Source: Natrinema hispanicum (GTDB taxonomy: Archaea > Halobacteriota > Halobacteria > Halobacteriales > Natrialbaceae). Taken from it: a stretch of DNA of 64,000 nucleotides. A program made the position numbers and the translations under genes. The stretch is taken from positions 62,001 through 126,000 of the forward strand of contig NZ_FOIC01000006.1 in assembly GCF_900111485.1 (NCBI RefSeq). The letters are read 5' to 3'. The notes beneath the pieces were generated by a model. The model did no database searches and was not told where the DNA came from. It was given only the letters and a program-made list of their open reading frames with translations. Positions 1-64,000 of this stretch are shown here, one piece after another (positions within the stretch are counted from its first letter, which is position 1; every line of letters begins with the position of its first letter).

Positions 1-126
1 GACGCGCTCGTCCGCACGCTCGAGAAGTTCGCCACGGAGGCGGCCGCGACGGACGACCCACGATACGCACGGGAGTGTCTCGAGGCGGCGCGCGAGGCCG
101 GCGAGACGCTGTCCACCTTGCGCTGA
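1..126 (+). CDS. C-terminal end of an unidentified protein (partial)
   Basis: Reading frame 1 is open from the window edge to a TGA at 124-126 and gives the last 41 residues of a protein. The tail is Ala/Glu-rich and looks helical, with acidic haloarchaeal composition (for example YARECLEAAREAGETL). No motif is visible, so I cannot name the family. The real start lies upstream of the window. A PAP2 gene follows on the same strand after a 282-bp gap. Confidence 0.6.
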   Translation, partial: DALVRTLEKFATEAAATDDPRYARECLEAAREAGETLSTLR

Positions 127-408
127 CAGCTAACGGCGCTCGAGACGGTCGGACTGCTTCCTGGACGTTCTTTCCTGTGAGAATGTGCGTGTCGTTTCGT
201 CGATCAGTACGCGACTCTCTACACCCAATATGACAGATATGAACTACATCACTAGATATATATTTGATAGTATGGTGTGCCATAACATCGCTCGAACGTG
301 GGCCAGATCGGCCGCTGTGTCGGTCGTGTGCCGGGTCGACACCGATTCCACCCTCCATGTACCGGCCCGCGGTCGCTCACCGACCCACGGAGAGAGGAGA
401 CCCTACCG

Positions 409-1260
409 ATGGCACTTGGATTCGTCGTATTACTCACGGTACTCGTCGTTTGTATCGGCTTGCTCGGGACCACTGCGATCTGTCTCGACCGAACCGCCCT
501 GAAACGGACGGCGGCCGACTACGACCGCCGGCTCGCCGAAATATCGCCGTATCTCGGCGTCGCGGGGGTATTCTTCCTCGCAAAACGAGCAACCCACGGC
601 CATAGTTTACGGATCTCGCGCGCGCTCGACTGGGATCTCACCGCGGAAATCTACGCTCTCGAAGGGGAGTTCGTTGCAGTCCTCCAGGACGTCGTTCCCC
701 ATACAGTCACGCTCGAGTTCTTCTCGGCGATGTACATGTTTGGGTTCCCATTCCTGCTGGTGACTGGCCCCATCCTCTATTTCCTGTTGCCGTCCCAGCG
801 CCACCTCAAGGAACTCCTCTTGGCATACGTGTTCAACTATCTGATCGGCTCGCTCTGTTATACGCTCTTTATCGTCTATGGGCCGCGCAATCACCTCTCG
901 TCCGTCGACGGCCTGATGTATTCCTTTTACCCGCAGACTCAGGAAGTCACTGCGGCAGTATCGGCGAACACGAACGTCTTCCCCTCGCTGCACACGTCAC
1001 TGGCGGTCGTCGTCATGCTATTCGCCTGGCGCTCGCGCGAGGAGTACCCACGATGGTTCCAGATCGCGTCGTTCGTGACGATCTGTGTCGTCTTCTCGAC
1101 GATGTACCTCGGGATCCACTGGCTGATCGACGTCATCGCAGGCATTCTCCTCGCCGTCGGGAGCGTTATCGCGGCCGAACGGATCGTCACCCGTGCGGAG
1201 GGAGCGGCCGGCTCCGTTCCTCCAAGCGAGGATAGCATCGCGTCCGACGCGAGCGATTGA
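409..1260 (+). CDS. PAP2 superfamily membrane phosphatase / phosphotransferase
   Basis: A 283-residue integral membrane protein. An FPSLHTS motif at about residues 191-197 and an STMYLGIHWLIDVIAG stretch at about 230-244 match the second and third phosphatase signature blocks of PAP2 enzymes; His195, His237 and Asp241 are the likely catalytic residues. About six hydrophobic segments surround them. The spacing and the PSLHTS variant resemble the inositol-phosphorylceramide synthase/Aur1-like branch, so a lipid phosphatase or phospho-head-group transferase is likely; the substrate is unknown. The open frame extends to 298, but that extension is Arg/Pro-rich and unlike the rest. I chose the ATG at 409, which is preceded by GGAGA. 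An AT-rich TATA-like stretch lies further up at about 254-268. Confidence 0.8.
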   Translation: MALGFVVLLTVLVVCIGLLGTTAICLDRTALKRTAADYDRRLAEISPYLGVAGVFFLAKRATHGHSLRISRALDWDLTAEIYALEGEFVAVLQDVVPHTVTLEFFSAMYMFGFPFLLVTGPILYFLLPSQRHLKELLLAYVFNYLIGSLCYTLFIVYGPRNHLSSVDGLMYSFYPQTQEVTAAVSANTNVFPSLHTSLAVVVMLFAWRSREEYPRWFQIASFVTICVVFSTMYLGIHWLIDVIAGILLAVGSVIAAERIVTRAEGAAGSVPPSEDSIASDASD

Positions 1261-1280
1261 TTGCCGTTGCCTCGGCTGTC

Positions 1281-3713
1281 TTATCCAGTATAGTCGCTGC
1301 CGATCACTTCTCGAATCCGCTCGGCAGTCACCTGTCCGACGCCGTCGGCATCCTGTAACTCGTCTTCGGTCGCGATCATCATTTCCTCGACCGTGCCGAA
1401 CTCCTCGAGAAGCGACCGCGCGGTGACGGGGCCGATCTCGGCGATCGAGGCGACGACGTACTCCTGTTGCTCGCTTAACGTCTTGGTGCCTTTCTCGCCG
1501 TGGACCGACACCTCTCGGTCGGCGGTCGCCTGTTCGCGGCCGGCGATTACGGCGAGCAGTTCCGTCGTGTCGGCCTCGCTTTCGGTCCGTAGAACGCTCG
1601 CCCCGAAGTCGACCGCAAGACTCGAGAGTGCGCCCCGAATCGCGTTCGGATGAATGTCCCGCTGTTCGTACAGCCCCTCGCCCTCGACGACGACGATCGG
1701 CCGCGAGTAGTGTCGCGCCATCGCACCGACCTGCTCGAAGACCGACCGGTCGCCCCCGACCAGCGAGTCGACGAAGTCGGCGACGGACTTGCGCTCGACG
1801 ACCACCCGATCCGACAGGACGTAGTCGCCGACATCGAGCGTCTCGAGGCTGATCTCGATCTCCTCGCGGCGCGAGAGATCGCGGGCGATGTTGGCGTCCA
1901 TCTCGCGCTGGTCGGCGACGATTTCGACGGTCTCACCCTCGGCGTGTGGCTCGTGGGTTTCGACCTCGCCGTCCTCGTTCGGCTCTGTCTCTTCGTCGGC
2001 AAATTCCTGTAAGCCTGGCTGGTCTGCAACCCCCTCGCTTCCGGTGGAAGAATCGCCGACGGCGTCGGTGTTGCCGCCGTTTCCGTCTACTTTCACCCCG
2101 CACTCACTGTCGGCTTCGCCCTCGAAATCGGCCAGTGACTGCTGGGAGTCGTCGAGTTCGTTCTCGAGCTCGTCGGCCATCCCTTTCAGATCGCGCAGCT
2201 CGCTTTCCATCTCCTTTTCGCGCCGTCGGGAGATCCAGAAATAGGCCTCGTCGCGGGTATCCTCGGCCATCAGGACGACGACGCGGCCCTCCGACTGGCG
2301 GCCGGTCCGGCCCTTGCGCTGGATCGACCGGATCGCGGTTGGAACGGGTTCGTAAAAGAGCACGAGGTCGACCTCCGGGACGTCCAGCCCCTCCTCGGCG
2401 ACGGACGTCGAGACGAGCACCTCGAATTCGCCTGCGCGAAACTCGTCTAAGACGTCCTGTTGTTGTTTCTGGGTCATGCCGTCGGAGCCCTCGCGATCGC
2501 CCTGCCCGACGAACCGTTTCGCGTCGAAGCTCTCACTCAAGAAGTCCGTCAGCGCCTCGGCCGTATCGCGGGACTCGGTGAAGACGATCACGCGTTCACC
2601 GCCCTCGAGGCCCAGTGTCTCTGCCAGCAGCATCCGCGCTTTCCGATATTTGGGATGGAGCTCGTCGAAACTCTCGGCTTTCCGCATAGCCTCGCGGACG
2701 CGCGGGTCCGAGACCATCCGTTGGCTCGCCTTCGATGCCCCTGACGAGCGGGCCTGGTTGCGCTGGCGCTCGAAGTATCGCCGCAGGGCCTCGACGCTCT
2801 GGGTTTCGACCAGCGTGACGGCCTGCCGGAGTTTCATCACCTCGGCGTGGACCGACATCCCTTCGAACCCCTCCGACTGGTCGTTGTTGATCAGCTGCTG
2901 CAGTTCCGCCCGCATCCGATTGAGGTCTTTCTGGGACTGATCTGGCTGGGTCGACTTCGCCACGCCCAGTTCCTTGAGCTTCTCGAGGCGGTCTTTGATG
3001 ACTTCGTTCAGCGCGTCCCGGATCTCGAGGACTTCATCTGGAAGGTCGATACGTTCCCACTCGACCTCGGTGTCGTGGGTAAACTCCTCGACGTCGGCGT
3101 CCTCTTCGGTCATTACCTCGACCTCCGCGATGCCGAGGTTTTCACAGACCTCGAGAATGGCCTCCTCGTCGCCGCCGGGCGAGGCCGACATCCCTGTCAC
3201 GAGCGGCTGCTGAGCGTCAGCGTGGTACCGTTCGGCGATGTAGTTGTAGGCGTAGTCGCCGGTCGCGCGGTGGCACTCGTCGAAGGTGATGTGGCTCACG
3301 TCCGCAAGCGAGATGCGGCTCCCGACGAGATCGTTTTCGATCACCTGTGGGGTCGCCATCACGACAGTCGCCTCCGTCCACAGTTCGGCGCGGTCGTCCG
3401 GGCTCACGTCGCCGGTGAAGACGACGATTTCCTCGTCAGGAATCTGGAGGGCCTCCCGGTAGAAGTCTGCGTGTTGCTGGACGAGGGGTTTCGTCGGCGC
3501 GAGCATCAGGGATTTGCCGCCGACCTCGTCGAGTCGCCGGGCCGTGACCAGCAAGCTCACCGTCGTCTTCCCCAACCCCGTGGGGAGACAGACGAGCGTG
3601 TGGTGATTTGCGGCCGTCCCTGCGAGTTTCAGCTGGTAGAGCCGGCGCTCTAAGAAGTCGGACTCGAGCAGCGGATGCTCGATCGACGCGACGTCCTCGT
3701 CCGTCGTTGCCAT
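1281..3713 (-). CDS. hef: Hef: SF2 helicase fused to XPF/ERCC4 nuclease
   Basis: An 810-residue archaeal Hef, which processes stalled replication forks and branched DNA. The N-terminal helicase has PTGLGKT (about 44-50), a FDECHR DEAH-type box, MSASPG and the QRKGRTGR motif VI. An acidic Gly/Asp/Glu-rich linker follows at about 525-600. The nuclease domain carries the XPF signature GDYVLSDRVVVERKSVADF, with the catalytic ERK. The C-terminus has two helix-hairpin-helix elements (EFGTVEEMM, DADGVGQVTAERI). All active-site motifs are present, so I expect both activities. The gene is convergent with the PAP2 gene, 20 bases away. Hjc, encoded at 43.4 kb, is the other Holliday-structure enzyme in the window. 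Confidence 0.95.
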   Translation of the reverse strand: MATTDEDVASIEHPLLESDFLERRLYQLKLAGTAANHHTLVCLPTGLGKTTVSLLVTARRLDEVGGKSLMLAPTKPLVQQHADFYREALQIPDEEIVVFTGDVSPDDRAELWTEATVVMATPQVIENDLVGSRISLADVSHITFDECHRATGDYAYNYIAERYHADAQQPLVTGMSASPGGDEEAILEVCENLGIAEVEVMTEEDADVEEFTHDTEVEWERIDLPDEVLEIRDALNEVIKDRLEKLKELGVAKSTQPDQSQKDLNRMRAELQQLINNDQSEGFEGMSVHAEVMKLRQAVTLVETQSVEALRRYFERQRNQARSSGASKASQRMVSDPRVREAMRKAESFDELHPKYRKARMLLAETLGLEGGERVIVFTESRDTAEALTDFLSESFDAKRFVGQGDREGSDGMTQKQQQDVLDEFRAGEFEVLVSTSVAEEGLDVPEVDLVLFYEPVPTAIRSIQRKGRTGRQSEGRVVVLMAEDTRDEAYFWISRRREKEMESELRDLKGMADELENELDDSQQSLADFEGEADSECGVKVDGNGGNTDAVGDSSTGSEGVADQPGLQEFADEETEPNEDGEVETHEPHAEGETVEIVADQREMDANIARDLSRREEIEISLETLDVGDYVLSDRVVVERKSVADFVDSLVGGDRSVFEQVGAMARHYSRPIVVVEGEGLYEQRDIHPNAIRGALSSLAVDFGASVLRTESEADTTELLAVIAGREQATADREVSVHGEKGTKTLSEQQEYVVASIAEIGPVTARSLLEEFGTVEEMMIATEDELQDADGVGQVTAERIREVIGSDYTG

Positions 3714-3818
3714 TGGCAGCGATTCGATGCGGGCGCTGTTAAGGATTGAGATAGCACGGTGAAAGTGGTCTCGCGGCTGCGGGGCCGCTGGACCGAAATA
3801 CAGTCGAGTTAGGCTACT

Positions 3819-3827
3819 GGTATAAAT
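3819..3827 (+). promoter_or_regulatory. TATA-like box for tspO
   Basis: GGTATAAATCG is centred about 28 bases before the ATG at 3851. This matches an archaeal TATA box and implies a leaderless or nearly leaderless transcript. Confidence 0.5.
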
Positions 3828-3850
3828 CGAACGACAGCATAGAACGTGAT

Positions 3851-4351
3851 ATGGAAACCCGAACGATCCGCCAACGCCTCCCGGACCTCGGGTCGATCCT
3901 CACCGCGATCGGCTTCGTCCTGCTGGTCAATCTCGTCGGGGCGGCACCGAGTGCGATCGGGTCGCCCAACACGCCGTGGTTTCGTGCCCTCGAGAAACCG
4001 TGGTTTTATCCGCCAACGATCGCGTTCCCGGTCGTCTGGACGCTGTTGTTTACGCTACTTGGCGTTGCGCTGTGGCTGGTCTGGCGCAGTGACGCTGGCG
4101 GCCGGCGGCTCGCACTGGGACTGTTCGCCGCCCAGATGCTGGTCAACGTCGTCTGGACACCGACGTTTTTCGCGCTCGAGGCACCGCTGGCTGCGTTCGG
4201 TATCATCGTCGTCCTCTGGGTGCTCGTCCTCGGAACGATCCTCGCGTTCCGACGAGTCGACCGCCGTGGAGCAGCCTTGCTCGTGCCGTATCTCGCGTGG
4301 ATCACCTTCGCTGCCGTGCTCAACTTCGAACTCTGGCGGCTGAACGCCTAG
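3851..4351 (+). CDS. tspO: TspO/MBR family tryptophan-rich sensory protein
   Basis: A 166-residue five-helix membrane protein of the TspO/mitochondrial benzodiazepine receptor family. Diagnostic stretches are PWFRALEKPWFYPP near residue 45, the FPVVWTLLF helix that follows, the NVVWTPTFFAL segment and a C-terminal WITFAAVLNFELWRLN. These proteins bind porphyrins and in haloarchaea occur near carotenoid or tetrapyrrole functions; no such neighbour is present here. A TATA-like box 28 bases upstream supports the ATG at 3851. The gene is convergent with the MFS gene, with a 24-base gap. Confidence 0.92.
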   Translation: METRTIRQRLPDLGSILTAIGFVLLVNLVGAAPSAIGSPNTPWFRALEKPWFYPPTIAFPVVWTLLFTLLGVALWLVWRSDAGGRRLALGLFAAQMLVNVVWTPTFFALEAPLAAFGIIVVLWVLVLGTILAFRRVDRRGAALLVPYLAWITFAAVLNFELWRLNA

Positions 4352-4375
4352 GCGGGCCTGTCACGTGACGGCCAC

Positions 4376-5587
4376 TCACTGCTCCGGGAGCCACCACGTC
4401 AACACCACCGCGACCGCCACGAGACTGGCGAGCGCGAAATACCCCTCGTCGAAATAGCCTCGATCCGCGAGCGCACCGAACAGGACCGGACTCGCTGCGC
4501 CGGTGGTCATGTAGACGGTTCGCAGAAAGCCCAGCCCGGTTCCCTGCATGTCTGAGGGAAACGCCGCGGTCATGTACGGCAGGGTGATCGTCCCGTAGCC
4601 GAGGATGCTCGAGAGGAATATCGTCCCGACAACGAGCGGCCAAAAGCCCTCGAGAAACGGCAGCGCGACCAGCGACACGACGATGACACCGAGCACGGGT
4701 GGCAGCGCTGTTCGAATCCCGAACCGGTCGTAGAGCCGGCCAGTCAGCGGCTGGACGACGATTCCAGTCGCGAAAAAGGCGCTGAATAGCCCGGTCGCGA
4801 CCCCTTCCGAGAACCCCTTGATCTCGATCAGGTAGGTCGGATAGAAGCCTGTAACCGCCTGCCAGACACAGTAGGTCAGGATCTGGATCGCGGTCACGGT
4901 GACGATCTCCGGCCGACGCAGTTGCGAGGCGACGTAGCGTGCCGTCTCGACGGAGACGCTGTCGACGGCACTGGTCGCGTTCGAGGTGCGGGCGGGGACG
5001 ACGAGTCGGAGACCGACGGCCACGGCGACGAAGGCAGGAACGACGAGGCCGAAGCCGTACTGCCAGGCAAACGCCGAGGCGATGCCGCCGGCCGCAAGCG
5101 GGAGGACGGTGTTGCCGACTTGGCCTGCCGCCATCGTGATCCCGATCGCGGTCCCGTCGTTGTCGGGAAAGATATCCGAGAGCGTCGTAAACCGGGCGAC
5201 GCCGTACAATGCCGTCCCGAAGCCGAATGCTGCCGTCGCGAGGTAGACGACCGGCGCGGAGCCAGCGACGGCGACGAGACCGAGTGCGACCGCCGAGATC
5301 GCCGTACTCGCGACGAGGACGTTTCCCTCGCCGAATCGATCGGCAAGCAGCCCGCCCGGAAGCTGTCCGAGCGCATACCAGAGCCAGAGTACGGTCAGCA
5401 GGAAGCCGGCCGTCGTCAGATCCAGCCCGTAGCTCTCCCGGAGATACGGGAGCAACACCGGATACGCGAGCCGGACGCCGATCGAGAGGAACCAACCGGC
5501 AGCGACGGCACTCAGGATTTCGCCGCGCCCGTCCGTGAGAAAGCTGCGGACGGTCGCGAGTCGATGTGTCGTTCTCGAGCGCGCCAC
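4376..5587 (-). CDS. MFS transporter
   Basis: A 403-residue major facilitator superfamily permease with about 12 hydrophobic segments in two six-helix halves. The loop between helices 2 and 3 reads GQLPGGLLADRFGEGNV, a recognisable MFS motif A; the equivalent loop in the second half reads VQPLTGRLYDRFGIRTAL. The start codon is GTG. The substrate cannot be told from sequence. It lies between convergent tspO and a dolichol-kinase-like gene on the same strand and is probably transcribed alone. Confidence 0.88.
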   Translation of the reverse strand: MARSRTTHRLATVRSFLTDGRGEILSAVAAGWFLSIGVRLAYPVLLPYLRESYGLDLTTAGFLLTVLWLWYALGQLPGGLLADRFGEGNVLVASTAISAVALGLVAVAGSAPVVYLATAAFGFGTALYGVARFTTLSDIFPDNDGTAIGITMAAGQVGNTVLPLAAGGIASAFAWQYGFGLVVPAFVAVAVGLRLVVPARTSNATSAVDSVSVETARYVASQLRRPEIVTVTAIQILTYCVWQAVTGFYPTYLIEIKGFSEGVATGLFSAFFATGIVVQPLTGRLYDRFGIRTALPPVLGVIVVSLVALPFLEGFWPLVVGTIFLSSILGYGTITLPYMTAAFPSDMQGTGLGFLRTVYMTTGAASPVLFGALADRGYFDEGYFALASLVAVAVVLTWWLPEQ

Positions 5588-5717
5588 GGGTTATCGTATC
5601 CGTTCGTCCGCGGCGGCCTTGAGCGGCCCAGAACGGTACACCCTTGCCGATATCGGAACCGCGATACGACAGCGCGAACGCCCTGCGGCCCTGCTCACTG
5701 CGAGTCCGCGACCGGGA

Positions 5718-6302
5718 TCACGCCGGCACGAACTCGAGGGCCAGCCACGCCAGACAGGCGGCATAAATAGGGATCGTCAGATTGTCGTCGATGATGTAGG
5801 TCCGGATCTCGAGGGTGATGCCATCAGCGAGCGTCGCGCCGAGGGCGGCGATCATCGCGACCGCGAGCGGCAGGAACGGGATCGCAACGACCGTCGAGAC
5901 CAGAAACATCGTAATAAGCACTTTCGGCGGCTTGATCCGCTGGAGGGTGTTGTCCGAGACCGTCCCGCTGATCGGATCGCCCAATGCGAGCATCAACATC
6001 GCGGGGAGGGCGATTGCCGGCTCGAAAACGACCACGACGGCAGCCATGCTGATCAGATATAACGCGTAGGCGGCGGGGTTGTCCTGTTCGTACTCACGGG
6101 TCAACACGTCGTAGAGCCGCCAGTCCAGTCCGACCTGCAGTCGGAGGAACTCGAGGACGAGCGCCCCGGTCGCGAGGAGAACCAGCAGGAGCTGAAACCG
6201 GAACCACGTAAGCCCGAGCTCGAGGGCGTCGGCGAGCAGATAGAGGACGACAAGCCCCGAGCCGCTGGCGTGGACGAGTCGCCGCTTCAGTTCGTCGGCC
6301 AT
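5718..6302 (-). CDS. Dolichol kinase-like (CTP-dependent polyprenol/diacylglycerol kinase family) membrane protein
   Basis: A 194-residue membrane protein with the features of archaeal SEC59/dolichol-kinase-like enzymes: an N-terminal ELKRRLVHASGSGLV helix, the LGDPISGTVSD loop at about residues 112-122 matching the CTP-binding GDxxA/S motif region, and a conserved acidic end (ATLADGITLE, DDNLTIPI). Enzymes of this group phosphorylate polyprenols or diacylglycerol with CTP and feed lipid carriers for glycosylation. The DUF368 lipid-carrier transporter at 61 kb would act in the same broad pathway, but the two genes are not linked. Confidence 0.72.
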   Translation of the reverse strand: MADELKRRLVHASGSGLVVLYLLADALELGLTWFRFQLLLVLLATGALVLEFLRLQVGLDWRLYDVLTREYEQDNPAAYALYLISMAAVVVVFEPAIALPAMLMLALGDPISGTVSDNTLQRIKPPKVLITMFLVSTVVAIPFLPLAVAMIAALGATLADGITLEIRTYIIDDNLTIPIYAACLAWLALEFVPA

Positions 6303-6651
6303 TATGTCGTGGCTCGAGGGAGGTGACCTTCAGTCCGTCGATCACCTCCAACCGTTTACACTGCGCTCCCTTCGGTCGCTCGGTAAAATCTCGAGAGAGC
6401 GAAGCTCTCTCGGACTTCGCGGGAGCTCCGCTCCCGCTTAGGGTTGATCAAAAGCACCGGAAGACGGTCCTGCTCGCTATCGCTCGCAGGCTGCGACTTC
6501 CGAGTCTTCGCTCGCTGCGCTTACGAAGACCACCTCCCTCCGTTTCGGCCCCTTCGGGGCCTTCACATCGGTCGTCGGCCTGCTCGTTCGCCCTTCGGGC
6601 TCACTCGCAGCTGCAACAAAATCTGCACCGCCACCACTGCTACTGTGGTTG
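6303..6651. other. Intergenic region holding an array of short hairpins
   Basis: This 349-bp stretch has no credible gene. It separates two genes on the same strand, glyS and the dolichol-kinase-like gene. Its middle two thirds is a run of short inverted repeats with 3-base loops, listed as a separate repeat feature. The rest is unremarkable. Confidence 0.6.
6392..6600. repeat. Array of about five short palindromes with GAA/TTC/TCC loops
   Basis: Perfect inverted repeats seen directly: CGAGAGAGC-GAA-GCTCTCTCG (6392-6412), GCGGGAGC-TCC-GCTCCCGC (6419-6437), GTCTTCG...CGAAGAC with a 13-base loop (6504-6530), GGCCCC-TTC-GGGGCC (6547-6561) and GCCC-TTC-GGGC (6590-6600). An imperfect one lies at 6469-6490. 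Several share a TTC or GAA triloop. The array follows the glyS stop codon on the minus strand, so it could form stacked hairpins in the glyS 3' end. Its origin and role are unknown. Confidence 0.65.
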
Positions 6652-8427
6652 CTACAATTCCTCGAACTCGAGGTCGCCAGCCCGAATCGCCGACAGCGTC
6701 TCGGCGAGTTCGTCGACTGGCAGGCGCTTCTGGTCGGTCGTATCCCGTTCGCGGACTGTGACGGTCGTCTCGTCCTCTTCGATCGTCTCGTAGTCGACAG
6801 TCACACAGAACGGCGTCCCGACTTCGTCCTGGCGGCGGTAGCGCCGACCGATGTTGCCCGAGTCGTCGTAGGTGACCGACAGCCCCGCCTCGCGCAGGTC
6901 CTCGACGATCTCGTCGGCTTGGGCCTCGAGTTCGTCGTCGCTTTGTAGCGGGAAGACGCCGACGAAGGTGGGCGCGACTTCCGGCTCGAGTTCGAGGAAG
7001 GTGCGGTCCTCGCCGTCGACTTCGTCCTCGCGGTAGGCGTGGTGGAGGACGGTGTAGACCAGCCGGTCGACACCGAAGGAGGGTTCGACGACGTGTGGGG
7101 TGATGTGCTCGCCGGCGATCGTCTCCTCGTCGACCGAAAAGCCGGTCTTCTCGACGGGGATCTCGTGGGTCTCGCCCTCGAGTTCGAATTCGACGGTGTC
7201 GCCGTCGAACGCCTCGCGGTCGCGGGCCGCGAGGTCCTCGAGTTTGCCGACGACGGCCTGTGCGTCGCCGCCGAATTCGGGCCCGAGATAGCTCATGTCG
7301 GGATCGACGGTGGCGCGTTCGACGGTCTGTGGCTCGTCGTACTGCCGGAAGATGGTAAAGCGGTCGCCGGAGTGCTCGGCGTGTTTCGAGAGGTCGTAGT
7401 TGCCCCGATGGGCGAAGCCGGCCATCTCGATCCAGTTGCCGTCGATCTCGCTTTCGGCGTCCCAGCAGTCACTGGCGTAGTGGGCCCGCTCGCCGGCGAG
7501 ATGCTGGCGATAGCGGAACCGGTCCATATCGACGCCGACTGCCTCGTACCACGGCTTTGCGACACCGAGGAAGTACGCGACCCACGGGTCCGTGATGATG
7601 TTTTCGTCGACGGCCTCGCCGATCGTCGTCTCGAAGGCCTCGCCGTCGTCTTTGTTCTGCTCGCTGGCCGGGTAGAGGGTGACCTCGACGTCCTCGACGC
7701 TCGAGAGATCCGGCTCGTCGACTTCGGGGTCGATGAAGTACTCGAGTTCGGCCTGCGTGAATTCTCGGGTCCGGATAATGGATCGCCGTGGGCTGATCTC
7801 GTTGCGGTAGGCGCGGCCGATCTGGGTGACGCCGAAGGGAAGCTGGTTGCGCGCGTACTCTTTGAGGCGGGGGAACTCGACGAAGATACCCTGGGCGGTC
7901 TCGGGGCGCAGGTAGCCGGGATCGGAGTCGCCGGGGCCGATGTTCGTCGCGAACATGAGGTTGAAGTCCTCGACGGCCTGACCCGCCAGCCCGCCACCAC
8001 AGGAGGGACAGACGAGTTCGTACTCGGCGATGACCTCTTCGACTTCGGGAATCTCGAGACTCTCGGCGTCCTCGTACATCGTGTTGTCCTCGACGATGTG
8101 GTCCGCACGATGGCTCTCGCCACAGTCGGGACACTCGACGAGCATGTCGTCGAAGCCGTCGAGATGACCCGAGGCCTCGAAGACGGGTTCGGGCATGATC
8201 GTGGGCGCGTCGATCTCCATGTTCCCCTCCGCGACGGCAAAGCGATCGCGCCAGGCATCCTCGACGTGGCCTTTCAGGGCTGCACCCTGTGGGCCGAAGG
8301 TGTAGAAGCCGCCGACGCCGCCGTAGGCACCCGAGGACTGAAAGAAGTAGCCGCGTCGCTTGGCCAGTTCGACCAGTTTCTCGCTCGTGCTGTCGGTGCT
8401 GTCGTCCGTGTGCTGTTGTTCACTCAT
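6652..8427 (-). CDS. glyS: Glycyl-tRNA synthetase
   Basis: A 591-residue class II synthetase of the alpha-2 (archaeal/eukaryotic) type that charges tRNA-Gly. Visible are the N-terminal block (KRRGYFFQSSGAYGGVGGFY), a zinc site (CPDCGESH ... CPSCGGG), the motif 2 region (QIGRAYRNEISPRR, REFTQAELEYF), motif 3 (PSFGVDRLVYTVL) and a C-terminal anticodon-binding domain beginning near FVGVFPLQSDDE. The frame is open to 8454, but the ATG at 8427 starts the natural MSEQQHTDD protein. It overlaps the end of the upstream CBS gene by 8 bases, so the two are probably co-transcribed. Confidence 0.96.
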   Translation of the reverse strand: MSEQQHTDDSTDSTSEKLVELAKRRGYFFQSSGAYGGVGGFYTFGPQGAALKGHVEDAWRDRFAVAEGNMEIDAPTIMPEPVFEASGHLDGFDDMLVECPDCGESHRADHIVEDNTMYEDAESLEIPEVEEVIAEYELVCPSCGGGLAGQAVEDFNLMFATNIGPGDSDPGYLRPETAQGIFVEFPRLKEYARNQLPFGVTQIGRAYRNEISPRRSIIRTREFTQAELEYFIDPEVDEPDLSSVEDVEVTLYPASEQNKDDGEAFETTIGEAVDENIITDPWVAYFLGVAKPWYEAVGVDMDRFRYRQHLAGERAHYASDCWDAESEIDGNWIEMAGFAHRGNYDLSKHAEHSGDRFTIFRQYDEPQTVERATVDPDMSYLGPEFGGDAQAVVGKLEDLAARDREAFDGDTVEFELEGETHEIPVEKTGFSVDEETIAGEHITPHVVEPSFGVDRLVYTVLHHAYREDEVDGEDRTFLELEPEVAPTFVGVFPLQSDDELEAQADEIVEDLREAGLSVTYDDSGNIGRRYRRQDEVGTPFCVTVDYETIEEDETTVTVRERDTTDQKRLPVDELAETLSAIRAGDLEFEEL

Positions 8428-9274
8428 ACAGTGCCTCCAGGAGATCGATGTCACGGACGATGCCGACGAGGTCTTCGCCCGTGACCAACGGGAGCTGTTC
8501 GATATCGTTGCTGATCATCCGCTGTGCGGCTTCCTGTACCGACATATTGACCGACACCGTCACCACGTCCTCGCTCATGAACTGCCGGACCGGCTCCGTC
8601 GGAATCTCGATGTCCCGGGTCGGGAGATAGCGGCTGCCGACGGCCTTGATCCCCTCCCAGGACCACTCGTCGTCCTGATCGCCGAAGTTATCCCCGGTCG
8701 ACTCCTCGCCCTCGACGATCCGGGCGACATCGATGATGTCGACCTCGGTAAGCACGCCGCTCATCCGGCCATCGTCGTCCAGTGCCACGGTGTAGGGGAC
8801 GTTCGCGTAGGAGAGCCCCCGTTCGGCGACGGGCAGCGGTGCCCCCTCGTAGGTCGTGTTCACGTCCTCGCTGACGTAGGACTCGACGGTGGCGCTGGTC
8901 TCTTGGTCGCCAGTCGCGATCGCGTGGATCACGTCTGTCACCGTGATGATCCCCTCGAACTCGCCGTCGACGACGGGCACGCGCCGTGCGCCTTCCTCAA
9001 CCATCGTCTGGGCGGCGGCCTCGAGGCTCGTCTCGGCAGTCGTCGTCGGCATGTCCTCTTCCATCAGCATGACGAGCTGGTCCTCGTCGGGCTGTTCGAT
9101 CAGCGTCTCCCGCGTGACCAGCCCGCGGTACTCGAGCCCGTCGTCGGTCTCTTTGACGACCGGCACGGACGAGAACGACTGCTCTTGGAGATACTCGAGC
9201 ACGTCGGTCCGGGTGCCCGGCAAGTCGACGGTCACCACGTCCTCGCGAGGCGTCATCGCGTCGGCTACGTTCAT
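8420..9274 (-). CDS. Four-CBS-domain protein
   Basis: A 284-residue cytoplasmic protein built of CBS motifs: one starting MNVADAMTPRED, a second around MEEDMPTTTAETSL, a third around SYVSEDVNTTYEGAPL, and the last beginning QFMSEDVVTVSVNMSVQEAAQRM and ending VTGEDLVGIVRDIDLL. CBS pairs bind adenosyl ligands and act as regulators; the partner is unknown. The long upstream open frame is low-quality sequence. The ATG at 9274 has a TATA-like box about 28 bases before it, which fixes the start. Its last 8 bases overlap glyS, suggesting a shared transcript. Confidence 0.87.
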   Translation of the reverse strand: MNVADAMTPREDVVTVDLPGTRTDVLEYLQEQSFSSVPVVKETDDGLEYRGLVTRETLIEQPDEDQLVMLMEEDMPTTTAETSLEAAAQTMVEEGARRVPVVDGEFEGIITVTDVIHAIATGDQETSATVESYVSEDVNTTYEGAPLPVAERGLSYANVPYTVALDDDGRMSGVLTEVDIIDVARIVEGEESTGDNFGDQDDEWSWEGIKAVGSRYLPTRDIEIPTEPVRQFMSEDVVTVSVNMSVQEAAQRMISNDIEQLPLVTGEDLVGIVRDIDLLEALYE

Positions 9275-9297
9275 ATCCCACCGGTACGGCGAAAATG

Positions 9298-9308
9298 AGT
9301 ATAAACCC
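9298..9308 (-). promoter_or_regulatory. TATA-like box for the CBS-glyS unit
   Basis: On the minus strand the sequence reads GGGTTTATACTC, centred about 28 bases before the ATG at 9274. It supports that start against the longer open frame and a leaderless transcript. Confidence 0.55.
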
Positions 9309-9376
9309 AGTGTTTCACACCCAGAATTGATTTGATTCTCGATCGGTATCGCGAACGGATAGTACGATTCGATGAC

Positions 9377-9401
9377 TTTATATGGCACTGAGTGTGACTC
9401 A
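9377..9401 (+). promoter_or_regulatory. TATA-like box plus 13-bp palindrome before the 53-residue gene
   Basis: CTTTATATGG (9377-9386) lies about 25 bases before the ATG at 9407. Between them is the perfect palindrome TGAGT-GTG-ACTCA (9389-9401), just where transcription would begin. This is a plausible repressor site, but no regulator can be assigned. Confidence 0.45.
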
Positions 9402-9406
9402 CTATC

Positions 9407-9568
9407 ATGGCAGTATCCCCCAACGCCATGGCGTCCGACGATAGTATCGTCGGTGCGATCGATTCGACGGCCGCGAGCGACGAGTACGTCATTGCGGATA
9501 TCTCCGCGGACGGTGCCTGGCTGTCCATGGAGGCCGAGGACGCACCGACGCTGCCGGCCTGGCGATAA
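9407..9568 (+). CDS. 53-residue conserved-looking haloarchaeal small protein
   Basis: A short gene reading MAVSPNAMASDDSIVGAID and ending in the pattern YVIADISADGAWLSMEAEDAPTLPAWR. The ADIS-D-AWLS...LPAWR tail is one I associate with a widespread small haloarchaeal family of unknown function (DUF7556-like); that assignment is from memory. Codon use is GC3-rich and the product acidic, unlike random frames. A TATA-like box about 25 bases upstream supports a leaderless start. It is divergent from the CBS-glyS unit across 132 bases. Confidence 0.75.
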   Translation: MAVSPNAMASDDSIVGAIDSTAASDEYVIADISADGAWLSMEAEDAPTLPAWR

Positions 9569-9691
9569 CTGGGGGCCGAACGGGATTTTCTTCGGTGGGT
9601 CCGGCCGCGACGCCCATCGTGGCCGAAACCGACAGTTCAACAGTCACGACTGGCCGCTGTGCTGTCCCGTCTATTCGTTGCTCACGCCTAA

Positions 9692-9771
9692 TACGGACTC
9701 CTGTCGGTCAGTGCCGGTGAGACCGTACCGCCCTGCGATCCCTCCGGGACATCGTTCCAGCAGACCGTCTG
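9692..9771. repeat. Family-2 small inverted-repeat element, copy A
   Basis: An 80-bp segment between the 53-residue gene and the next gene. Its left end (ATACGGACTCCTGTCGGTCAG, 9692-9711 region) matches the right end, reverse-complemented, of the copies at 11.7 and 45.3 kb. Its right end, CAGCAGACCGTCTG, is the reverse complement of the left end of the 45.2-kb copy. It contains no coding sequence. The inner hairpin is less perfect than in the 45.2-kb copy. Confidence 0.6.
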
Positions 9772-9816
9772 GGTCGCGTTCACATCGGTAACAGTTTGGC
9801 ACTCTATGACATAGTT

Positions 9817-10329
9817 ATGCACATGTCGCTCGAGCAGCTATTCGACCAGCTCCCAGATCCGGGGTCGCACTCGTTTCCCGACTACTCGCTGCCGCGTGGC
9901 GAGCCCGTGTTGCCGATCGCGATCACGCGGTCGGAACTGTCGACGATCCTCGAGTTGTACGAGGCGTTTCAGGACGTCAATCCGACGGGATTGGACGCGA
10001 ACCCGTTTCTCGAGGCGGCGACGACGTACATGCAACAGGCGTTCGGACTGCCGCAGTATCGTCCGGACGAGCAGCTTCACGATGATATCACCGCGCTGCT
10101 CAACGATTTCTCGGACGACCTCGGCGGCCGATCGATGGGCGTCGTCGACGCGACGCCGGACCATCACCGGACGCTCTATTTCTTCCTGACCAGTTGTCGT
10201 GGCTATCACACTGCGCCTCACATTCGGTTCAACCCCGATGAAGCGGCGGTGGAGACGCTGTATGATGTCTACCAGCGAGTAACCGAACAGGACGTCTATC
10301 TCAAGCAGCCGTCGTCAGTATTCGACTGA
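9817..10329 (+). CDS. Uncharacterised 170-residue protein
   Basis: An acidic cytoplasmic protein with no family I recognise. It has a Pro/Asp-rich start (LPDPGSHSFPDYSLPRG), predicted helices (RSELSTILELYEAFQDV; NPFLEAATTYMQQAFG) and a DHHRTLYFFLTSC segment. There is no signal peptide or membrane segment. The frame begins with a TTG at 9796; the ATG at 9817 or 9823 is more likely, but no TATA box or Shine-Dalgarno decides between them. A stem-loop follows the stop codon. Confidence 0.7.
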   Translation: MHMSLEQLFDQLPDPGSHSFPDYSLPRGEPVLPIAITRSELSTILELYEAFQDVNPTGLDANPFLEAATTYMQQAFGLPQYRPDEQLHDDITALLNDFSDDLGGRSMGVVDATPDHHRTLYFFLTSCRGYHTAPHIRFNPDEAAVETLYDVYQRVTEQDVYLKQPSSVFD

Positions 10330-10338
10330 GCGCACTGC

Positions 10339-10359
10339 TGCGACGCTTGCGGCGTCGCA
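10339..10359 (+). terminator. Stem-loop after the 9817-10329 gene
   Basis: TGCGACGC and GCGTCGCA form a perfect 8-bp stem with a 5-base loop, 10 bases past the TGA. No T-run follows, so archaeal termination here is only a suggestion. Confidence 0.35.
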
Positions 10360-10610
10360 CGGCCTCTGCAGCCGTCGGTTGCCGTGAAACACTCTGTCGA
10401 TTCAGCGGAAGTCAGAAAAAGCGAACCGCAGCCGTGTTGGTCGGTCATCGACTCGAGCCCTCATCCGGTGAGGAAGCCACCTGGTGGAATGCGCGTCGCA
10501 GGACGTCCCGCTTCGTCGGTCGTTCGGTCCTCACCGAACGCAGGGGAGTGTGCGATCGTTCGTCGTGCCTTTCCGATTCGCTGTGTGCTTGCCGTGACGG
10601 TGGCGAGTAG

Positions 10611-10630
10611 TTTACTCATACATGAGTAAA
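10611..10630. promoter_or_regulatory. 20-base palindrome TTTACTCAT-AC-ATGAGTAAA
   Basis: Two perfect 9-base arms are separated by 2 bases, with AT-rich outer ends. The size and symmetry fit a dimeric regulator site. It sits in the middle of the 618-bp gap, over 300 bases from the nearest start codon, so no target gene is evident. Confidence 0.4.
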
Positions 10631-10918
10631 GAGGCAGGTGGGCTACATAAGTATTTTCGAGATGAACGATGGTGTTGATTCGGTCGTGGCGGGGTGTTGA
10701 AGATCCTCGAAACGGTATTCTTTGCCGGCTCGTCGGCGATGCTGAGGCTGGGTCCGCAAGCCAGTGCCATCGCGATCAGTATACCCGCTGGCGCATGCCG
10801 CCGGAGAATTTGAAGCCTCGAGGCCCGTCCCCGCGGTACGTTACTTCCCATTCAATAGTTCGTAGTAGTCCTATTGTGTGGTACGTATTGTCATAACACT
10901 CTAGCGGAAGAAGGTATC

Positions 10919-10928
10919 AATTTTTATG
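10919..10928 (+). promoter_or_regulatory. TATA-like box for the halocyanin gene
   Basis: AATTTTTATG is centred about 25-27 bases before the ATG pair at 10948/10951, a normal distance for a leaderless haloarchaeal transcript. Confidence 0.45.
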
Positions 10929-10947
10929 TTACGAGGCTAAACATCCG

Positions 10948-11460
10948 ATGATGGCACAAGATAATCCAGTTTCGCGGCGGACAGCGCTGAAGCTGACGGG
11001 TGCGGCCGCATCGACGGCTCTCGTCGCTGGCTGTAGCGGTGGCGGCAACGGTAACGGCAACGGCAACGGTGATGACAGTGGCAGCAGTGGCGTCGAAATC
11101 GAGCCCGGAACGCATATCGACTTCAGCGGGCAGACGACCCACTGGGAAGGACTCGCTCCGTCCGGCATCGAGGGTCAGCAGAACCCGACGATCATCCTCA
11201 CGGAGGGTGAAACCTACACGATCGGCTGGTCGGAAGGCGACGGTGCCAACCACAACCTGGAACTCCGTAACAGCAACGGCGAAGTCGTCGACGAGTACAC
11301 GACGGGTGCCACTGTTGCAGAACCCGGTGACAGCGAACAGTTCGAGTTCACGGCCAGCAGCGATCTCGCCACGTATAACTGCAATCCCCACCCGCAGATG
11401 GAGGGGATGATCGAGGTCCAGAGTGGCAGCGGTGGCAGCGGCAACGAATCCAGCGAATAA
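10948..11460 (+). CDS. Halocyanin-like blue copper lipoprotein
   Basis: A 170-residue (or 169) exported type I copper protein. The N-terminus has a Tat motif (SRRTALK), a hydrophobic stretch and a lipobox ending in Gly-Cys near residue 29, so it is probably a Tat-exported, lipid-anchored protein. A Gly/Asn spacer follows. The cupredoxin fold supplies the copper ligands: His in GANHNLEL and then Cys, His and Met in YNCNPHPQMEGMIEV. Halocyanins are membrane-bound electron carriers facing the outside. The gene has its own promoter and is convergent with the aminotransferase gene. Confidence 0.92.
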   Translation: MMAQDNPVSRRTALKLTGAAASTALVAGCSGGGNGNGNGNGDDSGSSGVEIEPGTHIDFSGQTTHWEGLAPSGIEGQQNPTIILTEGETYTIGWSEGDGANHNLELRNSNGEVVDEYTTGATVAEPGDSEQFEFTASSDLATYNCNPHPQMEGMIEVQSGSGGSGNESSE

Positions 11461-11765
11461 TTCGACCCTTTCGTAGTCGACGCGTTCGACGGCCGCGGCC
11501 ATCGAACGCGTCGCTGCCCGTTTCTTTCTCTCGTGTTTTCTCTCATCGCTCGCCATTGGTCGCCATCCGCGGGGCTATTGACTCCATCGTATCCGGGGGC
11601 GATCCCTGGTCACAGAAGGCGAGTGTCGGGTCGGGCAATCGAGTGCAACCCGAGAACAGACGGCAGACGGCTTGAGCGTTGCTGATACGATCCGCCGTTG
11701 CCGGAAACCGGCGCACCCGAATGGCGAACCTCGGCTGTGCCGGCGCTGACTGACGGCAGTCCGTC
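11461..11765. other. 305-bp convergent gap, right third occupied by a repeat element
   Basis: No gene is supported. The stretch separates the halocyanin gene from the convergent aminotransferase gene. A family-2 inverted-repeat element occupies about 11657-11766; I see nothing notable in the remainder. Confidence 0.5.
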
Positions 11766-11766
11766 T
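11657..11766. repeat. Family-2 small inverted-repeat element, copy B
   Basis: Read on the minus strand from the aminotransferase stop codon it begins TAAGACGGACTGCCGTCAG, close to the 45.3-kb copy (TGAGACGGACGCCTGTCAG). An inner stem CCGGCGCA / TGTGCCGG (11708 to 11742) is kept with one G-U wobble. The left end near CAGACGGC is less well preserved and the element is longer than the other copies, so its outer boundary is approximate. Confidence 0.5.
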
Positions 11767-12887
11767 TACAGGTCGGCGGCGTCCTCGATCGCGTCGGTGA
11801 GCTCTTTGATGCTCTCGAGATCGTGTTCGCCCATGTGCCCGATGCGGAACGTCTTCTCGCCGAGCTGTGAGCCGTAGCCGTTCGAGAAGACGAAGTCATA
11901 CTCCTCGGAGACTGTCTCGATGGTTTCCGCAACGTCGATGCCCTGTGTGTTCTCGATACAGCTCACCGTCTGGGACTCGTAGCCCTCCTCGGGGAACATA
12001 TCGAAGTGTTCGCGGGCCCACTCACGGGTGTACTCGGCCATCTCCCGGTGGCGCTCGTCGCGGGCCTCGTGGCCTTCCTCGAGCATGTGTTTCATCTGCT
12101 TGCGGTAGGCCAGCATGATCGGGATCGCGGGCGTGGAGTGGGTCTGGCCCTTGCGCTCGTAGTAGTCGATCGTGCGCTGGAAGCCGCCGTACCACGAGGC
12201 GGAGTCTTTCTCGAGTTCGCGCTCGTAGGCGTCGTCGCTGACCACACAGATCGCAAGGCCCGGCGGCATGGCGAAGGCCTTCTGCGAGGAGGCGAAGATC
12301 ACGTCGATGTTGTGCTCGTCGATGTCGACGTAGTCACCGCCCAGCGAGGAGACGGCGTCGACGACGAAGTAGGTGTCCGGGTACTCGGCGACGACATCCC
12401 CGATCTCTTCGATGGGGTTGCGCACGCCCGTCGAACTCTCGTTCATTACGGTCGCGACCACGTCGTAGTCGGTGTCGCTTTCCTCGAGTTCCGCGCGGAT
12501 GTCCTCGGGTTTGATGGCCTGGCCCCACTCGTACTCGAGACGGTCGACGTTTTTGCCCAGTCGCTCGGCCACGTTGGCGTGGCGCTCGCTGAAGCTGCCA
12601 CAGGTCGGGACGAGGATGTTCTCGTCGACGAGGTTGAGCGTCGACGCCTCCCAGAACTCCGTCCCCGAGCCCGTGAGGATGACGACCTCGTTGTCGGTGC
12701 CGAGGAATTCCTTGGTGTCCTCGACGATGGTCGTATAGAGGTCGGTCATCCGGTCCATGCGGTGGCCAAACATCGGCTCGCACATCGACTCGATGACGTC
12801 GTCGCGTACTTCAGTCGGCCCCGGGATGTACAGCTTTTTGTCGGGATAGTCGTCCTTGTATTCCTGTTTCTTGGTCACGGAAACCAC
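11766..12887 (-). CDS. Class V aminotransferase (alanine-glyoxylate / serine-pyruvate type)
   Basis: A 373-residue PLP-dependent fold-type I aminotransferase. It starts with the typical KLYIPGPTEVRDDV block and contains MFGHR, VILTGSGTEFWE, VVDAVSSLGG and the Schiff-base lysine in SSQKAFAMPPGL. This group moves amino groups between alanine or serine and glyoxylate or pyruvate, and its members are hard to tell apart by sequence, so the substrate is open. The gene stands alone, convergent with the halocyanin gene and downstream of eIF1A on the same strand with a 120-base gap. Confidence 0.9.
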   Translation of the reverse strand: MVSVTKKQEYKDDYPDKKLYIPGPTEVRDDVIESMCEPMFGHRMDRMTDLYTTIVEDTKEFLGTDNEVVILTGSGTEFWEASTLNLVDENILVPTCGSFSERHANVAERLGKNVDRLEYEWGQAIKPEDIRAELEESDTDYDVVATVMNESSTGVRNPIEEIGDVVAEYPDTYFVVDAVSSLGGDYVDIDEHNIDVIFASSQKAFAMPPGLAICVVSDDAYERELEKDSASWYGGFQRTIDYYERKGQTHSTPAIPIMLAYRKQMKHMLEEGHEARDERHREMAEYTREWAREHFDMFPEEGYESQTVSCIENTQGIDVAETIETVSEEYDFVFSNGYGSQLGEKTFRIGHMGEHDLESIKELTDAIEDAADL

Positions 12888-13007
12888 CTAAGTACGGTCC
12901 ACTGGGTCGCGAGGTAGTATGGTACTTTTGATACCGCACCGGAGACCAGTCGGTGGTTGAACTCACGAAACTGCGTTCAGGGTGAAGCCACGCAAAACGA
13001 GCGTCGA

Positions 13008-13298
13008 TTACTGAATATGACCTTCGCGGCGGAGCTGATCGGCCTCGCTTTTCTCGTAGCGCCAGGTGATGTCGGCCTTTTCGTCCTGCCAGTCCCAGGG
13101 TTCGACGAGGACCACGTCGTCTTCGCGGATCCAGATGCGCTTTTGCATCTTCCCGGGAATGCGTGCGGTGCGCTCTTTCCCGTCGGCACAGCGTACTTTC
13201 ACGCGATTCGCCCCGAGCATGTTCGTGACGGTCGCGAAGACCTCGTCGTCCTCGGGCATCCGGAGGTTCTTCCGACCGCCATCTCCGTCGTCGCTCAT
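13008..13298 (-). CDS. eif1A: Translation initiation factor aIF1A
   Basis: A 96-residue OB-fold initiation factor that binds the small ribosomal subunit A site. Family stretches are clear: [45 protein letters not shown] and [12 protein letters not shown]. Its length is normal for the family. It is the first gene of a minus-strand run and may have its own promoter. Confidence 0.97.
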
Positions 13299-13428
13299 GG
13301 CCGCGGCTTCGCGTTCGAGCGGTTTAACCCTTTATTGTCTTTGTCCGTTCGCGAGTCCGACCGACTGACTCGAGTGGACGGCGCGAGGAACCACGCTGCT
13401 TATTTCGCTTGGCTCTCGACGCGTGGAT

Positions 13429-13608
13429 ATGTTACGAAACCTCGGTGCGCTCGGCATTGTCGGGATCGTGCTCTTGCTCGCCGGCATCGCACTCGTCGCG
13501 TACGAGAGTCTCTTGATCGCCGCGGGAATGGCACTCATCCTCGCCGGCCTCGGGCTGGTCGTCAAATCCCTGATCTCAGGTCTGTTCCAGAGCTTTGGCA
13601 TGTTCTGA
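13429..13608 (+). CDS. Small two-helix membrane protein (DUF7470-like)
   Basis: A 59-residue protein starting MLRNLGALGIVG that is almost entirely two hydrophobic helices (IVGIVLLLAGIALVAYE; AAGMALILAGLGLVV) with a short polar end. Similar proteins are common in haloarchaea; I recall them as DUF7470, function unknown. A GTG at 13423 would add two residues, but TTATTTC near 13400-13406 is about 27 bases before the ATG, favouring 13429. It is followed by another small membrane protein 52 bases on. Confidence 0.75.
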   Translation: MLRNLGALGIVGIVLLLAGIALVAYESLLIAAGMALILAGLGLVVKSLISGLFQSFGMF

Positions 13609-13660
13609 TCGACTCGAACACCGGGTCAAGCGTTTTGCCCCTGCGTCGCGTATCGATCGT

Positions 13661-13921
13661 ATGGAATACACGCTCCAGTACTACGACCTCGTCTTGAGCG
13701 GTATCGGAGCGAGCCTCGGCCTCGGAGTCCTCATCGGCGCCGCGACGACCGTCTCGTTTTTCGTTGCGGTCGCCGGCTTTGGCGGCGTCGCGATCGCGCT
13801 CATCACCCACGCGCTGTTCATCAACGGGCCGGTCGACGACACCGAGGACCTGACCGAGGAAGTCGCGCTCGAGGAAGTGCCACAGGTGCTGTCGCCGATT
13901 GAGACCGGTCCCGAGACGTAA
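13661..13921 (+). CDS. Small two-helix membrane protein with acidic tail
   Basis: An 86-residue protein starting MEYTLQYYDLVL. Two membrane helices (about 10-32 and 37-57) are followed by an acidic tail (DDTEDLTEEVALEEV). The open frame extends upstream to 13595, but that part is basic and unlike the rest, and the ATG at 13661 fits the hydrophobic start. Function unknown. It is convergent with the DUF460 gene, with 12 bases between. Confidence 0.75.
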   Translation: MEYTLQYYDLVLSGIGASLGLGVLIGAATTVSFFVAVAGFGGVAIALITHALFINGPVDDTEDLTEEVALEEVPQVLSPIETGPET

Positions 13922-13933
13922 TGGCAAACCCCG

Positions 13934-15910
13934 TCAGACCTCGTTGTTTCCGGCGCGGTGCTCGCTGATGAGCTGGTCGACCATCGCGGCTTTCCGATCC
14001 CGTTTCCGGGCTTCGGCACGTTCGTGCCAGTCGTCGATGACCGCCTCGACGTCGTCCTCACGGGCGACGGCGAGTTCGTCGACCTCCTGCATCGCGACGT
14101 CGTCGGCGGGTCCGACGGGGATCTCGTCCTCGAAGAGGATCTCATCGGCGATCTCCGAGAGGCCGCCGTCTTTGAGGATCACGCGGGGCTCGAACTCCGC
14201 TAAGAGTTCGGCCGTCGACCGGCCCGCACCGCTGGCGTCCCGGATGTAGACCACGTCGCCGCTGGCGATGCCATACTGGTCGTCGGCCTCGCGGATCGCC
14301 CCTTTCGTGAACTTCTCGACGACCTTGACTGGGACCAGCCCCTCTTTCTTCGCGGAGACGTCACTGAAGTTCGAGTGATCGAGCTTCCAGAGGGCTTTCA
14401 TCCGTTCGACCTTCTTCTCGAGTTCGTCGACCTGCTCGCGGGCCTCGTCACGTTCGCGCTCGAGCCGGTTTGCTTTCCGCTCCAAGCGGCTTACCTCGCG
14501 GTCTTTGCGGACTTCCTTGCGCTCCTGACGGCGGGCACCGCTGAGGCTATTTTCGAGTTCGTTGATCCGCTCGTCGCGGTCTTCGACGCGCCCCTCGAGG
14601 GTGTCGACGTGTGAGTTGAGGCGTTCGACCTGCCGCTCGAGGGACTTGATCCGCTTTTCTTCGGCAGTGAGCTCGCGGGGCTCGTGCTCGGTCGCGTCGT
14701 CGTCGCTGCTGCCCTCGTCGTCGCGCAGGTCCCGCAGGACGGCTTCGACGCTTTCCTCGCCGGCGACGACACGGGCGGTGACCTCGCCGCGGTCCATCCC
14801 CGGCGGGAGTTTGGCCGCGATCCGCTCGAACTGATCTTCGTGGGCGTCGAGGGCATAGAGGGCGGCCGCCATCGCGTCGCGCTGGTGGTCGTTTGCATAG
14901 TGATGCTCGCGCGTGCGATGTTGTTTCTCGTCGATCGGCAGGTCCCGCGTGGGCGTCCAGGCCGCGGCGTCGAAGCTCCGGCGGAACTTCTCGACGGTTT
15001 CGGGGATCGGCGTCACGTCGGCCGCGACGATGATCGGCCGGCCACGCTCGACGATCCATTCAATCACCTCGGCGGTGTCGCTGGTCCGGGAACTCCAGAC
15101 GTCCAGCACCTCTCCCTCGAGGCCGACGATGGCGACGGCGGTCGTCGTCCCAGGGTCGATCCCGACGATGACGTGGTCGCGGCGTTTGACCAGCGGCTGG
15201 AACTCGATCCCGTCGCGGCGTTCGCGTTCGATCTCGACGCGGACGTCGCCCGACCGGTTGCGCGAGACGGGGATGTCGCTCGGTCGCGCTTCGACGGTGA
15301 AGACGGCGTTGGCGAAGCCGCCGTAGGCCTCGCGGACGTCCCGCTCGTACTCGAGATTTGCCTTCTCGAGCGCGGATTCGACCTCGCGGGCCCGTTTCCG
15401 CACGGAGCCATGGATGCGGCGGGTGTAGCGGTCCTCACTCCAGCCGCCGCTGCCGGTCGAGCGGCCTCGGGAGACTTTGACCTCCGTCGTATTGGTAAAG
15501 GCCGACACTTCGTGGCCGACGTTGTGGGCGGCCAGCCGGGCCGCGGCTTCGGCTTCTTTCATCGGCTCTTTGCCATAGGGGATGCCGTGGCGTTTCGCGA
15601 CACGAGACAGCGGCTCCGGTTGTTCAGCACCCGTCACCTGAACGAGCCGTGTCTCGGCGGGCAACGAGCCAAGAAAGTGGATCAGCTGGTCCTTGTCGGC
15701 GGCGAGTTCGTACATGTTGTCGGTCGCGACGATCGCCGGCTCCTCGTCGTCGATCAACCGCCTGAGTTTCCGGTGGGAGACGACGTCCCGGCTGACGTCG
15801 TCGCCGTCGTAAACCGCCAGTGCGTACGATGGCGCGTCACCGCGCACGTCACCGCTCTGAATGTCGACACCAAAGACGACCGCATCGAGCGCACTCGTTC
15901 GCGTACTCAC
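13934..15910 (-). CDS. DUF460 protein: RNase H-like (RuvC/YqgF-type) domain with coiled coil
   Basis: A protein of about 658 residues from the archaeal DUF460/COG2433 family, predicted to be RNase H-fold nucleases. The core begins at about residue 240 with VIVGIDPGTTTAVAIVGLEG, where the Asp is the usual first metal ligand, and continues to DHQRDAMAAALYAL, which supplies a late Asp. A long charged coiled coil spans about 410-530 (EKRIKSLERQVERLNSHVDTL). The C-terminus is a separate globular domain. The start is GTG at 15910 or 15916; TATAAA at 15935-15940 suits 15910. Substrate unknown. RNase Z lies upstream on the same strand, 65 bases away. Confidence 0.85.
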   Translation of the reverse strand: MSTRTSALDAVVFGVDIQSGDVRGDAPSYALAVYDGDDVSRDVVSHRKLRRLIDDEEPAIVATDNMYELAADKDQLIHFLGSLPAETRLVQVTGAEQPEPLSRVAKRHGIPYGKEPMKEAEAAARLAAHNVGHEVSAFTNTTEVKVSRGRSTGSGGWSEDRYTRRIHGSVRKRAREVESALEKANLEYERDVREAYGGFANAVFTVEARPSDIPVSRNRSGDVRVEIERERRDGIEFQPLVKRRDHVIVGIDPGTTTAVAIVGLEGEVLDVWSSRTSDTAEVIEWIVERGRPIIVAADVTPIPETVEKFRRSFDAAAWTPTRDLPIDEKQHRTREHHYANDHQRDAMAAALYALDAHEDQFERIAAKLPPGMDRGEVTARVVAGEESVEAVLRDLRDDEGSSDDDATEHEPRELTAEEKRIKSLERQVERLNSHVDTLEGRVEDRDERINELENSLSGARRQERKEVRKDREVSRLERKANRLERERDEAREQVDELEKKVERMKALWKLDHSNFSDVSAKKEGLVPVKVVEKFTKGAIREADDQYGIASGDVVYIRDASGAGRSTAELLAEFEPRVILKDGGLSEIADEILFEDEIPVGPADDVAMQEVDELAVAREDDVEAVIDDWHERAEARKRDRKAAMVDQLISEHRAGNNEV

Positions 15911-15975
15911 AGGCACCTCTAGGAACGAGTCAGCTATAAATCCGGCGCGGAATTTCGCCCCGAGTTGCCGGCCCC

Positions 15976-16920
15976 TTACGCGTCGTCGCTGTCTGGATAT
16001 GGAATCTCAAGTTTCTGCCCATCGTCGGGGACACAGACGTTCTCGGCGTCGCCTGCGAAGACCTCTCGGGCCTGCTCGAGGTGGTCGCCGGCGTAGCCGG
16101 CGTACCGCGATGAGACGTGCATCAACGCGAGCCGATCCGCGTCGGCCCGGTTGGCGATTTCGGCGGCCTGTCGAGCCGTCGCGTGAGCGGTGTCGGCGGC
16201 CCGCTCGGCGCTGTCGTCGGCGAACGTCGCGTCGTGGATCAACAGATCGGGCTCGTCGGCGACCTCGATCGTCGCCGCCGTCGGTCGTGTATCGCCGGTA
16301 TAGACGATCGATCGGCCGGGTCGCGCCTCGCCGACGACCTGTTCGGGCTCGACGACGGTGCCGTCCTCGAGTTCGACGGCCTCGCCTTCGTGGAGTTTCG
16401 AGAACTTCGGCCCGACGGGGACGCCGAGTTCCTCGGCGCGTTCGCGGTCGAACCGGCCCTTGCGGTCGTCCTCGACGAGCGCGTAGCCGACCGACCGGGT
16501 GTCGTGGTCGGTCGCGAACGCGCGAACTTCGTATTCGTCGGCGCGGTAGGCGACGTCGCCGTCGCCGACCTCGTTGATCCGTACCGGAAACGAGGGGCGG
16601 TTCCCGAGGGCGTTGACGAGCGACTTGAGCTGGCGGCGCGTGCCGTGGGGCGTATGGATTGCCAGTGGCTCCGTCCGATCGTTGAACGCCATCGTCTCGA
16701 GTAGCCCCGGAATCCCGAGGACGTGATCGCCGTGGAGGTGCGTGACGAACAGGTGCGAGACCGAAAATCCGGTCCCAAAGCGCATCATCTGGCGCTGGGT
16801 TCCCTCGCCGGCATCGAACAACAGTCCCTCGCCCTCGCGGGCGATGAAGACGCTGCTCGGATTCCGTTCGGTCGTCGGAATCGCTCCGGCCGTCCCCAGA
16901 AACGTCACGCGCAGTGGCAT
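15976..16920 (-). CDS. rnz: Ribonuclease Z (tRNA 3' processing endonuclease)
   Basis: A 314-residue metallo-beta-lactamase-fold nuclease that trims the 3' trailer of tRNA precursors. Motifs: LFDAGEGTQRQMM at about 33-45, the zinc motif THLHGDHVLGIPGLL near 61-74, FATDHDTRSVGYAL, VYTGDTRP and the late LALMHVSSRYAG histidine. The length is normal for the short archaeal/bacterial form. The DUF460 RNase H-like gene follows on the same strand and could share a transcript. Confidence 0.96.
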   Translation of the reverse strand: MPLRVTFLGTAGAIPTTERNPSSVFIAREGEGLLFDAGEGTQRQMMRFGTGFSVSHLFVTHLHGDHVLGIPGLLETMAFNDRTEPLAIHTPHGTRRQLKSLVNALGNRPSFPVRINEVGDGDVAYRADEYEVRAFATDHDTRSVGYALVEDDRKGRFDRERAEELGVPVGPKFSKLHEGEAVELEDGTVVEPEQVVGEARPGRSIVYTGDTRPTAATIEVADEPDLLIHDATFADDSAERAADTAHATARQAAEIANRADADRLALMHVSSRYAGYAGDHLEQAREVFAGDAENVCVPDDGQKLEIPYPDSDDA

Positions 16921-17237
16921 CGGTCCATGTTCGGCGGGCCGTAGCTAAACCGGCTTCGATCGTCCGTATCCCTGAGCAGTGTCTGCATGCCCGTTGGCTC
17001 GAGTGAGGCGGTTTTGGACGCGGTGTCCGATACACAACCCGCCAATCACTTATCTCACGCCGAATATGATATTTGTTCAATGCGTATCGGTGGTAGGCAG
17101 TCCCAACTGATCTGTCGGCTGCGCTTACCAGCCGATGGATCGTCCGGGTCTCACCCTTTGAACTATGTTACCGACCTGCAAACAGTCAGCGCGTTTTACG
17201 GTCGTCGAACCCGAAGCCAAACAGGACGGCACTCCCA
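16921..17237. other. 317-bp divergent intergenic region
   Basis: This separates RNase Z (minus) from the DUF7282 surface-protein gene (plus). It holds AT-rich promoter-like sequence around 17045-17085 and a small stem CGGCTG...CAGCCG near 17117-17136. I see no gene. Confidence 0.5.
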
Positions 17238-18335
17238 ATGAGCTCGAGAGCGACGTTCGGGACGCTCAAGCAGATCGGTGCGATCGTGATCGCGATCGCG
17301 ATCGTGATCGCGGCCGGGATCCTCGTCGGTCAGGCACCCGCCATCTTCGGCGTCGAGGAACAGCCGGAGGCATCGATTACGTTCGACGACCAGCGGGGCA
17401 ACGGCACCAGCGTCACGATTCAGGACGTGACGCTTTCGGACGGCGGCTACGTCGTCATCACTGACGGTAGTGACCAGCCGCTTGCTGTCTCCGATCAGCT
17501 CGAGGCCGGCACCCACGAAAACGTGACCATCGAGCGCGAGGACGGCGCGAACCGTGACCTCGTTGGACAGCTCACTGCGACGGTCCATCAGGATACGTCC
17601 ACCCAGGAGGGCTACGCCTACGAAGCCACCGATGGCGAAGAAGACCAGCCCTATCTCGCGGATGGGTTCCCGGTCAGTGCCACCGCGACAGTGTTAAGCG
17701 GCGACAGCGCGGTCAGCAATTCGTTCGCCGTCGATTCGATCGACGCACCGTCGTCGGCGACCACGAACGAGACGATTTCCGTGAGCGCCCGGATACGCAA
17801 CCCGACGACGTTCCAGGCCCAACAGCCTGTCGAGGTCCGCATCGGCGGGGCCGTCTTCGCCCGACAGGTGTTCGAACTCGAGAGCGGCGAAGTCCGGAAC
17901 GTGACCTTCGAGGTGGAGACGAACGGTGCACCAGCCGGTAACCAGTCGATCGGCGTCTACACCGAGGACGACGGCGAACTCGGCCAGATCGACCTCGCGT
18001 TCCACACCGATCCGGTCGTCGCGGTTGAAGCTGCGAACAACGACAGTGTGACGGTCTCTGCGGCGACCCCCGAGGAGGGATTCGTCGCCCTCGAGCGCGA
18101 CGGGACGATCCTCGGGACGAGCGAGCGACTCGACCCTGGCGAGCATGGGAACGTCACAATCGACCTGCCGGCCGACACGTCGATCGCCGCAGACGACGAA
18201 CTGACGGCGACCCTCTATGCAGGTACTCCGGGCAACATCGACGCGGCCACTCCGATCGAGTCCGGCGGCGAGCCAGTACAGACGGTGTTCACGTTCGGAG
18301 CCGTGGCGGACGAGCCCGGTGACGGCGAGGAGTAA
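17238..18335 (+). CDS. Membrane-anchored surface protein with two DUF7282-like domains
   Basis: A 365-residue protein with a single N-terminal hydrophobic anchor (IGAIVIAIAIVIAAGILVG, about 13-31) and an acidic outer part. Residues of about 42-145 (ASITFDDQRGNG ... GGYVVITDGSD ... AGTHENVTI ... DQPYLADGFPVSATATV) and about 265-355 (SVTVSAATPEEGFVALERDG ... PGEHGNVTIDLP ... ELTATLYAGTPG) repeat one pattern that I know as the haloarchaeal DUF7282 domain. A CARDB-like beta domain lies between (about 165-255: PVEVRIGGAVFARQVFELESGE). Function unknown; a cell-surface role is inferred from the anchor and acidity. Confidence 0.75.
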   Translation: MSSRATFGTLKQIGAIVIAIAIVIAAGILVGQAPAIFGVEEQPEASITFDDQRGNGTSVTIQDVTLSDGGYVVITDGSDQPLAVSDQLEAGTHENVTIEREDGANRDLVGQLTATVHQDTSTQEGYAYEATDGEEDQPYLADGFPVSATATVLSGDSAVSNSFAVDSIDAPSSATTNETISVSARIRNPTTFQAQQPVEVRIGGAVFARQVFELESGEVRNVTFEVETNGAPAGNQSIGVYTEDDGELGQIDLAFHTDPVVAVEAANNDSVTVSAATPEEGFVALERDGTILGTSERLDPGEHGNVTIDLPADTSIAADDELTATLYAGTPGNIDAATPIESGGEPVQTVFTFGAVADEPGDGEE

Positions 18336-18374
18336 TCGACCGATTCTTACCCGGCCCGACCCTACTCGCTGGCG

Positions 18375-19382
18375 ATGGACGCGCCGCTGTGGACCGAAAC
18401 CCACGCCCCGGAGCTGGCCGAGTTGCCACAGGACGACGCTCGCGAGTACCTACAGCGAGCCGTCGAGGAGCCACTGAATCTCCTCCTGCAGGGGCCGCCG
18501 GGAAGCGGGAAGACGGCCGCAGCGCGCGCACTGGCCCGTGAGGCGCACGACGATCCGGACAACGACTTCGTCGAGATCAACGTCGCCGACTTCTTCGGCC
18601 GGACCAAAACCGAGATCAAGAACGACCCTCGGTTCGAGCACTTCCTCGTCGGCCGCTCGTCGCTGTCCAAACGGGACATGATCAACCACGTTCTCAAAGA
18701 ATCCGCGAGCTACGCGCCCGTCTCGGGTGGGTACACCACGATCTTACTCGACAACGCCGAGAACGTCCGCGAGGACTTCCAGCAGGCGTTGCGCCGGATC
18801 ATGGAACAACACCACCGGACGACCCAATTCATCGTCGCGACCCGCCAGCCCACCAAGCTCATCCCCCCGATCCGCTCGCGGTGTTTCCCCGTCTCCTTCC
18901 GAGCGCCGACCAGCGACGAGCTCGTAACCGTCCTCGAGCGGATCGTCGAGCGCGAGGGCGTCGAGTACGACGCTGACGGCCTCGAGTTCGTCGCCGGCTA
19001 CGCCGACGGCAACCTCCGGCAGGCGATTTTGGCGGCCCAGACGACCGTCGAAGACGAAGGCGAACTCACGATGAGTGCGGCCTACGAGACACTCGGCGAG
19101 GTCGGCCTCGAAGACGAGATCGAGTCGATGCTCGATGACGCCGAGGCCGGCGCGTTCACCGACGCTCGGTCGACGCTCGATGACCTGCTCGTCGACGAGG
19201 GCCTCGATGGCACCGAGGTCCTCGAGTCGATCCTCGGCGTGGCTCGCAAGCGCTATCAGGGCGCACAACTCGCCCGAATCCATCGGCTCGTCGCCGACAT
19301 CGAGTTCGAGATGCACGAAGGAACCAGTGACCGCATCCACGTCTCACATCTACTTGCCGAACTGGGTCGCGACGCCGAATAG
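18375..19382 (+). CDS. rfcC: Replication factor C small-subunit-like AAA+ protein (RfcC type)
   Basis: A 335-residue clamp-loader subunit. Visible are Walker A GPPGSGKTAAAR near residues 40-51, LLQG before it, an RFC-type QALRRIMEQHHRTTQFIV helix, the SRC arginine-finger motif (PIRSRCFPVSF) and a C-terminal collar domain. The Walker B position reads ILLDNAE instead of the usual DEAD/DExx, so the catalytic glutamate is replaced by asparagine. Haloarchaea carry more than one small subunit and I assign this to the divergent RfcC type. It would load PCNA (gene at 47.8 kb). Gap to the DUF7282 gene: 39 bases. Confidence 0.85.
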   Translation: MDAPLWTETHAPELAELPQDDAREYLQRAVEEPLNLLLQGPPGSGKTAAARALAREAHDDPDNDFVEINVADFFGRTKTEIKNDPRFEHFLVGRSSLSKRDMINHVLKESASYAPVSGGYTTILLDNAENVREDFQQALRRIMEQHHRTTQFIVATRQPTKLIPPIRSRCFPVSFRAPTSDELVTVLERIVEREGVEYDADGLEFVAGYADGNLRQAILAAQTTVEDEGELTMSAAYETLGEVGLEDEIESMLDDAEAGAFTDARSTLDDLLVDEGLDGTEVLESILGVARKRYQGAQLARIHRLVADIEFEMHEGTSDRIHVSHLLAELGRDAE

Positions 19383-19439
19383 ACGACTCTCGTGCCGTGA
19401 TCGAAGCACCTTTCTCCGCGCTGTGGGTGGACACGTTGT

Positions 19440-19877
19440 ATGCCAACGGTTCGTGAGACGCACATCGAGAACCGCTTTCGCGTGCAGCCAAACCACGCGA
19501 ACAACAACGGGACGCTCCATGGCGGCAACCTGATGAAGTGGCTCGACGAGCTCGCCGGCATGGCGGCGATGCGATTCGCCGGCGAGACCTGCGTCACCGC
19601 GCAGGTCAACAGCCTCGCGTTCGAACGCCCGATCCAGATCGGTGACACGGCACTGGTCGAAGCCTACGTCTACGACGCGGGGAAAACGAGCGTCCGCGTC
19701 GCATTACGGGCCAAACGAGAGAATCCACGAACCGGTGAGACCCAAAAGACGACCGAATCCTCGTTTACGTTCGTCGCGATCGACGAGGACGGCTCACCGG
19801 TTCAGGTTCCCGATCTCACCGTCGAAACGGATGAGGGCGAGCGACTCCGAAAGCGCGCCCTCGAGGCCGACTACTGA
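19440..19877 (+). CDS. Acyl-CoA thioesterase, hotdog fold
   Basis: A 145-residue single hotdog-domain thioesterase of the YciA/BFIT-like group, hydrolysing acyl-CoA esters. The diagnostic stretch NHANNNGTLHGGNLMKWLDELAGMAA carries the conserved catalytic Asp; TAQVNSLAFERPIQIGD follows in the second strand pair. Length is normal. It starts at an ATG 57 bases after the RFC gene and overlaps the end of convergent trmG10 by 7 bases. Confidence 0.9.
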   Translation: MPTVRETHIENRFRVQPNHANNNGTLHGGNLMKWLDELAGMAAMRFAGETCVTAQVNSLAFERPIQIGDTALVEAYVYDAGKTSVRVALRAKRENPRTGETQKTTESSFTFVAIDEDGSPVQVPDLTVETDEGERLRKRALEADY

Positions 19878-20962
19878 CGACGACCTGTTTCCTCGAGTAC
19901 CATCACGTATCGTGTTAGCGAGCGATGCACGCGGCGCTCGAAGACCGACTCGATCTCCCAGCCGGCCGTTCGCGCCTCACTTGCCCACGACCGATCCGCG
20001 ACGACGACCGCCCGCGGGGCCACCCGGCGTGCTTCGGCGAGGGCACCCGCAACGAGGTCCTCGAGTCGGTGGGTATCGATCTTCGACTGGCGGCCGTAGG
20101 GCGCATCGAAGACGACGCCGTCGACCGCGTCGTCGACAAGCGGGAGTCGGGTCGCATCGCCACGGCCGACGTGCCAGGTTCCGCGGTCACAGCCGGTCGG
20201 CGAGGGCTCGTCGCGTGTGAGGAAGTGTCGGAGGTTCGTTCGCGCGCCGTCGGCCATCTTCGCCTGCGCGTCGGTTCCGATCGCGTCTGCACCGACGAGG
20301 CCGGCCTCGACGAGCACGCCGCCGGTGCCACACATCGGATCCAGAATCGTCGCCCCCGGTCGTGCGCCGGCGATGTTCGCCACGGCGCGTGCGAGCAGCG
20401 GATCCATGCTCCCTGGCTGGAAGAAGGGTTTGTCCGTCGGTGCGCGCGTCCCAAAATCGCGGACGCTCTCGGTCGTGAGCCAACCCAGCGCACAGACGGA
20501 AACTTCCTTTCCCGTGGGGGCGTCGCCGTCGTCCTCGAGCGACTCGCACACGCTGTCGTCATCCTCGAGTGGTCCCGCAGCAAAGACGGCTCGCAGGCAG
20601 TGATCTGGATCGTCGAGATCCACCGCAAAGCCGCGATCGACCAGTACTTGTCCCAGTTCGCGTTCCGCGCGCTCGGTGCTCACGCCACTGGTACCGTGGA
20701 CGTCGGTCGCACGCACCGCGACCGTCCCCTCCCGGTCGATTGCGGCAGCCTCGAGGATAGCGCGTGCGCTCGCGAGATCGGCGTTACCTCGGCCAACGAG
20801 CTCGCTGGCACGATGGGTGTAGGCGAGCCCGCGAACGCGTGCGGGGACGATCGCGTCGGCGACGGCGAGGCCGGGTGCGATCCGGTCGACGCCGGTCGCG
20901 GCGCTCGCCGCTTCGCGGGCCGCGAACGCATCGTCCTCACCGCCTAACTCGAGCAGGTACAC
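19871..20962 (-). CDS. trmG10: tRNA (guanine(10)-N2)-dimethyltransferase
   Basis: A 363-residue archaeal Trm-G10/Trm11-like enzyme that methylates G10 of tRNA using SAM. The N-terminal half is a THUMP-containing RNA-binding region. The C-terminal Rossmann methyltransferase has motif I ILDPMCGTGGVLVEAGL at about 203-219 and the catalytic NPPY-type motif IV as FDAPYG near 288, one residue away from the usual DPPYG. The conserved start (MYLLELGGEDDAFAAREA) fits the family, so 20962 is the likely start. Confidence 0.93.
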   Translation of the reverse strand: MYLLELGGEDDAFAAREAASAATGVDRIAPGLAVADAIVPARVRGLAYTHRASELVGRGNADLASARAILEAAAIDREGTVAVRATDVHGTSGVSTERAERELGQVLVDRGFAVDLDDPDHCLRAVFAAGPLEDDDSVCESLEDDGDAPTGKEVSVCALGWLTTESVRDFGTRAPTDKPFFQPGSMDPLLARAVANIAGARPGATILDPMCGTGGVLVEAGLVGADAIGTDAQAKMADGARTNLRHFLTRDEPSPTGCDRGTWHVGRGDATRLPLVDDAVDGVVFDAPYGRQSKIDTHRLEDLVAGALAEARRVAPRAVVVADRSWASEARTAGWEIESVFERRVHRSLTRYVMVLEETGRRQ

Positions 20963-21053
20963 GGTCGATGGTGGCCGTCCCTCGCGTATGAGGCTGCCGT
21001 TTTCCCCGCTCGATGCCGGTCGTATAAACCGGATATATCAGGTGGCGGCACCA

Positions 21054-21066
21054 ACCTTTATAAACC
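21054..21066 (+). promoter_or_regulatory. Strong TATA box for tbp
   Basis: ACCTTTATAAACC is centred about 30 bases before the ATG at 21092 and is one of the best TATA matches in the window. TTTTTAAG also lies close to the start. Confidence 0.6.
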
Positions 21067-21091
21067 TTAAATACGTCTTTTTAAGCGACTA

Positions 21092-21652
21092 ATGACGGAT
21101 CCGAAGGACACCATCAACATCGAAAACGTGGTGGCGTCGACCGGTATTGGACAGGAACTCGATCTCCAGAGCGTCGCAATGGACCTCGAGGGTGCCGATT
21201 ATGACCCCGAGCAGTTCCCCGGTCTCGTCTACCGAACCCAGAACCCAAAATCCGCCGCGTTGATCTTCCGATCGGGGAAGATCGTCTGTACCGGCGCGAA
21301 AAGCACCGACGACGTCCACGAGAGCCTGCGGATCGTCTTCGACAAGCTTCGTGAACTCCAGATTCAGGTCAACGAAGATCCCGAGATCGTCGTCCAGAAC
21401 ATCGTCACCTCGGCCGACCTGGGCCGCAATCTCAACCTGAACGCGATCGCCATCGGGCTCGGCTTAGAGAACATCGAGTACGAACCCGAACAGTTCCCGG
21501 GACTCGTCTACCGCCTCGACGAACCCGAAGTCGTCGCCTTGCTCTTTGGCTCGGGCAAACTCGTCATCACCGGCGGGAAAAAGCCCGAAGACGCCGAACA
21601 CGCCGTCGACAAGATCGTCTCCCGCCTCGAGGATCTGGGACTGCTCGAGTAA
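21092..21652 (+). CDS. tbp: TATA-box-binding protein
   Basis: A 186-residue general transcription factor made of two direct repeats of the TBP saddle: INIENVVASTGIGQELDL ... PEQFPGLVYRTQNPK ... IFRSGKIVCTGAKS, then VVQNIVTSADLGRNLNL ... PEQFPGLVYRLDEPE ... LFGSGKLVITGGKK. It ends in a short acidic tail. It recruits RNA polymerase with TFB. Haloarchaea often have several TBPs; this one has the canonical full length. It is preceded by a strong TATA box, with a 20-base palindrome 64 bases after the stop. Confidence 0.98.
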   Translation: MTDPKDTINIENVVASTGIGQELDLQSVAMDLEGADYDPEQFPGLVYRTQNPKSAALIFRSGKIVCTGAKSTDDVHESLRIVFDKLRELQIQVNEDPEIVVQNIVTSADLGRNLNLNAIAIGLGLENIEYEPEQFPGLVYRLDEPEVVALLFGSGKLVITGGKKPEDAEHAVDKIVSRLEDLGLLE

Positions 21653-22088
21653 CATCGTCGGGTCGGACTCACTCGAATCGACGCCACCAGCGCCAGCTCG
21701 TTCATACTACCGGCTATCACGGGAGTTCCCGTGATCGCACGTGAGTCGCTGTCGCCGGCGACACGGGGCGACAGCTGTGACCGGTCTCATCCGAGCCCGT
21801 GTCGATAGTCTCGTCGATGTGTCGTCGATGATCGACCGCCGTCGGTCTCGTCCTGTTACCGTCTTGTGTGCTGATGAATCAGGGGCAGCGAGAGATCGCC
21901 GCCCGTGACTGTTTACGACCGTCGTTCCTGTCGGATTCACAACTACGACTCTGAATAACCCTCGCTTTATCCGAATTATCGACCGTTCATTCTGCCCGTA
22001 GAGCGGCTGACTCGCCTGAATCGGACCACATTCACTGAAACGACCGACCGCGTTTATCCGGTGTCTGATCCCTGACTCTCACGTGCCA
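21653..22088. other. 436-bp intergenic region after tbp
   Basis: No gene is supported. It contains a perfect 20-base palindrome (21716-21735), the shorter palindrome GTCGCC-GGCGAC (21751-21762) and AT-richer sequence nearer the next gene. Confidence 0.5.
21716..21735. promoter_or_regulatory. 20-base palindrome ATCACGGGA-GT-TCCCGTGAT
   Basis: Two perfect 9-base arms with a 2-base centre start 64 bases past the tbp stop codon. As RNA the loop is too tight for the full stem, so a protein site or a cruciform is as likely as a terminator. Confidence 0.4.
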
Positions 22089-22514
22089 ATGACGATCCAC
22101 TCTGATCGGTCGCTCGCCGTTTCGGAACGGTTTCCTCCCGGTAACAACGGCGTTATCGACCGTCGTTCGCTTCCGCGCGAGACGATCGACCGCATCGTCG
22201 ATAGTGACCGCCGGCGGGAGGTGCTGCGCTGCGTGCTCGCGGCCGACGAGCCGGTTTCGGTCCGGCGACTGGTGGCGACTCTTGCTGACGCCGAATACGA
22301 TCCGACAGTCGGGACGCCGATTCACCAGCTTCGCCAGCGGATCCACGTCTCGCTGTGTCGGACGCACCTGCCGCTGCTCGCGGAACACGACATCGTGCGC
22401 TATGACCCGGCGCAAAACCTCGTCGCGCCGGGGGAACACGCATCGGCGTTCGAATCCCTGCTCGAACTCGACTCCGAATCGTCCGAGCAACCGATCGCCG
22501 CCCGGCTCGAGTAG
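22089..22514 (+). CDS. DUF7344 winged-helix regulatory protein
   Basis: A 141-residue protein with one winged-helix domain of a kind abundant in haloarchaea (DUF7344). Residues of about 35-115 show the pattern IVDSDRRREVLRCVLAADEP, SVRRLVATLADAEYD, RIHVSLCRTHLPLLAEHDIV. Such proteins are thought to bind DNA, but no target is known. The start is ATG at 22089; a GTG at 22083 would add two residues. It is convergent with hisG, 4 bases apart. Confidence 0.82.
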   Translation: MTIHSDRSLAVSERFPPGNNGVIDRRSLPRETIDRIVDSDRRREVLRCVLAADEPVSVRRLVATLADAEYDPTVGTPIHQLRQRIHVSLCRTHLPLLAEHDIVRYDPAQNLVAPGEHASAFESLLELDSESSEQPIAARLE

Positions 22515-22518
22515 GGGC

Positions 22519-23379
22519 CTACTCGACCAGCCGCTCGATTTCGGTCACCAAAATATCGCTCGCACCGGCTGCTTTGACATCTGTAATCGTCTCGAAGACA
22601 TCTGTCTCGTTGACGACGGCATGGACCGCGACCTTCCCTTCGTCGTCCGTTTCATCGGCGATGTCCATGACCGTCGGGCCGCCAAGACCTGGAATGACGT
22701 CGCGGACGTCGTCGAGTTCAGTTCGTGGCACGTTCATCATCAGGTAGCGTTTGCCCTCGGCGTGTTTGACCGAGGACAGCGCGGTCCTGACCTCTTCTAT
22801 TTTCGGGTCATCGAGGACGTCGTCACGGCCGAACAGCCGCACCGAACTCGAGAGGACTTCGTCGACGATGGCCAGCCGGTTCATCTTCAGCGTCGTCCCG
22901 GTGCTCGTGATGTCGACGATGGCGTCGGCCATCTCGACGTGGGGAGTGAGTTCCGTCGCGCCCGAGACCTCGACGATGTCGGGTTCGACGCCGGTGTCGG
23001 CAAAGAAATCGGCGGTGATGTTTGGGAACTCGGTGGCGACGATCTTGCCCGCCAGATCGTCGACGGACGTAATGTCCCCGTCTTCGGGAGCAGCCAGGAC
23101 GAGCCGACAGCGTCCGAACTCGAGGTCGAGCAACTCGTCGACGTTGTCCACGCGGGCTTCCTGGACCTGATCGAAGCCGGTAATGCCGAGATCGGCCGCG
23201 CCGTCGGCGACGTACTCCGGAATGTCGGCTGCGCGGGCGAACAACACGGTGACGTCGGGATCGACCGTATCGGCGTAGAGTTTCCGGTCGGCTCCGTTTT
23301 CGAGATGGAGCCCCGCCCGCTCTAAGAGATCGATCGTCGGCTCGTGCAGGCGGCCCTTGTTGGGAACGGCGATTCGCAT
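22519..23379 (-). CDS. hisG: ATP phosphoribosyltransferase, long form
   Basis: A 286-residue HisG that joins ATP and PRPP in the first, feedback-controlled step of histidine synthesis. Family blocks include [43 protein letters not shown] and the PRPP-binding region [13 protein letters not shown]. The extra ~75-residue end ([22 protein letters not shown] ... [10 protein letters not shown]-type stretch) is the regulatory ACT-like domain of the long, hexameric form. No other his genes lie nearby, which is normal in haloarchaea. Confidence 0.96.
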
Positions 23380-23521
23380 ATGCCCGCTCTTGGGTGTCGG
23401 CGGGGAATTGTCTTTTCATCGGGGCAAACGGTCGCCACCGTCGACTGGACAGTCACGCTCGAGGCGCGGATCGGTGACGCCGACCGCTGTTCCTTTCAGC
23501 GACGTGCACCTAGCTCGACGT

Positions 23522-23797
23522 ATGTTCGGGTCGCGAACCGCAACCGCCGTGGTGGGACTGCTGGTGAGTCTCCTCGTGAGTGCCGTCCTCTGGTGGCGGT
23601 TCAATACGGTCGCGTTCTTTCTGGTCGTCCCGTTCGTTCCGTTTCTGTTCGGTAAGTCGGGACGAGAGTCATCGGAACCACCGGTTCGAACGTGTCCCGC
23701 CTGTGGGTTCCAAACGCGGGATCCGGCGTATGAATACTGTCCACGCGACGGGACGGCCCTGGAGACGACACGCGCCCGCGAGTCGCCCTCAGCGTGA
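23522..23797 (+). CDS. Small membrane protein with a zinc ribbon
   Basis: A 91-residue protein. Two hydrophobic helices (VVGLLVSLLVSAVLWWRF; VAFFLVVPFVPFLFG) are followed by a cytoplasmic zinc ribbon with two Cys pairs, CPACG at about 61-65 and CPRDG at about 77-81 — a CxxC and a single Cys in the second knuckle, so the ribbon may be incomplete. The frame runs upstream to 23357, but that part overlaps the hisG promoter and is basic; the ATG at 23522 fits the family. It overlaps the end of the SHOCT gene by 9 bases. Function unknown. Confidence 0.72.
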   Translation: MFGSRTATAVVGLLVSLLVSAVLWWRFNTVAFFLVVPFVPFLFGKSGRESSEPPVRTCPACGFQTRDPAYEYCPRDGTALETTRARESPSA

Positions 23798-24166
23798 TCG
23801 ATCCCGCTCGAGCGTCTCTCGGCGCTGTTCGTACTCCTCGTCGCTCAACTCGCCGCGAGCGTACGCGCGGCGAAGCTCCTCGAACGCCCCATCGGAGCCA
23901 TCGCTCGATCCAGTGACCGCTCGATAGAGGAGATAGCCACCACCGATGATGCCGGCGACGAACAGGAGTTGCATCAGTACGGCGACGAGGGGCATCCAGC
24001 CGGGGACCGTTCCGCCACCCCAGACGCCGTGTCCCCACATGCCACCCATCATCGGCCCGACACCCATCATGCCGAATCCCATGAAGAGCATCGGCAGCAC
24101 GACGAGGGCACCGATGGCGATGAGGACAATCGTGACGAGTCGCGTGTCGCGTGTGTCTGTTGCCAT
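23789..24166 (-). CDS. SHOCT-domain membrane protein with a Met/His-rich segment
   Basis: A 125-residue protein. A first membrane helix (LVTIVLIAIGALVVLPMLFM) runs into a Met/Gly/His/Trp-rich segment (MGFGMMGVGPMMGGMWGH and on, about residues 29-50), a second helix (PLVAVLMQLLFVAGIIGGGYLL) and a C-terminal SHOCT motif (FEELRRAYARGELSDEEYEQRR). SHOCT motifs are short oligomerisation helices. The Met/His-rich stretch is of a kind that often binds copper, and the gene borders a copper cluster, so a role there is inferred. Convergent with the zinc-ribbon gene. Confidence 0.78.
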   Translation of the reverse strand: MATDTRDTRLVTIVLIAIGALVVLPMLFMGFGMMGVGPMMGGMWGHGVWGGGTVPGWMPLVAVLMQLLFVAGIIGGGYLLYRAVTGSSDGSDGAFEELRRAYARGELSDEEYEQRRETLERDRSR

Positions 24167-24556
24167 GTTAAGTCACCGGCGACGGAGCGTCCCGTCCCCA
24201 TGTAGAACGACGGCCTCCCGACTCAATGCAGTTCTCCCTTTGAATCCAATGTCCGTCTGCGACCACTGTGGCGTTCTGTCCGTCAGTGATTCGATGACGA
24301 GCGAATCCACGCAGCCGGCCGCGCGTGCCCCATACCGGCAGTTCGTCGGAGTCATTCTATCGGTCGCCGCCGCGGTTCCATCGCGTGTCGGACGCCACGA
24401 TCGATTCCGTCCCGGCGCGCCGCGGGTTCGGTCGCGCTATTCCACGCCTCTCTAATGGAAGGGCACCCTCGAACTTTCGAGTCTCCGCTTCCCGATGGGA
24501 ATGACATAGTTTTCTGAAGAACAACCGCAATAGTCACGCTATCCGTACGACTAGAT
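24167..24556. other. 390-bp divergent intergenic region of the copper cluster
   Basis: This lies between the SHOCT gene (minus) and the YHS permease gene (plus). A 68-codon frame at 24249-24455 begins MSVCDHCG but degrades into basic sequence, so I do not call it. The right part holds an ACTTTCGA motif at 24473-24480 shared with the other copper-cluster promoters. Confidence 0.5.
24469..24482. promoter_or_regulatory. Putative metal-regulon site upstream of the permease
   Basis: CTCGAA-CT-TTCGAG is a perfect inverted repeat that includes the 8-mer ACTTTCGA found at the regulator and copA promoters. It lies about 75 bases before the permease start. Assignment rests on the shared motif only. 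Confidence 0.4.
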
Positions 24557-25954
24557 ATGGAGCCGCCGCTCATCGAGGGAGTCCTCGAGTCACTCCGGGT
24601 CGGCCTCGGATTCCTCTGGACCGCGGCGTGGGCGATCATCATGGGACTGACGATCACGAGTCTCGTGCAAGTCTACGTCTCGAAAGAGCGAATGGCGCAG
24701 GTACTCGGGGACGACGACCTCTCGAGTCTCGCGACGGCGACGGCGTTCGGCGCGGCGAGTAGCGGCTGTAGCTTCGGTGCCGCCGCTATCGGCAAGGGGC
24801 TGTTCGCGAAGGGCGCTCATGTGGTAAATTTCCTCGCGTTCATGTTCGCGTCGACGAATCTGATTGTCGAACTCGGTCTGATGATTCTGATCCTGCTTGG
24901 GTGGGAGTTTCTGGTCGCGGAACTCCTCGGCGGACTCGTCCTCATCGCGGTCATGGCGTTTATCGTCCGGCTGACGCTTCCGGAACCGCTGTTCGACGAG
25001 GCTCGGGCACAACTCACTAGGCACGAGCACGACCACAGCGCCATGGTGGACCCGACATGCGGGATGGACGGGTCCACCGACCATACTCTCGTGACCGATG
25101 GCGGCGACACGCTGACGTTCTGTTCTGCGGGGTGTCTGGAGACCTACCGCCAACAGGCGGCTGGCAGCGGCACGTGGCACGACGATCTCCGTTCGTGGGG
25201 CGGCTGGTACAAACTCGGGAACCAGTATCGCAAGGAGTGGTCGATGATCTGGAAGGACGTCGTCGCGGGCTTTCTCATCTCGGGATTCGTCATCGTGTTC
25301 GTCCCACAGCAGGTCTGGAACACGCTGTTTCTCGAGGGCGATGGAGTGCTTGTGACCGCCGAAAACGCAGTTATGGGTGTCACCATCGCCGTCATCAGTT
25401 TCGTCGGCAGCATGGGCAACGTCCCTTTTGCGGTCGCGCTCTGGGGCGGTGGGATCAGCTTCGCTGGCGTCATCGCCTTTGTCTACGCCGATCTCATCAC
25501 GATTCCGGTTCTCAATGTCTACCGGAAGTACTACGGCTGGGCGGTCATGCTCTACATTCTCGGCGTCTTCTTCGTGACGATGGCCTTCACTGGCTTGCTG
25601 ATGGAACTGCTCTTCGACGCACTCGGTATCGTTCCGAATCTGGCCGGCGGGGAGACGGCCACCGAGGCGACGTACTTCGAACTCGACTACACGCTTGCCC
25701 TCAATCTAGTCGCGTTCGCACTGTCGGGCGTGCTCCTGTACGTCTACCGCCGCGGGCTCGGTGCGCCCGGGCAGCACCGCGATCCCGTGTGTGGGATGCG
25801 AACCGACGATGACGGCCCAAGCACCACGTACGACGGCGAGACCTACTACTTCTGTTCGACTGCCTGTAAGCGGGCGTTCGAGGAGACACCCGCCGAGTTC
25901 GCCGGCGAGTCGCCGCGCGGGTCGGACTCCGAATCGTCACACGAGCATCACTGA
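24557..25954 (+). CDS. COG0701-type metal efflux permease with two fused YHS domains
   Basis: A 465-residue membrane protein. The first half (about 1-145) has the permease signature ATAFGAASSGCSFGAAAIGKGLF with Cys71. A His-rich bridge HEHDH leads into a YHS-like domain at about 164-198 (DPTCGM ... LTFCSAGCLETY). The second permease half spans about 225-400 (VVAGFLISGFVIVFVP; FVGSMGNVPFAVALWGGG). The C-terminus is a canonical YHS domain (DPVCGM ... YYFCSTACKRAFEETP) and a HEHH tail. COG0701 permeases include arsenic and copper/zinc exporters, and YHS domains bind soft metals. Copper is inferred from the CopZ, CopA and TRASH neighbours. Placing one YHS in the middle is unusual. Confidence 0.85.
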   Translation: MEPPLIEGVLESLRVGLGFLWTAAWAIIMGLTITSLVQVYVSKERMAQVLGDDDLSSLATATAFGAASSGCSFGAAAIGKGLFAKGAHVVNFLAFMFASTNLIVELGLMILILLGWEFLVAELLGGLVLIAVMAFIVRLTLPEPLFDEARAQLTRHEHDHSAMVDPTCGMDGSTDHTLVTDGGDTLTFCSAGCLETYRQQAAGSGTWHDDLRSWGGWYKLGNQYRKEWSMIWKDVVAGFLISGFVIVFVPQQVWNTLFLEGDGVLVTAENAVMGVTIAVISFVGSMGNVPFAVALWGGGISFAGVIAFVYADLITIPVLNVYRKYYGWAVMLYILGVFFVTMAFTGLLMELLFDALGIVPNLAGGETATEATYFELDYTLALNLVAFALSGVLLYVYRRGLGAPGQHRDPVCGMRTDDDGPSTTYDGETYYFCSTACKRAFEETPAEFAGESPRGSDSESSHEHH

Positions 25955-26008
25955 CTCTCACCCTGCACTGCGCTACAAACGGACGTTCTCTCGGTCTCGA
26001 GACGGTGC

Positions 26009-26206
26009 CTACGCCGACGCGTCGTAGCCAGCCTCGTCGACCGCGCTGACGAGGTCCTGAGTCGCCGCATCGCCCTCGATGGTCGCCTGCGCCGCGTCCA
26101 GATCGACCTCGACAGACTGGACACCCTGAACGCTTGCGAGGGCCTCTTCGACGCTCTGTTCACAGTGTTCACACGACATTCCGTCGACAGTGATCGTCTG
26201 ACTCAT
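26009..26206 (-). CDS. copZ: CopZ-like heavy-metal chaperone
   Basis: A 65-residue single HMA domain starting MSQTITVDGMSCEHCEQSV; the CxxC copper-binding loop is at about residues 11-14. The rest follows the beta-alpha-beta-beta-alpha-beta pattern (VQGVQSVEVDLDAAQATIEG; DLVSAVDEAGYDAS). It would hand Cu(I) to the CopA ATPase. The open frame extends upstream to 26302 but overlaps the promoter and operator, so 26206 is the start. It is transcribed divergently from the Lrp-TRASH regulator; its 3' end converges with the permease gene. Confidence 0.92.
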   Translation of the reverse strand: MSQTITVDGMSCEHCEQSVEEALASVQGVQSVEVDLDAAQATIEGDAATQDLVSAVDEAGYDASA

Positions 26207-26243
26207 ACGAACGTGTATGGACGCCCGATCTTTGTGCATTACT

Positions 26244-26291
26244 ACTTTCGATCCCAACTCGAGCTCGACCGAGACTTTCGATCTGAAAGTC
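26244..26291. promoter_or_regulatory. Two putative TRASH-regulator operator sites between copZ and its regulator
   Basis: ACTTTCGAT occurs at 26244-26252. The perfect inverted repeat GACTTTC-GATCT-GAAAGTC lies at 26273-26291. They fall in the 126-base divergent gap between copZ and the regulator gene and match sites upstream of copA. A site in this position would allow autoregulation together with control of copZ. Confidence 0.55.
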
Positions 26292-26332
26292 GTAGTCGCC
26301 ACGCTCTTTGCTATCGAGGACCACTCGGCGGT

Positions 26333-26920
26333 ATGCGCGACCTCGACGAGACTGATATGGAGATCCTGCGGCTGCTGGCTGAGAACGCGCGCCGCCCGTA
26401 CAGCGAAATCGCCGAGCAGGTCGGTCTTTCCGGACCGGCCGTCTCCGACCGTGTCGAGCGCCTCGAGGAAGCAGGTGTCATCAACGGGTTCACCGTCGAC
26501 GTCGACCAGTCACAGCTTCGGGCGGGCGTTCCGGTGTTCGTCCGGGCGGCCGTTCCGCCAGGTGCCGTCGGTGCGTGCAAGGCAGCGCTCGTCGACGCCG
26601 ATGCGGTCGAACACGTGTTCGTCACCGCCGACGGCGACTGCTGGTTCTATGCACGCGCCCAGCTCCAACGGGTCCACGAGTGGCTCGAGGGACTGTTTCC
26701 AGTCGACGGCGTCGACTACGAGGTGACGCTGATGGACGACGCCGAATGGACGCCGTCGCTCGACGGAGCGGCGTTCGCGCTCACCTGTGTAGAGTGTGGC
26801 AACACCGTCGACAGCGAGGGCGAGTCGACCCGTATCGACGGCGAGATGTACCACTTCTGCTGTCCCTCTTGTCGGAGCCGGTTCGAACAGCGATACGATC
26901 GGCTCGAGGAAGGCGTCTGA
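26333..26920 (+). CDS. Lrp/AsnC-type regulator with a C-terminal TRASH metal-sensing domain
   Basis: A 195-residue transcription factor. Residues of about 3-60 form an Lrp-type HTH (DETDMEILRLLAENARRPYS, EIAEQVGLSGPAVSDRVERL), followed by an Lrp-like sensory fold. A TRASH domain at about 150-187 has Cys pairs LTCVECGNTV and YHFCCPSCRSRFE. TRASH binds copper-like metals, and Lrp-TRASH proteins are established copper regulators in Halobacterium (the VNG1179C type). The ATG at 26333 opens the HTH; the earlier frame runs through the operator. Matching inverted repeats lie before this gene and before copA, which starts 84 bases downstream. Confidence 0.9.
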   Translation: MRDLDETDMEILRLLAENARRPYSEIAEQVGLSGPAVSDRVERLEEAGVINGFTVDVDQSQLRAGVPVFVRAAVPPGAVGACKAALVDADAVEHVFVTADGDCWFYARAQLQRVHEWLEGLFPVDGVDYEVTLMDDAEWTPSLDGAAFALTCVECGNTVDSEGESTRIDGEMYHFCCPSCRSRFEQRYDRLEEGV

Positions 26921-26974
26921 CTTTCGACTCGAAAGAACTGACCGCGTTGGACTTTGACTTTCGACCAGTAAAGT
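26919..26974. promoter_or_regulatory. Putative operator pair upstream of copA
   Basis: GACTTTCGA at 26919-26927 begins on the regulator's TGA stop and continues as the inverted repeat CTTTCG-ACT-CGAAAG (26921-26935). A second GACTTTCGA at 26956-26964 is followed by AAAGT (26970-26974), giving an imperfect dyad. Both are within 86 bases of the copA ATG at 27005. Confidence 0.55.
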
Positions 26975-27004
26975 GGGTAAGTCACCACTCCCTAGTGATT
27001 ACTA

Positions 27005-29608
27005 ATGAGTACTCGGACCGCACATCTGGACATTCGGGGCATGAGCTGTGCGAACTGTTCGCAGGCGATCAACGATGCCCTAGAGTCCACCGACGGCGTA
27101 CACGAGGCGAGTATCAACTTCGCCACCGACGAGGGAACCGTCGAGTACGACCCCGAGCAGGTGTCGCTCGCCACGATCTACGAGACGATCGACGACGCCG
27201 GCTACCACGCCGAGCGTGCCAGCCGGTCGATCGGGATCACGGATATGAGCTGTGCGAACTGCGCCGAAGCAAACGAGACGGCACTCGAGTCCGTCCCCGG
27301 CGTCATCGACGTGGAGGTCAACTACGCGACCGACGAGGCCCAGGTCGAGTACAACCCCGTCGATGCCTCGCTCGAGGACCTCTACGCGGCGATCGAGAAC
27401 GCGGGGTACATGCCCGTCCGCGAGGAGGACGGCGGCGACGGCGAAGGGCAGTCGGATCAGGAACGCCGCGACGCGGCCCGACAGGCCGAGACCCGCAAAC
27501 AGCTTCGGCTGACGATTTTCGGCGCGGTGCTGTCGGCCCCGTTCCTGTTCTTCCTCGCAAATCGGTTCCTGCTCGGGGGCGCGTACGTTCCGGAGACGAT
27601 CTTCGGCATCGAGTTCGGCTGGGTCGAATTCCTGCTTGCGACGCCGGTCTACGTCGTCCTCGGTCGCGAGTTCCTCGCGAACTCGTATACGGCGCTCGCG
27701 AAAAACCGCACTGCCAACATGGACGTGCTGATCGCACTGGGGTCGTCGACGGCGTACATCTACAGCCTCGTCGTCCTGCTGGACTTGCTCGCGGGGAACC
27801 TGTATTTCGATACCGCCGCGATGATCCTCGTGTTCATCACGCTGGGCAACTACCTCGAGGCCCGCTCGAAGGGCCAGGCCGGCGATGCCTTGCGGAAACT
27901 CCTCGAGATGGAAGCCGAGACGGCGACGCTGGTCGACGACGAGGGCAACGAAGCGGAGGTACCACTCGAGGACGTCGCGGTCGGCGATCGGATGAAGGTC
28001 CGGCCGGGCGAGCAGGTGCCGACCGACGGCGTCGTCGTGGACGGTCAGTCCGCGGTCGACGAGTCGATGGTGACCGGCGAGTCGGTGCCCGTCGAGAAAG
28101 AGTCGGGCGACGAGGTGATCGGGTCGACGATCAACAAAAACGGCGTGCTGGTCGTCGAGGCGACGAAAGTCGGCGAGGACACCGCCCTGCAGGGGATCGT
28201 CCAGACCGTCAAGGAGGCCCAGGCACGCCAGCCAGAGATTCAGAATCTCGCCGATCGCATTTCGGCGTACTTCGTCCCCGCGGTCATCCTCAATGCGACG
28301 TTCTGGGGCCTGATCTGGTTCCTCTTCCCCGAGGCGCTGGCCGGCTTTGTCGGCGCGTTACCGCTATGGGGGCTGGTCGGTGGCGGCCCGGCCGCGCTCT
28401 CGACGTTCGAGTTCGCGATCGTCGTCTTCGCCTCTGCCGTGTTGATCGCCTGTCCCTGCGCGCTCGGACTGGCGACGCCCGCGGCGACGATGGTCGGCTC
28501 TACGCTGGGCGCACAAAACGGCGTCCTGTTCAAGGGCGGTGACGTCTTAGAGCGCGCGAAGGACGTCGACACCGTTGTCTTCGACAAGACCGGGACGCTG
28601 ACGACCGGCGAGATGACGCTGACCGACGTGGTCGCCCTCGGGGGCAAGACTGCTGTGACCGACGGCGGCGAGACGGCGACCGACGGTGGCACGCTGACCG
28701 CCCGCCCGTCCCTCGAGGACCACGAGGTGCTCCGCCTTGCGGCCAGCGCCGAGCGCAACAGTGAACACCCGCTCGCACAGGCGATCGTCGAAGGGGCCGA
28801 AGAACGCGGCCTCGAGCCAACCACCCCCGACGAGTTCGAGAACGTCCCCGGGCATGGCGTCCGGGCGACCGTCGAGGGTCGCGAGGTGCTGGTCGGGAAT
28901 CGTCGATTGCTCGAGAGCGAGGGCGTCGATCCGTCCCCTGCTGCAGACGAGATGGAACGCTTAGAGCACGAGGGCAAGACCGCGATGTTGGTTGCAGTCG
29001 ATGGCGCGGTCGCGGGCGTGGTCGCGGACGCCGACACGGTCAAGGACAGTTCGGCCGACGCGGTCGCGGCCCTGCAGGAACGCGATCTCGACGTGATGCT
29101 GATCACCGGCGACAACGAGCGGACGGCCCGTGCCGTCGCCGAGCAGGTCGGGATCGACCCCGACAACGTTCGCGCGGGTGTCCTCCCCGAGGACAAGGCC
29201 GACGCGGTCGAAGACATCCAGTCCGGGGGTCGCAAGGCCATGATGGTCGGCGACGGCGTCAACGACGCGCCTGCGCTCGCGGTCGCATACGTCGGCACCG
29301 CCATCGGCTCTGGGACCGACGTGGCCATCGAGGCGGCCGACGTGACGCTAATGCGCGACGATCCCCTCGACGTGGTGAAGGCGATCCGGATCTCGCAGGC
29401 GACGCTGGACAAGATCAAGCAGAACCTCGTCTGGGCGCTGGGCTACAACACCGCGATGATCCCGCTTGCCTCGCTGGGGCTGCTCCAGCCGGTGCTCGCG
29501 GCTGGCGCGATGGCGCTGTCGTCGGTGTCGGTCCTCTCGAACAGCCTGCTGTTTCGCCGATACACGCCTGACCACGACTACCGGCTGTTCGGGTGGCTCC
29601 GGCGCTGA
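27005..29608 (+). CDS. copA: Copper-exporting P1B-type ATPase
   Basis: An 867-residue copper pump. Two HMA domains open the protein, with GMSCANCSQ near residue 15 and DMSCANCAE near 82. The membrane region carries the copper motif [12 protein letters not shown]. The actuator has the TGES motif ([10 protein letters not shown]), the phosphorylation site is FDKTGTLT, and the hinge is [12 protein letters not shown] conserved HP dipeptide (NSEHPLA) marks the nucleotide domain. All motifs are intact, so it should pump Cu(I) outwards. It sits just downstream of the Lrp-TRASH regulator with matching operator sites, and receives copper from the CopZ-like protein. Confidence 0.97.
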
Positions 29609-29735
29609 TCGGCTCGAGTCGACTGCTTCTGTGCTGTCGATCGGCCTGTAAAATAGCGTTCGAGTCGGGCGGCGAGTGAGGTGCCACCGCTGTTAGTGTT
29701 GGCGACTCACACCGCCATGATGGCTGTCGGTTGCG

Positions 29736-30593
29736 TTAGCCCTGCTGTGGCGGTGTATCCGTAGACTGCTGTTCGGCGCTGTCTGCCTGCGTTGCTTTGG
29801 CGTCGTCTCCCGCTTTATCGTCGTTCTGCTTGCCGTCCGTCGATTCGTCAGGCTGCTGTTCGTCGATGTCGTGGATCTCGACGTCGTCGCCCGTGCCGCT
29901 CTCGCTGATCACCGGCTTGAGGATGTATTTCCCGCTCTTGCCGGCTTTGTGCGGTGCGATGTCGTAGACGAAGTCGACCGACTCGTTGTTCCCGATGGTA
30001 AACGTCGTGTGCAGTTGGAGCTTTTCGCTCGGCAGTTTCACGCGCGTCTCCGTACCATCGGTCAGGATACCCTCGGTTTCACTGACGTAGATGAAGACTG
30101 TCTCGTACTCGCCGGCGGGCAGTTCGAACTCGTCGATCATGGACGCGTTCGCGCCTTTCAGCTCGGTGAGGTCGACCGTCGTGTCGTTGACCTCGCGCTC
30201 GATCCACTGCTCGTCGGCCGCGCTGTCATCACTGTCGTTCTCGACCGTCTCGTTAGTTGGCGTTTCGGTCGTCGATTCGTTGCCGGCGCTGTCCGAGTCG
30301 GTCTCCGTGACGTTGCCGTCGGTGACGTTCCCGTCGGTCTCGTTCGTCGCGTCGGCGGTCACGTTGCCGGTCTTCTTGAACCCGACTTTCGTGATCGTCA
30401 CGTTGAGATGCTCGAAGTCGTCGATCACGTTCGGCTCGTCGCTGACGTAGAACGCGGCCGTTCCTGTCCCGCCGCTCGAGTCCGTCATCGAGCCGTCGTC
30501 GTTCGTTCCCGGGTCGCCGCCCATCCCACCGGCACAGCCGGCGATGGCGACGAGGGCTGCCACCAATACGAGTTGGATTGTGCGTCTTTTCAT
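29736..30593 (-). CDS. DUF4382 lipoprotein with a low-complexity insert
   Basis: A 285-residue exported protein. The signal peptide ends in a lipobox (ALVAIAGCAG) with the Cys near residue 20. A DUF4382 fold follows: GTAAFYVSDEPNVIDDFEHLNVTITKVGF at about 44-74, then VDLTELKGANASMIDEFELPAGEYETVFIYV and the VKLPSEKLQLHTTFTI region. Between the first strands and the rest is an Asn/Thr/Glu/Asp-rich insert (about 75-130) with many possible N-glycosylation sites. The end is an acidic/Gln-rich tail. Function unknown; it should be anchored on the outer face of the membrane. Confidence 0.82.
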   Translation of the reverse strand: MKRRTIQLVLVAALVAIAGCAGGMGGDPGTNDDGSMTDSSGGTGTAAFYVSDEPNVIDDFEHLNVTITKVGFKKTGNVTADATNETDGNVTDGNVTETDSDSAGNESTTETPTNETVENDSDDSAADEQWIEREVNDTTVDLTELKGANASMIDEFELPAGEYETVFIYVSETEGILTDGTETRVKLPSEKLQLHTTFTIGNNESVDFVYDIAPHKAGKSGKYILKPVISESGTGDDVEIHDIDEQQPDESTDGKQNDDKAGDDAKATQADSAEQQSTDTPPQQG

Positions 30594-30688
30594 ACCCGAA
30601 CACAGTCACCTCCTCGAGAAAAAGGGGGACAACGATTCGATCCGTTCACGACCGTTCAACAGCGTATAAACTGGATAAACGGCTCCGA

Positions 30689-31363
30689 TTACGGGGACGA
30701 CCCCATCGCCTCGAGCCGGTCGGCAAACAGCGCCTCGAGCAGCGCAGGCGTGACGAACGCCTCGACGACGGCGGCGACGACGAGTAAAAGCCAGCCCACG
30801 AGGACGAGCAGGCCGGTTCGGTAGAGATAGCGTTTCGTGACGATCGCATCGCGGGACCCTCGAATCCGCTGGCCGACACGGTAGAGCAGTCGGAAACCGA
30901 CGCCCGCGGCGATAAAGAGCGCGGGGAGCTCGAAGATGCCATGAGGCAACAGGCCCACGAGGATGTAGCCGATGCCGACACTGCCGGCGATAAAGGCACC
31001 GACGTTCCCGACGATGATCCCGTTGAACACCATCGCCCAGGCCGTCAGGAACCCAAGCGTCAGGACGCCGAGGATCGATAGCAGGAACGCCCGGCTGTTG
31101 TTGACGAGCAGGAACTGTGCCAGTTCGAGCCGGCTTCGGTCGCTGATGTCGGGGAACAGTGGCTCGCCGACCACCTCTTGGATGATCTCGAGCAAGTTGT
31201 AGCCGGCGACCATGAGCGCGATGCCGACGACGATCCCGACCGCGAACAGGCCGGCGGCGAAGCCGACGTACCGGCTGTGTTCGTTCCATGCGTCGGCGAG
31301 CGCGGCACGCGGTGGATAGCCGCCATTGGACCGATCGCGCTCGCGCTGGGTCCGATTGTCCAT
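30689..31363 (-). CDS. Stage II sporulation protein M-like membrane protein
   Basis: A 224-residue multi-pass membrane protein of the SpoIIM/DUF95 group. After a charged start (MDNRTQRERDR) there are about five helices; the family stretches are FLLVNNSRAFLLSILGVLTLGF and NVGAFIAGSVG-IGYILVGLLPHGIFELPA, including the conserved PHGIFEL. Archaea do not sporulate and the role in them is unknown, though membrane remodelling is often suggested. The open frame goes much further up but opposite the amidohydrolase gene; TTTATGAAAC about 27 bases before the ATG at 31363 supports this start. Confidence 0.82.
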   Translation of the reverse strand: MDNRTQRERDRSNGGYPPRAALADAWNEHSRYVGFAAGLFAVGIVVGIALMVAGYNLLEIIQEVVGEPLFPDISDRSRLELAQFLLVNNSRAFLLSILGVLTLGFLTAWAMVFNGIIVGNVGAFIAGSVGIGYILVGLLPHGIFELPALFIAAGVGFRLLYRVGQRIRGSRDAIVTKRYLYRTGLLVLVGWLLLVVAAVVEAFVTPALLEALFADRLEAMGSSP

Positions 31364-31457
31364 AGTTTCATATTGTCGAACTGTTTCATAAACCCCGTGG
31401 CTCGTCCCGTCGCGGTCCATCGACAGGCTAAGGCCGCCCGACGAGAATCCCAAGTCA

Positions 31458-32756
31458 ATGACGACGCTTGCGATCACCGACGGACAGGTCCTCCGGCCTG
31501 ATCTGACGGTGACGGCCGCAGACGTACTGGTTGACCAGGACACCGGCGAGATCCGCGAGATCGCCCCCGAACTGGCTGCTGACGCCGACGAGACGCTCGA
31601 TGCCGCCGGTTCGCTCGTGACGCCGGGGTTCGTCAACGGCCACTGCCACGTCGCGATGACGCTCCTGCGGGGGTACGCCGACGACAAACCGCTCGATGCG
31701 TGGCTCCAGGAAGACATCTGGCCTGCCGAAGGCGAGATGACTCCCGAGGACGTCCGTGTCGGTGCCGAACTCGGCTTGCTCGAGTTGATCAAATCCGGGA
31801 CGACCGCCGTTGCGGATATGTATTTCCACGTCCCCGAAGTCGCCGCGGCGGTCGAGAACGCCGGCATTCGGGCGCGGCTCGGCCATGGCATCGTCACCGT
31901 CGGGAAAGACGACGAGGCCGCCCGCGAGGACGCCCAGACGAGCCTCGAGATCGCCCGCGAGTACGACGGCGCGGCAGACGGCCGGATCTCGACGGCGTTC
32001 AAGCCTCACTCGCTGACGACCGTCGGGAGCGAGTATCTCGAGGAGTTCATCCCCAAAGCGCGTGAGGCAGGGATCCCGGTTCACTACCATGCCAACGAGA
32101 CCGAAGCCGAAGTCACGCCGATCGTCGAGGAACACGGCCAACGGCCGCTCGAGTACGCCGCCGAACAGGGAATGCTCGAACCCGAGGACTTCATCGCCCA
32201 CGGCGTCCACGTCGACGACCGCGAGATCGAGTTGCTCGCGGAGGCCGGCACCGGCGTAATCCACTGTCCGGCCTCGAATATGAAACTCGCCAGTGGAATG
32301 GCACCCGTCGAGCGCATGCGCGAGGCCGGTGTCACCGTCGGCCTCGGTACCGACGGCGCGGCCTCGAACAATGACCTCTCGATGTTAGACGAGGCCCGCG
32401 ATGCGGCCATGCTCGGCAAACTCGCCGCCGACGATGCCAGCGCGGTCCCCGCCGAGGCTGTCGTCCAGATGTTGACGGCGGGCAGCGCCGACGCGATCGG
32501 CCTCGAGTCGGGCCGGCTCGAGGAAGGCGCACCGGCCGATTTCGCTGTGATCGACCTCGAGCAACCCCACCTCACCCCGCCACACGACCTCGTCAGTCAC
32601 CTTGCCTACGCGGCCGCGGCGTCGGACGTCCGCCACACCGTCTGTGACGGGCGGGTACTCATGCGCGACCGCGAGGTGCTGACACTGGACGAACGGGCGG
32701 TTCGCGAGCGAGCGCTCGAGGCGGCCGAGACGCTGGCCGCTCGCGCCGACGGTTGA
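31458..32756 (+). CDS. mtaD: 5-methylthioadenosine/S-adenosylhomocysteine deaminase
   Basis: A 432-residue amidohydrolase of the TrzN/SsnA/MtaD group. Metal-binding and catalytic blocks are present: VNGHCHVAMTLLRGYADD near residue 55, PVHYHANETEAEV, FIAHGVHVDD, VIHCPASNMKL and GLGTDGAASNNDLSM. Such enzymes deaminate SAH, MTA or adenosine to the inosyl forms. The S-adenosylhomocysteinase gene is 2 kb downstream on the same strand, so both enzymes would act on SAH; the gene between them is a secreted protein and looks unrelated. It is divergent from the SpoIIM-like gene. Confidence 0.9.
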   Translation: MTTLAITDGQVLRPDLTVTAADVLVDQDTGEIREIAPELAADADETLDAAGSLVTPGFVNGHCHVAMTLLRGYADDKPLDAWLQEDIWPAEGEMTPEDVRVGAELGLLELIKSGTTAVADMYFHVPEVAAAVENAGIRARLGHGIVTVGKDDEAAREDAQTSLEIAREYDGAADGRISTAFKPHSLTTVGSEYLEEFIPKAREAGIPVHYHANETEAEVTPIVEEHGQRPLEYAAEQGMLEPEDFIAHGVHVDDREIELLAEAGTGVIHCPASNMKLASGMAPVERMREAGVTVGLGTDGAASNNDLSMLDEARDAAMLGKLAADDASAVPAEAVVQMLTAGSADAIGLESGRLEEGAPADFAVIDLEQPHLTPPHDLVSHLAYAAAASDVRHTVCDGRVLMRDREVLTLDERAVRERALEAAETLAARADG

Positions 32757-32798
32757 CGCCGGTTCAGTCCATATCTCTGAACGAAAACTGAACGCTCA

Positions 32799-32882
32799 GA
32801 TTTTGTTATAAACGTTTAAACCGTCTCTCAGACTGTTTCGCTCGAGTCGAAAACACCGAGAACTGCCGGGTGGGTTTATTCA
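32799..32882 (+). promoter_or_regulatory. Promoter region of the secreted acidic protein
   Basis: Two TATA-like stretches are seen: TTGTTATAAACG near 32802-32813 and GGGTTTATTC near 32872-32881. The latter is about 30 bases before the ATG at 32908 and is the likelier one. Confidence 0.4.
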
Positions 32883-32907
32883 CGGATACCTGAATGTCTC
32901 GAGTGAG

Positions 32908-34449
32908 ATGAAACGAAACCGATTGTTCGTGGTGGCGTTGGCTACCGCGATGATCCTGTCTGTGGCCGCCCCGCTGGGAACAGTGTCGGCGGTGGCAGCC
33001 AGTAATGACGCACCAGCCGATGAGATAGACGAACTGAACGTATCCGTCGACGACACCGTCGTGACGGTTACGTGGAACGAAAGCGCGTTTGAAAACGAGA
33101 CAACCAAGAACGGGACGGTCGAGGATGCGATTATCAATGTAACGTCACTCGACGAGAACGTCTCGTATACCGCAAACGGAACGACTGACACCAACGGCAC
33201 GCTCGACCTCCCTGATCCCGAGACGACAGTCAACGTGACAGTCAACGCGTCGTCTGGAAACGCTTCGGGGACGACGGAGGCAACGCTCGAACCTGACGGG
33301 TTAGAAACGCTGGACGTGTCCGTTGACGACACCGTCGTGACGGTCACGTCGAACGAGAGCGCAGTCGCGAACGCGACCGTCAACGTGACGCCGGTCGACG
33401 AGAACGAGACCTACGATGGCGCAGGCGAATATCAGACTGACGCCAACGGCACGGTCGTCCTTCCCGAACCCACGGAAACGGTTGACGTGACGGTCGCCGC
33501 GTCGTACGAGAACGTCTCCGATGAACTGCTCACCGCTGAGACGGAGACGACGCTCTACTCCGGCCTCGTCGTCGCCGTCGAGCAGGACAACGATGACGTC
33601 ACCGTGACGGTCACGGACAACGAGAGCGCGGTCGCAAACGCGACGGTCAACGTCTCGACTGTCGACGAGACCGTGTCCTACACTGACGAGGGCACGTACA
33701 CGACCGACGAGAACGGCACGGTGAGCCTGTCCGCGCCGTTCGAGAACGACAGCGTCGAGGTCGCCATCACCGCGACGACCGACACCAAATCCGCCGAGAC
33801 GACGGTGACGCTCGAGTCCGCCGAGTACGAGAACTTCGGCTCGCTCGTCTCCGCGTTCGTTGAGGAGCAGGAAGAGGAAACCCGATCTGACACGACGCGT
33901 GGCCTTCGAATCGCGAACTTCGTCGTCGAGCACAACCCGGGTAACGCACCGGACCACGCCGGTCCACCGGGCCACGCTGGCCCGCCAGGCGACGATGATG
34001 ACGATGACGAGAACGAGGACGACGAAGACGACAAGCGAGGCCCACCGGCACACGCTGGCCCGCCGACTGATAGCGACGACGACCTCGAGGACGCCGACGA
34101 CGGCGATGCTGTGGAAGACGACGATGACGATAAGCGAGGCCCACCGGCACACGCGGGGCCGCCAACTGATCGCGAGGACGAAGACGACGAGGAAGACGAA
34201 GACGACAGCGACGACACCGAAGACGACGAGGACGACAGCGAGGATAGCGACGACGAAGAAGATGGCGATGACAGCGAGGATAACGAGGACAGCGACGACA
34301 CCGAAGACGACGAGGAAGACGAAGACGACAGCGACGACACCGACAGCGAGGACAACGACGACGCCGAAGACGCCGACAGCGGGGACAGCAACGACGGCGA
34401 AAAGAACGGAAATGCCGGCGGCCGGCCGAGTCACGCCGGTCCGAACTAA
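32908..34449 (+). CDS. Secreted protein: three beta-sandwich repeats and an Asp/Glu tail with GPPxHAGPP motifs
   Basis: A 513-residue protein with a Sec-type signal peptide (LFVVALATAMILSVAAPLG). Three ~95-residue repeats follow (about 40-130, 131-220, 221-310), each with VSVDDTVVTVT-like opening, NESAVANATVNV, a DxNGTV turn and a VDVTV strand, rich in N-x-S/T sites. From about 345 the sequence alternates polyacidic runs with PGHAGPPG and RGPPAHAGPPTD blocks and ends in RPSHAGPN. The repeats resemble Ig-like/CARDB surface domains. No anchor or sorting signal is evident. The third-position pattern of the tail is coding, despite an open frame on the other strand. Confidence 0.82.
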   Translation: MKRNRLFVVALATAMILSVAAPLGTVSAVAASNDAPADEIDELNVSVDDTVVTVTWNESAFENETTKNGTVEDAIINVTSLDENVSYTANGTTDTNGTLDLPDPETTVNVTVNASSGNASGTTEATLEPDGLETLDVSVDDTVVTVTSNESAVANATVNVTPVDENETYDGAGEYQTDANGTVVLPEPTETVDVTVAASYENVSDELLTAETETTLYSGLVVAVEQDNDDVTVTVTDNESAVANATVNVSTVDETVSYTDEGTYTTDENGTVSLSAPFENDSVEVAITATTDTKSAETTVTLESAEYENFGSLVSAFVEEQEEETRSDTTRGLRIANFVVEHNPGNAPDHAGPPGHAGPPGDDDDDDENEDDEDDKRGPPAHAGPPTDSDDDLEDADDGDAVEDDDDDKRGPPAHAGPPTDREDEDDEEDEDDSDDTEDDEDDSEDSDDEEDGDDSEDNEDSDDTEDDEEDEDDSDDTDSEDNDDAEDADSGDSNDGEKNGNAGGRPSHAGPN

Positions 34450-34729
34450 TACCGCTGCCGACGTGCATTCGAACGACTGACGCTGGCGACGACGCTGCCA
34501 CGCGGCAGATCAGCCATCGCCGGTGTTGAAACACGATCGCGGTGCTCGCCATCGACGGCGACCGCCTCGATCGATGAGGCACGTAGTAAGTACGGCTCAC
34601 GCACCGTTTTGGCCGTTCATTTCGATCCAGCTAGCGGTGCAGCTCTACTGTCAGGTTCGAATCGGTGTCAGAAAGTGGTTGCCGGAGCGGTTCGGTAGCG
34701 TTTTTGCCCCGCTCCCACTCAATGGATCC

Positions 34730-36019
34730 ATGACCGACACCGAGTATCCCCCGATCAGCGAGCAACTGGACGATCTCGAGTCCGCTCGCACGGAGGGACG
34801 CCGGAAGATGGACTGGGCAGCCCAGCACATGCCGATTCTCGAGCACGTTCGCGAGGAGTTCGTCGCGAACCAGCCCTTCGAGGGCGAGCGGATCGCGATG
34901 GCGATGCACGTCGAGGCGAAGACGGCGATCTTAGTCGAGACGCTCGCGGAGGGCGGCGCGGAGGTCGCCGTTACCGGCTGTAACCCGCTGTCGACTCACG
35001 ACGACGTCTCGGCGGCGCTGGATACCCACGAGAACATCACCAGCTACGCCAAACGTGGCGTCGACGACGAGGAGTACTACGACGCCATCGAGGCAGTCAT
35101 CGCCCACGAGCCGACGGTCACCGTCGACGACGGGATGGACCTCGTCGCGGCGATCCACGAGGACTACCCCGAACTGATCGACGGCATTATCGGCGGCGCA
35201 GAGGAGACCACCACTGGCGTCCACCGCCTGCGTGCGATGGACGACGACGGCGCACTCGAGTACCCCGTCTTCGCGGTCAACGACACGCCGATGAAACGGC
35301 TCTTCGACAACGTCCACGGTACCGGCGAGTCCTCGCTGGCCTCCATTGCCATGACGACGAACCTCTCGTGGGCCGGCAAGAACGTCGTCGTCGCTGGCTA
35401 CGGCTACTGTGGCAAGGGCGTCGCGAAGAAGGCAGCCGGCCAGAACGCGAACGTCATCGTCACCGAAGTCGAGCCCCGCCGCGCGCTCGAGGCCCACATG
35501 GAGGGCTACGACGTGATGCCGATGGACGAGGCCGCCGAAATCGGCGACGTCTTCCTGACGACGACCGGCAACCGCGACGTCATCGTCGAAGAGCACTTCG
35601 AGAAGATGCAAGACGGCGTCTTACTCGCTAACGCGGGCCACTTCGACATCGAGATCGACCTCGACGCGCTCGATGACCTCGCCGTGGATCGCTACGAGGC
35701 CCGCGACGGCGTCGAGGCCTACGAACTCGCAGATGGCCGCCGGCTAAACGTCATCGCCGAGGGCCGCCTTGTCAACCTCGCCGCCCCGGTCTCGCTTGGC
35801 CACCCTGTCGAGGTCATGGACCAGTCCTTTGGTATTCAGGCCGTCTGTGTCCGTGAGCTACTCGAGAACGGTGATGCCTACGACGCCGGCGTTCACGACG
35901 TGCCCGACGAACTCGACAAAGAGATCGCCGAGATCAAACTCGAGGCAGAAGGCGTCGACTTCGACTCGCTAACCGAGACCCAGCGCGACTATATGGGTAG
36001 CTGGGATCACGGAACATAA
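34730..36019 (+). CDS. ahcY: S-adenosylhomocysteinase
   Basis: A 429-residue NAD-dependent enzyme that splits SAH to adenosine and homocysteine, clearing the product of methyltransferases. Blocks are clear: MPILEHVREEF, AMHVEAKTAILVETL, TGCNPLSTHDDVSAAL, IIGGAEETTTGVHRL, the catalytic NDTPMKRLFDN region, the NAD site VVVAGYGYCGKGVA and LANAGHFDIEI near 300. The frame extends upstream to 34523, but the ATG at 34730 begins the normal N-terminus. The SAH deaminase gene is two genes upstream. Confidence 0.97.
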   Translation: MTDTEYPPISEQLDDLESARTEGRRKMDWAAQHMPILEHVREEFVANQPFEGERIAMAMHVEAKTAILVETLAEGGAEVAVTGCNPLSTHDDVSAALDTHENITSYAKRGVDDEEYYDAIEAVIAHEPTVTVDDGMDLVAAIHEDYPELIDGIIGGAEETTTGVHRLRAMDDDGALEYPVFAVNDTPMKRLFDNVHGTGESSLASIAMTTNLSWAGKNVVVAGYGYCGKGVAKKAAGQNANVIVTEVEPRRALEAHMEGYDVMPMDEAAEIGDVFLTTTGNRDVIVEEHFEKMQDGVLLANAGHFDIEIDLDALDDLAVDRYEARDGVEAYELADGRRLNVIAEGRLVNLAAPVSLGHPVEVMDQSFGIQAVCVRELLENGDAYDAGVHDVPDELDKEIAEIKLEAEGVDFDSLTETQRDYMGSWDHGT

Positions 36020-36112
36020 CATCGGACGGGTCGAATCTCGTTGGATCGTCTCGGTTTTGAGTTACTAGCAGCGGATCGCGGATCGAGCGGACGAAAGACG
36101 AGCGCCACGTGC

Positions 36113-36934
36113 TCAGTCTTCGTGTCCAGAAGCACTGGTGTCGGCCTCGCTGACGACGAACACCAGACTGCCGTCCTCGAGGCCGCCGAGTCGAACTCGG
36201 ACCGGGAACGTCACACCCGTCCGTCGCTGGCCGGTGCAGGTGCCGGTCCACCGCCATCCCTCCGCAACGGTCGGCAATGCCACTGATTCGAGGTGGGAAA
36301 CGGCGTCGTCGGTAAACAGTTCTTGCCACGGGGTGCCGACGAGCTCGTCGCCGTCGGCACCGAATTGCATCCGAAGCGAGCGGCTCGCAAACTGGATTCC
36401 GTCGGTGGGATCGACGAGCGCGACCGCGTCGCCAGTGAGTTCGACGCTCGCAAGCGACCGCTTCGAGAGGGCTGTCAGTCGGTGCCGCTCGAGGAGGTCG
36501 GTGATGCAGGTAACGAGTCGCTCGCGTGGTTCGTCGCGGCCGACCACGGCGGTCCACTCGTACGCCCGGACCGCGCGCATGAGAGTGGGCGTGACCTCAG
36601 CAGCGAGGACGACGATCGGGAGCGCCGGCGTGTCGGTTTTGACTGTCTCGAGCCAGCCGACGTGCTCGCCCGACCTGTCGGTGGCGGCCGCGTCATCGCT
36701 GGTCATGTCGCTGTCGTCGTCCGTCACAGTTGCCGGGACGAGGAGACAGTCGATCTCGTCGACGCTGGCCCGTGCGGCCGCGAGCGTGGCGGCCGTCTCG
36801 ATGACAACTGGTTCGTCGTCGAACGCGCGTTCGATGTGGTCGCGGTCGCGTTCCTGATCGACGACGAGGAGGGTACGCTGTGCCGGCTGCCCTCGAACGG
36901 ATGGCTCGATCCCCGCTGCTGGTGGGACGAGCAT
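36113..36934 (-). CDS. Receiver-like and PAS domain sensory protein
   Basis: A 273-residue cytoplasmic protein. The first half (about 18-145) looks like a degenerate response-regulator receiver: it starts RTLLVVDQERDRDHIERAF, has IDCLLVPATVT where the phospho-Asp would be, and ALPIVVLAAEVTPTLMRAVRAYEWTAVV at its end. The second half (about 150-265) is a PAS domain (DAVALVDPTDGIQFASRSL; DGDELVGTPWQELF). The usual acceptor Asp (in DCLLVPA the Asp precedes the strand) is not well placed, so phosphorylation is doubtful. There is no kinase or HTH domain. It lies beside a HalOD1 protein and the large PAS regulator. Confidence 0.75.
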   Translation of the reverse strand: MLVPPAAGIEPSVRGQPAQRTLLVVDQERDRDHIERAFDDEPVVIETAATLAAARASVDEIDCLLVPATVTDDDSDMTSDDAAATDRSGEHVGWLETVKTDTPALPIVVLAAEVTPTLMRAVRAYEWTAVVGRDEPRERLVTCITDLLERHRLTALSKRSLASVELTGDAVALVDPTDGIQFASRSLRMQFGADGDELVGTPWQELFTDDAVSHLESVALPTVAEGWRWTGTCTGQRRTGVTFPVRVRLGGLEDGSLVFVVSEADTSASGHED

Positions 36935-37049
36935 TCAGACCACCTCCGGTCGCGGGTCGCTCGACGCGTCCGGCGAGACGGGAGCGGCGCTGTTTCCAGC
37001 AGTCGTCTCCTGCCGGACTCGACTGGGGCCGGTCGACTCGACTCGCGGC

Positions 37050-37307
37050 TTATCGGCTGTCATGGACGGTTCCATCGACCATGATGGTGCCGTCGCCTTG
37101 AACCTCGACGCGTGCGTCGCCGTACTCGAACATGACGCGGATTCCGTCGCTCGAGTCGGGTTGGAACAGTCGATCGAGTGCCTCGGGATCGACGGTATTG
37201 TACAGCGGGTCGAGTTCGCTCGGGGCGGTGTCTGTCGCGTCTGCGAGGGCTTCGACGACGCGCAGACTGATCGAATCGTTGTGATAATCGAGTGTGGCTC
37301 CGGGCAT
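37050..37307 (-). CDS. Single-domain HalOD1 protein
   Basis: An 85-residue protein that is only a HalOD1 (halobacterial output domain 1): SLRVVEALADATDTAPSELDPLYNTVDPEALDRLF, then a VMFEYGDARVEVQGDGTIMV hairpin. HalOD1 occurs as an output module at the end of haloarchaeal response regulators and, as here, alone. What it contacts is unknown. A similar gene is at 47.4 kb. It is divergent from the large PAS/HTH-10 gene across 272 bases. Confidence 0.82.
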   Translation of the reverse strand: MPGATLDYHNDSISLRVVEALADATDTAPSELDPLYNTVDPEALDRLFQPDSSDGIRVMFEYGDARVEVQGDGTIMVDGTVHDSR

Positions 37308-37579
37308 CTTGGCTTGACTAATACGATCCGTCGGTATCGGCTTGCCCGTTATACACGTAATTTTGCTGCCGCCCCAACACTACGTGTATAGTGTCTCGAA
37401 GATCGACGTCGTTTACCCGCTGTTCGCTCCATATCGCGGCCGGAGCGTGTGGTGGACGTCCAAAACCCGACGACACTGCGGCCCCAACCGTTTGTACTCT
37501 GCCAGCACTGTAATGGTGATATTGAGATGCGTGTGAAATAAACCGCTCATATCATTGTCAGTCATTCCATAGGCGTACC

Positions 37580-40500
37580 ATGGACTGGACTGCGGTTCAG
37601 AGCGGACTGTTCGCGGCCGACACGAGGCGGTCGCGTACGGTTTTGCTCGGCGTGATCGGTGTTGCAGTCTGGATCGTCGCTGGCCTCTTGGTCTCCGGAT
37701 TTCACGGCGTTGGCACGCAGACCGGACCTGGACTGCTCATCGTGGGTCTTGCCGCACGAAGCGGCTCCGATCGGACGAACGACCTCGAGCGGCTCACCGA
37801 CGCGCTTCGGCAGTTCACCTCGCGACTCGAGGACGAGTCTGCACGCTCCGAGTCCGAACAGTCTGTACAACCGCCGGCCGTCGACGGCCCGATCGACGTT
37901 ACGATCGATCGAGACGACGAACTCGGACGGCTCTCCGAGACCGTCACCGACTTGACGGCCGCGGTGTGTGACCGCGAACGGCAACGCGCCGAGAGCGAAC
38001 GGTATCGGCAGGACCTGTACCGGATCACGTCTGATCCGAACACGGATGACGAGACGAAGATCCGTCGCCTGCTCGAGTTGGGCTGTGAGCGGCTCGGTCT
38101 CGAGACCGGGTTCGTCTCCCGAATCGACGAGTCGGCCGACCGATACGAGATCGAGACGGCCGTCGGACACGGTACCGATCTCGAGGGGACGGTGCTGGAT
38201 CTCTCGGCGGTCTCCTGTCGCGACCTGTTCGAGTCGGCCGAGGTTCAGGGGGCCACTGACGCCAGTGCGGTCGAGTGGGACGACCATCCGATTGCCGACG
38301 AACTCGATGTCAACTGTCGTCTCGGTGGTCGGATCACCGTCGAGGGCGACCACTGCGGAACGATTTGTTTTCTGGATCGCGAGCCCCGAGAGCGAGCGTT
38401 TACGCCCGCCGAAACGTCGTTCGTGGAACTGATCGCCCGCTGGGTGAGCCAGACGTTCGAACGCCGCACTTACGTCGAGCGGATTCGGGAACGGGAGCGC
38501 CGTCTCGAGCGGGCACGGGCGTTTACCGACGATATGCTGGACGCGGTCGACGATGTCGTCTATCTCCTCGACGAGGACGGCACGGTGTGCCAGTGGAACG
38601 AGAGTCTGTGCGAGACGACGGGGTATACCGATGCCGAGATCGAGTCGATGCATGCGCTGGAGTTCTTCGACGAGGCGAACCACGACCGGATTATGAACTC
38701 GATCGCCGAGGTTCTCGAAACCGGGACCACACGTATCGATGTCCCGATCGTGACCTGCGATGGCGAGCCGATTCCCTACGAGTTCGTCGCGTCGACCCTC
38801 GAGAACCCGGCGGGCGAGCAGGTCATCGTCGGCGTCGGTCGCGACGTCAGCGAACGCTTGGAGAAACAGCGGCGACTCGAGCGATTCGAACAGTTCACCA
38901 CCGACGTTATCGATGCGTTAGACGACGTGTTTTACGTCCTTGACGAGAACGGCGCTCTCAAGCGTTGGAACGAGACGCTGGTCGAGGTCTCGGGGTATTC
39001 GGACGCCGAAATCGACGACATGCACGCCCTCGAGTTCTTCGACGAGGACGATCGGGACGTGATCCGCGATTCGATTACCGAAGCCTTCGAGACGGGCGAG
39101 ACGCACGTTGAAGCGGCGCTGCAGACGAAATCGGGCGATCGGATTCCCTACGAGTTCGTCGCGTCGGTGCTTAACGATCCCGACGGTAACCCCGTCGAGG
39201 TCGGTATCGGTCGAGATATCTCCGAGCGCAAGGCGAAAGAGCGCCGGCTTCGCAAACGCGAAGCCCACCTCGAGCGGACGACGCATCTGTTAGAGCACTC
39301 CCAGCGGCTGGCAAACGTGGGTGCCTGGGAACTCGACGTGACCGACGATTCCGCCGACGTTCGATGGACTGACGAGGTCTACAGTATCTTTGAACTTGCA
39401 TCCGATCAGGAACTCGATCTCGATCGGGTATTCGACTATATTGCACCGGAAGATCGGTCACGACTCCGCGCGGTGATCGACCGTGCACTCGAGGACGGTG
39501 AGGCGTACGATATCGAAAACCAGATCATCACAGCGGATGGCAACCGCCGCTGGATCCGCAGTATCGGTGCGCCCGTCCGAGATGACGGTGAGATCGTCGC
39601 ACTCCGCGGCGCGGCCCAAGATATTACCACGCGCAAGGAGCGCGAACGCGAACTCGAGCGCGCCGAGACGATCATTCAGGCGCTCGATGAGGTGGTGTAT
39701 ACGATCGACGCGGACGGAAACTTCCAGTTCGTCAACGATGCGCTGACACAGATCATTGGCTACGACCCAGACGCGTTGATCGGCGAACACGTCTCGACGG
39801 TGATGGCTGCCGCGGACATCGAGACGGCACAGAACCGCATTCGAGACCTACTCAGCGAAAACGAGCCGTCAGAGACGTTCGAGATGGTCCTCGAGACCGT
39901 CGACGGCGAGCGGATCGACGTCGAAAACCACATGGCGCTGTTGCCGATGGACGACGGCGAGTTCACCGGGACCGCCGGCGTCATCCGTGACATCACCGAG
40001 CGCAAGGAACGCGAGCGCCGTCTGGAAACGACGAGCGCTCGACTCGAGGCACTGTTCGAGAACTCCCCCGACATGATCAACGTGCTCGATACCGAGGGGA
40101 CGATCGTCGACGCCAATCGGCGGCTTGCGGACGCGCTCGGCTACACCGAAGACAAGCTACTTGGCACGAAGATCTGGGAACACGACGCGCTATTCAGCGA
40201 AGCCGAGGTGTTTACGATGCTCGAGGACCTGTCGGTCGGCGACCGTCGAAAGTTCGAGGGTCAGTACCACTGTCACGACGGCTCGACGTTCCCTGTCGAG
40301 GTCCACCTCATCTGTCTCGATCTCGAGAATCAAAACCAGTATCTGGCGATCAGTCGCGACATCACGGAACGCAAAGAGCGTGAACGCGATCTTCGCGAGA
40401 CGAAACGCCGTCTCGAACTCACACTCGAGGGGACGAACACGGCCGTCTGGGAGTGGGATCTAGACACTGACAAGGTCATCTGGAACGAGACGTACGAGCG

Positions 40501-42478
40501 GCTGCTCGGGCTCGAACCGGGGTCGTTCGGGGGGACGTTCGATGCGTTCACACAGCGTGTCCACCCAGATGACGTGGCTCGCGTCGAAGACGAGGTCACC
40601 CAGGCGATCGAGAACAACGAGCTGTTCCAGACGGAGTTTCGGCTCCAACACGAGGACAGAAGCTGGATCTGGGTTGGGGCCCGCGGGCGGGTCGTCGACG
40701 ACGATGCGGGCCCGCGAATGGTCGGGATCAACAACGACATCACCCGCCGCAAGGAGCACGAACTCGCCCTCGAGTCGCTCCACGGCGCTGCACGCGACTT
40801 ACTCGGCACCGACAGCGAAGACGAGGTCGCGGCGCTGGTCGTCGAGACGGCCGATGACATCCTCGAGGCCGCAGGCGTCGCGGTGTATCACCTCGATGCC
40901 GACGTGAACCGGTTCGAGCCGATCGCTTATACCGACGCGTTCGCACACCTCTGTGACGGCACTGCCTCGGTCGCCGTCGGCGATACCGACGCCGCACTCT
41001 GGAACGTCTACGTTACGGGGACGGGGATGGTCGTCGACGACCCCGCGTCGTTCGACCAGTCGCGAATCTTCGGTCCAGGCGTCGAGAGCGGCGTCATCGT
41101 CCCGATCGGCGATCACGGCGTCTTCGCGATCGCGTCCGACGGCGAATCGATCGACGTCGACGCCCGGCGGCTGATCGAGACACTGGTCGCGACGACCGAA
41201 GCCGCCTTCGACCGCCTTGAGAGCGAAGCCAGCCTTCGCGAGCGGGAAACGGAACTCGAGGAACGCAACCGGCGGCTCAACCGCCAGATCTCGATCACCG
41301 AACTTATCAGACGGATCGACCAGTCGCTAATCGGCGCTGACAGCCGCGCAGAGATCGAACAAACCGTCCCCGAACAGCTGATCGAGGCCGATGGCATCGC
41401 GTTCGCGTGGATTGGCCAGCTCGACGCCAGCGGCACGCGACTCGAGCCCAGCGCCTGGGCCGGCTCCGGTCAGGATTACTTAGACGACATGCCGCTCGCA
41501 TACGATGCGTCAGCCGAGCCGGCCGCCCGCACCGCCCGGACCGAGACACCGACGGTCGCCTCGAACGTCGTCGAAGGACTCCAGAGCGAAGCCTGGCGAC
41601 GCCCGGCGCTGGATCGGGGCTTCCAGTCGGTCATCAGCGTCCCGCTCTCGCACGCGGAGTACTCGTACGGTGTCCTCACGCTGTATGCAGACGAACCGGA
41701 TGCGTTCGGTGATCTCGAGCAGACCGTCGTGACGGAACTCGGTGACGGGATCGCAAACGCGATCAACGCCGTCGAGACGCGGGAGGCGCTCCACGCCGAA
41801 CGCGTGCTCGAGCTGACGCTTCGGCTCGAGGGAGCGGATGATCTCCTCTCTCGGATCGCAGCGAAGACCGATGCGACCGTCGACTATGCGGGGCTTGGGA
41901 CACACTCGGGCGACGAGACGCTGCTGTTTTTCGAGACCAGTGGCGTGTCGCCCGACGAGGTACACGCGGCGCTTGATGACCTCGTCTCGGTGACTGACTC
42001 CCGACTCATCAGTCGGACGGAAACCGACTGTCGGTTCGAGGCGACCGTCGCCGGCGAGGTCATCGCCTCGCGGCTGGTCCGCCACGGCGGCAGTCCGCGC
42101 TCGATGCACGCCGACGCGGCGGGGACTGAGCTCACCGTCGACGTCCCCACCGGAACTGACGTCCGTGAGTTCGTCGAGATGCTCCGCGAGGCGTATCCGA
42201 CCATCGAGTTGCAGGCCCGCCACCACGTCGAGCGATCGATGCGAACGCGCAGCGAACACGTCACATCGCTGCTCGACGCGCTGACCGATCGCCAGCTCGA
42301 GGTGCTCCGGACGGCATACTTCGCCGGCTTCTTCGAGTGGCCCCGCGAGAGCACCGGCGAGGAGATCGCCGAGTTGCTCGAGGTGACACAGCCGACGGTC
42401 AACCGCCACCTACGAATCGGCCAGCAGCGACTGCTGACACAGCTGTTCGAGGAGGGCAGCCCGGCTCTCGCGGACTGA
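37580..42478 (+). CDS. Giant multi-PAS/GAF regulator with bacterio-opsin-activator HTH-10
   Basis: A 1632-residue sensor-regulator. Order: an N-terminal hydrophobic segment (about 22-42); a charged linker; GAF (about 155-300); six PAS domains starting near 315, 440, 575, 700, 820 and 940, each closed by a DITERKxRE-like tail; two further GAF-like domains (about 1065-1220 and 1240-1400, the second of the bacterio-opsin activator type); and a C-terminal HTH-10 (LTDRQLEVLRTAYFAGFFEW, EIAELLEVTQPTVNRHL). PAS 1 and PAS 2 are near duplicates. HTH-10 proteins of the Bat type activate genes in response to light, oxygen or redox. No histidine kinase domain is present, so it probably binds DNA directly. 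Confidence 0.9.
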   Translation: MDWTAVQSGLFAADTRRSRTVLLGVIGVAVWIVAGLLVSGFHGVGTQTGPGLLIVGLAARSGSDRTNDLERLTDALRQFTSRLEDESARSESEQSVQPPAVDGPIDVTIDRDDELGRLSETVTDLTAAVCDRERQRAESERYRQDLYRITSDPNTDDETKIRRLLELGCERLGLETGFVSRIDESADRYEIETAVGHGTDLEGTVLDLSAVSCRDLFESAEVQGATDASAVEWDDHPIADELDVNCRLGGRITVEGDHCGTICFLDREPRERAFTPAETSFVELIARWVSQTFERRTYVERIRERERRLERARAFTDDMLDAVDDVVYLLDEDGTVCQWNESLCETTGYTDAEIESMHALEFFDEANHDRIMNSIAEVLETGTTRIDVPIVTCDGEPIPYEFVASTLENPAGEQVIVGVGRDVSERLEKQRRLERFEQFTTDVIDALDDVFYVLDENGALKRWNETLVEVSGYSDAEIDDMHALEFFDEDDRDVIRDSITEAFETGETHVEAALQTKSGDRIPYEFVASVLNDPDGNPVEVGIGRDISERKAKERRLRKREAHLERTTHLLEHSQRLANVGAWELDVTDDSADVRWTDEVYSIFELASDQELDLDRVFDYIAPEDRSRLRAVIDRALEDGEAYDIENQIITADGNRRWIRSIGAPVRDDGEIVALRGAAQDITTRKERERELERAETIIQALDEVVYTIDADGNFQFVNDALTQIIGYDPDALIGEHVSTVMAAADIETAQNRIRDLLSENEPSETFEMVLETVDGERIDVENHMALLPMDDGEFTGTAGVIRDITERKERERRLETTSARLEALFENSPDMINVLDTEGTIVDANRRLADALGYTEDKLLGTKIWEHDALFSEAEVFTMLEDLSVGDRRKFEGQYHCHDGSTFPVEVHLICLDLENQNQYLAISRDITERKERERDLRETKRRLELTLEGTNTAVWEWDLDTDKVIWNETYERLLGLEPGSFGGTFDAFTQRVHPDDVARVEDEVTQAIENNELFQTEFRLQHEDRSWIWVGARGRVVDDDAGPRMVGINNDITRRKEHELALESLHGAARDLLGTDSEDEVAALVVETADDILEAAGVAVYHLDADVNRFEPIAYTDAFAHLCDGTASVAVGDTDAALWNVYVTGTGMVVDDPASFDQSRIFGPGVESGVIVPIGDHGVFAIASDGESIDVDARRLIETLVATTEAAFDRLESEASLRERETELEERNRRLNRQISITELIRRIDQSLIGADSRAEIEQTVPEQLIEADGIAFAWIGQLDASGTRLEPSAWAGSGQDYLDDMPLAYDASAEPAARTARTETPTVASNVVEGLQSEAWRRPALDRGFQSVISVPLSHAEYSYGVLTLYADEPDAFGDLEQTVVTELGDGIANAINAVETREALHAERVLELTLRLEGADDLLSRIAAKTDATVDYAGLGTHSGDETLLFFETSGVSPDEVHAALDDLVSVTDSRLISRTETDCRFEATVAGEVIASRLVRHGGSPRSMHADAAGTELTVDVPTGTDVREFVEMLREAYPTIELQARHHVERSMRTRSEHVTSLLDALTDRQLEVLRTAYFAGFFEWPRESTGEEIAELLEVTQPTVNRHLRIGQQRLLTQLFEEGSPALAD

Positions 42479-42557
42479 TCGCTCACGATACCGGCTCACC
42501 GGATGGGCCGTTTCGGAGAGAGGAACGCCCAAGGGCCCAGTCGCCCTAACCACTGCT

Positions 42558-43367
42558 ATGGAAACGCCATCACGCTATCGCGACGGTCCGGTCCGGACGA
42601 CGCTCGTCGCGATCGGTCTGGCAGCGTTCGGGATTCTCGCGAGCCAGTTTACGACCCTCCCCGCGATCGCGCTCGAGCCGGCGCTGGCGACGTCTCCGAC
42701 GGACGCCTCCCTCGTGAGTCGAACGGCATTGCTGATCCTGAACTTCCTCGGCTTCGTGCTCGCCGGCGCGCTCTATCTTGCCGCGACCGGCCGCGGCTGG
42801 TCGTACGTCGACCTCCGGTGGCCGACGAAACGCGGCTGGCTCTACGTCCTCGCCGGCGTTCTCGGGAGCTTCGTGTTTTACATTCTCGTCAGTTTGGTCG
42901 TACAGGTACTCTCTCTACCGTCTGCAGACAATCAGGTCGCAACCTACATCGGGAACGATCAGACGATGGTCCTGATCATGATCGGCATCGTCTTCTTCTT
43001 CAACGCGCCTGCCGAGGAGTTCCTCTTTCGAAATATCGTCCAGAAACGCCTCTACGCCGCGTTCGGCCGGCTCACCGCGGTCGTCGTTGCCAGCGCGATC
43101 TTCGCGCTGATCCACATCATGTCGTATGCCGTTCTCTCCGACTCGCTGCTCGCGACTCTGGTTCCCGTCGTGGTCGTCTTCGGTGGCTCGATCATCTTCG
43201 GCCTGCTGTATGCGAAAACCGATAACCTCGTCGTGCCGATCGGTGCCCACGCCGCGTTCAACGCGATCCAGTTCGGCTTGCTGTATCTTGCCCTCGAGTA
43301 CGACCTCGAGACTGCCGACCCGTCGACGTCGCTGCTGGTCGACCTCGCAGCAATCGTTCCCCTGTGA
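42558..43367 (+). CDS. CPBP (CAAX/Abi) family intramembrane metalloprotease
   Basis: A 269-residue membrane protein of about eight helices. The active-site motifs are all present: EEFLFRNIVQ (EExxxR) at about 154-163, FALIHIMSY (FxxxH) near 184, and HAAFNAIQFG (HxxxN) near 233. Members act as intramembrane proteases; in haloarchaea their substrates are unknown. It follows the giant regulator after 79 bases and precedes hjc by 59 bases, all on the plus strand. Confidence 0.88.
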   Translation: METPSRYRDGPVRTTLVAIGLAAFGILASQFTTLPAIALEPALATSPTDASLVSRTALLILNFLGFVLAGALYLAATGRGWSYVDLRWPTKRGWLYVLAGVLGSFVFYILVSLVVQVLSLPSADNQVATYIGNDQTMVLIMIGIVFFFNAPAEEFLFRNIVQKRLYAAFGRLTAVVVASAIFALIHIMSYAVLSDSLLATLVPVVVVFGGSIIFGLLYAKTDNLVVPIGAHAAFNAIQFGLLYLALEYDLETADPSTSLLVDLAAIVPL

Positions 43368-43392
43368 TCGGCTGTGGCTGCCGCGTCGTCAG

Positions 43393-43402
43393 GTCTTTTA
43401 TT
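43393..43402 (+). promoter_or_regulatory. TATA-like box for hjc
   Basis: CTTTTATTAC is centred about 28 bases before the hjc ATG at 43427, so hjc probably has its own leaderless transcript in spite of the upstream same-strand gene. Confidence 0.45.
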
Positions 43403-43426
43403 ACCGCCCGCGGGTGAGGGTGCTAT

Positions 43427-43954
43427 ATGTCCCATGCGAAGGGCGACCGCCGCGAACGCGAACTCGTCAACGCGCTCGACGAGGCCGGCTTCGCGGTGAT
43501 GCGTGCGCCCGCAAGCGGCGCTGCGACCGACCGCGAACTCCCCGACGTGCTCGCCGGCGACGGTGAGCAGTTCTACGCCATCGAGGCGAAATCGAGCGCG
43601 GGCGACCCAATCTACCTCACCGGCGAAGAGGTCGAAGCGCTCATCTACTTCGCCCAGAACTTCGGCGCGAAACCCCGGATCGGCGTCCGCTTCGACCGCG
43701 AGGACTGGTATTTCTTCCACCCCGGCGACCTCTACGTGACCGACGGCGGCAACTACCGGGTCAAAAAGGAAACGGCACTTGCGGAGGGCACTGATTTCCC
43801 CGAGTTCACTGGCCAATCCGAGAAGGTCACGCTGGCGGAAGCCGCAGCCGATGGCAGTGTCGATGACGGCCCGGACGAGGAACTCCTCCGTGTGCTCAAT
43901 GCCGTCGAACAAGGCGTCATGGACGTCGAAGAGGCTGCTGAACTGCTCGAGTAA
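43427..43954 (+). CDS. hjc: Holliday junction resolvase Hjc
   Basis: A 175-residue archaeal resolvase that cuts four-way junctions. The N-terminal catalytic region is typical: [28 protein letters not shown] (Glu and Arg of the first helix), then [21 protein letters not shown] with the PD...ExK nuclease residues. [20 protein letters not shown] closes the core. A C-terminal extension (about 130-175) of acidic helix ([24 protein letters not shown]) is longer than in crenarchaeal Hjc but common in haloarchaea. It works at recombination intermediates alongside Hef (gene at 1.3 kb). Confidence 0.94.
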
Positions 43955-43984
43955 CGCCGTTCGCGGTTCCGAACCCAGTCTCCG

Positions 43985-44605
43985 TTATCGTTTCTCGAGG
44001 CGCGTTCGCGGAAAGACGTAGACCTTCAGCGACGCGGGAACGACGCCGTTGGATGCGACGGTGGCGTGTGGATAGACCGCGCCCACGACGGGCACGTCCG
44101 GATCGTAGTCCTCGTTCGTCCTGTACTCGGCGACGGTACAGTCTGCGGCCCCGATGTTGACGGCGTCAGCCCGCAGCTCCGAGACATCGACGACCGTGAG
44201 CCGGTCGCCGGTCTCTCGATCGACGACGGTGTCGCCCGGATAGATCGTATGGTCGTCGCAGTAAAACGGCGCGGCCGCGTCCTCGTCGACGAAGACCGGC
44301 TCGCCACAGTCGTGACAGTCGACCGCGATCTCGCCTGGCGGTGGTGTTCGGCCGGCTGTGATCTCGAGTGCGACCCGGCGAATGTGTTTGCATCGAGTCT
44401 TGCGGAAGACGTAATCCGGGCAGGTACACCGGCCTGCCTCGAGATCGACGAGATAGGTGTGGTCGCTCGCGGACTCGACCTCGTAGAGGCCGTCGCCGAG
44501 TGGCAACACCGACATCGGCTCGGTGTGTGCCCGGCGCGATCGCTCCGGGAGATGGGCTGTGCGTGGGACTGGAAGCGGTGCTTTCGGTGACGCTGTTGTT
44601 TTCAT
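43985..44605 (-). CDS. SWIM zinc-finger protein
   Basis: A 206-residue protein. Residues of about 40-75 form a SWIM finger: HTYLVDLEAGRCTCPDYVFRKTRCKHI gives CxCx(n)CxH. A second, short zinc site may follow (VDCHDCGEPVFVDEDAAAPFYCDDH). The last third is beta-rich and ends in VYVFPRTRLEKR. SWIM domains bind DNA or protein, often in recombination contexts; the gene beside hjc is consistent with that but proves nothing. A later ATG at 44515 would remove 30 residues, but the PVPRTAHLPERSRRA region matches homologues I recall. Confidence 0.75.
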   Translation of the reverse strand: MKTTASPKAPLPVPRTAHLPERSRRAHTEPMSVLPLGDGLYEVESASDHTYLVDLEAGRCTCPDYVFRKTRCKHIRRVALEITAGRTPPPGEIAVDCHDCGEPVFVDEDAAAPFYCDDHTIYPGDTVVDRETGDRLTVVDVSELRADAVNIGAADCTVAEYRTNEDYDPDVPVVGAVYPHATVASNGVVPASLKVYVFPRTRLEKR

Positions 44606-44801
44606 GGATGCGTCGGATGGAATGGCTGGTCGGCTGGCTATTCGACGTTTATAGGGAACCGACAGTCATAACCACCGTGCCTGCATGCCCATGGTCGGCA
44701 TTTATACGTGACCGGCGACCAAAGCAGGGTAGTATCGCCCGATCGCCGTCCGAGAACCCCTTCGAAGCGCTTTTGACGGGGCCGGCGAAATCGCTCAGGC
44801 A

Positions 44802-45035
44802 ATGGTCGAACGCGAATCGCTCATCGAGATCGTCGTCTCCGTCGGTGCCGTCTTTCTGATGCTGGCGGCGATGTTCGCTATCGGATCGTCCTACGGCGCA
44901 GCAAACAGCACGCTCTCGCCCCAGGGCGGTCAGATGCTCGTCTGGGTAATCGTCGGGTTCATCCTGCTGATGACAGCAGTCGGGGTCGCTCTGGCTTATA
45001 TGCTGAACAATTCTGACGGCAACGTCAGTGCCTAA
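44802..45035 (+). CDS. Small two-helix membrane protein (DUF7472-like)
   Basis: A 77-residue protein with two membrane helices: about 10-28 (IVVSVGAVFLMLAAMFAIG) and about 46-68 (MLVWVIVGFILLMTAVGVALA), joined by a short loop and ending in a polar tail (MLNNSDGNVSA). I recall the family from haloarchaea as DUF7472, function unknown. The GCTTTTGAC stretch near 44767 is about 27-30 bases ahead of the ATG. The TAA stop overlaps the first base of a family-1 repeat element. Confidence 0.72.
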   Translation: MVERESLIEIVVSVGAVFLMLAAMFAIGSSYGAANSTLSPQGGQMLVWVIVGFILLMTAVGVALAYMLNNSDGNVSA

Positions 45036-45144
45036 TACTACCGGACAAACGTCAGTGACTACTCGATCGCGTCTCGACGGCTGTCGCCGTCGGCGACAGC
45101 GTCTTGGGTGCGATCGAGGGATGAACCGTTTTGTCCGGCAGTAT
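45035..45144. repeat. Family-1 small inverted-repeat element, copy A (110 bp)
   Basis: Ends: ATACTACCGGACAAACG (left) and CGTTTTGTCCGGCAGTAT (right), terminal inverted repeats of about 17 bases with two mismatches. In the middle a perfect 9-bp stem GCTGTCGCC-GTC-GGCGACAGC lies at 45080-45100. The same 110-bp element, in opposite orientation, is at 57917-58026. It starts on the last base of the upstream gene's TAA and lies between convergent genes. No protein is encoded. Confidence 0.75.
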
Positions 45145-45237
45145 AAGACACGCCACCATCTCGTTTCTCCCAGTCTGCCCGCTGAACCCATAATTGACCC
45201 AGAACAGAACTCGGAGCCGCCAGAACTGGTGCCGTCT

Positions 45238-45319
45238 CAGACGGTCTGCTGTCACTGGTTCCCGGCGCACCCACGATCGCATGCGGGTGCGCCGGCACTG
45301 ACTGACAGGCGTCCGTCTC
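45238..45319. repeat. Family-2 small inverted-repeat element, copy C (82 bp)
   Basis: The best copy of this family. Ends: CAGACGGTCTGCTGTCA (left) and TGACAGGCGTCCGTCTC (right), an imperfect terminal inverted repeat. Inside, a perfect 11-bp stem CCGGCGCACCC / GGGTGCGCCGG (45262-45272 and 45285-45295) surrounds a 12-base loop. On the minus strand the element begins right at the priL stop codon. Confidence 0.7.
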
Positions 45320-46397
45320 AGTCCCCGCTTGCCGACTGCTCGTCTTCCCGCCAATCCTCGAGCTCTTCGTCTTCTGCTTCCTCGAGTCGCTTTTCGTAGT
45401 AGGCCATCGGATGCGGAATCCGCTCGCAGAGGTCGTCTTTGTTCACGCAGTCGCCGTAGGACTGCATCGTCGAACAGGCCGGTGCCGAGTACTCAGTCGG
45501 CGAGCTATCGCCGCGGATGTGGTCGGTCTGATAGCGCGTCATCTCTTCGCCGAACGACGAGTTGACCCGGTAGAGGTCGACGATCTCGTCGGTCGACATC
45601 CCGATACTCGTCAGGAAGGCAGTGATCGCAAAGCGGGAGTGATGTGGCAGGTGTTCGCCCTTCTGGACCTGATCGAGCAACGCCTTCATACACGGCGGGA
45701 AGAGGTCGGGAACGACGGTGTCGATGTCCTGCGTCAGATCGAGGTCTGCCAGTATCGAACGGATCTCGTCGGCGTCGTCCTCGAGCGCGCTCGCGATCGT
45801 CTCGGGCACCTCGAACGGCAGCCCGTCCTCGATCCGGCCCCGGATCGCCTCCCGGAGCAGCGCGAGGAGTTCGTCTTCGTCGACGGGTACCTCGCCGCTG
45901 TCCAGCGGTCGATTGACGAGCCGCCACTCGTCTTCCCACATGTCTTCGGCCAGCGGCAGGTAGGTGCCGACGTCGATGCGATAGCCATCGCTGGCTGGCG
46001 TCTCGCGGATCTCGTCTTGCAGGTCGAATTCAGCTAACAGCTCTGGGAGCTCGAGCCCCGTCGACGAGACGCTTTTGAGTTCGGTCGTGTCGGCCATGTC
46101 GGCGGTAAAGCGGTCGTAGGCAGTCGCGGCCTCTCCGCGGGCGTACTTGCGGACGAGCACGCGCTCGCCGACCAGCGAGACGAGCACTCGTGCGACGGGA
46201 TAGGAGAGCAACTCGACGCGAGGTTCGTGGGCTGGCTCGCCGACAGTTCCGTCCTCGAGTGCGGTAATCACGCGTTGGCGTGCGCGGTCGACGACCGCCC
46301 GGTCTTGCTCGACGACGGTCGCGAGATCGACCGCTTCCGTCGCGACGGACTCGCGAGCGGCTGCGAGAAACGGATACCGGGCGTGGAGTCGCTGCAT
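45318..46397 (-). CDS. priL: DNA primase large subunit
   Basis: A 359-residue PriL, the iron-sulfur partner of the catalytic small subunit in RNA-primer synthesis. It starts MQRLHARYPFLAAAR as in other euryarchaea. The C-terminal [4Fe-4S] domain has four Cys: FPPCMKALL near 234, APACSTMQ near 306, GDC near 313 and LCERIPHP near 320. In between is the conserved RFAITAFLTSIGMS block. The start is isolated from the following plus-strand hydrolase gene by 137 bases. The stop codon abuts a family-2 repeat. Confidence 0.95.
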   Translation of the reverse strand: MQRLHARYPFLAAARESVATEAVDLATVVEQDRAVVDRARQRVITALEDGTVGEPAHEPRVELLSYPVARVLVSLVGERVLVRKYARGEAATAYDRFTADMADTTELKSVSSTGLELPELLAEFDLQDEIRETPASDGYRIDVGTYLPLAEDMWEDEWRLVNRPLDSGEVPVDEDELLALLREAIRGRIEDGLPFEVPETIASALEDDADEIRSILADLDLTQDIDTVVPDLFPPCMKALLDQVQKGEHLPHHSRFAITAFLTSIGMSTDEIVDLYRVNSSFGEEMTRYQTDHIRGDSSPTEYSAPACSTMQSYGDCVNKDDLCERIPHPMAYYEKRLEEAEDEELEDWREDEQSASGD

Positions 46398-46534
46398 CGG
46401 TAAAACGAAATTACTCCGGCGGGATAAGCGCGCTGATTATCGTAATCGCGTTTTATACTCGGCTCCTCGATTCGGCGACGCAAGCGCCGCGCTCGAGGAT
46501 CGATTTCAAGAGTGTTCGACACGTCACTGCGAGT

Positions 46535-47404
46535 ATGCCACAGGCGACGAGAGATGGTGTGTCGATCTACTACGAGCGCGACGAGAGTGACGGCGATGGA
46601 ACCGCGCCGGTCGTCTTCGTTCAGGGGCTGGGATTCGGGCGGTGGATGTGGCGGTGGCAACGCGAGGCCGTCGCCGATCGCTACGACGTGATCGCGCCCG
46701 ATAACCGGGGAACTGGCCGCTCGGACGTCGGCTTGCCGCCGCTCGTCCCGCGGCTGCCGGGGCTGCTCCGCGGACTCGTCTTGCTCAAACTGGCGGGCTA
46801 TTCGATGGACGGGCTCGCGGCCGATCTCGAGGCCGTCCTCGACGATGCAGGGATCTACAACGCCCACATCGTCGGCGCGAGCATGGGCGGGATGATCGCC
46901 CAGCGCCACGCCGTCGAGTACACCCGGGCGAAGTCGCTGACGCTGTGTTGTACGTCCCACGGCGGGCCCGACGCCGCGCCGGTGCCCGAGGAAACGCAGG
47001 AACACATGTTCGAGACGCCCGACGGGGCAGACGAGCGGGGGACGATCCGCCACCGCATGCGTCCCGCGTTCACCGAGCGCTTTACCAACCGGAACCCACA
47101 TCTGATGGATCAGATCATCGAGTGGCGTCTCGAGCAAGATGCTGACGAGCCAGCCCGCGAAGCCCAAGGCGCGGCTGTGCAGGGCTTCGACATCAGCGAC
47201 CGCCTTGAGCGTGTCCGCGTCCCGACGCTGATCCTCCACGGGACCGACGACCAGGTCGTCCCCGTCGAGAACGCGCGGTTGCTCGAGGAGAAATTACCCA
47301 ACAGTCGGCTGGAACTGATCGAGGGCGGCTCGCATCTTTTCTTCATCGAGGACGACAAGCTGGTCAGCGAGCACTTGATCGAGTTTCTCGACGCACAGGA
47401 CTAA
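46535..47404 (+). CDS. Alpha/beta-hydrolase
   Basis: A 289-residue serine hydrolase. The nucleophile elbow is GASMGGM near residues 113-119; the oxyanion region is VFVQGLGFGRWMW near 28-40, APDNRGTGRSD follows, and the acid and base are in HGTDDQVVP and GGSHLFF at about 235 and 263. The fold is sure; the substrate (ester, epoxide, haloalkane or lactone) is not. The frame is open upstream to 46280, opposite the priL start; the ATG at 46535 fits the MPQATRDGVSIYYERD opening of such enzymes. Confidence 0.88.
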   Translation: MPQATRDGVSIYYERDESDGDGTAPVVFVQGLGFGRWMWRWQREAVADRYDVIAPDNRGTGRSDVGLPPLVPRLPGLLRGLVLLKLAGYSMDGLAADLEAVLDDAGIYNAHIVGASMGGMIAQRHAVEYTRAKSLTLCCTSHGGPDAAPVPEETQEHMFETPDGADERGTIRHRMRPAFTERFTNRNPHLMDQIIEWRLEQDADEPAREAQGAAVQGFDISDRLERVRVPTLILHGTDDQVVPVENARLLEEKLPNSRLELIEGGSHLFFIEDDKLVSEHLIEFLDAQD

Positions 47405-47443
47405 GCGACGCGGGCTAGATCGCTGGCGGTGTGGACGACCCGG

Positions 47444-47749
47444 TCAACTGGCCGCGGTGGCGTCTTCGATCTGGATTCGGCCGTCGCTTCGGACGCCAAT
47501 CGAGAACCCCTCGTAGGTGAACCACACCAGATGGACGCTGTCGCTGGTTTTTCTGTGTGCGTGTTCGACCAACTCGTTGAGCGCACCCGGGTCGACGGCA
47601 TCGTACAGCGGCGACAGTTCGGTCGGGTCCCGCTCGAGCCGTGTGGCGACCGCGGTGACGACGGCCTCGCTCGGCCGGCCATCCGCCGGATCGAACGCCG
47701 TGACGTATTCCTCTGTCGGCTCGTCCGCTGGATCGTTCGGGGAGGGCAT
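47444..47749 (-). CDS. Single-domain HalOD1 protein
   Basis: A 101-residue protein with a HalOD1 domain: SEAVVTAVATRLERDPTELSPLYDAVDPGALNELVEHA followed by the beta hairpin VWFTYEGFSIGVRSDGRIQIED. It has a longer N-terminal arm than the copy at 37.1 kb and is clearly a divergent paralogue. No partner sensor is next to it; the hydrolase and PCNA genes are the neighbours. Confidence 0.82.
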   Translation of the reverse strand: MPSPNDPADEPTEEYVTAFDPADGRPSEAVVTAVATRLERDPTELSPLYDAVDPGALNELVEHAHRKTSDSVHLVWFTYEGFSIGVRSDGRIQIEDATAAS

Positions 47750-47846
47750 AGCACACTGGAGGGGACGTCACAGAGTAGCCACTCCCCTGTCTATATCGAC
47801 GTTTTAAGTATCAGAGCAGGCCGGCAGAACAGTTGACGACGGCCGT

Positions 47847-48590
47847 TCAGTCGCTCTGGATCCGCGGCGCGAGCATGTAGGTCACTTGTCCCTGTCCCTC
47901 CGCGAAGCCGAAGTAGATCTTGACGGGGAACTCCTCGCCGAGATCGAGCGTGACCTCGGTATTCGAGGGGATCGCCTTGTTCATGTCCTTGAGGTAGTCA
48001 AGCGAGAACAGCGAGTGAGCAGGGCCGATCTGTAGATCGATCAGGTCCTCCTGGGTCAACTCGAGGTGGACGTCGTCGGTGTCGCCCTCCGCATCGACGT
48101 AGAAGAACTCCTCGCCCTCGTTGACGCCCAGCGCGATGTGATCCGAGACCATGTCGGCCGCCTTCACGGAGCGGTTGACGTCTTTGCCTTCGAGGACGAC
48201 CTCAGCGGGCAGGTCGAGATCCGGAATGTCCGGTTCCTGGCGGATCGAGTCGGGATCGATGAGCGCGAGCGTGTACTCGAGCCCGTCGATCTGAATGTGG
48301 AGCTTGCGGGTCTCCTCGTCGAGTTCGAGCTGGATGAGCTGGCCGGAGTCGGCCATGCCGGCGATGTCTTCCAGCCGCGAGAGGTCGACGCCAATCAGCC
48401 CGCCGTCTGCTTCGTAGGACTCGAACGCAGCCGAATCGAGCGAGAGGTCGACCATCCCGACGTTCGCGGGGTCGACGGCCCGGATTTCGAGGCCGTCCGC
48501 CTCGAGGTGGATCTTGCACTCGTCGACCAACACGCTGACCGAGTCGAGCGCGCTGGTGAGCGTTTCGGCGCTCACGATGGCCTTGAACAT
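47847..48590 (-). CDS. pcn: DNA sliding clamp PCNA
   Basis: A 247-residue trimeric clamp that encircles DNA and tethers polymerase, ligase and repair enzymes. It opens [25 protein letters not shown], keeps [16 protein letters not shown] and VEIHLEA-type strands, the interdomain connecting loop region and a C-terminal [11 protein letters not shown] tail. The longer frame to 48617 is rejected: its ATG sits inside the TATA box TTTTTATG, and the ATG at 48590 is 27 bases further, the normal leaderless distance. It acts with the RFC-type protein at 18.4 kb. Confidence 0.97.
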
Positions 48591-48614
48591 ATAGCTCGGC
48601 GTACGGACGGTTGG

Positions 48615-48624
48615 CATAAAAAGG
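48615..48624 (-). promoter_or_regulatory. TATA box of pcn, containing an upstream ATG
   Basis: The minus strand reads CCTTTTTATG, centred about 29 bases before the PCNA ATG at 48590. The last three bases form an in-frame ATG that would add nine residues; it belongs to the promoter. Confidence 0.6.
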
Positions 48625-48826
48625 CACCCTTTACGGGTGACAGCGGGATCGCGGTGTTTCTGGAGCGATCGGCTGCCTTTCCGGACCAGTCTGTCAGCCG
48701 ATACGAGTCGCGCCGGTCGTCCTCGGGCAGTGGGCGACGATCGCGTGGCGTTCGACGGGACGACTGGTCTCCTCCGCGCAGGCTGCGGTGTTTTGAGGAT
48801 GGCGCTGGTAGCTCCTCGAACGACGC

Positions 48827-49798
48827 ATGTATGTGACCGTACTCAGCACGGGCGGCACGATCGCGAGCACCGGCGGCGACGACGGTGCATCGCCGACCAA
48901 GCAAGGGAGCGATCTCGTCAGTGCGGTCCCCGAACTGGCCGACTACGTGGACATCGACGTCGATCAGGTCGCACAGATCCCGAGCTTCGAGATGGACACC
49001 GCAACGCTCGAGTCGATCGGCGATCGGGTCCGCGAACTCGACGGGGATGCGAGCGTCGACGCGGTCGTCATCACCCACGGCACGGACACGATCGAAGAGA
49101 CGGCGTACTATCTCGACGTCGCGATTCGGCCGGCGACGCCCGTCTTCCTGACCGGCGCACAGCGCCGCCCGGACGAGTATAGCCCGGACGGGCTGTCGAA
49201 CCTCCTCACGGCGTTTCGGGCCGCTGGCGCGTTCGACACCCACGGCCACGGTGGCGTTTTCGTAGCGTTCAACGAGGCGGTCCACGCCGCCCGCCGCGTC
49301 ACGAAGACTCATACCTCGAAACTCGAGACCTTCCGCTCCGTCGGGACCGGCCCGGTCGCCACCGTCGACCGGAACGGCGTCGCGATTCATCGGACACCCA
49401 GGAGCGAATCGACGCACCTTCCGGCCACCTCGCTCGCAGCGGCCGTCTACACGGTCACAAGCGCCAGCGGCGTCACGGGCGAGTTGCTCGAGGCGGCGGT
49501 CGAACGTGATGCGGATGGTCTCGTCGTCGAGGGGACGGGCCTCGGGAATACGACGAAAGCGCTCGGAACCGCTGTCCGCGACGCGATCGGCGAGGGAGTG
49601 CCGGTCGTAATTACCTCGCGCTGTCTCGAGGGCCGAACCGCGCCCGTCTACGGTGGAGTCGGCGGCGGTGAACGACTTCGGGAGTACGGTGCGATCTTTG
49701 CGGGCGATTTGCCGGCACAGAAGGCCCGCATCAAACTGACGCTGGCGCTGGCCGCGTTCGACGACGAGGCGGCGATTCGGCGCGTGTTCGCCAACTGA
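48827..49798 (+). CDS. L-asparaginase, type I
   Basis: A 323-residue amidohydrolase that converts asparagine to aspartate and ammonia. The two signature blocks are present: [13 protein letters not shown] at about 5-17 with the nucleophilic Thr, and [18 protein letters not shown] at about 80-97 with the second Thr-Asp pair. There is no signal peptide, so it is the cytoplasmic type. The [16 protein letters not shown] end is typical. It is divergent from pcn. Confidence 0.92.
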
Positions 49799-49819
49799 CC
49801 GGCCGCCGTCCGATCACGT

Positions 49820-50719
49820 TTAGATGTAGTCGCCCTCGCTCTCGTAGACCGATGGGTCGTCTTCGTACTTCCGAGCGATCGCTTCCAGCGTTTGGAAGTC
49901 AGCGTTCTCGTGGCTCTTGACGTACTGGATAAACTCCTCTAGGTGTGAGATCATGTGGGGGAGCCCGTGGAGGTCGGGATGGATCGTGAACGTGTAGACG
50001 CCCGCGCCGCGGCGGTTGTAGAGGAAGTCGAACTGCCGTTTGTAGTACTGCTCGTACATCATCTTCGGGTCCTTGTAGCCGGCGTGGTAGAGCGGCTGTT
50101 TGATGAACAGCATCGGCGGGATGTCGTCACGGTACCAGCTAATCGGAATCTCGACCACGTCCGTCTCCTCGCCGTACTCGTAGGGCTCCATCCACGTCTC
50201 CGGATCCTGCTCGTACTGGATCGGCGTCCAGTCGTCGCCTTTTCGCATCCAGCCGGGTTCGAACTCTCGTTCCATCAGGCTGCTGTCGTACAGGAAGCCG
50301 TGTTTCTCGACGAGCTCGGGCGTGTTCTCACTGAACTCCCACCAGCTCGCGCGGTGGCCGACCGGCTCCTCGCCGGTGACGTCCTCGATCAGGTCGATCG
50401 AGACCTCGAGGATCGCGTCTTCCTGCTCGCGCGAGAGGTCCGTCGGGTTCTCGTGGGAGTAGCCGTGGACGCCGAGTTCGTGGCCGGCGGCTGCGACCGC
50501 CTCGATTTCGTCGCGGAACGTCTCGATTGTGTGACCCGGCACGTACCACGACGTCTCTACGTCCTCGTCCTCAAACAGTTGCACGAGGCGGGGGATGCCC
50601 TCGTTTCCCGCCGAGAGCCCGCGTGATAGGTCTGCTGGTGAATCCGCCCCGCCGTACGAGCCTAACCAGCCGGCGACGCAGTCCGCGTCGACACCGATCG
50701 CGACGTCGATATCACCCAT
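49820..50719 (-). CDS. Polysaccharide deacetylase family protein
   Basis: A 299-residue NodB-fold protein. It starts MGDIDVAIGVDADCVAGWLG, with the metal Asp in DADCV, and contains WYVPGHTIETF, ELGVHGYSHENPTDL, GHRASWWEFSENT, DSSLME and TIHPDLHGLP. This branch resembles the PgdA/cyclic imide hydrolase (HpPgdA-like) group rather than classical chitin deacetylases, and no signal peptide is present. The substrate is unknown. The frame extends up to 50791; the ATG at 50719 fits the family. Confidence 0.85.
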   Translation of the reverse strand: MGDIDVAIGVDADCVAGWLGSYGGADSPADLSRGLSAGNEGIPRLVQLFEDEDVETSWYVPGHTIETFRDEIEAVAAAGHELGVHGYSHENPTDLSREQEDAILEVSIDLIEDVTGEEPVGHRASWWEFSENTPELVEKHGFLYDSSLMEREFEPGWMRKGDDWTPIQYEQDPETWMEPYEYGEETDVVEIPISWYRDDIPPMLFIKQPLYHAGYKDPKMMYEQYYKRQFDFLYNRRGAGVYTFTIHPDLHGLPHMISHLEEFIQYVKSHENADFQTLEAIARKYEDDPSVYESEGDYI

Positions 50720-50932
50720 GGTAACACCGCTCTCGGCTTCGACCCGCCGGCTAATAGTGGTCCTCCCTGCCGGAGATATCGACCGATTCAATCCGCCGAT
50801 GACACTCTCTCGAACTGAACAGTGGCTCGAGATGACCGGCTCGGCACCCCGGGGCCGGACACGTCTCCCCGGGCATCCGCCATACTTACCCGCGGTGACT
50901 CCCTACGCCCGTACTAACTGACGAGAGTCTCT

Positions 50933-51709
50933 ATGGCAGGAAAAGATCACTATTACAACAAAGCGAAACAGGAAGGCTACCGCTCTCGAGCGGCCTACAA
51001 ACTCAAACAACTCGACAACCTCGAGCACGTCCTCGACCGCGGCGAGACGGTCGTCGACCTCGGGGCTGCACCGGGTGGCTGGCTCGAGGTCGCCGCCGAG
51101 GAGGTCGGCCCGCAGGGGAACGTGATCGGCGTCGACTTCCAGCGGATCAAGGACTTCGAGGACCACGACAACGTCGAGACGCTCCGCGGGGACATGACCG
51201 AGGCAAAAACGCGCGACCGCGTGATCGATGCTGCCGATGGCTCGGTTGATGCCGTGATTTCGGACATGGCACCCAACATGTCCGGCGAGTACTCGCTCGA
51301 CCAGGCTCGCTCGCTCCATCTCGCACGGCAGGCCTTCGAGACGTCCCTCGAACTGCTGGACAGTGGCGGGGACTTCGTCGTGAAGGTCTTCGAAGGACCG
51401 GACGTCGACGACTTCCGGGCCGACGTCGAAGAGGAGTTTCAGTACGTCCGTGCAACGTCTCCCAAAGCGAGCCGCGACGAGTCCTCCGAAATCTATCTCA
51501 TCGGGAAGGGGCGACTCACCGCGCCGGTGCGACCGGGCGACGAACTCGAGGTCGAGATCGTCGACGTCGGCAGCGAAGGTGACGGCATCGCGTCGGTCGA
51601 GGGCTACCGGCTGTTCGTTCCGGGGACCGAGGTCGGCGAGACAGTCGCCGTCTGCGTCGAGGATATGAAACCGAACTTCGGGTTCGCACAGCGTCTCGAC
51701 CGCGACTAA
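50933..51709 (+). CDS. rlmE: 23S rRNA uridine 2'-O-methyltransferase RlmE with C-terminal TRAM domain
   Basis: A 258-residue FtsJ-type enzyme. The first ~200 residues hold the SAM-binding VVDLGAAPGGWLEVA, the K-D-K-E tetrad region (RAAYKLKQLD; VDAVISDMAPNMSGEYSLD; DFVVKVFEG) and the family ending SSEIYLIGKG. Residues of about 200-258 form a TRAM domain (VEIVDVGSEGDGIASVEGYRLFVP), an RNA-binding fusion common in haloarchaea. It methylates the ribose of a 23S rRNA uridine. It ends one base before the RHH stop codon on the other strand. Confidence 0.94.
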   Translation: MAGKDHYYNKAKQEGYRSRAAYKLKQLDNLEHVLDRGETVVDLGAAPGGWLEVAAEEVGPQGNVIGVDFQRIKDFEDHDNVETLRGDMTEAKTRDRVIDAADGSVDAVISDMAPNMSGEYSLDQARSLHLARQAFETSLELLDSGGDFVVKVFEGPDVDDFRADVEEEFQYVRATSPKASRDESSEIYLIGKGRLTAPVRPGDELEVEIVDVGSEGDGIASVEGYRLFVPGTEVGETVAVCVEDMKPNFGFAQRLDRD

Positions 51710-51886
51710 TTATTCCTGGTTCTCGAGGCGATCGTGGCGCTTGTCGATCTCGTCTAAGATATCTAGGTTCTTGCGGATCGAGGACCGAATCGCGTCGCTA
51801 CGGTTGACGAACTTCCCGTCGTCGCCGACGTGATCGTCTAGATCATCGAGGAGTTCCTGTGGGATTTCGACGCTGATCTTGGGCAT
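51710..51886 (-). CDS. Ribbon-helix-helix (CopG/NikR-like) small DNA-binding protein
   Basis: A 58-residue protein: MPKISVEIPQELLDDLDDHV gives the ribbon and first helix and KFVNRSDAIRSSIRKNLDIL the second. Such RHH dimers bind short operators. The open frame reaches up to 52027 inside the tatC gene; the ATG at 51886 is the natural start. The target is unknown, but autoregulation is common. It is followed by convergent rlmE and preceded, 61 bases away on the same strand, by the TatC fusion gene. Confidence 0.88.
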   Translation of the reverse strand: MPKISVEIPQELLDDLDDHVGDDGKFVNRSDAIRSSIRKNLDILDEIDKRHDRLENQE

Positions 51887-51947
51887 CAGTCTGGAAACAC
51901 GTTCGCACGGTCCGGACTTAAGGGTAGTTGGTCGCGTCGTCGGATCG

Positions 51948-54302
51948 TCACTCCGCGGTCGCCATCTCGGCGTCCTCGGCGTCGGGGTCGGCTGCAGACC
52001 CGCCGCCACCGCCGAACAGTCGGCCACCGCCGGTCAGTACGTAGAGGACTGCGAGGCCGAGCAGGTACGTGAGCGCGATCGGGAAGGCAACCATGAACAT
52101 CGTGAGCACGCCCTCCGGGCTGGCAAAGGCGGCGAGGACGAAGATACCAACGACGACCGGCCGCCAACGCTCGAGCATCGAGCGGTAGCTGACGATCCCG
52201 CCGACGTGGAACAGCGCCATCGTGACGATGATATTCAGCAGGAAGCCGATGCCGACGGTCGTGAAGATCACGAGCCAGAAGAAGTTCTTGATCCGGTAGG
52301 AGATGACCATCCCGTTGCTGATCGCATCGGAGACCAGATACGAGATGATCGACGGTGCGACCCAGAAGAACCCGAGATAGGTGCCGACGCCGAAGCCAAC
52401 GATCAGGGAGCCACCCCAGACGACGAACGTGCGGCGGTCGCCGTAGACCAGCCCGCGCTCTTTGGCGGCCGGCCAGACGAAGTACAGGATCATCGGCAAC
52501 ACGGCGACGGCGGCGAGTAGCGTGCTCACTTTCACCTCGAAGATGAGCACCTCGACTGGGTGCAACGCGACGACGATGTCCATCTCGTTGATGAGTTGCT
52601 GGAGGGTCATCCCGCCGGGATCGACGTCGTTGCGGACGGCGACTTTCGCGAGGACGTCTTGGGGAACCCGACGGAGAAACAGGACGAACACGTCCCGGAG
52701 CCCGCCCGAATAGAGCCAGAAGAAGGTGCCACCCGCGACGAGCATGAACAGGCCGACGATGTAGAACATCTTCGAGGTGAGACTGCTGAGGATGAAGGCA
52801 ATGTCGTAGCCGTAGCCGCCGATGTCGTCTTCGGTCGTCTCGTCCTCGGTGAAGGGATCGAGCATGCCCGCGGCGGTACTCGAAAGCAGGCTTCCACCTC
52901 CGCCGCCTCCACCGCCTCCGCTGCCGCCGCCTTCACCGCCTGCTGTGGCGCTACCGGCGTCGCCTGTCGCCGTGCCGTCACCGCTTTCACCGGCGGCGTC
53001 GAGCGAGTCGAACCGATCGAGGATGGCCTGGGCCTTCTCCCGGTCGTCGTCGTACATCGCCTCTCGGGAGTACTCGAGCGCTTGGTCTTCGCTCATATTC
53101 TGGAAGACCGGTGTCGGGATGTCGGCGATGTCCTCGGCCGCAAGCGTCTCGAAGTCGACGTCCTCGTGGGTGTCGGCGCGCCGAATGTCGTCTTCGCGCG
53201 GATAGACCGGGCCCTGGAGGACGCGAATCGTGTAGCCGAGCAGGACGACGAAGCCGACGGCGGCGGCGACGATCATCCCGACCGCGATATCGCCGGCAAG
53301 GCCGTGCGTGTTCGCCGTTTGCTCGAGGCCGAGCGGTCCCGTCGGCCGAATCAGATCGGGGAGGGCAGGGAAGACCGACGCGTGGAGGTAGTCGAACGCG
53401 CCCTGGTTGACGGCGGCGGTGACGATGGCCGCGATGGCAGCGAGCAAGCCGCCGAACTGGAGGAGGCGTCGCTTGACGTGATCAGTGCCCGACCCTTCGG
53501 AGTGTGCCGCGCCGCGTCGGCGGATGTTGGAGACGACCTTCGAGAGGCCGAGACTAAAGACGTAGAGGGTGATCATCGGCATCGCCCACATGACCTGTGT
53601 GAACGGGTCCGGCGGCGAGAACACGGCCCCGAAAACGGCGATGAGGACGAACGCGTGTCGCCACCGGTCGCGGAACGTCTCGTAGGGAATGATCTCGGTG
53701 TAGGCCAGAATGCTCATCACGAGCGGCAACTGGGCGGCGAGTCCGAACGACAGCGTCAACAGCGCCATGAACTCGGTGAACTCGGTGATGCCGAAGCTCG
53801 GTTTGATGCCGGCGCTGACGGCGTTCTTTGCGAGGAACGCGAACGCGAAGGGGAAGAAGACGCTGTAGGCGTAGACGATCCCACCGACGAACAGCGACAG
53901 CGACAGCCCGACGAAGCCGGCGACGTAGCCTTTCGAGATCGGCACGACGCTGTGGTAGCCACGACGGCGGATCGCGTCCCGGGAGAAAAAGATCAATGCG
54001 GGAATGGCGACGATGATCCCCGTTATCATCCCGATTTTCGCCTGTAACAGGATCACCTCGAACGGCGTCCGCGTGATGATATCGGTCGAACCAGCGACCG
54101 TCTGGCCCATCTGCTTTGTCGCGGTCGCCTCGAGAAAGTCCCAGATGACCATGCGAAGGGCATAGAAGGAGCCGATAAAGCCCACAAGGAACACGATGAA
54201 CACCTTCTGGAGGTGTTGCTGGGCGCTCGAGAGGAGTGTGCCGACCGTCTCCCGGCCGGTATTGATGGCGCGGGCGGTATCCTCGTCGAGGGCAGAACTC
54301 AT
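51948..54302 (-). CDS. tatC2: TatCt: tandem TatC-TatC fusion of the Tat translocase
   Basis: A 784-residue twin-arginine translocation receptor with two TatC domains in one chain, as is established for haloarchaeal TatCt. Domain 1 (about 20-285) has FIVFLVGFIGSFYALRMVIWDFLE, TEFMALLTLSFGLAAQLPLVMS and FVLIAVFGAVFSPPDPFTQ; domain 2 (about 510-765) has KVSTLLAAVAVLPMILYFVWPA and FVLAAFASPEG. A hydrophilic linker between them contains a Gly/Ser-rich stretch (about 430-480). It exports folded proteins, which dominate haloarchaeal secretion. It is divergent from tatC1 across 140 bases. Confidence 0.94.
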   Translation of the reverse strand: MSSALDEDTARAINTGRETVGTLLSSAQQHLQKVFIVFLVGFIGSFYALRMVIWDFLEATATKQMGQTVAGSTDIITRTPFEVILLQAKIGMITGIIVAIPALIFFSRDAIRRRGYHSVVPISKGYVAGFVGLSLSLFVGGIVYAYSVFFPFAFAFLAKNAVSAGIKPSFGITEFTEFMALLTLSFGLAAQLPLVMSILAYTEIIPYETFRDRWRHAFVLIAVFGAVFSPPDPFTQVMWAMPMITLYVFSLGLSKVVSNIRRRGAAHSEGSGTDHVKRRLLQFGGLLAAIAAIVTAAVNQGAFDYLHASVFPALPDLIRPTGPLGLEQTANTHGLAGDIAVGMIVAAAVGFVVLLGYTIRVLQGPVYPREDDIRRADTHEDVDFETLAAEDIADIPTPVFQNMSEDQALEYSREAMYDDDREKAQAILDRFDSLDAAGESGDGTATGDAGSATAGGEGGGSGGGGGGGGGSLLSSTAAGMLDPFTEDETTEDDIGGYGYDIAFILSSLTSKMFYIVGLFMLVAGGTFFWLYSGGLRDVFVLFLRRVPQDVLAKVAVRNDVDPGGMTLQQLINEMDIVVALHPVEVLIFEVKVSTLLAAVAVLPMILYFVWPAAKERGLVYGDRRTFVVWGGSLIVGFGVGTYLGFFWVAPSIISYLVSDAISNGMVISYRIKNFFWLVIFTTVGIGFLLNIIVTMALFHVGGIVSYRSMLERWRPVVVGIFVLAAFASPEGVLTMFMVAFPIALTYLLGLAVLYVLTGGGRLFGGGGGSAADPDAEDAEMATAE

Positions 54303-54403
54303 TGGGTTGGGGTAACTGACATCCAGTTATCAACCTTTCGAGTGGATATGCGGGCTCGAAGCCCGATCGATCGCCCTTCTCACCCTCTCGCGGTCACCGT
54401 AAG

Positions 54404-54414
54404 AAAAAGGCCTA
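54404..54414 (+). promoter_or_regulatory. TATA-like box for tatC1
   Basis: AGGCCTATAACC is centred about 31 bases before the ATG at 54443, in the shared divergent gap with the TatCt gene. Confidence 0.45.
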
Positions 54415-54442
54415 TAACCGGTGGCCTATCACTAACCCGTAG

Positions 54443-55366
54443 ATGTCGGACGAGCCGGTCGATGACCGCGACCGCGAGGGTCCGCCAGAGCCACAGGAGG
54501 GCTCCGATGAGCCCCAGCCAGCCCTCGCGGACGCAGACGCGGCGTCGCCGCCCCTCGAGACCGACGGCGAGGGCGTCGTCGGCGATCACCCGTCTCCCGA
54601 GCCGACCTATCCCGACTCCGATGACGACCTGGGGGGCGTCTCGACGCCGCCGGGCGACGAGGAGATGCCACTGGCCGATCACATCGAGGAGATGGTGCTT
54701 CGGCTGGCGGTCGTGTTGCTCTTTGCGGCCGGCGGGACGGCGATCGGCCTGCTGTGGGCCTCCCAGGCAATCGAGTTCGTCTGGTTCTCCGTCTTCCCGT
54801 CCGGCGGCAACGCGCCGCCACCGCACGTCTACCAGCCCCTCGAGCTGTGGCTGACCCGGATCAAGGTCGCGTCGCTGCTGGGGATCATGGTCGCGCTGCC
54901 GGCGTTCGTCTACGAGTGTTACCTGTTTATGCGGCCAGGGCTGTATCCAAACGAGCGTAAATACTACCTCGCGGCCGTCCCGACGAGCGTCGTGCTCGGC
55001 GCGATCGGGATGTTGTTCTCGTATGTGCTCGTGTTGCCGATCCTCTTTCAGTATTTCACCTACTACGCCGAGGGCAGCGCCATCGTCGCGTACGCACTCG
55101 GCGAGACGTTCAACCTGATCATCACGTTGATGGGCTTTCTCGCAATCGTCTTCCAGATTCCGCTCTTTATCATGCTGGCGATCATGATGGGCGTGACGAC
55201 CCGGCGCTGGCTGGCCCAGAAGCGGCTGTACTTCTGGGCGGCGTTCGCGGGCCTGGCATTCATGTTCACGCTCGACCCAACCGGGATGGCACCCATCCTC
55301 GTCGCCGTCACCATGATCCTGCTGTTCGAAGGGACGCTGTTCGTCCTGAAGTGGGTCGGCCGATAA
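54443..55366 (+). CDS. tatC1: TatCo: single TatC subunit of the Tat translocase
   Basis: A 307-residue six-helix TatC with an N-terminal acidic extension of about 75 residues rich in Asp, Pro and Glu, typical of haloarchaea. Core blocks: MPLADHIEEMVLRLAVVLLF, PLELWLTRIKVASLLGIMVALPAFVYECYLFMRPGLYPNERKY-type region, FNLIITLMGFLAIVFQIPL and AFMFTLDPTGMAPILVAV. It recognises twin-arginine signals together with TatCt and TatA, neither a tatA gene nor other Tat genes being in the window. The halocyanin at 10.9 kb is a likely substrate. Confidence 0.94.
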   Translation: MSDEPVDDRDREGPPEPQEGSDEPQPALADADAASPPLETDGEGVVGDHPSPEPTYPDSDDDLGGVSTPPGDEEMPLADHIEEMVLRLAVVLLFAAGGTAIGLLWASQAIEFVWFSVFPSGGNAPPPHVYQPLELWLTRIKVASLLGIMVALPAFVYECYLFMRPGLYPNERKYYLAAVPTSVVLGAIGMLFSYVLVLPILFQYFTYYAEGSAIVAYALGETFNLIITLMGFLAIVFQIPLFIMLAIMMGVTTRRWLAQKRLYFWAAFAGLAFMFTLDPTGMAPILVAVTMILLFEGTLFVLKWVGR

Positions 55367-55455
55367 TCGACTGATGTCGCGGCAACTCGCTGTCGGTGGT
55401 CGCTGGCTCGGTTCGTCACACGCTCGAGCCACGCTGCTCGAGCGAGGTGACCGCC

Positions 55456-57579
55456 GTGGCTGACCGCGTCCCGACGACGTGTATGCGCTGTGCGGTCGGC
55501 TGTGGACTCCGCCAGCAGCCCGCCGACCAGGGCAACGGCCTCAGGGCCGTCAGTGGCGATCCAACGCATCCGATCAGCCAGGGGCTGGCCTGTCGGCGCG
55601 GCATCCGCGAGACCGCCGATCCAGACGGCGAGCGGCTGACTCAGCCACTCGTTCGCGAGGACGGCGACCTCGTCGCGACGACCTGGGAGGTCGCCCTCGA
55701 GCGTGCGACCGATGGACTCAGAACCGCGCTCGCTCGAAGCAGCGATGCTGTCGCCGTCCTGGGCAGCGGCCAGCAAACCACCGAGGCTGCCTACGCGCTG
55801 GGGAAACTCGCCCGCGGTGGCATCGGCACGCGGTACTACGATGCGAACACGACGCTGTGTATGGCGTCGGCGGTCACTGCCTACGATGACGCCTTCGGCA
55901 GCGACGCGCCGCCACCGACCTATGACGACATTCCTGCGGCCGAGAGCCACGTTGTCTGGGGAGCGAACCCCGCGGTCGCCCATCCCGTCTTGTTCCGCTG
56001 GATTCGCCAGTCCGCGGCCCAAGACGACTCTCGACTCATCGTCGTCGACCCCGTCCACAGCGAGACTGCCGCGGCCGCCGACCTCCACGTCTCGCTCGAG
56101 CCCGGCGGCGACCGCGCGCTCGCTCGAGGGGTCCTCGCTCGTGTCCTCGAAACAAATCGGGTCGATGAGGACTTCGTCGCCGAGGCGACGATCGGGTTCG
56201 AGGCGCTCTGCGCGGACCTGCCCGACGTAGCCGACGCCGCCACGCGGGCGGGTGTCTCGATGGCCGACATCGAACGGCTGGCCGACGCGCTCGCGGCTCC
56301 GACGCTGCTGTACTGGGGGATGGGAATCAACCAGAGCGTCAACGGGACCGCGGCTGCGGGTGCGCTGATCGATCTGTGTCTCGCGACCGGCAACCTCCGG
56401 CCAGGGTCGGGGCCGTTCTCGCTGACTGGCCAGGCCAATTCGATGGGCACCCGCGTCTGCTCTGCGAAGGGAACCTGGCCCGGCCATCGCCCCTTCGACG
56501 ATCCCGATCATCGCAGGACAGTCGCTGCGGCCTGGGATGTCCCGGTCTCGCGACTCCCCAGCGATCCGGGCCCAGGCCCGGTCGGCCTCGTCGACGCGAT
56601 CGGCGACGAGGTCGAGGCGGTCTACGCGGTCGCGACGAACCCCGTCGCGGGCATGCCGGACGCAACGCGCGTCCGCGAGCGACTCGCGGATGCCTTTCTC
56701 ATCGTCCAGGACGCCTTCCAGGGCGAGACGGTCGACTACGCCGATGTCGTCCTTCCCGCGGCGACGTGGGGCGAGACCGAGGGGACGACGATTTCCATGG
56801 ATCGAACTGTCTCGCGAGTGCGGGCCGCGACGGAGCCGCCGGCGGGTGTTCGGACGGATCTCGAGCTCATCGGTCGGCTCGCCGAGCGCCTCGTTCCTGA
56901 CCTGTTCGATGACCAGCTCGAGCCCGCCACAGTCTTCGACGAGTTCGCGGCGCTGACCGCCGGTACCCCGGCCGACTGCTCGGGGCTCAGTTATGAGCGA
57001 CTCGCGGCCGAACGTGCCGTCCGCTGGCCGGCACCGACTGCGGACGGGTCGGTCGGCTACCGGTACTACGACGGCGGACCCGACGATGGCGCGGATGCCG
57101 ACGCATCGTGGACGTTCCCGACGCCGTCTGGGCGGGCGCGGTTCTCGAGCAACGAGACTCGACCGCTTCCCGACCCGCCAGACGACGCCTACCCGCTTAC
57201 GCTGACGACCGCACGCCGGTCGGACGCGTACAACACCGGGGTGCGAACTGACACGGACGACGTTCCGACGGCGCGGCTCAGTCCGGCGACGGCGGCCGCG
57301 TTCGCGGCTGTCCTCGAGCAGCCCGCCGACGGACCCGCTGACGACGAGCGCCGACTGGCACGGCTCTGTTCTCGGCGAGCCGCGGTCACTGTTCGCGTCG
57401 AATCCGACGCGGCGATCCCTGATGGCGTCGTCTGGCTGCCGATCCATCATTCGAGCGTCAACACCCTCACGATCGCTGCCGTCGATCCACGGTCGAAGGA
57501 GCCGAATTTCAAGCAGTGTGCGGTTCGTCTCGAGCCGCCCCGTGATCCGGTCGGCGAGAGCGGCCTCGACGATTCCTGA
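55456..57579 (+). CDS. Molybdopterin oxidoreductase, assimilatory nitrate reductase (NasA)-like
   Basis: A 707-residue bis-MGD enzyme. The N-terminal [4Fe-4S] site is CMRCAVGCG plus a fourth Cys in GLACRRG. Family blocks include EAAYALGKLARGGIGTRYYDAN, GMGINQSVNGTAAAGALIDL, NLRPGSGPFSLTGQANSMGTR and NPVAGMPDAT. It most resembles haloarchaeal NasA (cytoplasmic, no Tat signal), but no ferredoxin, nitrite reductase or nitrate transporter gene is adjacent, so formate dehydrogenase or another relative stays possible. The start is GTG at 55456: the frame is open to 55396, but the DRVPTTCMRCAVG opening fits only from there. Confidence 0.8.
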   Translation: MADRVPTTCMRCAVGCGLRQQPADQGNGLRAVSGDPTHPISQGLACRRGIRETADPDGERLTQPLVREDGDLVATTWEVALERATDGLRTALARSSDAVAVLGSGQQTTEAAYALGKLARGGIGTRYYDANTTLCMASAVTAYDDAFGSDAPPPTYDDIPAAESHVVWGANPAVAHPVLFRWIRQSAAQDDSRLIVVDPVHSETAAAADLHVSLEPGGDRALARGVLARVLETNRVDEDFVAEATIGFEALCADLPDVADAATRAGVSMADIERLADALAAPTLLYWGMGINQSVNGTAAAGALIDLCLATGNLRPGSGPFSLTGQANSMGTRVCSAKGTWPGHRPFDDPDHRRTVAAAWDVPVSRLPSDPGPGPVGLVDAIGDEVEAVYAVATNPVAGMPDATRVRERLADAFLIVQDAFQGETVDYADVVLPAATWGETEGTTISMDRTVSRVRAATEPPAGVRTDLELIGRLAERLVPDLFDDQLEPATVFDEFAALTAGTPADCSGLSYERLAAERAVRWPAPTADGSVGYRYYDGGPDDGADADASWTFPTPSGRARFSSNETRPLPDPPDDAYPLTLTTARRSDAYNTGVRTDTDDVPTARLSPATAAAFAAVLEQPADGPADDERRLARLCSRRAAVTVRVESDAAIPDGVVWLPIHHSSVNTLTIAAVDPRSKEPNFKQCAVRLEPPRDPVGESGLDDS

Positions 57580-57632
57580 CCGCCGCTAACCCCGGGCACG
57601 TATTTATCAACTACCGGAACGTATTGGGATGT

Positions 57633-57917
57633 ATGCCAGAAGAAGTGCTGTTCAAATCCGAAAGCGACCTGAACAGGGGCGAAATCGCGTCGTTACTCCG
57701 TCGCGTCGCGGACAATCTGGATGCCGGCGAGGCGATCACGCTCTCGGCTGGCTCCGACTCCGTCACCCTCGACCCGCCGGCGCGGCCGACCTTCGAGGTC
57801 AAAGCCGAACGCGAAGGACCGACCGACGCACCCGGTGAACTGTCAATCGAGTTCGAACTCGAGTGGGACGAAGACGGCGGCGACGGTGGCGGCGGTGGCG
57901 ACCTCTCGATCGAGTAA
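57633..57917 (+). CDS. amphi-Trp domain protein
   Basis: A 94-residue protein: MPEEVLFKSESDLNRGEIASLLRRVADNLDAGEAITLSAG is the conserved first half, followed by strands SVTLDPPARPTFEVKAERE and a GELSIEFELEW strand. It ends in a Gly/Asp-rich tail. The domain is found in archaea and bacteria; function unknown. CGTATTTATCA at about 57599-57609 is 28 bases before the ATG, a leaderless layout. The TAA stop overlaps the first base of the family-1 repeat. Confidence 0.85.
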   Translation: MPEEVLFKSESDLNRGEIASLLRRVADNLDAGEAITLSAGSDSVTLDPPARPTFEVKAEREGPTDAPGELSIEFELEWDEDGGDGGGGGDLSIE

Positions 57918-58026
57918 TACTGCCGGACAGAACGGTTCAGACATCGATTGCATTCGAGACGCTGTCGCCGTCGGCGACAGCCGTCAGGACGCGATCGAGT
58001 AGTCACTGACGGTTGTCCGGGAGGAT
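57917..58026. repeat. Family-1 small inverted-repeat element, copy B (110 bp)
   Basis: Same length as copy A and reversed relative to it. Left end ATACTGCCGGACAGAACGG, right end CGGTTGTCCGGGAGGAT. The central GCTGTCGCC-GTC-GGCGACAGC stem is perfect at 57961-57981. It starts on the last base of the amphi-Trp stop and ends 2 bases before the stop codon of the convergent gene, so the whole intergenic gap is the element. Confidence 0.75.
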
Positions 58027-58028
58027 CC

Positions 58029-58385
58029 CTACCGGTGTTCGCGGGTGCGCTCGTAGGCGTACTCGAGCGCGTCCTCGAGCGAACCGGGACCGTCGTAGCT
58101 GGCTGAAAAGAGAGCCATGAACTGCCGAGCGATCTGCTTACACCGTTCGAACGTCAGAACGCGTCGTACTCGCATCGTGTCCGAGAGATCCAGCCCCGGA
58201 TAGCTCGTCGCGGTCAGTGCGTAGCCGGGGTGGTCCTCGCCGTCGAGCGAGGCCGGGGCGACTTTGAGGCGGAGGTCTCCTGACTCGTGGCGATACGTTC
58301 GATACTCCATCTCTCGGTCGGTATGCGTCGGGGTGTAGGTCCGAGACTCTTCGGTCGTCCACTCGAGCGGCACGTCAGCGTCCAT
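58029..58385 (-). CDS. Uncharacterised 118-residue protein
   Basis: A cytoplasmic protein: MDADVPLEWTTEESRTYTPT, then a beta-rich middle (MEYRTYRHESGDLRLKVAPA; GYALTATSYPGLDLSDTM) and a helical end (FERCKQIARQFMALFSASY; LEDALEYAYERTREH). I do not recognise the family. Codon use and acidity match the neighbours, so it is a real gene. It is convergent with the amphi-Trp gene and separated from it only by the family-1 repeat element. Confidence 0.7.
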   Translation of the reverse strand: MDADVPLEWTTEESRTYTPTHTDREMEYRTYRHESGDLRLKVAPASLDGEDHPGYALTATSYPGLDLSDTMRVRRVLTFERCKQIARQFMALFSASYDGPGSLEDALEYAYERTREHR

Positions 58386-58597
58386 CGATCACTCCTATTG
58401 GCCCAAAAGCTACGTCCGTATCGCAACGTGCAATATTCCCGAACACAATGCCGCTATCTTCACTATTGGAGAGTTCATGCTACAAAATGCGGTTATATTC
58501 TGACTGTTCGTCTATCGATACTACGTCGTGGCGGACGATCGACGAATCTCCGGTCCGAATCGAATGATGTCGGTGGCAGCCGGGCTAATGAGCGCGA

Positions 58598-59443
58598 TCA
58601 GTCGTCGCTCGAGGATTCCGCCGTGGCCTCCTCGTCGCCCGCGGGGCTGACGCTGCCGGTCCGGTAGCCATGAAGATCGAGCGTCACATGCTCGAACCCC
58701 AACTGCGAGAGTTCCTCGCGAACCGTCTCCGCGAACTCACGGGTCAACGCACGCTCGAGTTCCTCGGGCGCGACCTCGATCCGGGCGAGGCCGTCGTGGT
58801 CGCGGACGCGGAACTGGTCGAAGCCCCACTGGCGCAACAGGGCCTCGGCCCGTTCGATTCGCGTAAGTCGGTCGTCGGTGACTGCGAGTCCGGTCGGGAT
58901 GCGCGAGGAGAGACAGGCCATCGAGGGCTTGTCGGCGACCGAGAGGCCGTAGTGGGCGGCGATCTCGCGGACCTCTGCTTTCGTGATGTCGTGGGCAAGC
59001 AGCGGCGAGTGAACGTCGAGTTCGTCGACCGCTTGCAGGCCGGGCCGGTGGCCAGCGCCCGGATCGTCAGCGTTGGTCCCGTCACAGACCGTCCCGATCC
59101 CGAGTTCGCGGGCGGTCGCTTGCATCTCGCCAAGGCGCATCGTCCGGCAGTGATAGCAGCGATCGTCGTCGTTTTCGACGAACGCGTCGCTGTCGAGTTC
59201 CGAAAAGGAGACGATCTTGTGGCGGATGCCAATCTCGTCGGCGACGCGTTTGGCGTCCTCGAGTTCTGCCTCGGGGAGCGTCTCACTCTTTGCAGTGCAG
59301 GCGACGGCATCGTCGCCGAGTGCGTCGTGGGCGAGTGCGGCCACCACGCTCGAGTCGACCCCGCCGGAGAAGGCCACGAGGACCCCATCGCGGGCCGCGA
59401 GGTCGTCGCGGGCGGCCTCGCGTTTCGCCTCGACCGATGTCAT
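58598..59443 (-). CDS. larE: ATP-dependent sacrificial sulfur transferase LarE
   Basis: A 281-residue PP-loop ATPase that donates a sulfur from its own cysteine in building the nickel-pincer cofactor of lactate racemase. The PP-loop is VAFSGGVDSSVVAAL near residues 24-38; CYHCR and ACLSSRIPTG carry conserved Cys, the latter the likely sacrificial one. The frame is open up to 59674, but MTSVEAKREAARDDL from 59443 is the normal start. No larB or larC genes are close, so use in another thiolation pathway is possible. Confidence 0.9.
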   Translation of the reverse strand: MTSVEAKREAARDDLAARDGVLVAFSGGVDSSVVAALAHDALGDDAVACTAKSETLPEAELEDAKRVADEIGIRHKIVSFSELDSDAFVENDDDRCYHCRTMRLGEMQATARELGIGTVCDGTNADDPGAGHRPGLQAVDELDVHSPLLAHDITKAEVREIAAHYGLSVADKPSMACLSSRIPTGLAVTDDRLTRIERAEALLRQWGFDQFRVRDHDGLARIEVAPEELERALTREFAETVREELSQLGFEHVTLDLHGYRTGSVSPAGDEEATAESSSDD

Positions 59444-59590
59444 GACCCGTCGTTCGGGCCGCGCGGCCAAAAGGACGTTGTCACGATGCCGTGCGGTCTC
59501 GATCGTCTGTCGCCGACACAGTGGACGGCTGCAGTCAGTAGCGCGCCCGGTGGTTAAGGCGTTGTCCGGCGGAGGATTGCTGAGACGACT

Positions 59591-60151
59591 ATGATCCTCG
59601 TCGACCGCCTCCGCTCGCTTTCCGAGACCGAGGGGCACACTGAAGCCGCAGACGACCGCCCGCGCAAAGAACACGTCGCCGACGCCGTCGTTCGCGGGAT
59701 TCAGGGCGGGTTCGTCGCGACGCTCATTATGACCGCCTTTCGCCTGCCACTCTTGCGATCGCTGCCCCCGTCGGCGAACTTCTGGTCACAGTACGTCAGC
59801 CGTGATACCCCCGGCAATCATCCGCGTATCTCTCTGGTCTTGCACATACTCTATGGCGTTGGGTCCGGTGCGATCTTCGGTGTCCTCTTTGCCCGGTACG
59901 ATGCCGGCCGATCCATCGAGCCCGAACAGCGCGGGCTCGTCTGGGGATCGATCTATGGGCTGGCCCTGTCTGCCGTCGGCGTGCAGGTCGTGTTACAGGA
60001 CCTCCTCGACATCCGCCTCGAGGCCGACGAACTCGCGCTCTTCCACGCCGGCCACCTCGTTTACGGCCTCTCGCTGGGTGCCTGGGTCGGCTCCCGAACC
60101 GAGGGCGTGGACGATCCTGACCGGGAGTACGAGTACGCCGGTGGCAACTGA
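59591..60151 (+). CDS. Uncharacterised membrane protein
   Basis: A 186-residue protein. After a charged N-terminus (about 1-33) there are four hydrophobic segments: GIQGGFVATLIMTAFRLPLL, HILYGVGSGAIFGVLFA, LVWGSIYGLALSAVGVQVVL and HAGHLVYGLSLGAWVGS. The Gly-rich, small-residue helices and the first GGFVATLIMTA motif are reminiscent of YagU/DUF6789-type membrane proteins, but I am not sure. It ends in an acidic tail. It is divergent from larE across 147 bases. Confidence 0.7.
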   Translation: MILVDRLRSLSETEGHTEAADDRPRKEHVADAVVRGIQGGFVATLIMTAFRLPLLRSLPPSANFWSQYVSRDTPGNHPRISLVLHILYGVGSGAIFGVLFARYDAGRSIEPEQRGLVWGSIYGLALSAVGVQVVLQDLLDIRLEADELALFHAGHLVYGLSLGAWVGSRTEGVDDPDREYEYAGGN

Positions 60152-60240
60152 TTGTCGTCCATCGTTGTCCGTGACGCAGGCTCGAGGTGACTGAACACGC
60201 AAGCCGGACGCCGATCAGTCACCGTCGTCTAGCTGCTGTC

Positions 60241-60582
60241 GTGACCGACTACTCGGTGCACGAACCCGACGTTTCGGGGACGACGACCGAGGAATGGGAT
60301 GAGCCACAACTCGAGGACTTCGACACCGACGATATAGGCGAGGTCGCGGATCACTTCATCCTCTTGGCGTCGGGATTCCCGCCGGAGAACTTCACTGACC
60401 TCAAGCTTCCGGTGGTCGAGCCCGACGGCGACCTTAACAAGAACGCCTTGCAGACGGCCAAAAGCGGCGGCCACGGCGCTGGCGCGATCGACGATAGAGA
60501 CGAAGAGAAACAGGAATCGTTCGAGGAGCTGATCGACAATCTCGCGAACGAGGGCTTCGAGAACGCCGATTTCGGGGAGTGA
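60241..60582 (+). CDS. Uncharacterised acidic protein (113 residues)
   Basis: A very acidic cytoplasmic protein: it begins TDYSVHEPDVSGTTTEEWDE and continues FDTDDIGEVADHFILLASGFPPENFTDLKLP and ALQTAKSGGHGAGAID, ending FEELIDNLANEGFENADFGE. I take the GTG at 60241 as start, since the frame above it (from 60187) is basic. It has no membrane segment and no family I can name; the strict acidity suggests a real haloarchaeal gene. It is convergent with the DUF368 gene, 6 bases away. Confidence 0.7.
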   Translation: MTDYSVHEPDVSGTTTEEWDEPQLEDFDTDDIGEVADHFILLASGFPPENFTDLKLPVVEPDGDLNKNALQTAKSGGHGAGAIDDRDEEKQESFEELIDNLANEGFENADFGE

Positions 60583-60588
60583 GCGGCG

Positions 60589-61548
60589 TTACTCCGGCTC
60601 GAAGCCGCCAACGAGATACTCGAGGCCGAACAGCGCGATCGCACCGACAACCGCCCATGCGGCGGTCAGTGTTATGGTTTCTGTCGTCCACGCGTGCGTC
60701 TTGGCGATGTTGGTTAGGGGAGCAGGCACCGAGCCGGCGATAAGGCTCACGAGGAAGACGAGCGTGAGCCCGCGGTGGCGATCTAATGCGATGCGGACGA
60801 CGCGGGCGATCGTGAGGAGCCCGGTAGCACCACCGACGACGAACAGCACCACGGTCGTTCCCGGATCGGTGACGGCCGCCAGCGAGCCTCCGCTGGGCAG
60901 GGAACCAAGCGCGTGAACGAACGCGCTCAGTTCCGACGAGAGGAAGACGTACTGGCCGAGTAAGATTAGGATCAGTGATCCTGAGATCCCCGGGAGGATC
61001 ATTGCGCTGACGGCGATCGCACCGGCGAGGACGATCACCATCGGGCCGCTTCCGGGCAGCGAGACGATGTCGGCGGCGACCAGCAACGCGAGGCTGGCCC
61101 CTGTCACTGCGACGCCGACGTGTGTCGGCGAGTCGATCGTAAGGCTTCGGCCGAGCGTGATCACCGAGGCGGCGATCAGACCGGTAAAGAAGCCGAACAT
61201 CGCGACCGGGTGGGACTGTGCCAGTGATGAGACGGCGTCGGCGACGACGACGACCGCGGTGATGATGCCGACGCCGAGCGGGAGTAAGAATCCCAAATCC
61301 AGCTCGAGCAGCGCTTCCCGTGCTTTCGTCCGCCGGTCGGGATGGTAGCCCCGGAGCACGGCGGCCGCCCGCCAGGGCGTAAACGCGGTGACCGCGGCGA
61401 TCAGCCGGCCATAGAAGCCGAGCAACAGCGCAACGGTCCCGCCGGAGACGCCGGGCAGAGCGTCTGCCGTTCCCATACAGAGCCCGTAGCCGTAGGTCCG
61501 CAGCCACTCGAGGCGGTCGTCGACCGCGTCCGAACGTTCATACTCCAT
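60589..61548 (-). CDS. DUF368 membrane protein, polyprenyl-phosphate translocase (PopT-like)
   Basis: A 319-residue integral membrane protein with about eight helices. The family signature YGLCMGTADALPGVSGGTVALLLGFYGRLI lies at about 22-51, and its inverted mate PGISGSLILILLGQYVFLSSEL near 190. DUF368 proteins have recently been shown to move undecaprenyl phosphate back across the membrane; in archaea the equivalent lipid would be dolichyl phosphate for glycosylation. The frame extends up to 61707 into basic sequence; the ATG at 61548 is chosen. Confidence 0.85.
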   Translation of the reverse strand: MEYERSDAVDDRLEWLRTYGYGLCMGTADALPGVSGGTVALLLGFYGRLIAAVTAFTPWRAAAVLRGYHPDRRTKAREALLELDLGFLLPLGVGIITAVVVVADAVSSLAQSHPVAMFGFFTGLIAASVITLGRSLTIDSPTHVGVAVTGASLALLVAADIVSLPGSGPMVIVLAGAIAVSAMILPGISGSLILILLGQYVFLSSELSAFVHALGSLPSGGSLAAVTDPGTTVVLFVVGGATGLLTIARVVRIALDRHRGLTLVFLVSLIAGSVPAPLTNIAKTHAWTTETITLTAAWAVVGAIALFGLEYLVGGFEPE

Positions 61549-61791
61549 GCGTTCGGGTCGGTCGGTCCTGACGTGGGTCCGTTCGCTGCCACTGTCCCCG
61601 ATCGGGCCATTCGGGCTGCCGCTTCGGTTGCACGTCCGGACGCTAGTCACGTGTCCGTATAAACCCTCGACACCGCTGTCAGTCCATGCTACGGGGGATG
61701 TCGGCACATCTCATGTACGGCTGGGCGGGCCAAATTCGCCCGATCCGGGCGGGAACTTTTTCTCGCTTCGGTTTGATACGCACCTCGAGAC

Positions 61792-63777
61792 ATGGACCTC
61801 GAGTCGATTCCGGGCGTCGGCGAGAAGACGGCTCGCGCACTCGCTGCTCTCGACGATCCTGAGCGCGCGCTGCGGACGGGCGACGTGGCGACGCTTGCGA
61901 CCGCACCGGGGATCTCTCAGGGCCGGGCCGCCCGCATCGCACGGGGGGCAATCCGGCTCGAGCACGACGATCCGGGTGGCTTCCTCGCGACCGACCGCGC
62001 CCGCGAAATCTACCGCGAGGTCCTCGGCCTGCTCAAAGACCGTACCGTCACCGACTACGCCGCCCAGCGCCTCGAGACACTCTATCCGAGCCCACGGCGT
62101 TCGCGTATCGACGAGGTGCAGGCGTTCGCCCGGGAGGCACTCGAACGCGAGCCCACCCCCGACGTACTCGAGGCACTCGAGGGCGTCGAACCGCTCCGCG
62201 AACCCGGCGACGTGCGGGTCCGCGAGCGCTGTCTGGCGACGACCGACGCCGAACGCTACAGCGAGGCCCGCGAGGCGATTCCGGAACTCTCCGTCGAGGT
62301 CGTCGAGGACACCCAGGGGCTGGCGGAACTTGCACGTGGCTACGCGACGGTGATCGCCCTCGACGAATCGTTCGCCGGCGTCGCACTCGACGGGGACGTG
62401 CAGGTCCGCCCCGACGCACTCGAGAACCCCGCCGAGATCGTCCCCGAGCGACCGCTTGCGTTTTTCGCGCGCAACCGCGATCGGCTGCAGGCGGCCATCG
62501 CGGTCCATCGAGCCGCCGATCTCGAAGCCCCTTGCGATCTCGTGGCGCTCGAGGATGGGCTCTCGCGGCTGGCCGAGGACGGCACGGTTGCGGGCGACGA
62601 CGAACTCGACCGGTTGACGACGGCGGTCGACGATTTGGATACGGTCGCGAGTGCAGCCGAGAGCGTCGCCAACGACCAGCTCCGGGAGGCGATCCGCGAA
62701 CAGGATGTCACCATCGAAGGGTCGGACCTGCTCTCGTTGGTCGAGCGCGGGGCCGGCGTCGATTCCCTGCTGTCTCGCGAACTCGCAGACGAGTACGCTG
62801 TGGCAGTCGATGCGGCCCGCGAGCACCTCATCGACGCTCTCGACCTCGACGCCGGCGAGGCCGAGATCGCCCGTCGTGCGTTCGGCGACGAGCCCACGTT
62901 TCCAGTCGAGCGCGACGAGGACGTCGTCGGTCGGCTGCGCGATGAACTCACGGCAGCGAAAGAGCGCCGCGCGGGACGGCTCAAACGCGAGCTCGCAGCC
63001 GACCTGGCCGACCAGCGCGAGGGGGCCCGACAGCTCGTCCGCGACGCCCTCGAGCTAGATGTCGAACTCGCAATTGCCCGGTTTGCCGACGACTTCGACT
63101 GCGTGATGCCGGCGTTTGTCGACTCGGCTGACGCTGTCGGCTTCGACATCGAGGGCGGCCGCTCGCCGCTGCTCGACGAACCGCTCGAGCGAATCGATCC
63201 CGTCGATTACGCGGTCTCGGGCGTTGCCCTGCTCTCGGGGGTCAACAGCGGCGGGAAGACCTCCACGCTCGATCTGGTCGCGAGCGTGGTCGTGCTGGCC
63301 CACATGGGGCTGCCCGTCCCCGCCGAGCGCGTGCGCCTGCGGCGGTTCGACGACCTCCACTACCACGCCAAGACTCAGGGAACGCTGGATGCAGGCGCGT
63401 TCGAGTCGACCGTTCGCGAATTCGCCGACCTCGCGCAAGGCGGCGAGGGGTCGCTCGTGTTAGTCGACGAACTCGAGAGTATCACCGAGCCCGGCGCGTC
63501 GGCGAAGATCATCGCCGGCATTCTCGAGGCGCTTTCTGAGAACGGCGCGACGGCAGTGTTCGTCTCACACCTCGCGGGCGAGATCCGCGAGATGGCCGCC
63601 TTCGACGTGACTGTCGACGGCATCGAAGCCGTCGGACTGGTAGATGGCGAACTCGAGGTGAACCGCTCGCCGGTCAAAGACCACCTCGCGCGGTCGACGC
63701 CGGAGCTGATCGTCGAGAAGCTCGCGGGTGAACACGACAGCGCGTTCTACGGGGACCTGTTGGAGAAGTTCGAGTAG
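61792..63777 (+). CDS. HhH-MutS-family ATPase
   Basis: A 661-residue protein. The start is a helix-hairpin-helix pair (SIPGVGEKTARALAALDDP; ATAPGISQGRAARIARG), a DNA-binding element. The middle is helical with a long charged part at about 360-420 (RLRDELTAAKERRAGRLKREL). The C-terminal third is a MutS-type ATPase: Walker A VNSGGKTSTLDLV near 484, LPVPAERVRLRRFD, Walker B SLVLVDELES and VFVSHLAGEI. It lacks the mismatch-recognition domain of MutS, so it is a MutS2/MutS5-like junction or recombination factor. It lies 128 bases before a Cdc6/Orc1 gene. Confidence 0.87.
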   Translation: MDLESIPGVGEKTARALAALDDPERALRTGDVATLATAPGISQGRAARIARGAIRLEHDDPGGFLATDRAREIYREVLGLLKDRTVTDYAAQRLETLYPSPRRSRIDEVQAFAREALEREPTPDVLEALEGVEPLREPGDVRVRERCLATTDAERYSEAREAIPELSVEVVEDTQGLAELARGYATVIALDESFAGVALDGDVQVRPDALENPAEIVPERPLAFFARNRDRLQAAIAVHRAADLEAPCDLVALEDGLSRLAEDGTVAGDDELDRLTTAVDDLDTVASAAESVANDQLREAIREQDVTIEGSDLLSLVERGAGVDSLLSRELADEYAVAVDAAREHLIDALDLDAGEAEIARRAFGDEPTFPVERDEDVVGRLRDELTAAKERRAGRLKRELAADLADQREGARQLVRDALELDVELAIARFADDFDCVMPAFVDSADAVGFDIEGGRSPLLDEPLERIDPVDYAVSGVALLSGVNSGGKTSTLDLVASVVVLAHMGLPVPAERVRLRRFDDLHYHAKTQGTLDAGAFESTVREFADLAQGGEGSLVLVDELESITEPGASAKIIAGILEALSENGATAVFVSHLAGEIREMAAFDVTVDGIEAVGLVDGELEVNRSPVKDHLARSTPELIVEKLAGEHDSAFYGDLLEKFE

Positions 63778-63904
63778 CCGAGCCGTGGCGGTGTGATTTA
63801 TGAATATCCTTGTTACTATGTCAAAAAAGGACAGCTGACATAGACTCTGTCCGGGATGTGGACCCACCGAAGGGTTAAGATGCTGCGGAAGCAGGGTGAA
63901 AGTG

Positions 63905-64000
63905 ATGGCAGACGACCCCGACGAGGGGATGTTGTCGTGGGACGAATCCGTGTTCAAAAACGAGCACGTCTTCGAGATCGACTACGTCCCCGAGACGTTC
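63905..64000 (+). CDS. Cdc6/Orc1-like replication initiator (N-terminal start, partial)
   Basis: Thirty-two residues are visible before the window ends, reading MADDPDEGMLSWDESVFKNE and continuing HVFEIDYVPETF. The ESVFxxEHVFxIDYVPExF opening is the one of haloarchaeal Cdc6/Orc1 ATPases. The 128-base gap upstream holds a small inverted repeat GGACAG/CTGTCC (63829-63852). Whether an origin is attached cannot be judged from this window. Confidence 0.75.
   Translation, partial: MADDPDEGMLSWDESVFKNEHVFEIDYVPETF

Follow-up and report, generated by a model that had tools for sequence, protein, structure and literature searches.

Which sequence marks the promoters of the copper genes clustered in this haloarchaeal genome, and which protein reads it? 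Within the window (the whole stretch of DNA that was analysed, 64,000 nucleotides of a Natrinema hispanicum contig), an earlier note had proposed the 9-mer GACTTTCGA, together with its dyad, as a candidate binding site for an Lrp-TRASH regulator encoded in the cluster. A copper-gene operator at these positions is supported by our analysis, but the motif itself had to be replaced: GACTTTCGA is half of a 17-bp dyad with the consensus ACTTTSGATTCSAAAGT. Judging from sequence comparison, this dyad is very probably the operator of the neighbouring regulator, a haloarchaeal CopR of the VNG1179C/HVO_1752 type.

Copper genes and dyads in the window

The regulator gene (26333–26920, + strand) encodes a protein of the haloarchaeal CopR type that matches PF13404 and PF24273 above cut-offs; its AsnC/Lrp-type HTH (residues 4–45) and C-terminal TRASH domain (residues 149–195, TRASH_HVO_1752_C) are the combination that marks membership of this class. 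Upstream of it lies copZ (26009–26206, − strand), an HMA-domain copper chaperone (PF00403; NF047957 CopZ above cut-off), and downstream copA (27005–29608, + strand), a copper-type P1B ATPase with two N-terminal HMA domains (TIGR01525 and TIGR01511 above cut-off). An ArsP_1-family permease with a C-terminal YHS domain (24557–25954, + strand; PF03773, PF04945) matched the SO_0444 Cu/Zn efflux profile weakly, below its cut-off, and shares its upstream region, including a half-site at 24473, with a gene for a SHOCT-domain membrane protein (23789–24166, − strand). The closest orthologous loci, with 98% regulator identity, are those of N. hispanicum and N. limicola, identifying the window as that of a Natrinema-group haloarchaeon. 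From 181 collected loci we retained 118 that were non-redundant, 82 with copA downstream of the regulator and 36 without; the metal-binding cysteine pattern of the TRASH domain (CxxC...C...C) was present in all 118 orthologues, and the recognition helix LSGPAVSDR was near-invariant among those linked to copA. In Haloterrigena sp. H1, the whole cop cluster is found in three near-identical copies on three contigs (L063, L064, L072), reflecting either amplification or an assembly effect.

The 9-mer lies exactly where it had been reported (26273, 26919, and 26956), as does the word ACTTTCGA at the additional positions 24473 and 26244; a further copy of ACTTTCGA at 40246 (− strand), outside the cluster, had been missed. 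By itself, the count of the 9-mer is weak evidence—three copies of GACTTTCGA in the window against 1.14 expected, a number reached in 11 of 100 shuffles. The clustering of ACTTTCGA is a strong signal, with five of the 79 occurrences in the 3.96-Mb genome falling within 2.49 kb, where 0.05 would be expected (P about 2e-9, or about 4e-6 when corrected for the number of windows). We rejected the literal 9-mer as the operator on the grounds that its count is unremarkable and that 14 of 30 orthologous Natrinema-group loci lack even ACTTTCGA. The copy at 26956 is out of register with what relatives conserve at this place, ACTTTGGATT, and looks like drift within the proximal, promoter-adjacent region.

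Although the 9-mer varies, an imperfect palindrome recurs over these 30 loci. The two dyads described previously are both perfect as written, but their separation into a 7-5-7 and a 6-3-6 type does not stand, as both share one geometry, CTTT-N7-AAAG (26274–26290 and 26920–26936). The first predicted operator, O1(copA), is ACTTTCGACTCGAAAGA (26920–26936, + strand), matching the consensus at 15 of 17 positions and centred at 26928, −77 relative to the ATG of copA. It begins with the final base of the lrp stop codon; the sites had been described as flanking the lrp gene, and while this one does overlap it, its position tracks copA instead. The second, O1'(copZ/lrp), is ACTTTCGATCTGAAAGT (26274–26290, + strand), whose centre at 26282 lies in a conserved register at −76 from the copZ ATG and also at −51 from the lrp ATG, so that one operator is placed for both genes. 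Each is accompanied by a predicted proximal site. O2'(copZ), ACTTTCGATCCCAACTC (26244–26260, + strand; centre 26252, −46 from copZ), matches at 13 of 17 positions and adjoins the copZ promoter, 30 bp from O1'. O2(copA), ACTTTGACTTTCGACCA (26951–26967, + strand), is a half-site centred at −46 that scores poorly in the window and overlaps the third 9-mer (26956); in relatives, the same region holds a conserved aCTTtGgaTt at −53 to −44 of copA. The permease has the half-site ACTTTCGAGTCTCCGCT (24473–24489, + strand; register centre 24481, −76 from the permease ATG), which is kept at −84/−85 in most of 16 non-redundant permease promoters, none of 200 permuted words scoring as well. The sites thus precede copZ, copA, and the permease, as had been claimed, the first two as dyads at −76 and −77 and the last as a half-site in the −76 register.

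Conservation and distance to start codons

The consensus ACTTTSGATTCSAAAGT was first read by eye from the Natrinema loci, which are not independent evidence; independent evidence comes from held-out loci, from copA genes in trans, and from a genome-wide search. We scanned every 4-letter word paired with its reverse complement, at gaps of 0 to 14, against dinucleotide shuffles. CTTT-N7-AAAG outranked every other pair in each of the two intergenic regions of the 82 copA-linked loci (in each, 16 of 82 loci where 0.05 would be expected), the largest shuffle count for any word pair being 5 and 4, respectively; in the 36 unlinked loci, the same scan found the pair neither enriched nor among the top pairs. 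When the Natrinema consensus was applied to the 62 other copA-linked loci, scores of at least 14/17 were attained in 45% upstream of lrp and in 60% before copA, compared with 0.1% for column-permuted palindromes and, among unlinked loci, 8% upstream of lrp and 0% in the downstream region. Roughly 18% of copA-linked loci have no site of at least 13/17 before copA, and such a site still lies upstream of 2 of the 28 regulators that lack both copA and copZ as neighbours.

Start codons were assigned by alignment to the window proteins, and all distances given here are to start codons, not to transcription start sites. In 62 of 67 site-bearing loci, the dyad centre falls at −76 to −82 of the copA start, and it moves with copA as the lrp–copA distance varies from 78 to 647 bp (r = 0.97 below 200 bp); where the gap reaches 416–647 bp (L220, L237, L238, L139), the dyad is still at −77. 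Orthologues of copZ have a distal site at −76 to −80 and a second one at −46 to −49, and lrp orthologues have a site at −49 to −54 even when copZ is absent. Orthologous clusters therefore conserve the dyad order-wide, at fixed distances from the starts of copA, copZ, and lrp, with a half-site at the permease. Gaps of about 400–970 bp between lrp and copA were seen in seven loci (L097, L099, L104, and the four above) with the operator still at −77 of copA; it is degenerate in L097 and L104.

A second site accompanies the first at a defined spacing. With 70 copA promoters aligned on the distal centre, the second-site score peaked exactly +31 from the O1 centre, and the copZ promoters gave a peak at +31/+30; 31 bp corresponds to three helical turns. 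Divergent copZ/lrp loci also show a weak third peak at copZ −107 (that is, lrp −20), 31 bp beyond the distal copZ site, which overlaps the lrp promoter region and would fit autorepression of lrp.

Sites away from the regulator and across genomes

copA adjoins the regulator in 82 of the 118 non-redundant loci, and the operator is common also to copA and copZ genes that are not linked to it. We looked up copA in 20 genomes in which the first locus sets had no copA directly downstream of the regulator, as well as in the window's own genome. In 11 of 16 copA homologues with at least 57% identity and no regulator in the fetched stretch, the highest-scoring site fell between −75 and −81 (P about 2e-10); one of these homologues (L303) lies only ~1.5 kb from the regulator. 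The clearest of these sites match at 16/17 (L289 at −77, L290 at −80) or 15/17 (L287 at −76, L288 at −80, L305 at −79), and the more distant homologues (57–62% identity) have weaker sites, scoring 10–14. Six paralogous metal ATPases (35–38% identity) had no site above 10 in the copA register, five of the six scoring 10 or less. Unlinked copZ genes likewise carry the site, with 14/17 at −76 in L316 and 15/17 at −75 in L329.

Genome-wide counts were made as pattern searches. In the Natrinema group (29 genomes), 46 distinct sites differ from CTTTSGATTCSAAAG by at most one mismatch, and 26 of them fall at cop loci, as tallied by hand against regulator positions. The exact pattern had 40 matches over 392 genomes of the order, against one for the reversed control; 24 of the 30 exact matches inspected lie at copA, copZ, or lrp (20 of these at −76 to −80 of copA or copZ), and at the other six loci, without a cop gene, most sites overlap long open frames. 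The dyad is thus almost exclusive to copper genes genome-wide; the contrary outcome named in advance, an equal frequency at unrelated promoters, is not what was observed. Within the genome of the window itself, strong matches that also adjoin copper genes are limited to the cluster's two dyads. Two-mismatch matches there were considered as an extra regulon and treated as chance: they lie inside or beside a transposase-like gene (L182), between ATPase-like and bioD-like genes (L183), and within an AAA-ATPase-like gene (L181). Elsewhere, an exact CTTTCGATTCGAAAG in L372 (G007:C45:149086–149100) lies at the start of an MFS-like open frame or a short way upstream of it; this frame has no known copper gene nearby and is a possible extra regulon member.

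The reader of the dyad and its likely action

The dyad might be a true copper-gene operator read by a different transcription factor, its nearness to lrp being incidental. Sites at copA and copZ genes distant from lrp would be compatible with this, H. salinarum encodes eight Lrp-family proteins (PMC4236453), and the assignment of CopR to the dyad is deduced from sequence. We nevertheless consider another factor unlikely, given that the promoter of the regulator gene itself carries the site, with or without copZ, that the size of the palindrome suits an Lrp dimer, that the CopR of P. furiosus binds a semi-palindrome of 15 bp in a similar position (PMC7830388), and that a relative of the regulator was found in 377 of 392 genomes, with work in H. 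salinarum tying CopR to the same genes. A very improbable reading is that the dyad word is the basal promoter element BRE: the haloarchaeal consensus has CGAAA as BRE and TTWT as TATA (PMC4983044), TCGAAAGT is the reverse complement of the motif, and the proximal copZ half-site ATCGAAAG is situated where a BRE could be and may double as one. The conserved unit, however, is a two-sided dyad at −77, too distant to be the BRE of a near-leaderless transcript, and whereas BREs occur at all promoters, exact dyads stand almost only at copper genes; on both counts this reading was rejected for the distal dyad. More improbable still is an RNA feature, a terminator or attenuator of lrp, even though the dyad at the lrp stop codon starts within that codon and could pair with itself: its position follows copA rather than lrp, holding −77 across gaps of 416–647 bp (the reason why a terminator was rejected), it is present at copA genes with no lrp nearby, and the same dyad stands upstream of lrp and copZ.

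With CopR as the preferred reader, three known systems offer the closest comparisons. H. salinarum CopR (VNG1179C) likewise combines an Lrp HTH with a C-terminal TRASH domain and controls the copper ATPase gene yvgX (copA) and two HMA chaperones (PMC3551603, PMC3600143, PMC5605881); copA transcription there changes in a copper-dependent way, and the regulator's own transcript is unchanged by copper (PMC3551603). Unlike in H. salinarum, regulator and targets are clustered in the window. PWMs for VNG1179C are published as figures (PMC4177876, PMC4236453), so that the operator sequence may in part be known already; the text consulted gives no operator with a fixed position. For these Lrp-family proteins, motif discovery from ChIP data has been described as ambiguous (PMC4177876). 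The CopR of P. furiosus, likewise an Lrp-TRASH protein, recognizes a 15-bp semi-palindrome that immediately precedes the BRE of copper genes; it stays bound with and without copper, forms octamers, activates copA, and represses its own gene (PMC7830388). That system resembles the present one in a shared divergent control region and a poor TATA box, but its cop-motif TTNNCAWWWTGNNAA, compared by eye, does not match ACTTTSGATTCSAAAGT, the half-site being CTTTSGA here and TTNNCA there. The layout also differs, with a strong distal site at about −77 and a weaker one 31 bp nearer the gene (PMC7830388). Measured to start codons, the proximal sites at about −46 and the lrp site at −51 would fit a place directly upstream of the BRE; the strongest copA and copZ sites lie further out, at −77. 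By analogy, the architecture fits the P. furiosus logic: the proximal site adjoins the presumed BRE/TATA, and the distal one is in phase with it. The CopT/CopR copMA system of Saccharolobus solfataricus, a crenarchaeal one, similarly clusters a TRASH regulator, chaperone, and copper ATPase and is reported as an activator (cited in PMC3600143, PMC7830388).

On this basis, a single dimer of the regulator would recognize each 17-bp dyad, binding strongly at the distal site ~77 bp upstream of the copA or copZ start codon and more weakly at the proximal site 31 bp nearer the gene, directly upstream of the presumed BRE/TATA; as 31 bp makes three helical turns, two dimers of a larger assembly could share one face of the DNA. 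Copper loading of the TRASH domain would then let the DNA-bound regulator switch on the weak promoters of copA and copZ. The permease would offer it a half-site only, in the −76 register, and the lrp site suggests autoregulation. On balance, we favour an order-wide CopR operator of two sites phased by 31 bp and fixed to the start codon, unlike the Pyrococcus cop-motif. If this is true, CopR would activate from −77 by means of an octamer that bridges or wraps the DNA, and its targets would need no linkage to the regulator gene. The dyad reduces a loosely defined haloarchaeal regulon to one short, position-locked sequence, which can be searched for in the genomes of all halophiles and altered by mutation in Haloferax or Halobacterium. 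The fixed −77/−46 layout also makes it possible to test directly in what way an archaeal activator of the Lrp type contacts the basal machinery.

CopR probably activates copA and copZ, a sign that we infer and favour because the TATA-like sequences at both genes are poor. The sign of CopR regulation is disputed in the literature, described as activation (PMC3600143, PMC7830388) or repression (PMC5605881), and for H. salinarum CopR, the disagreeing papers cite the same 2006 study.
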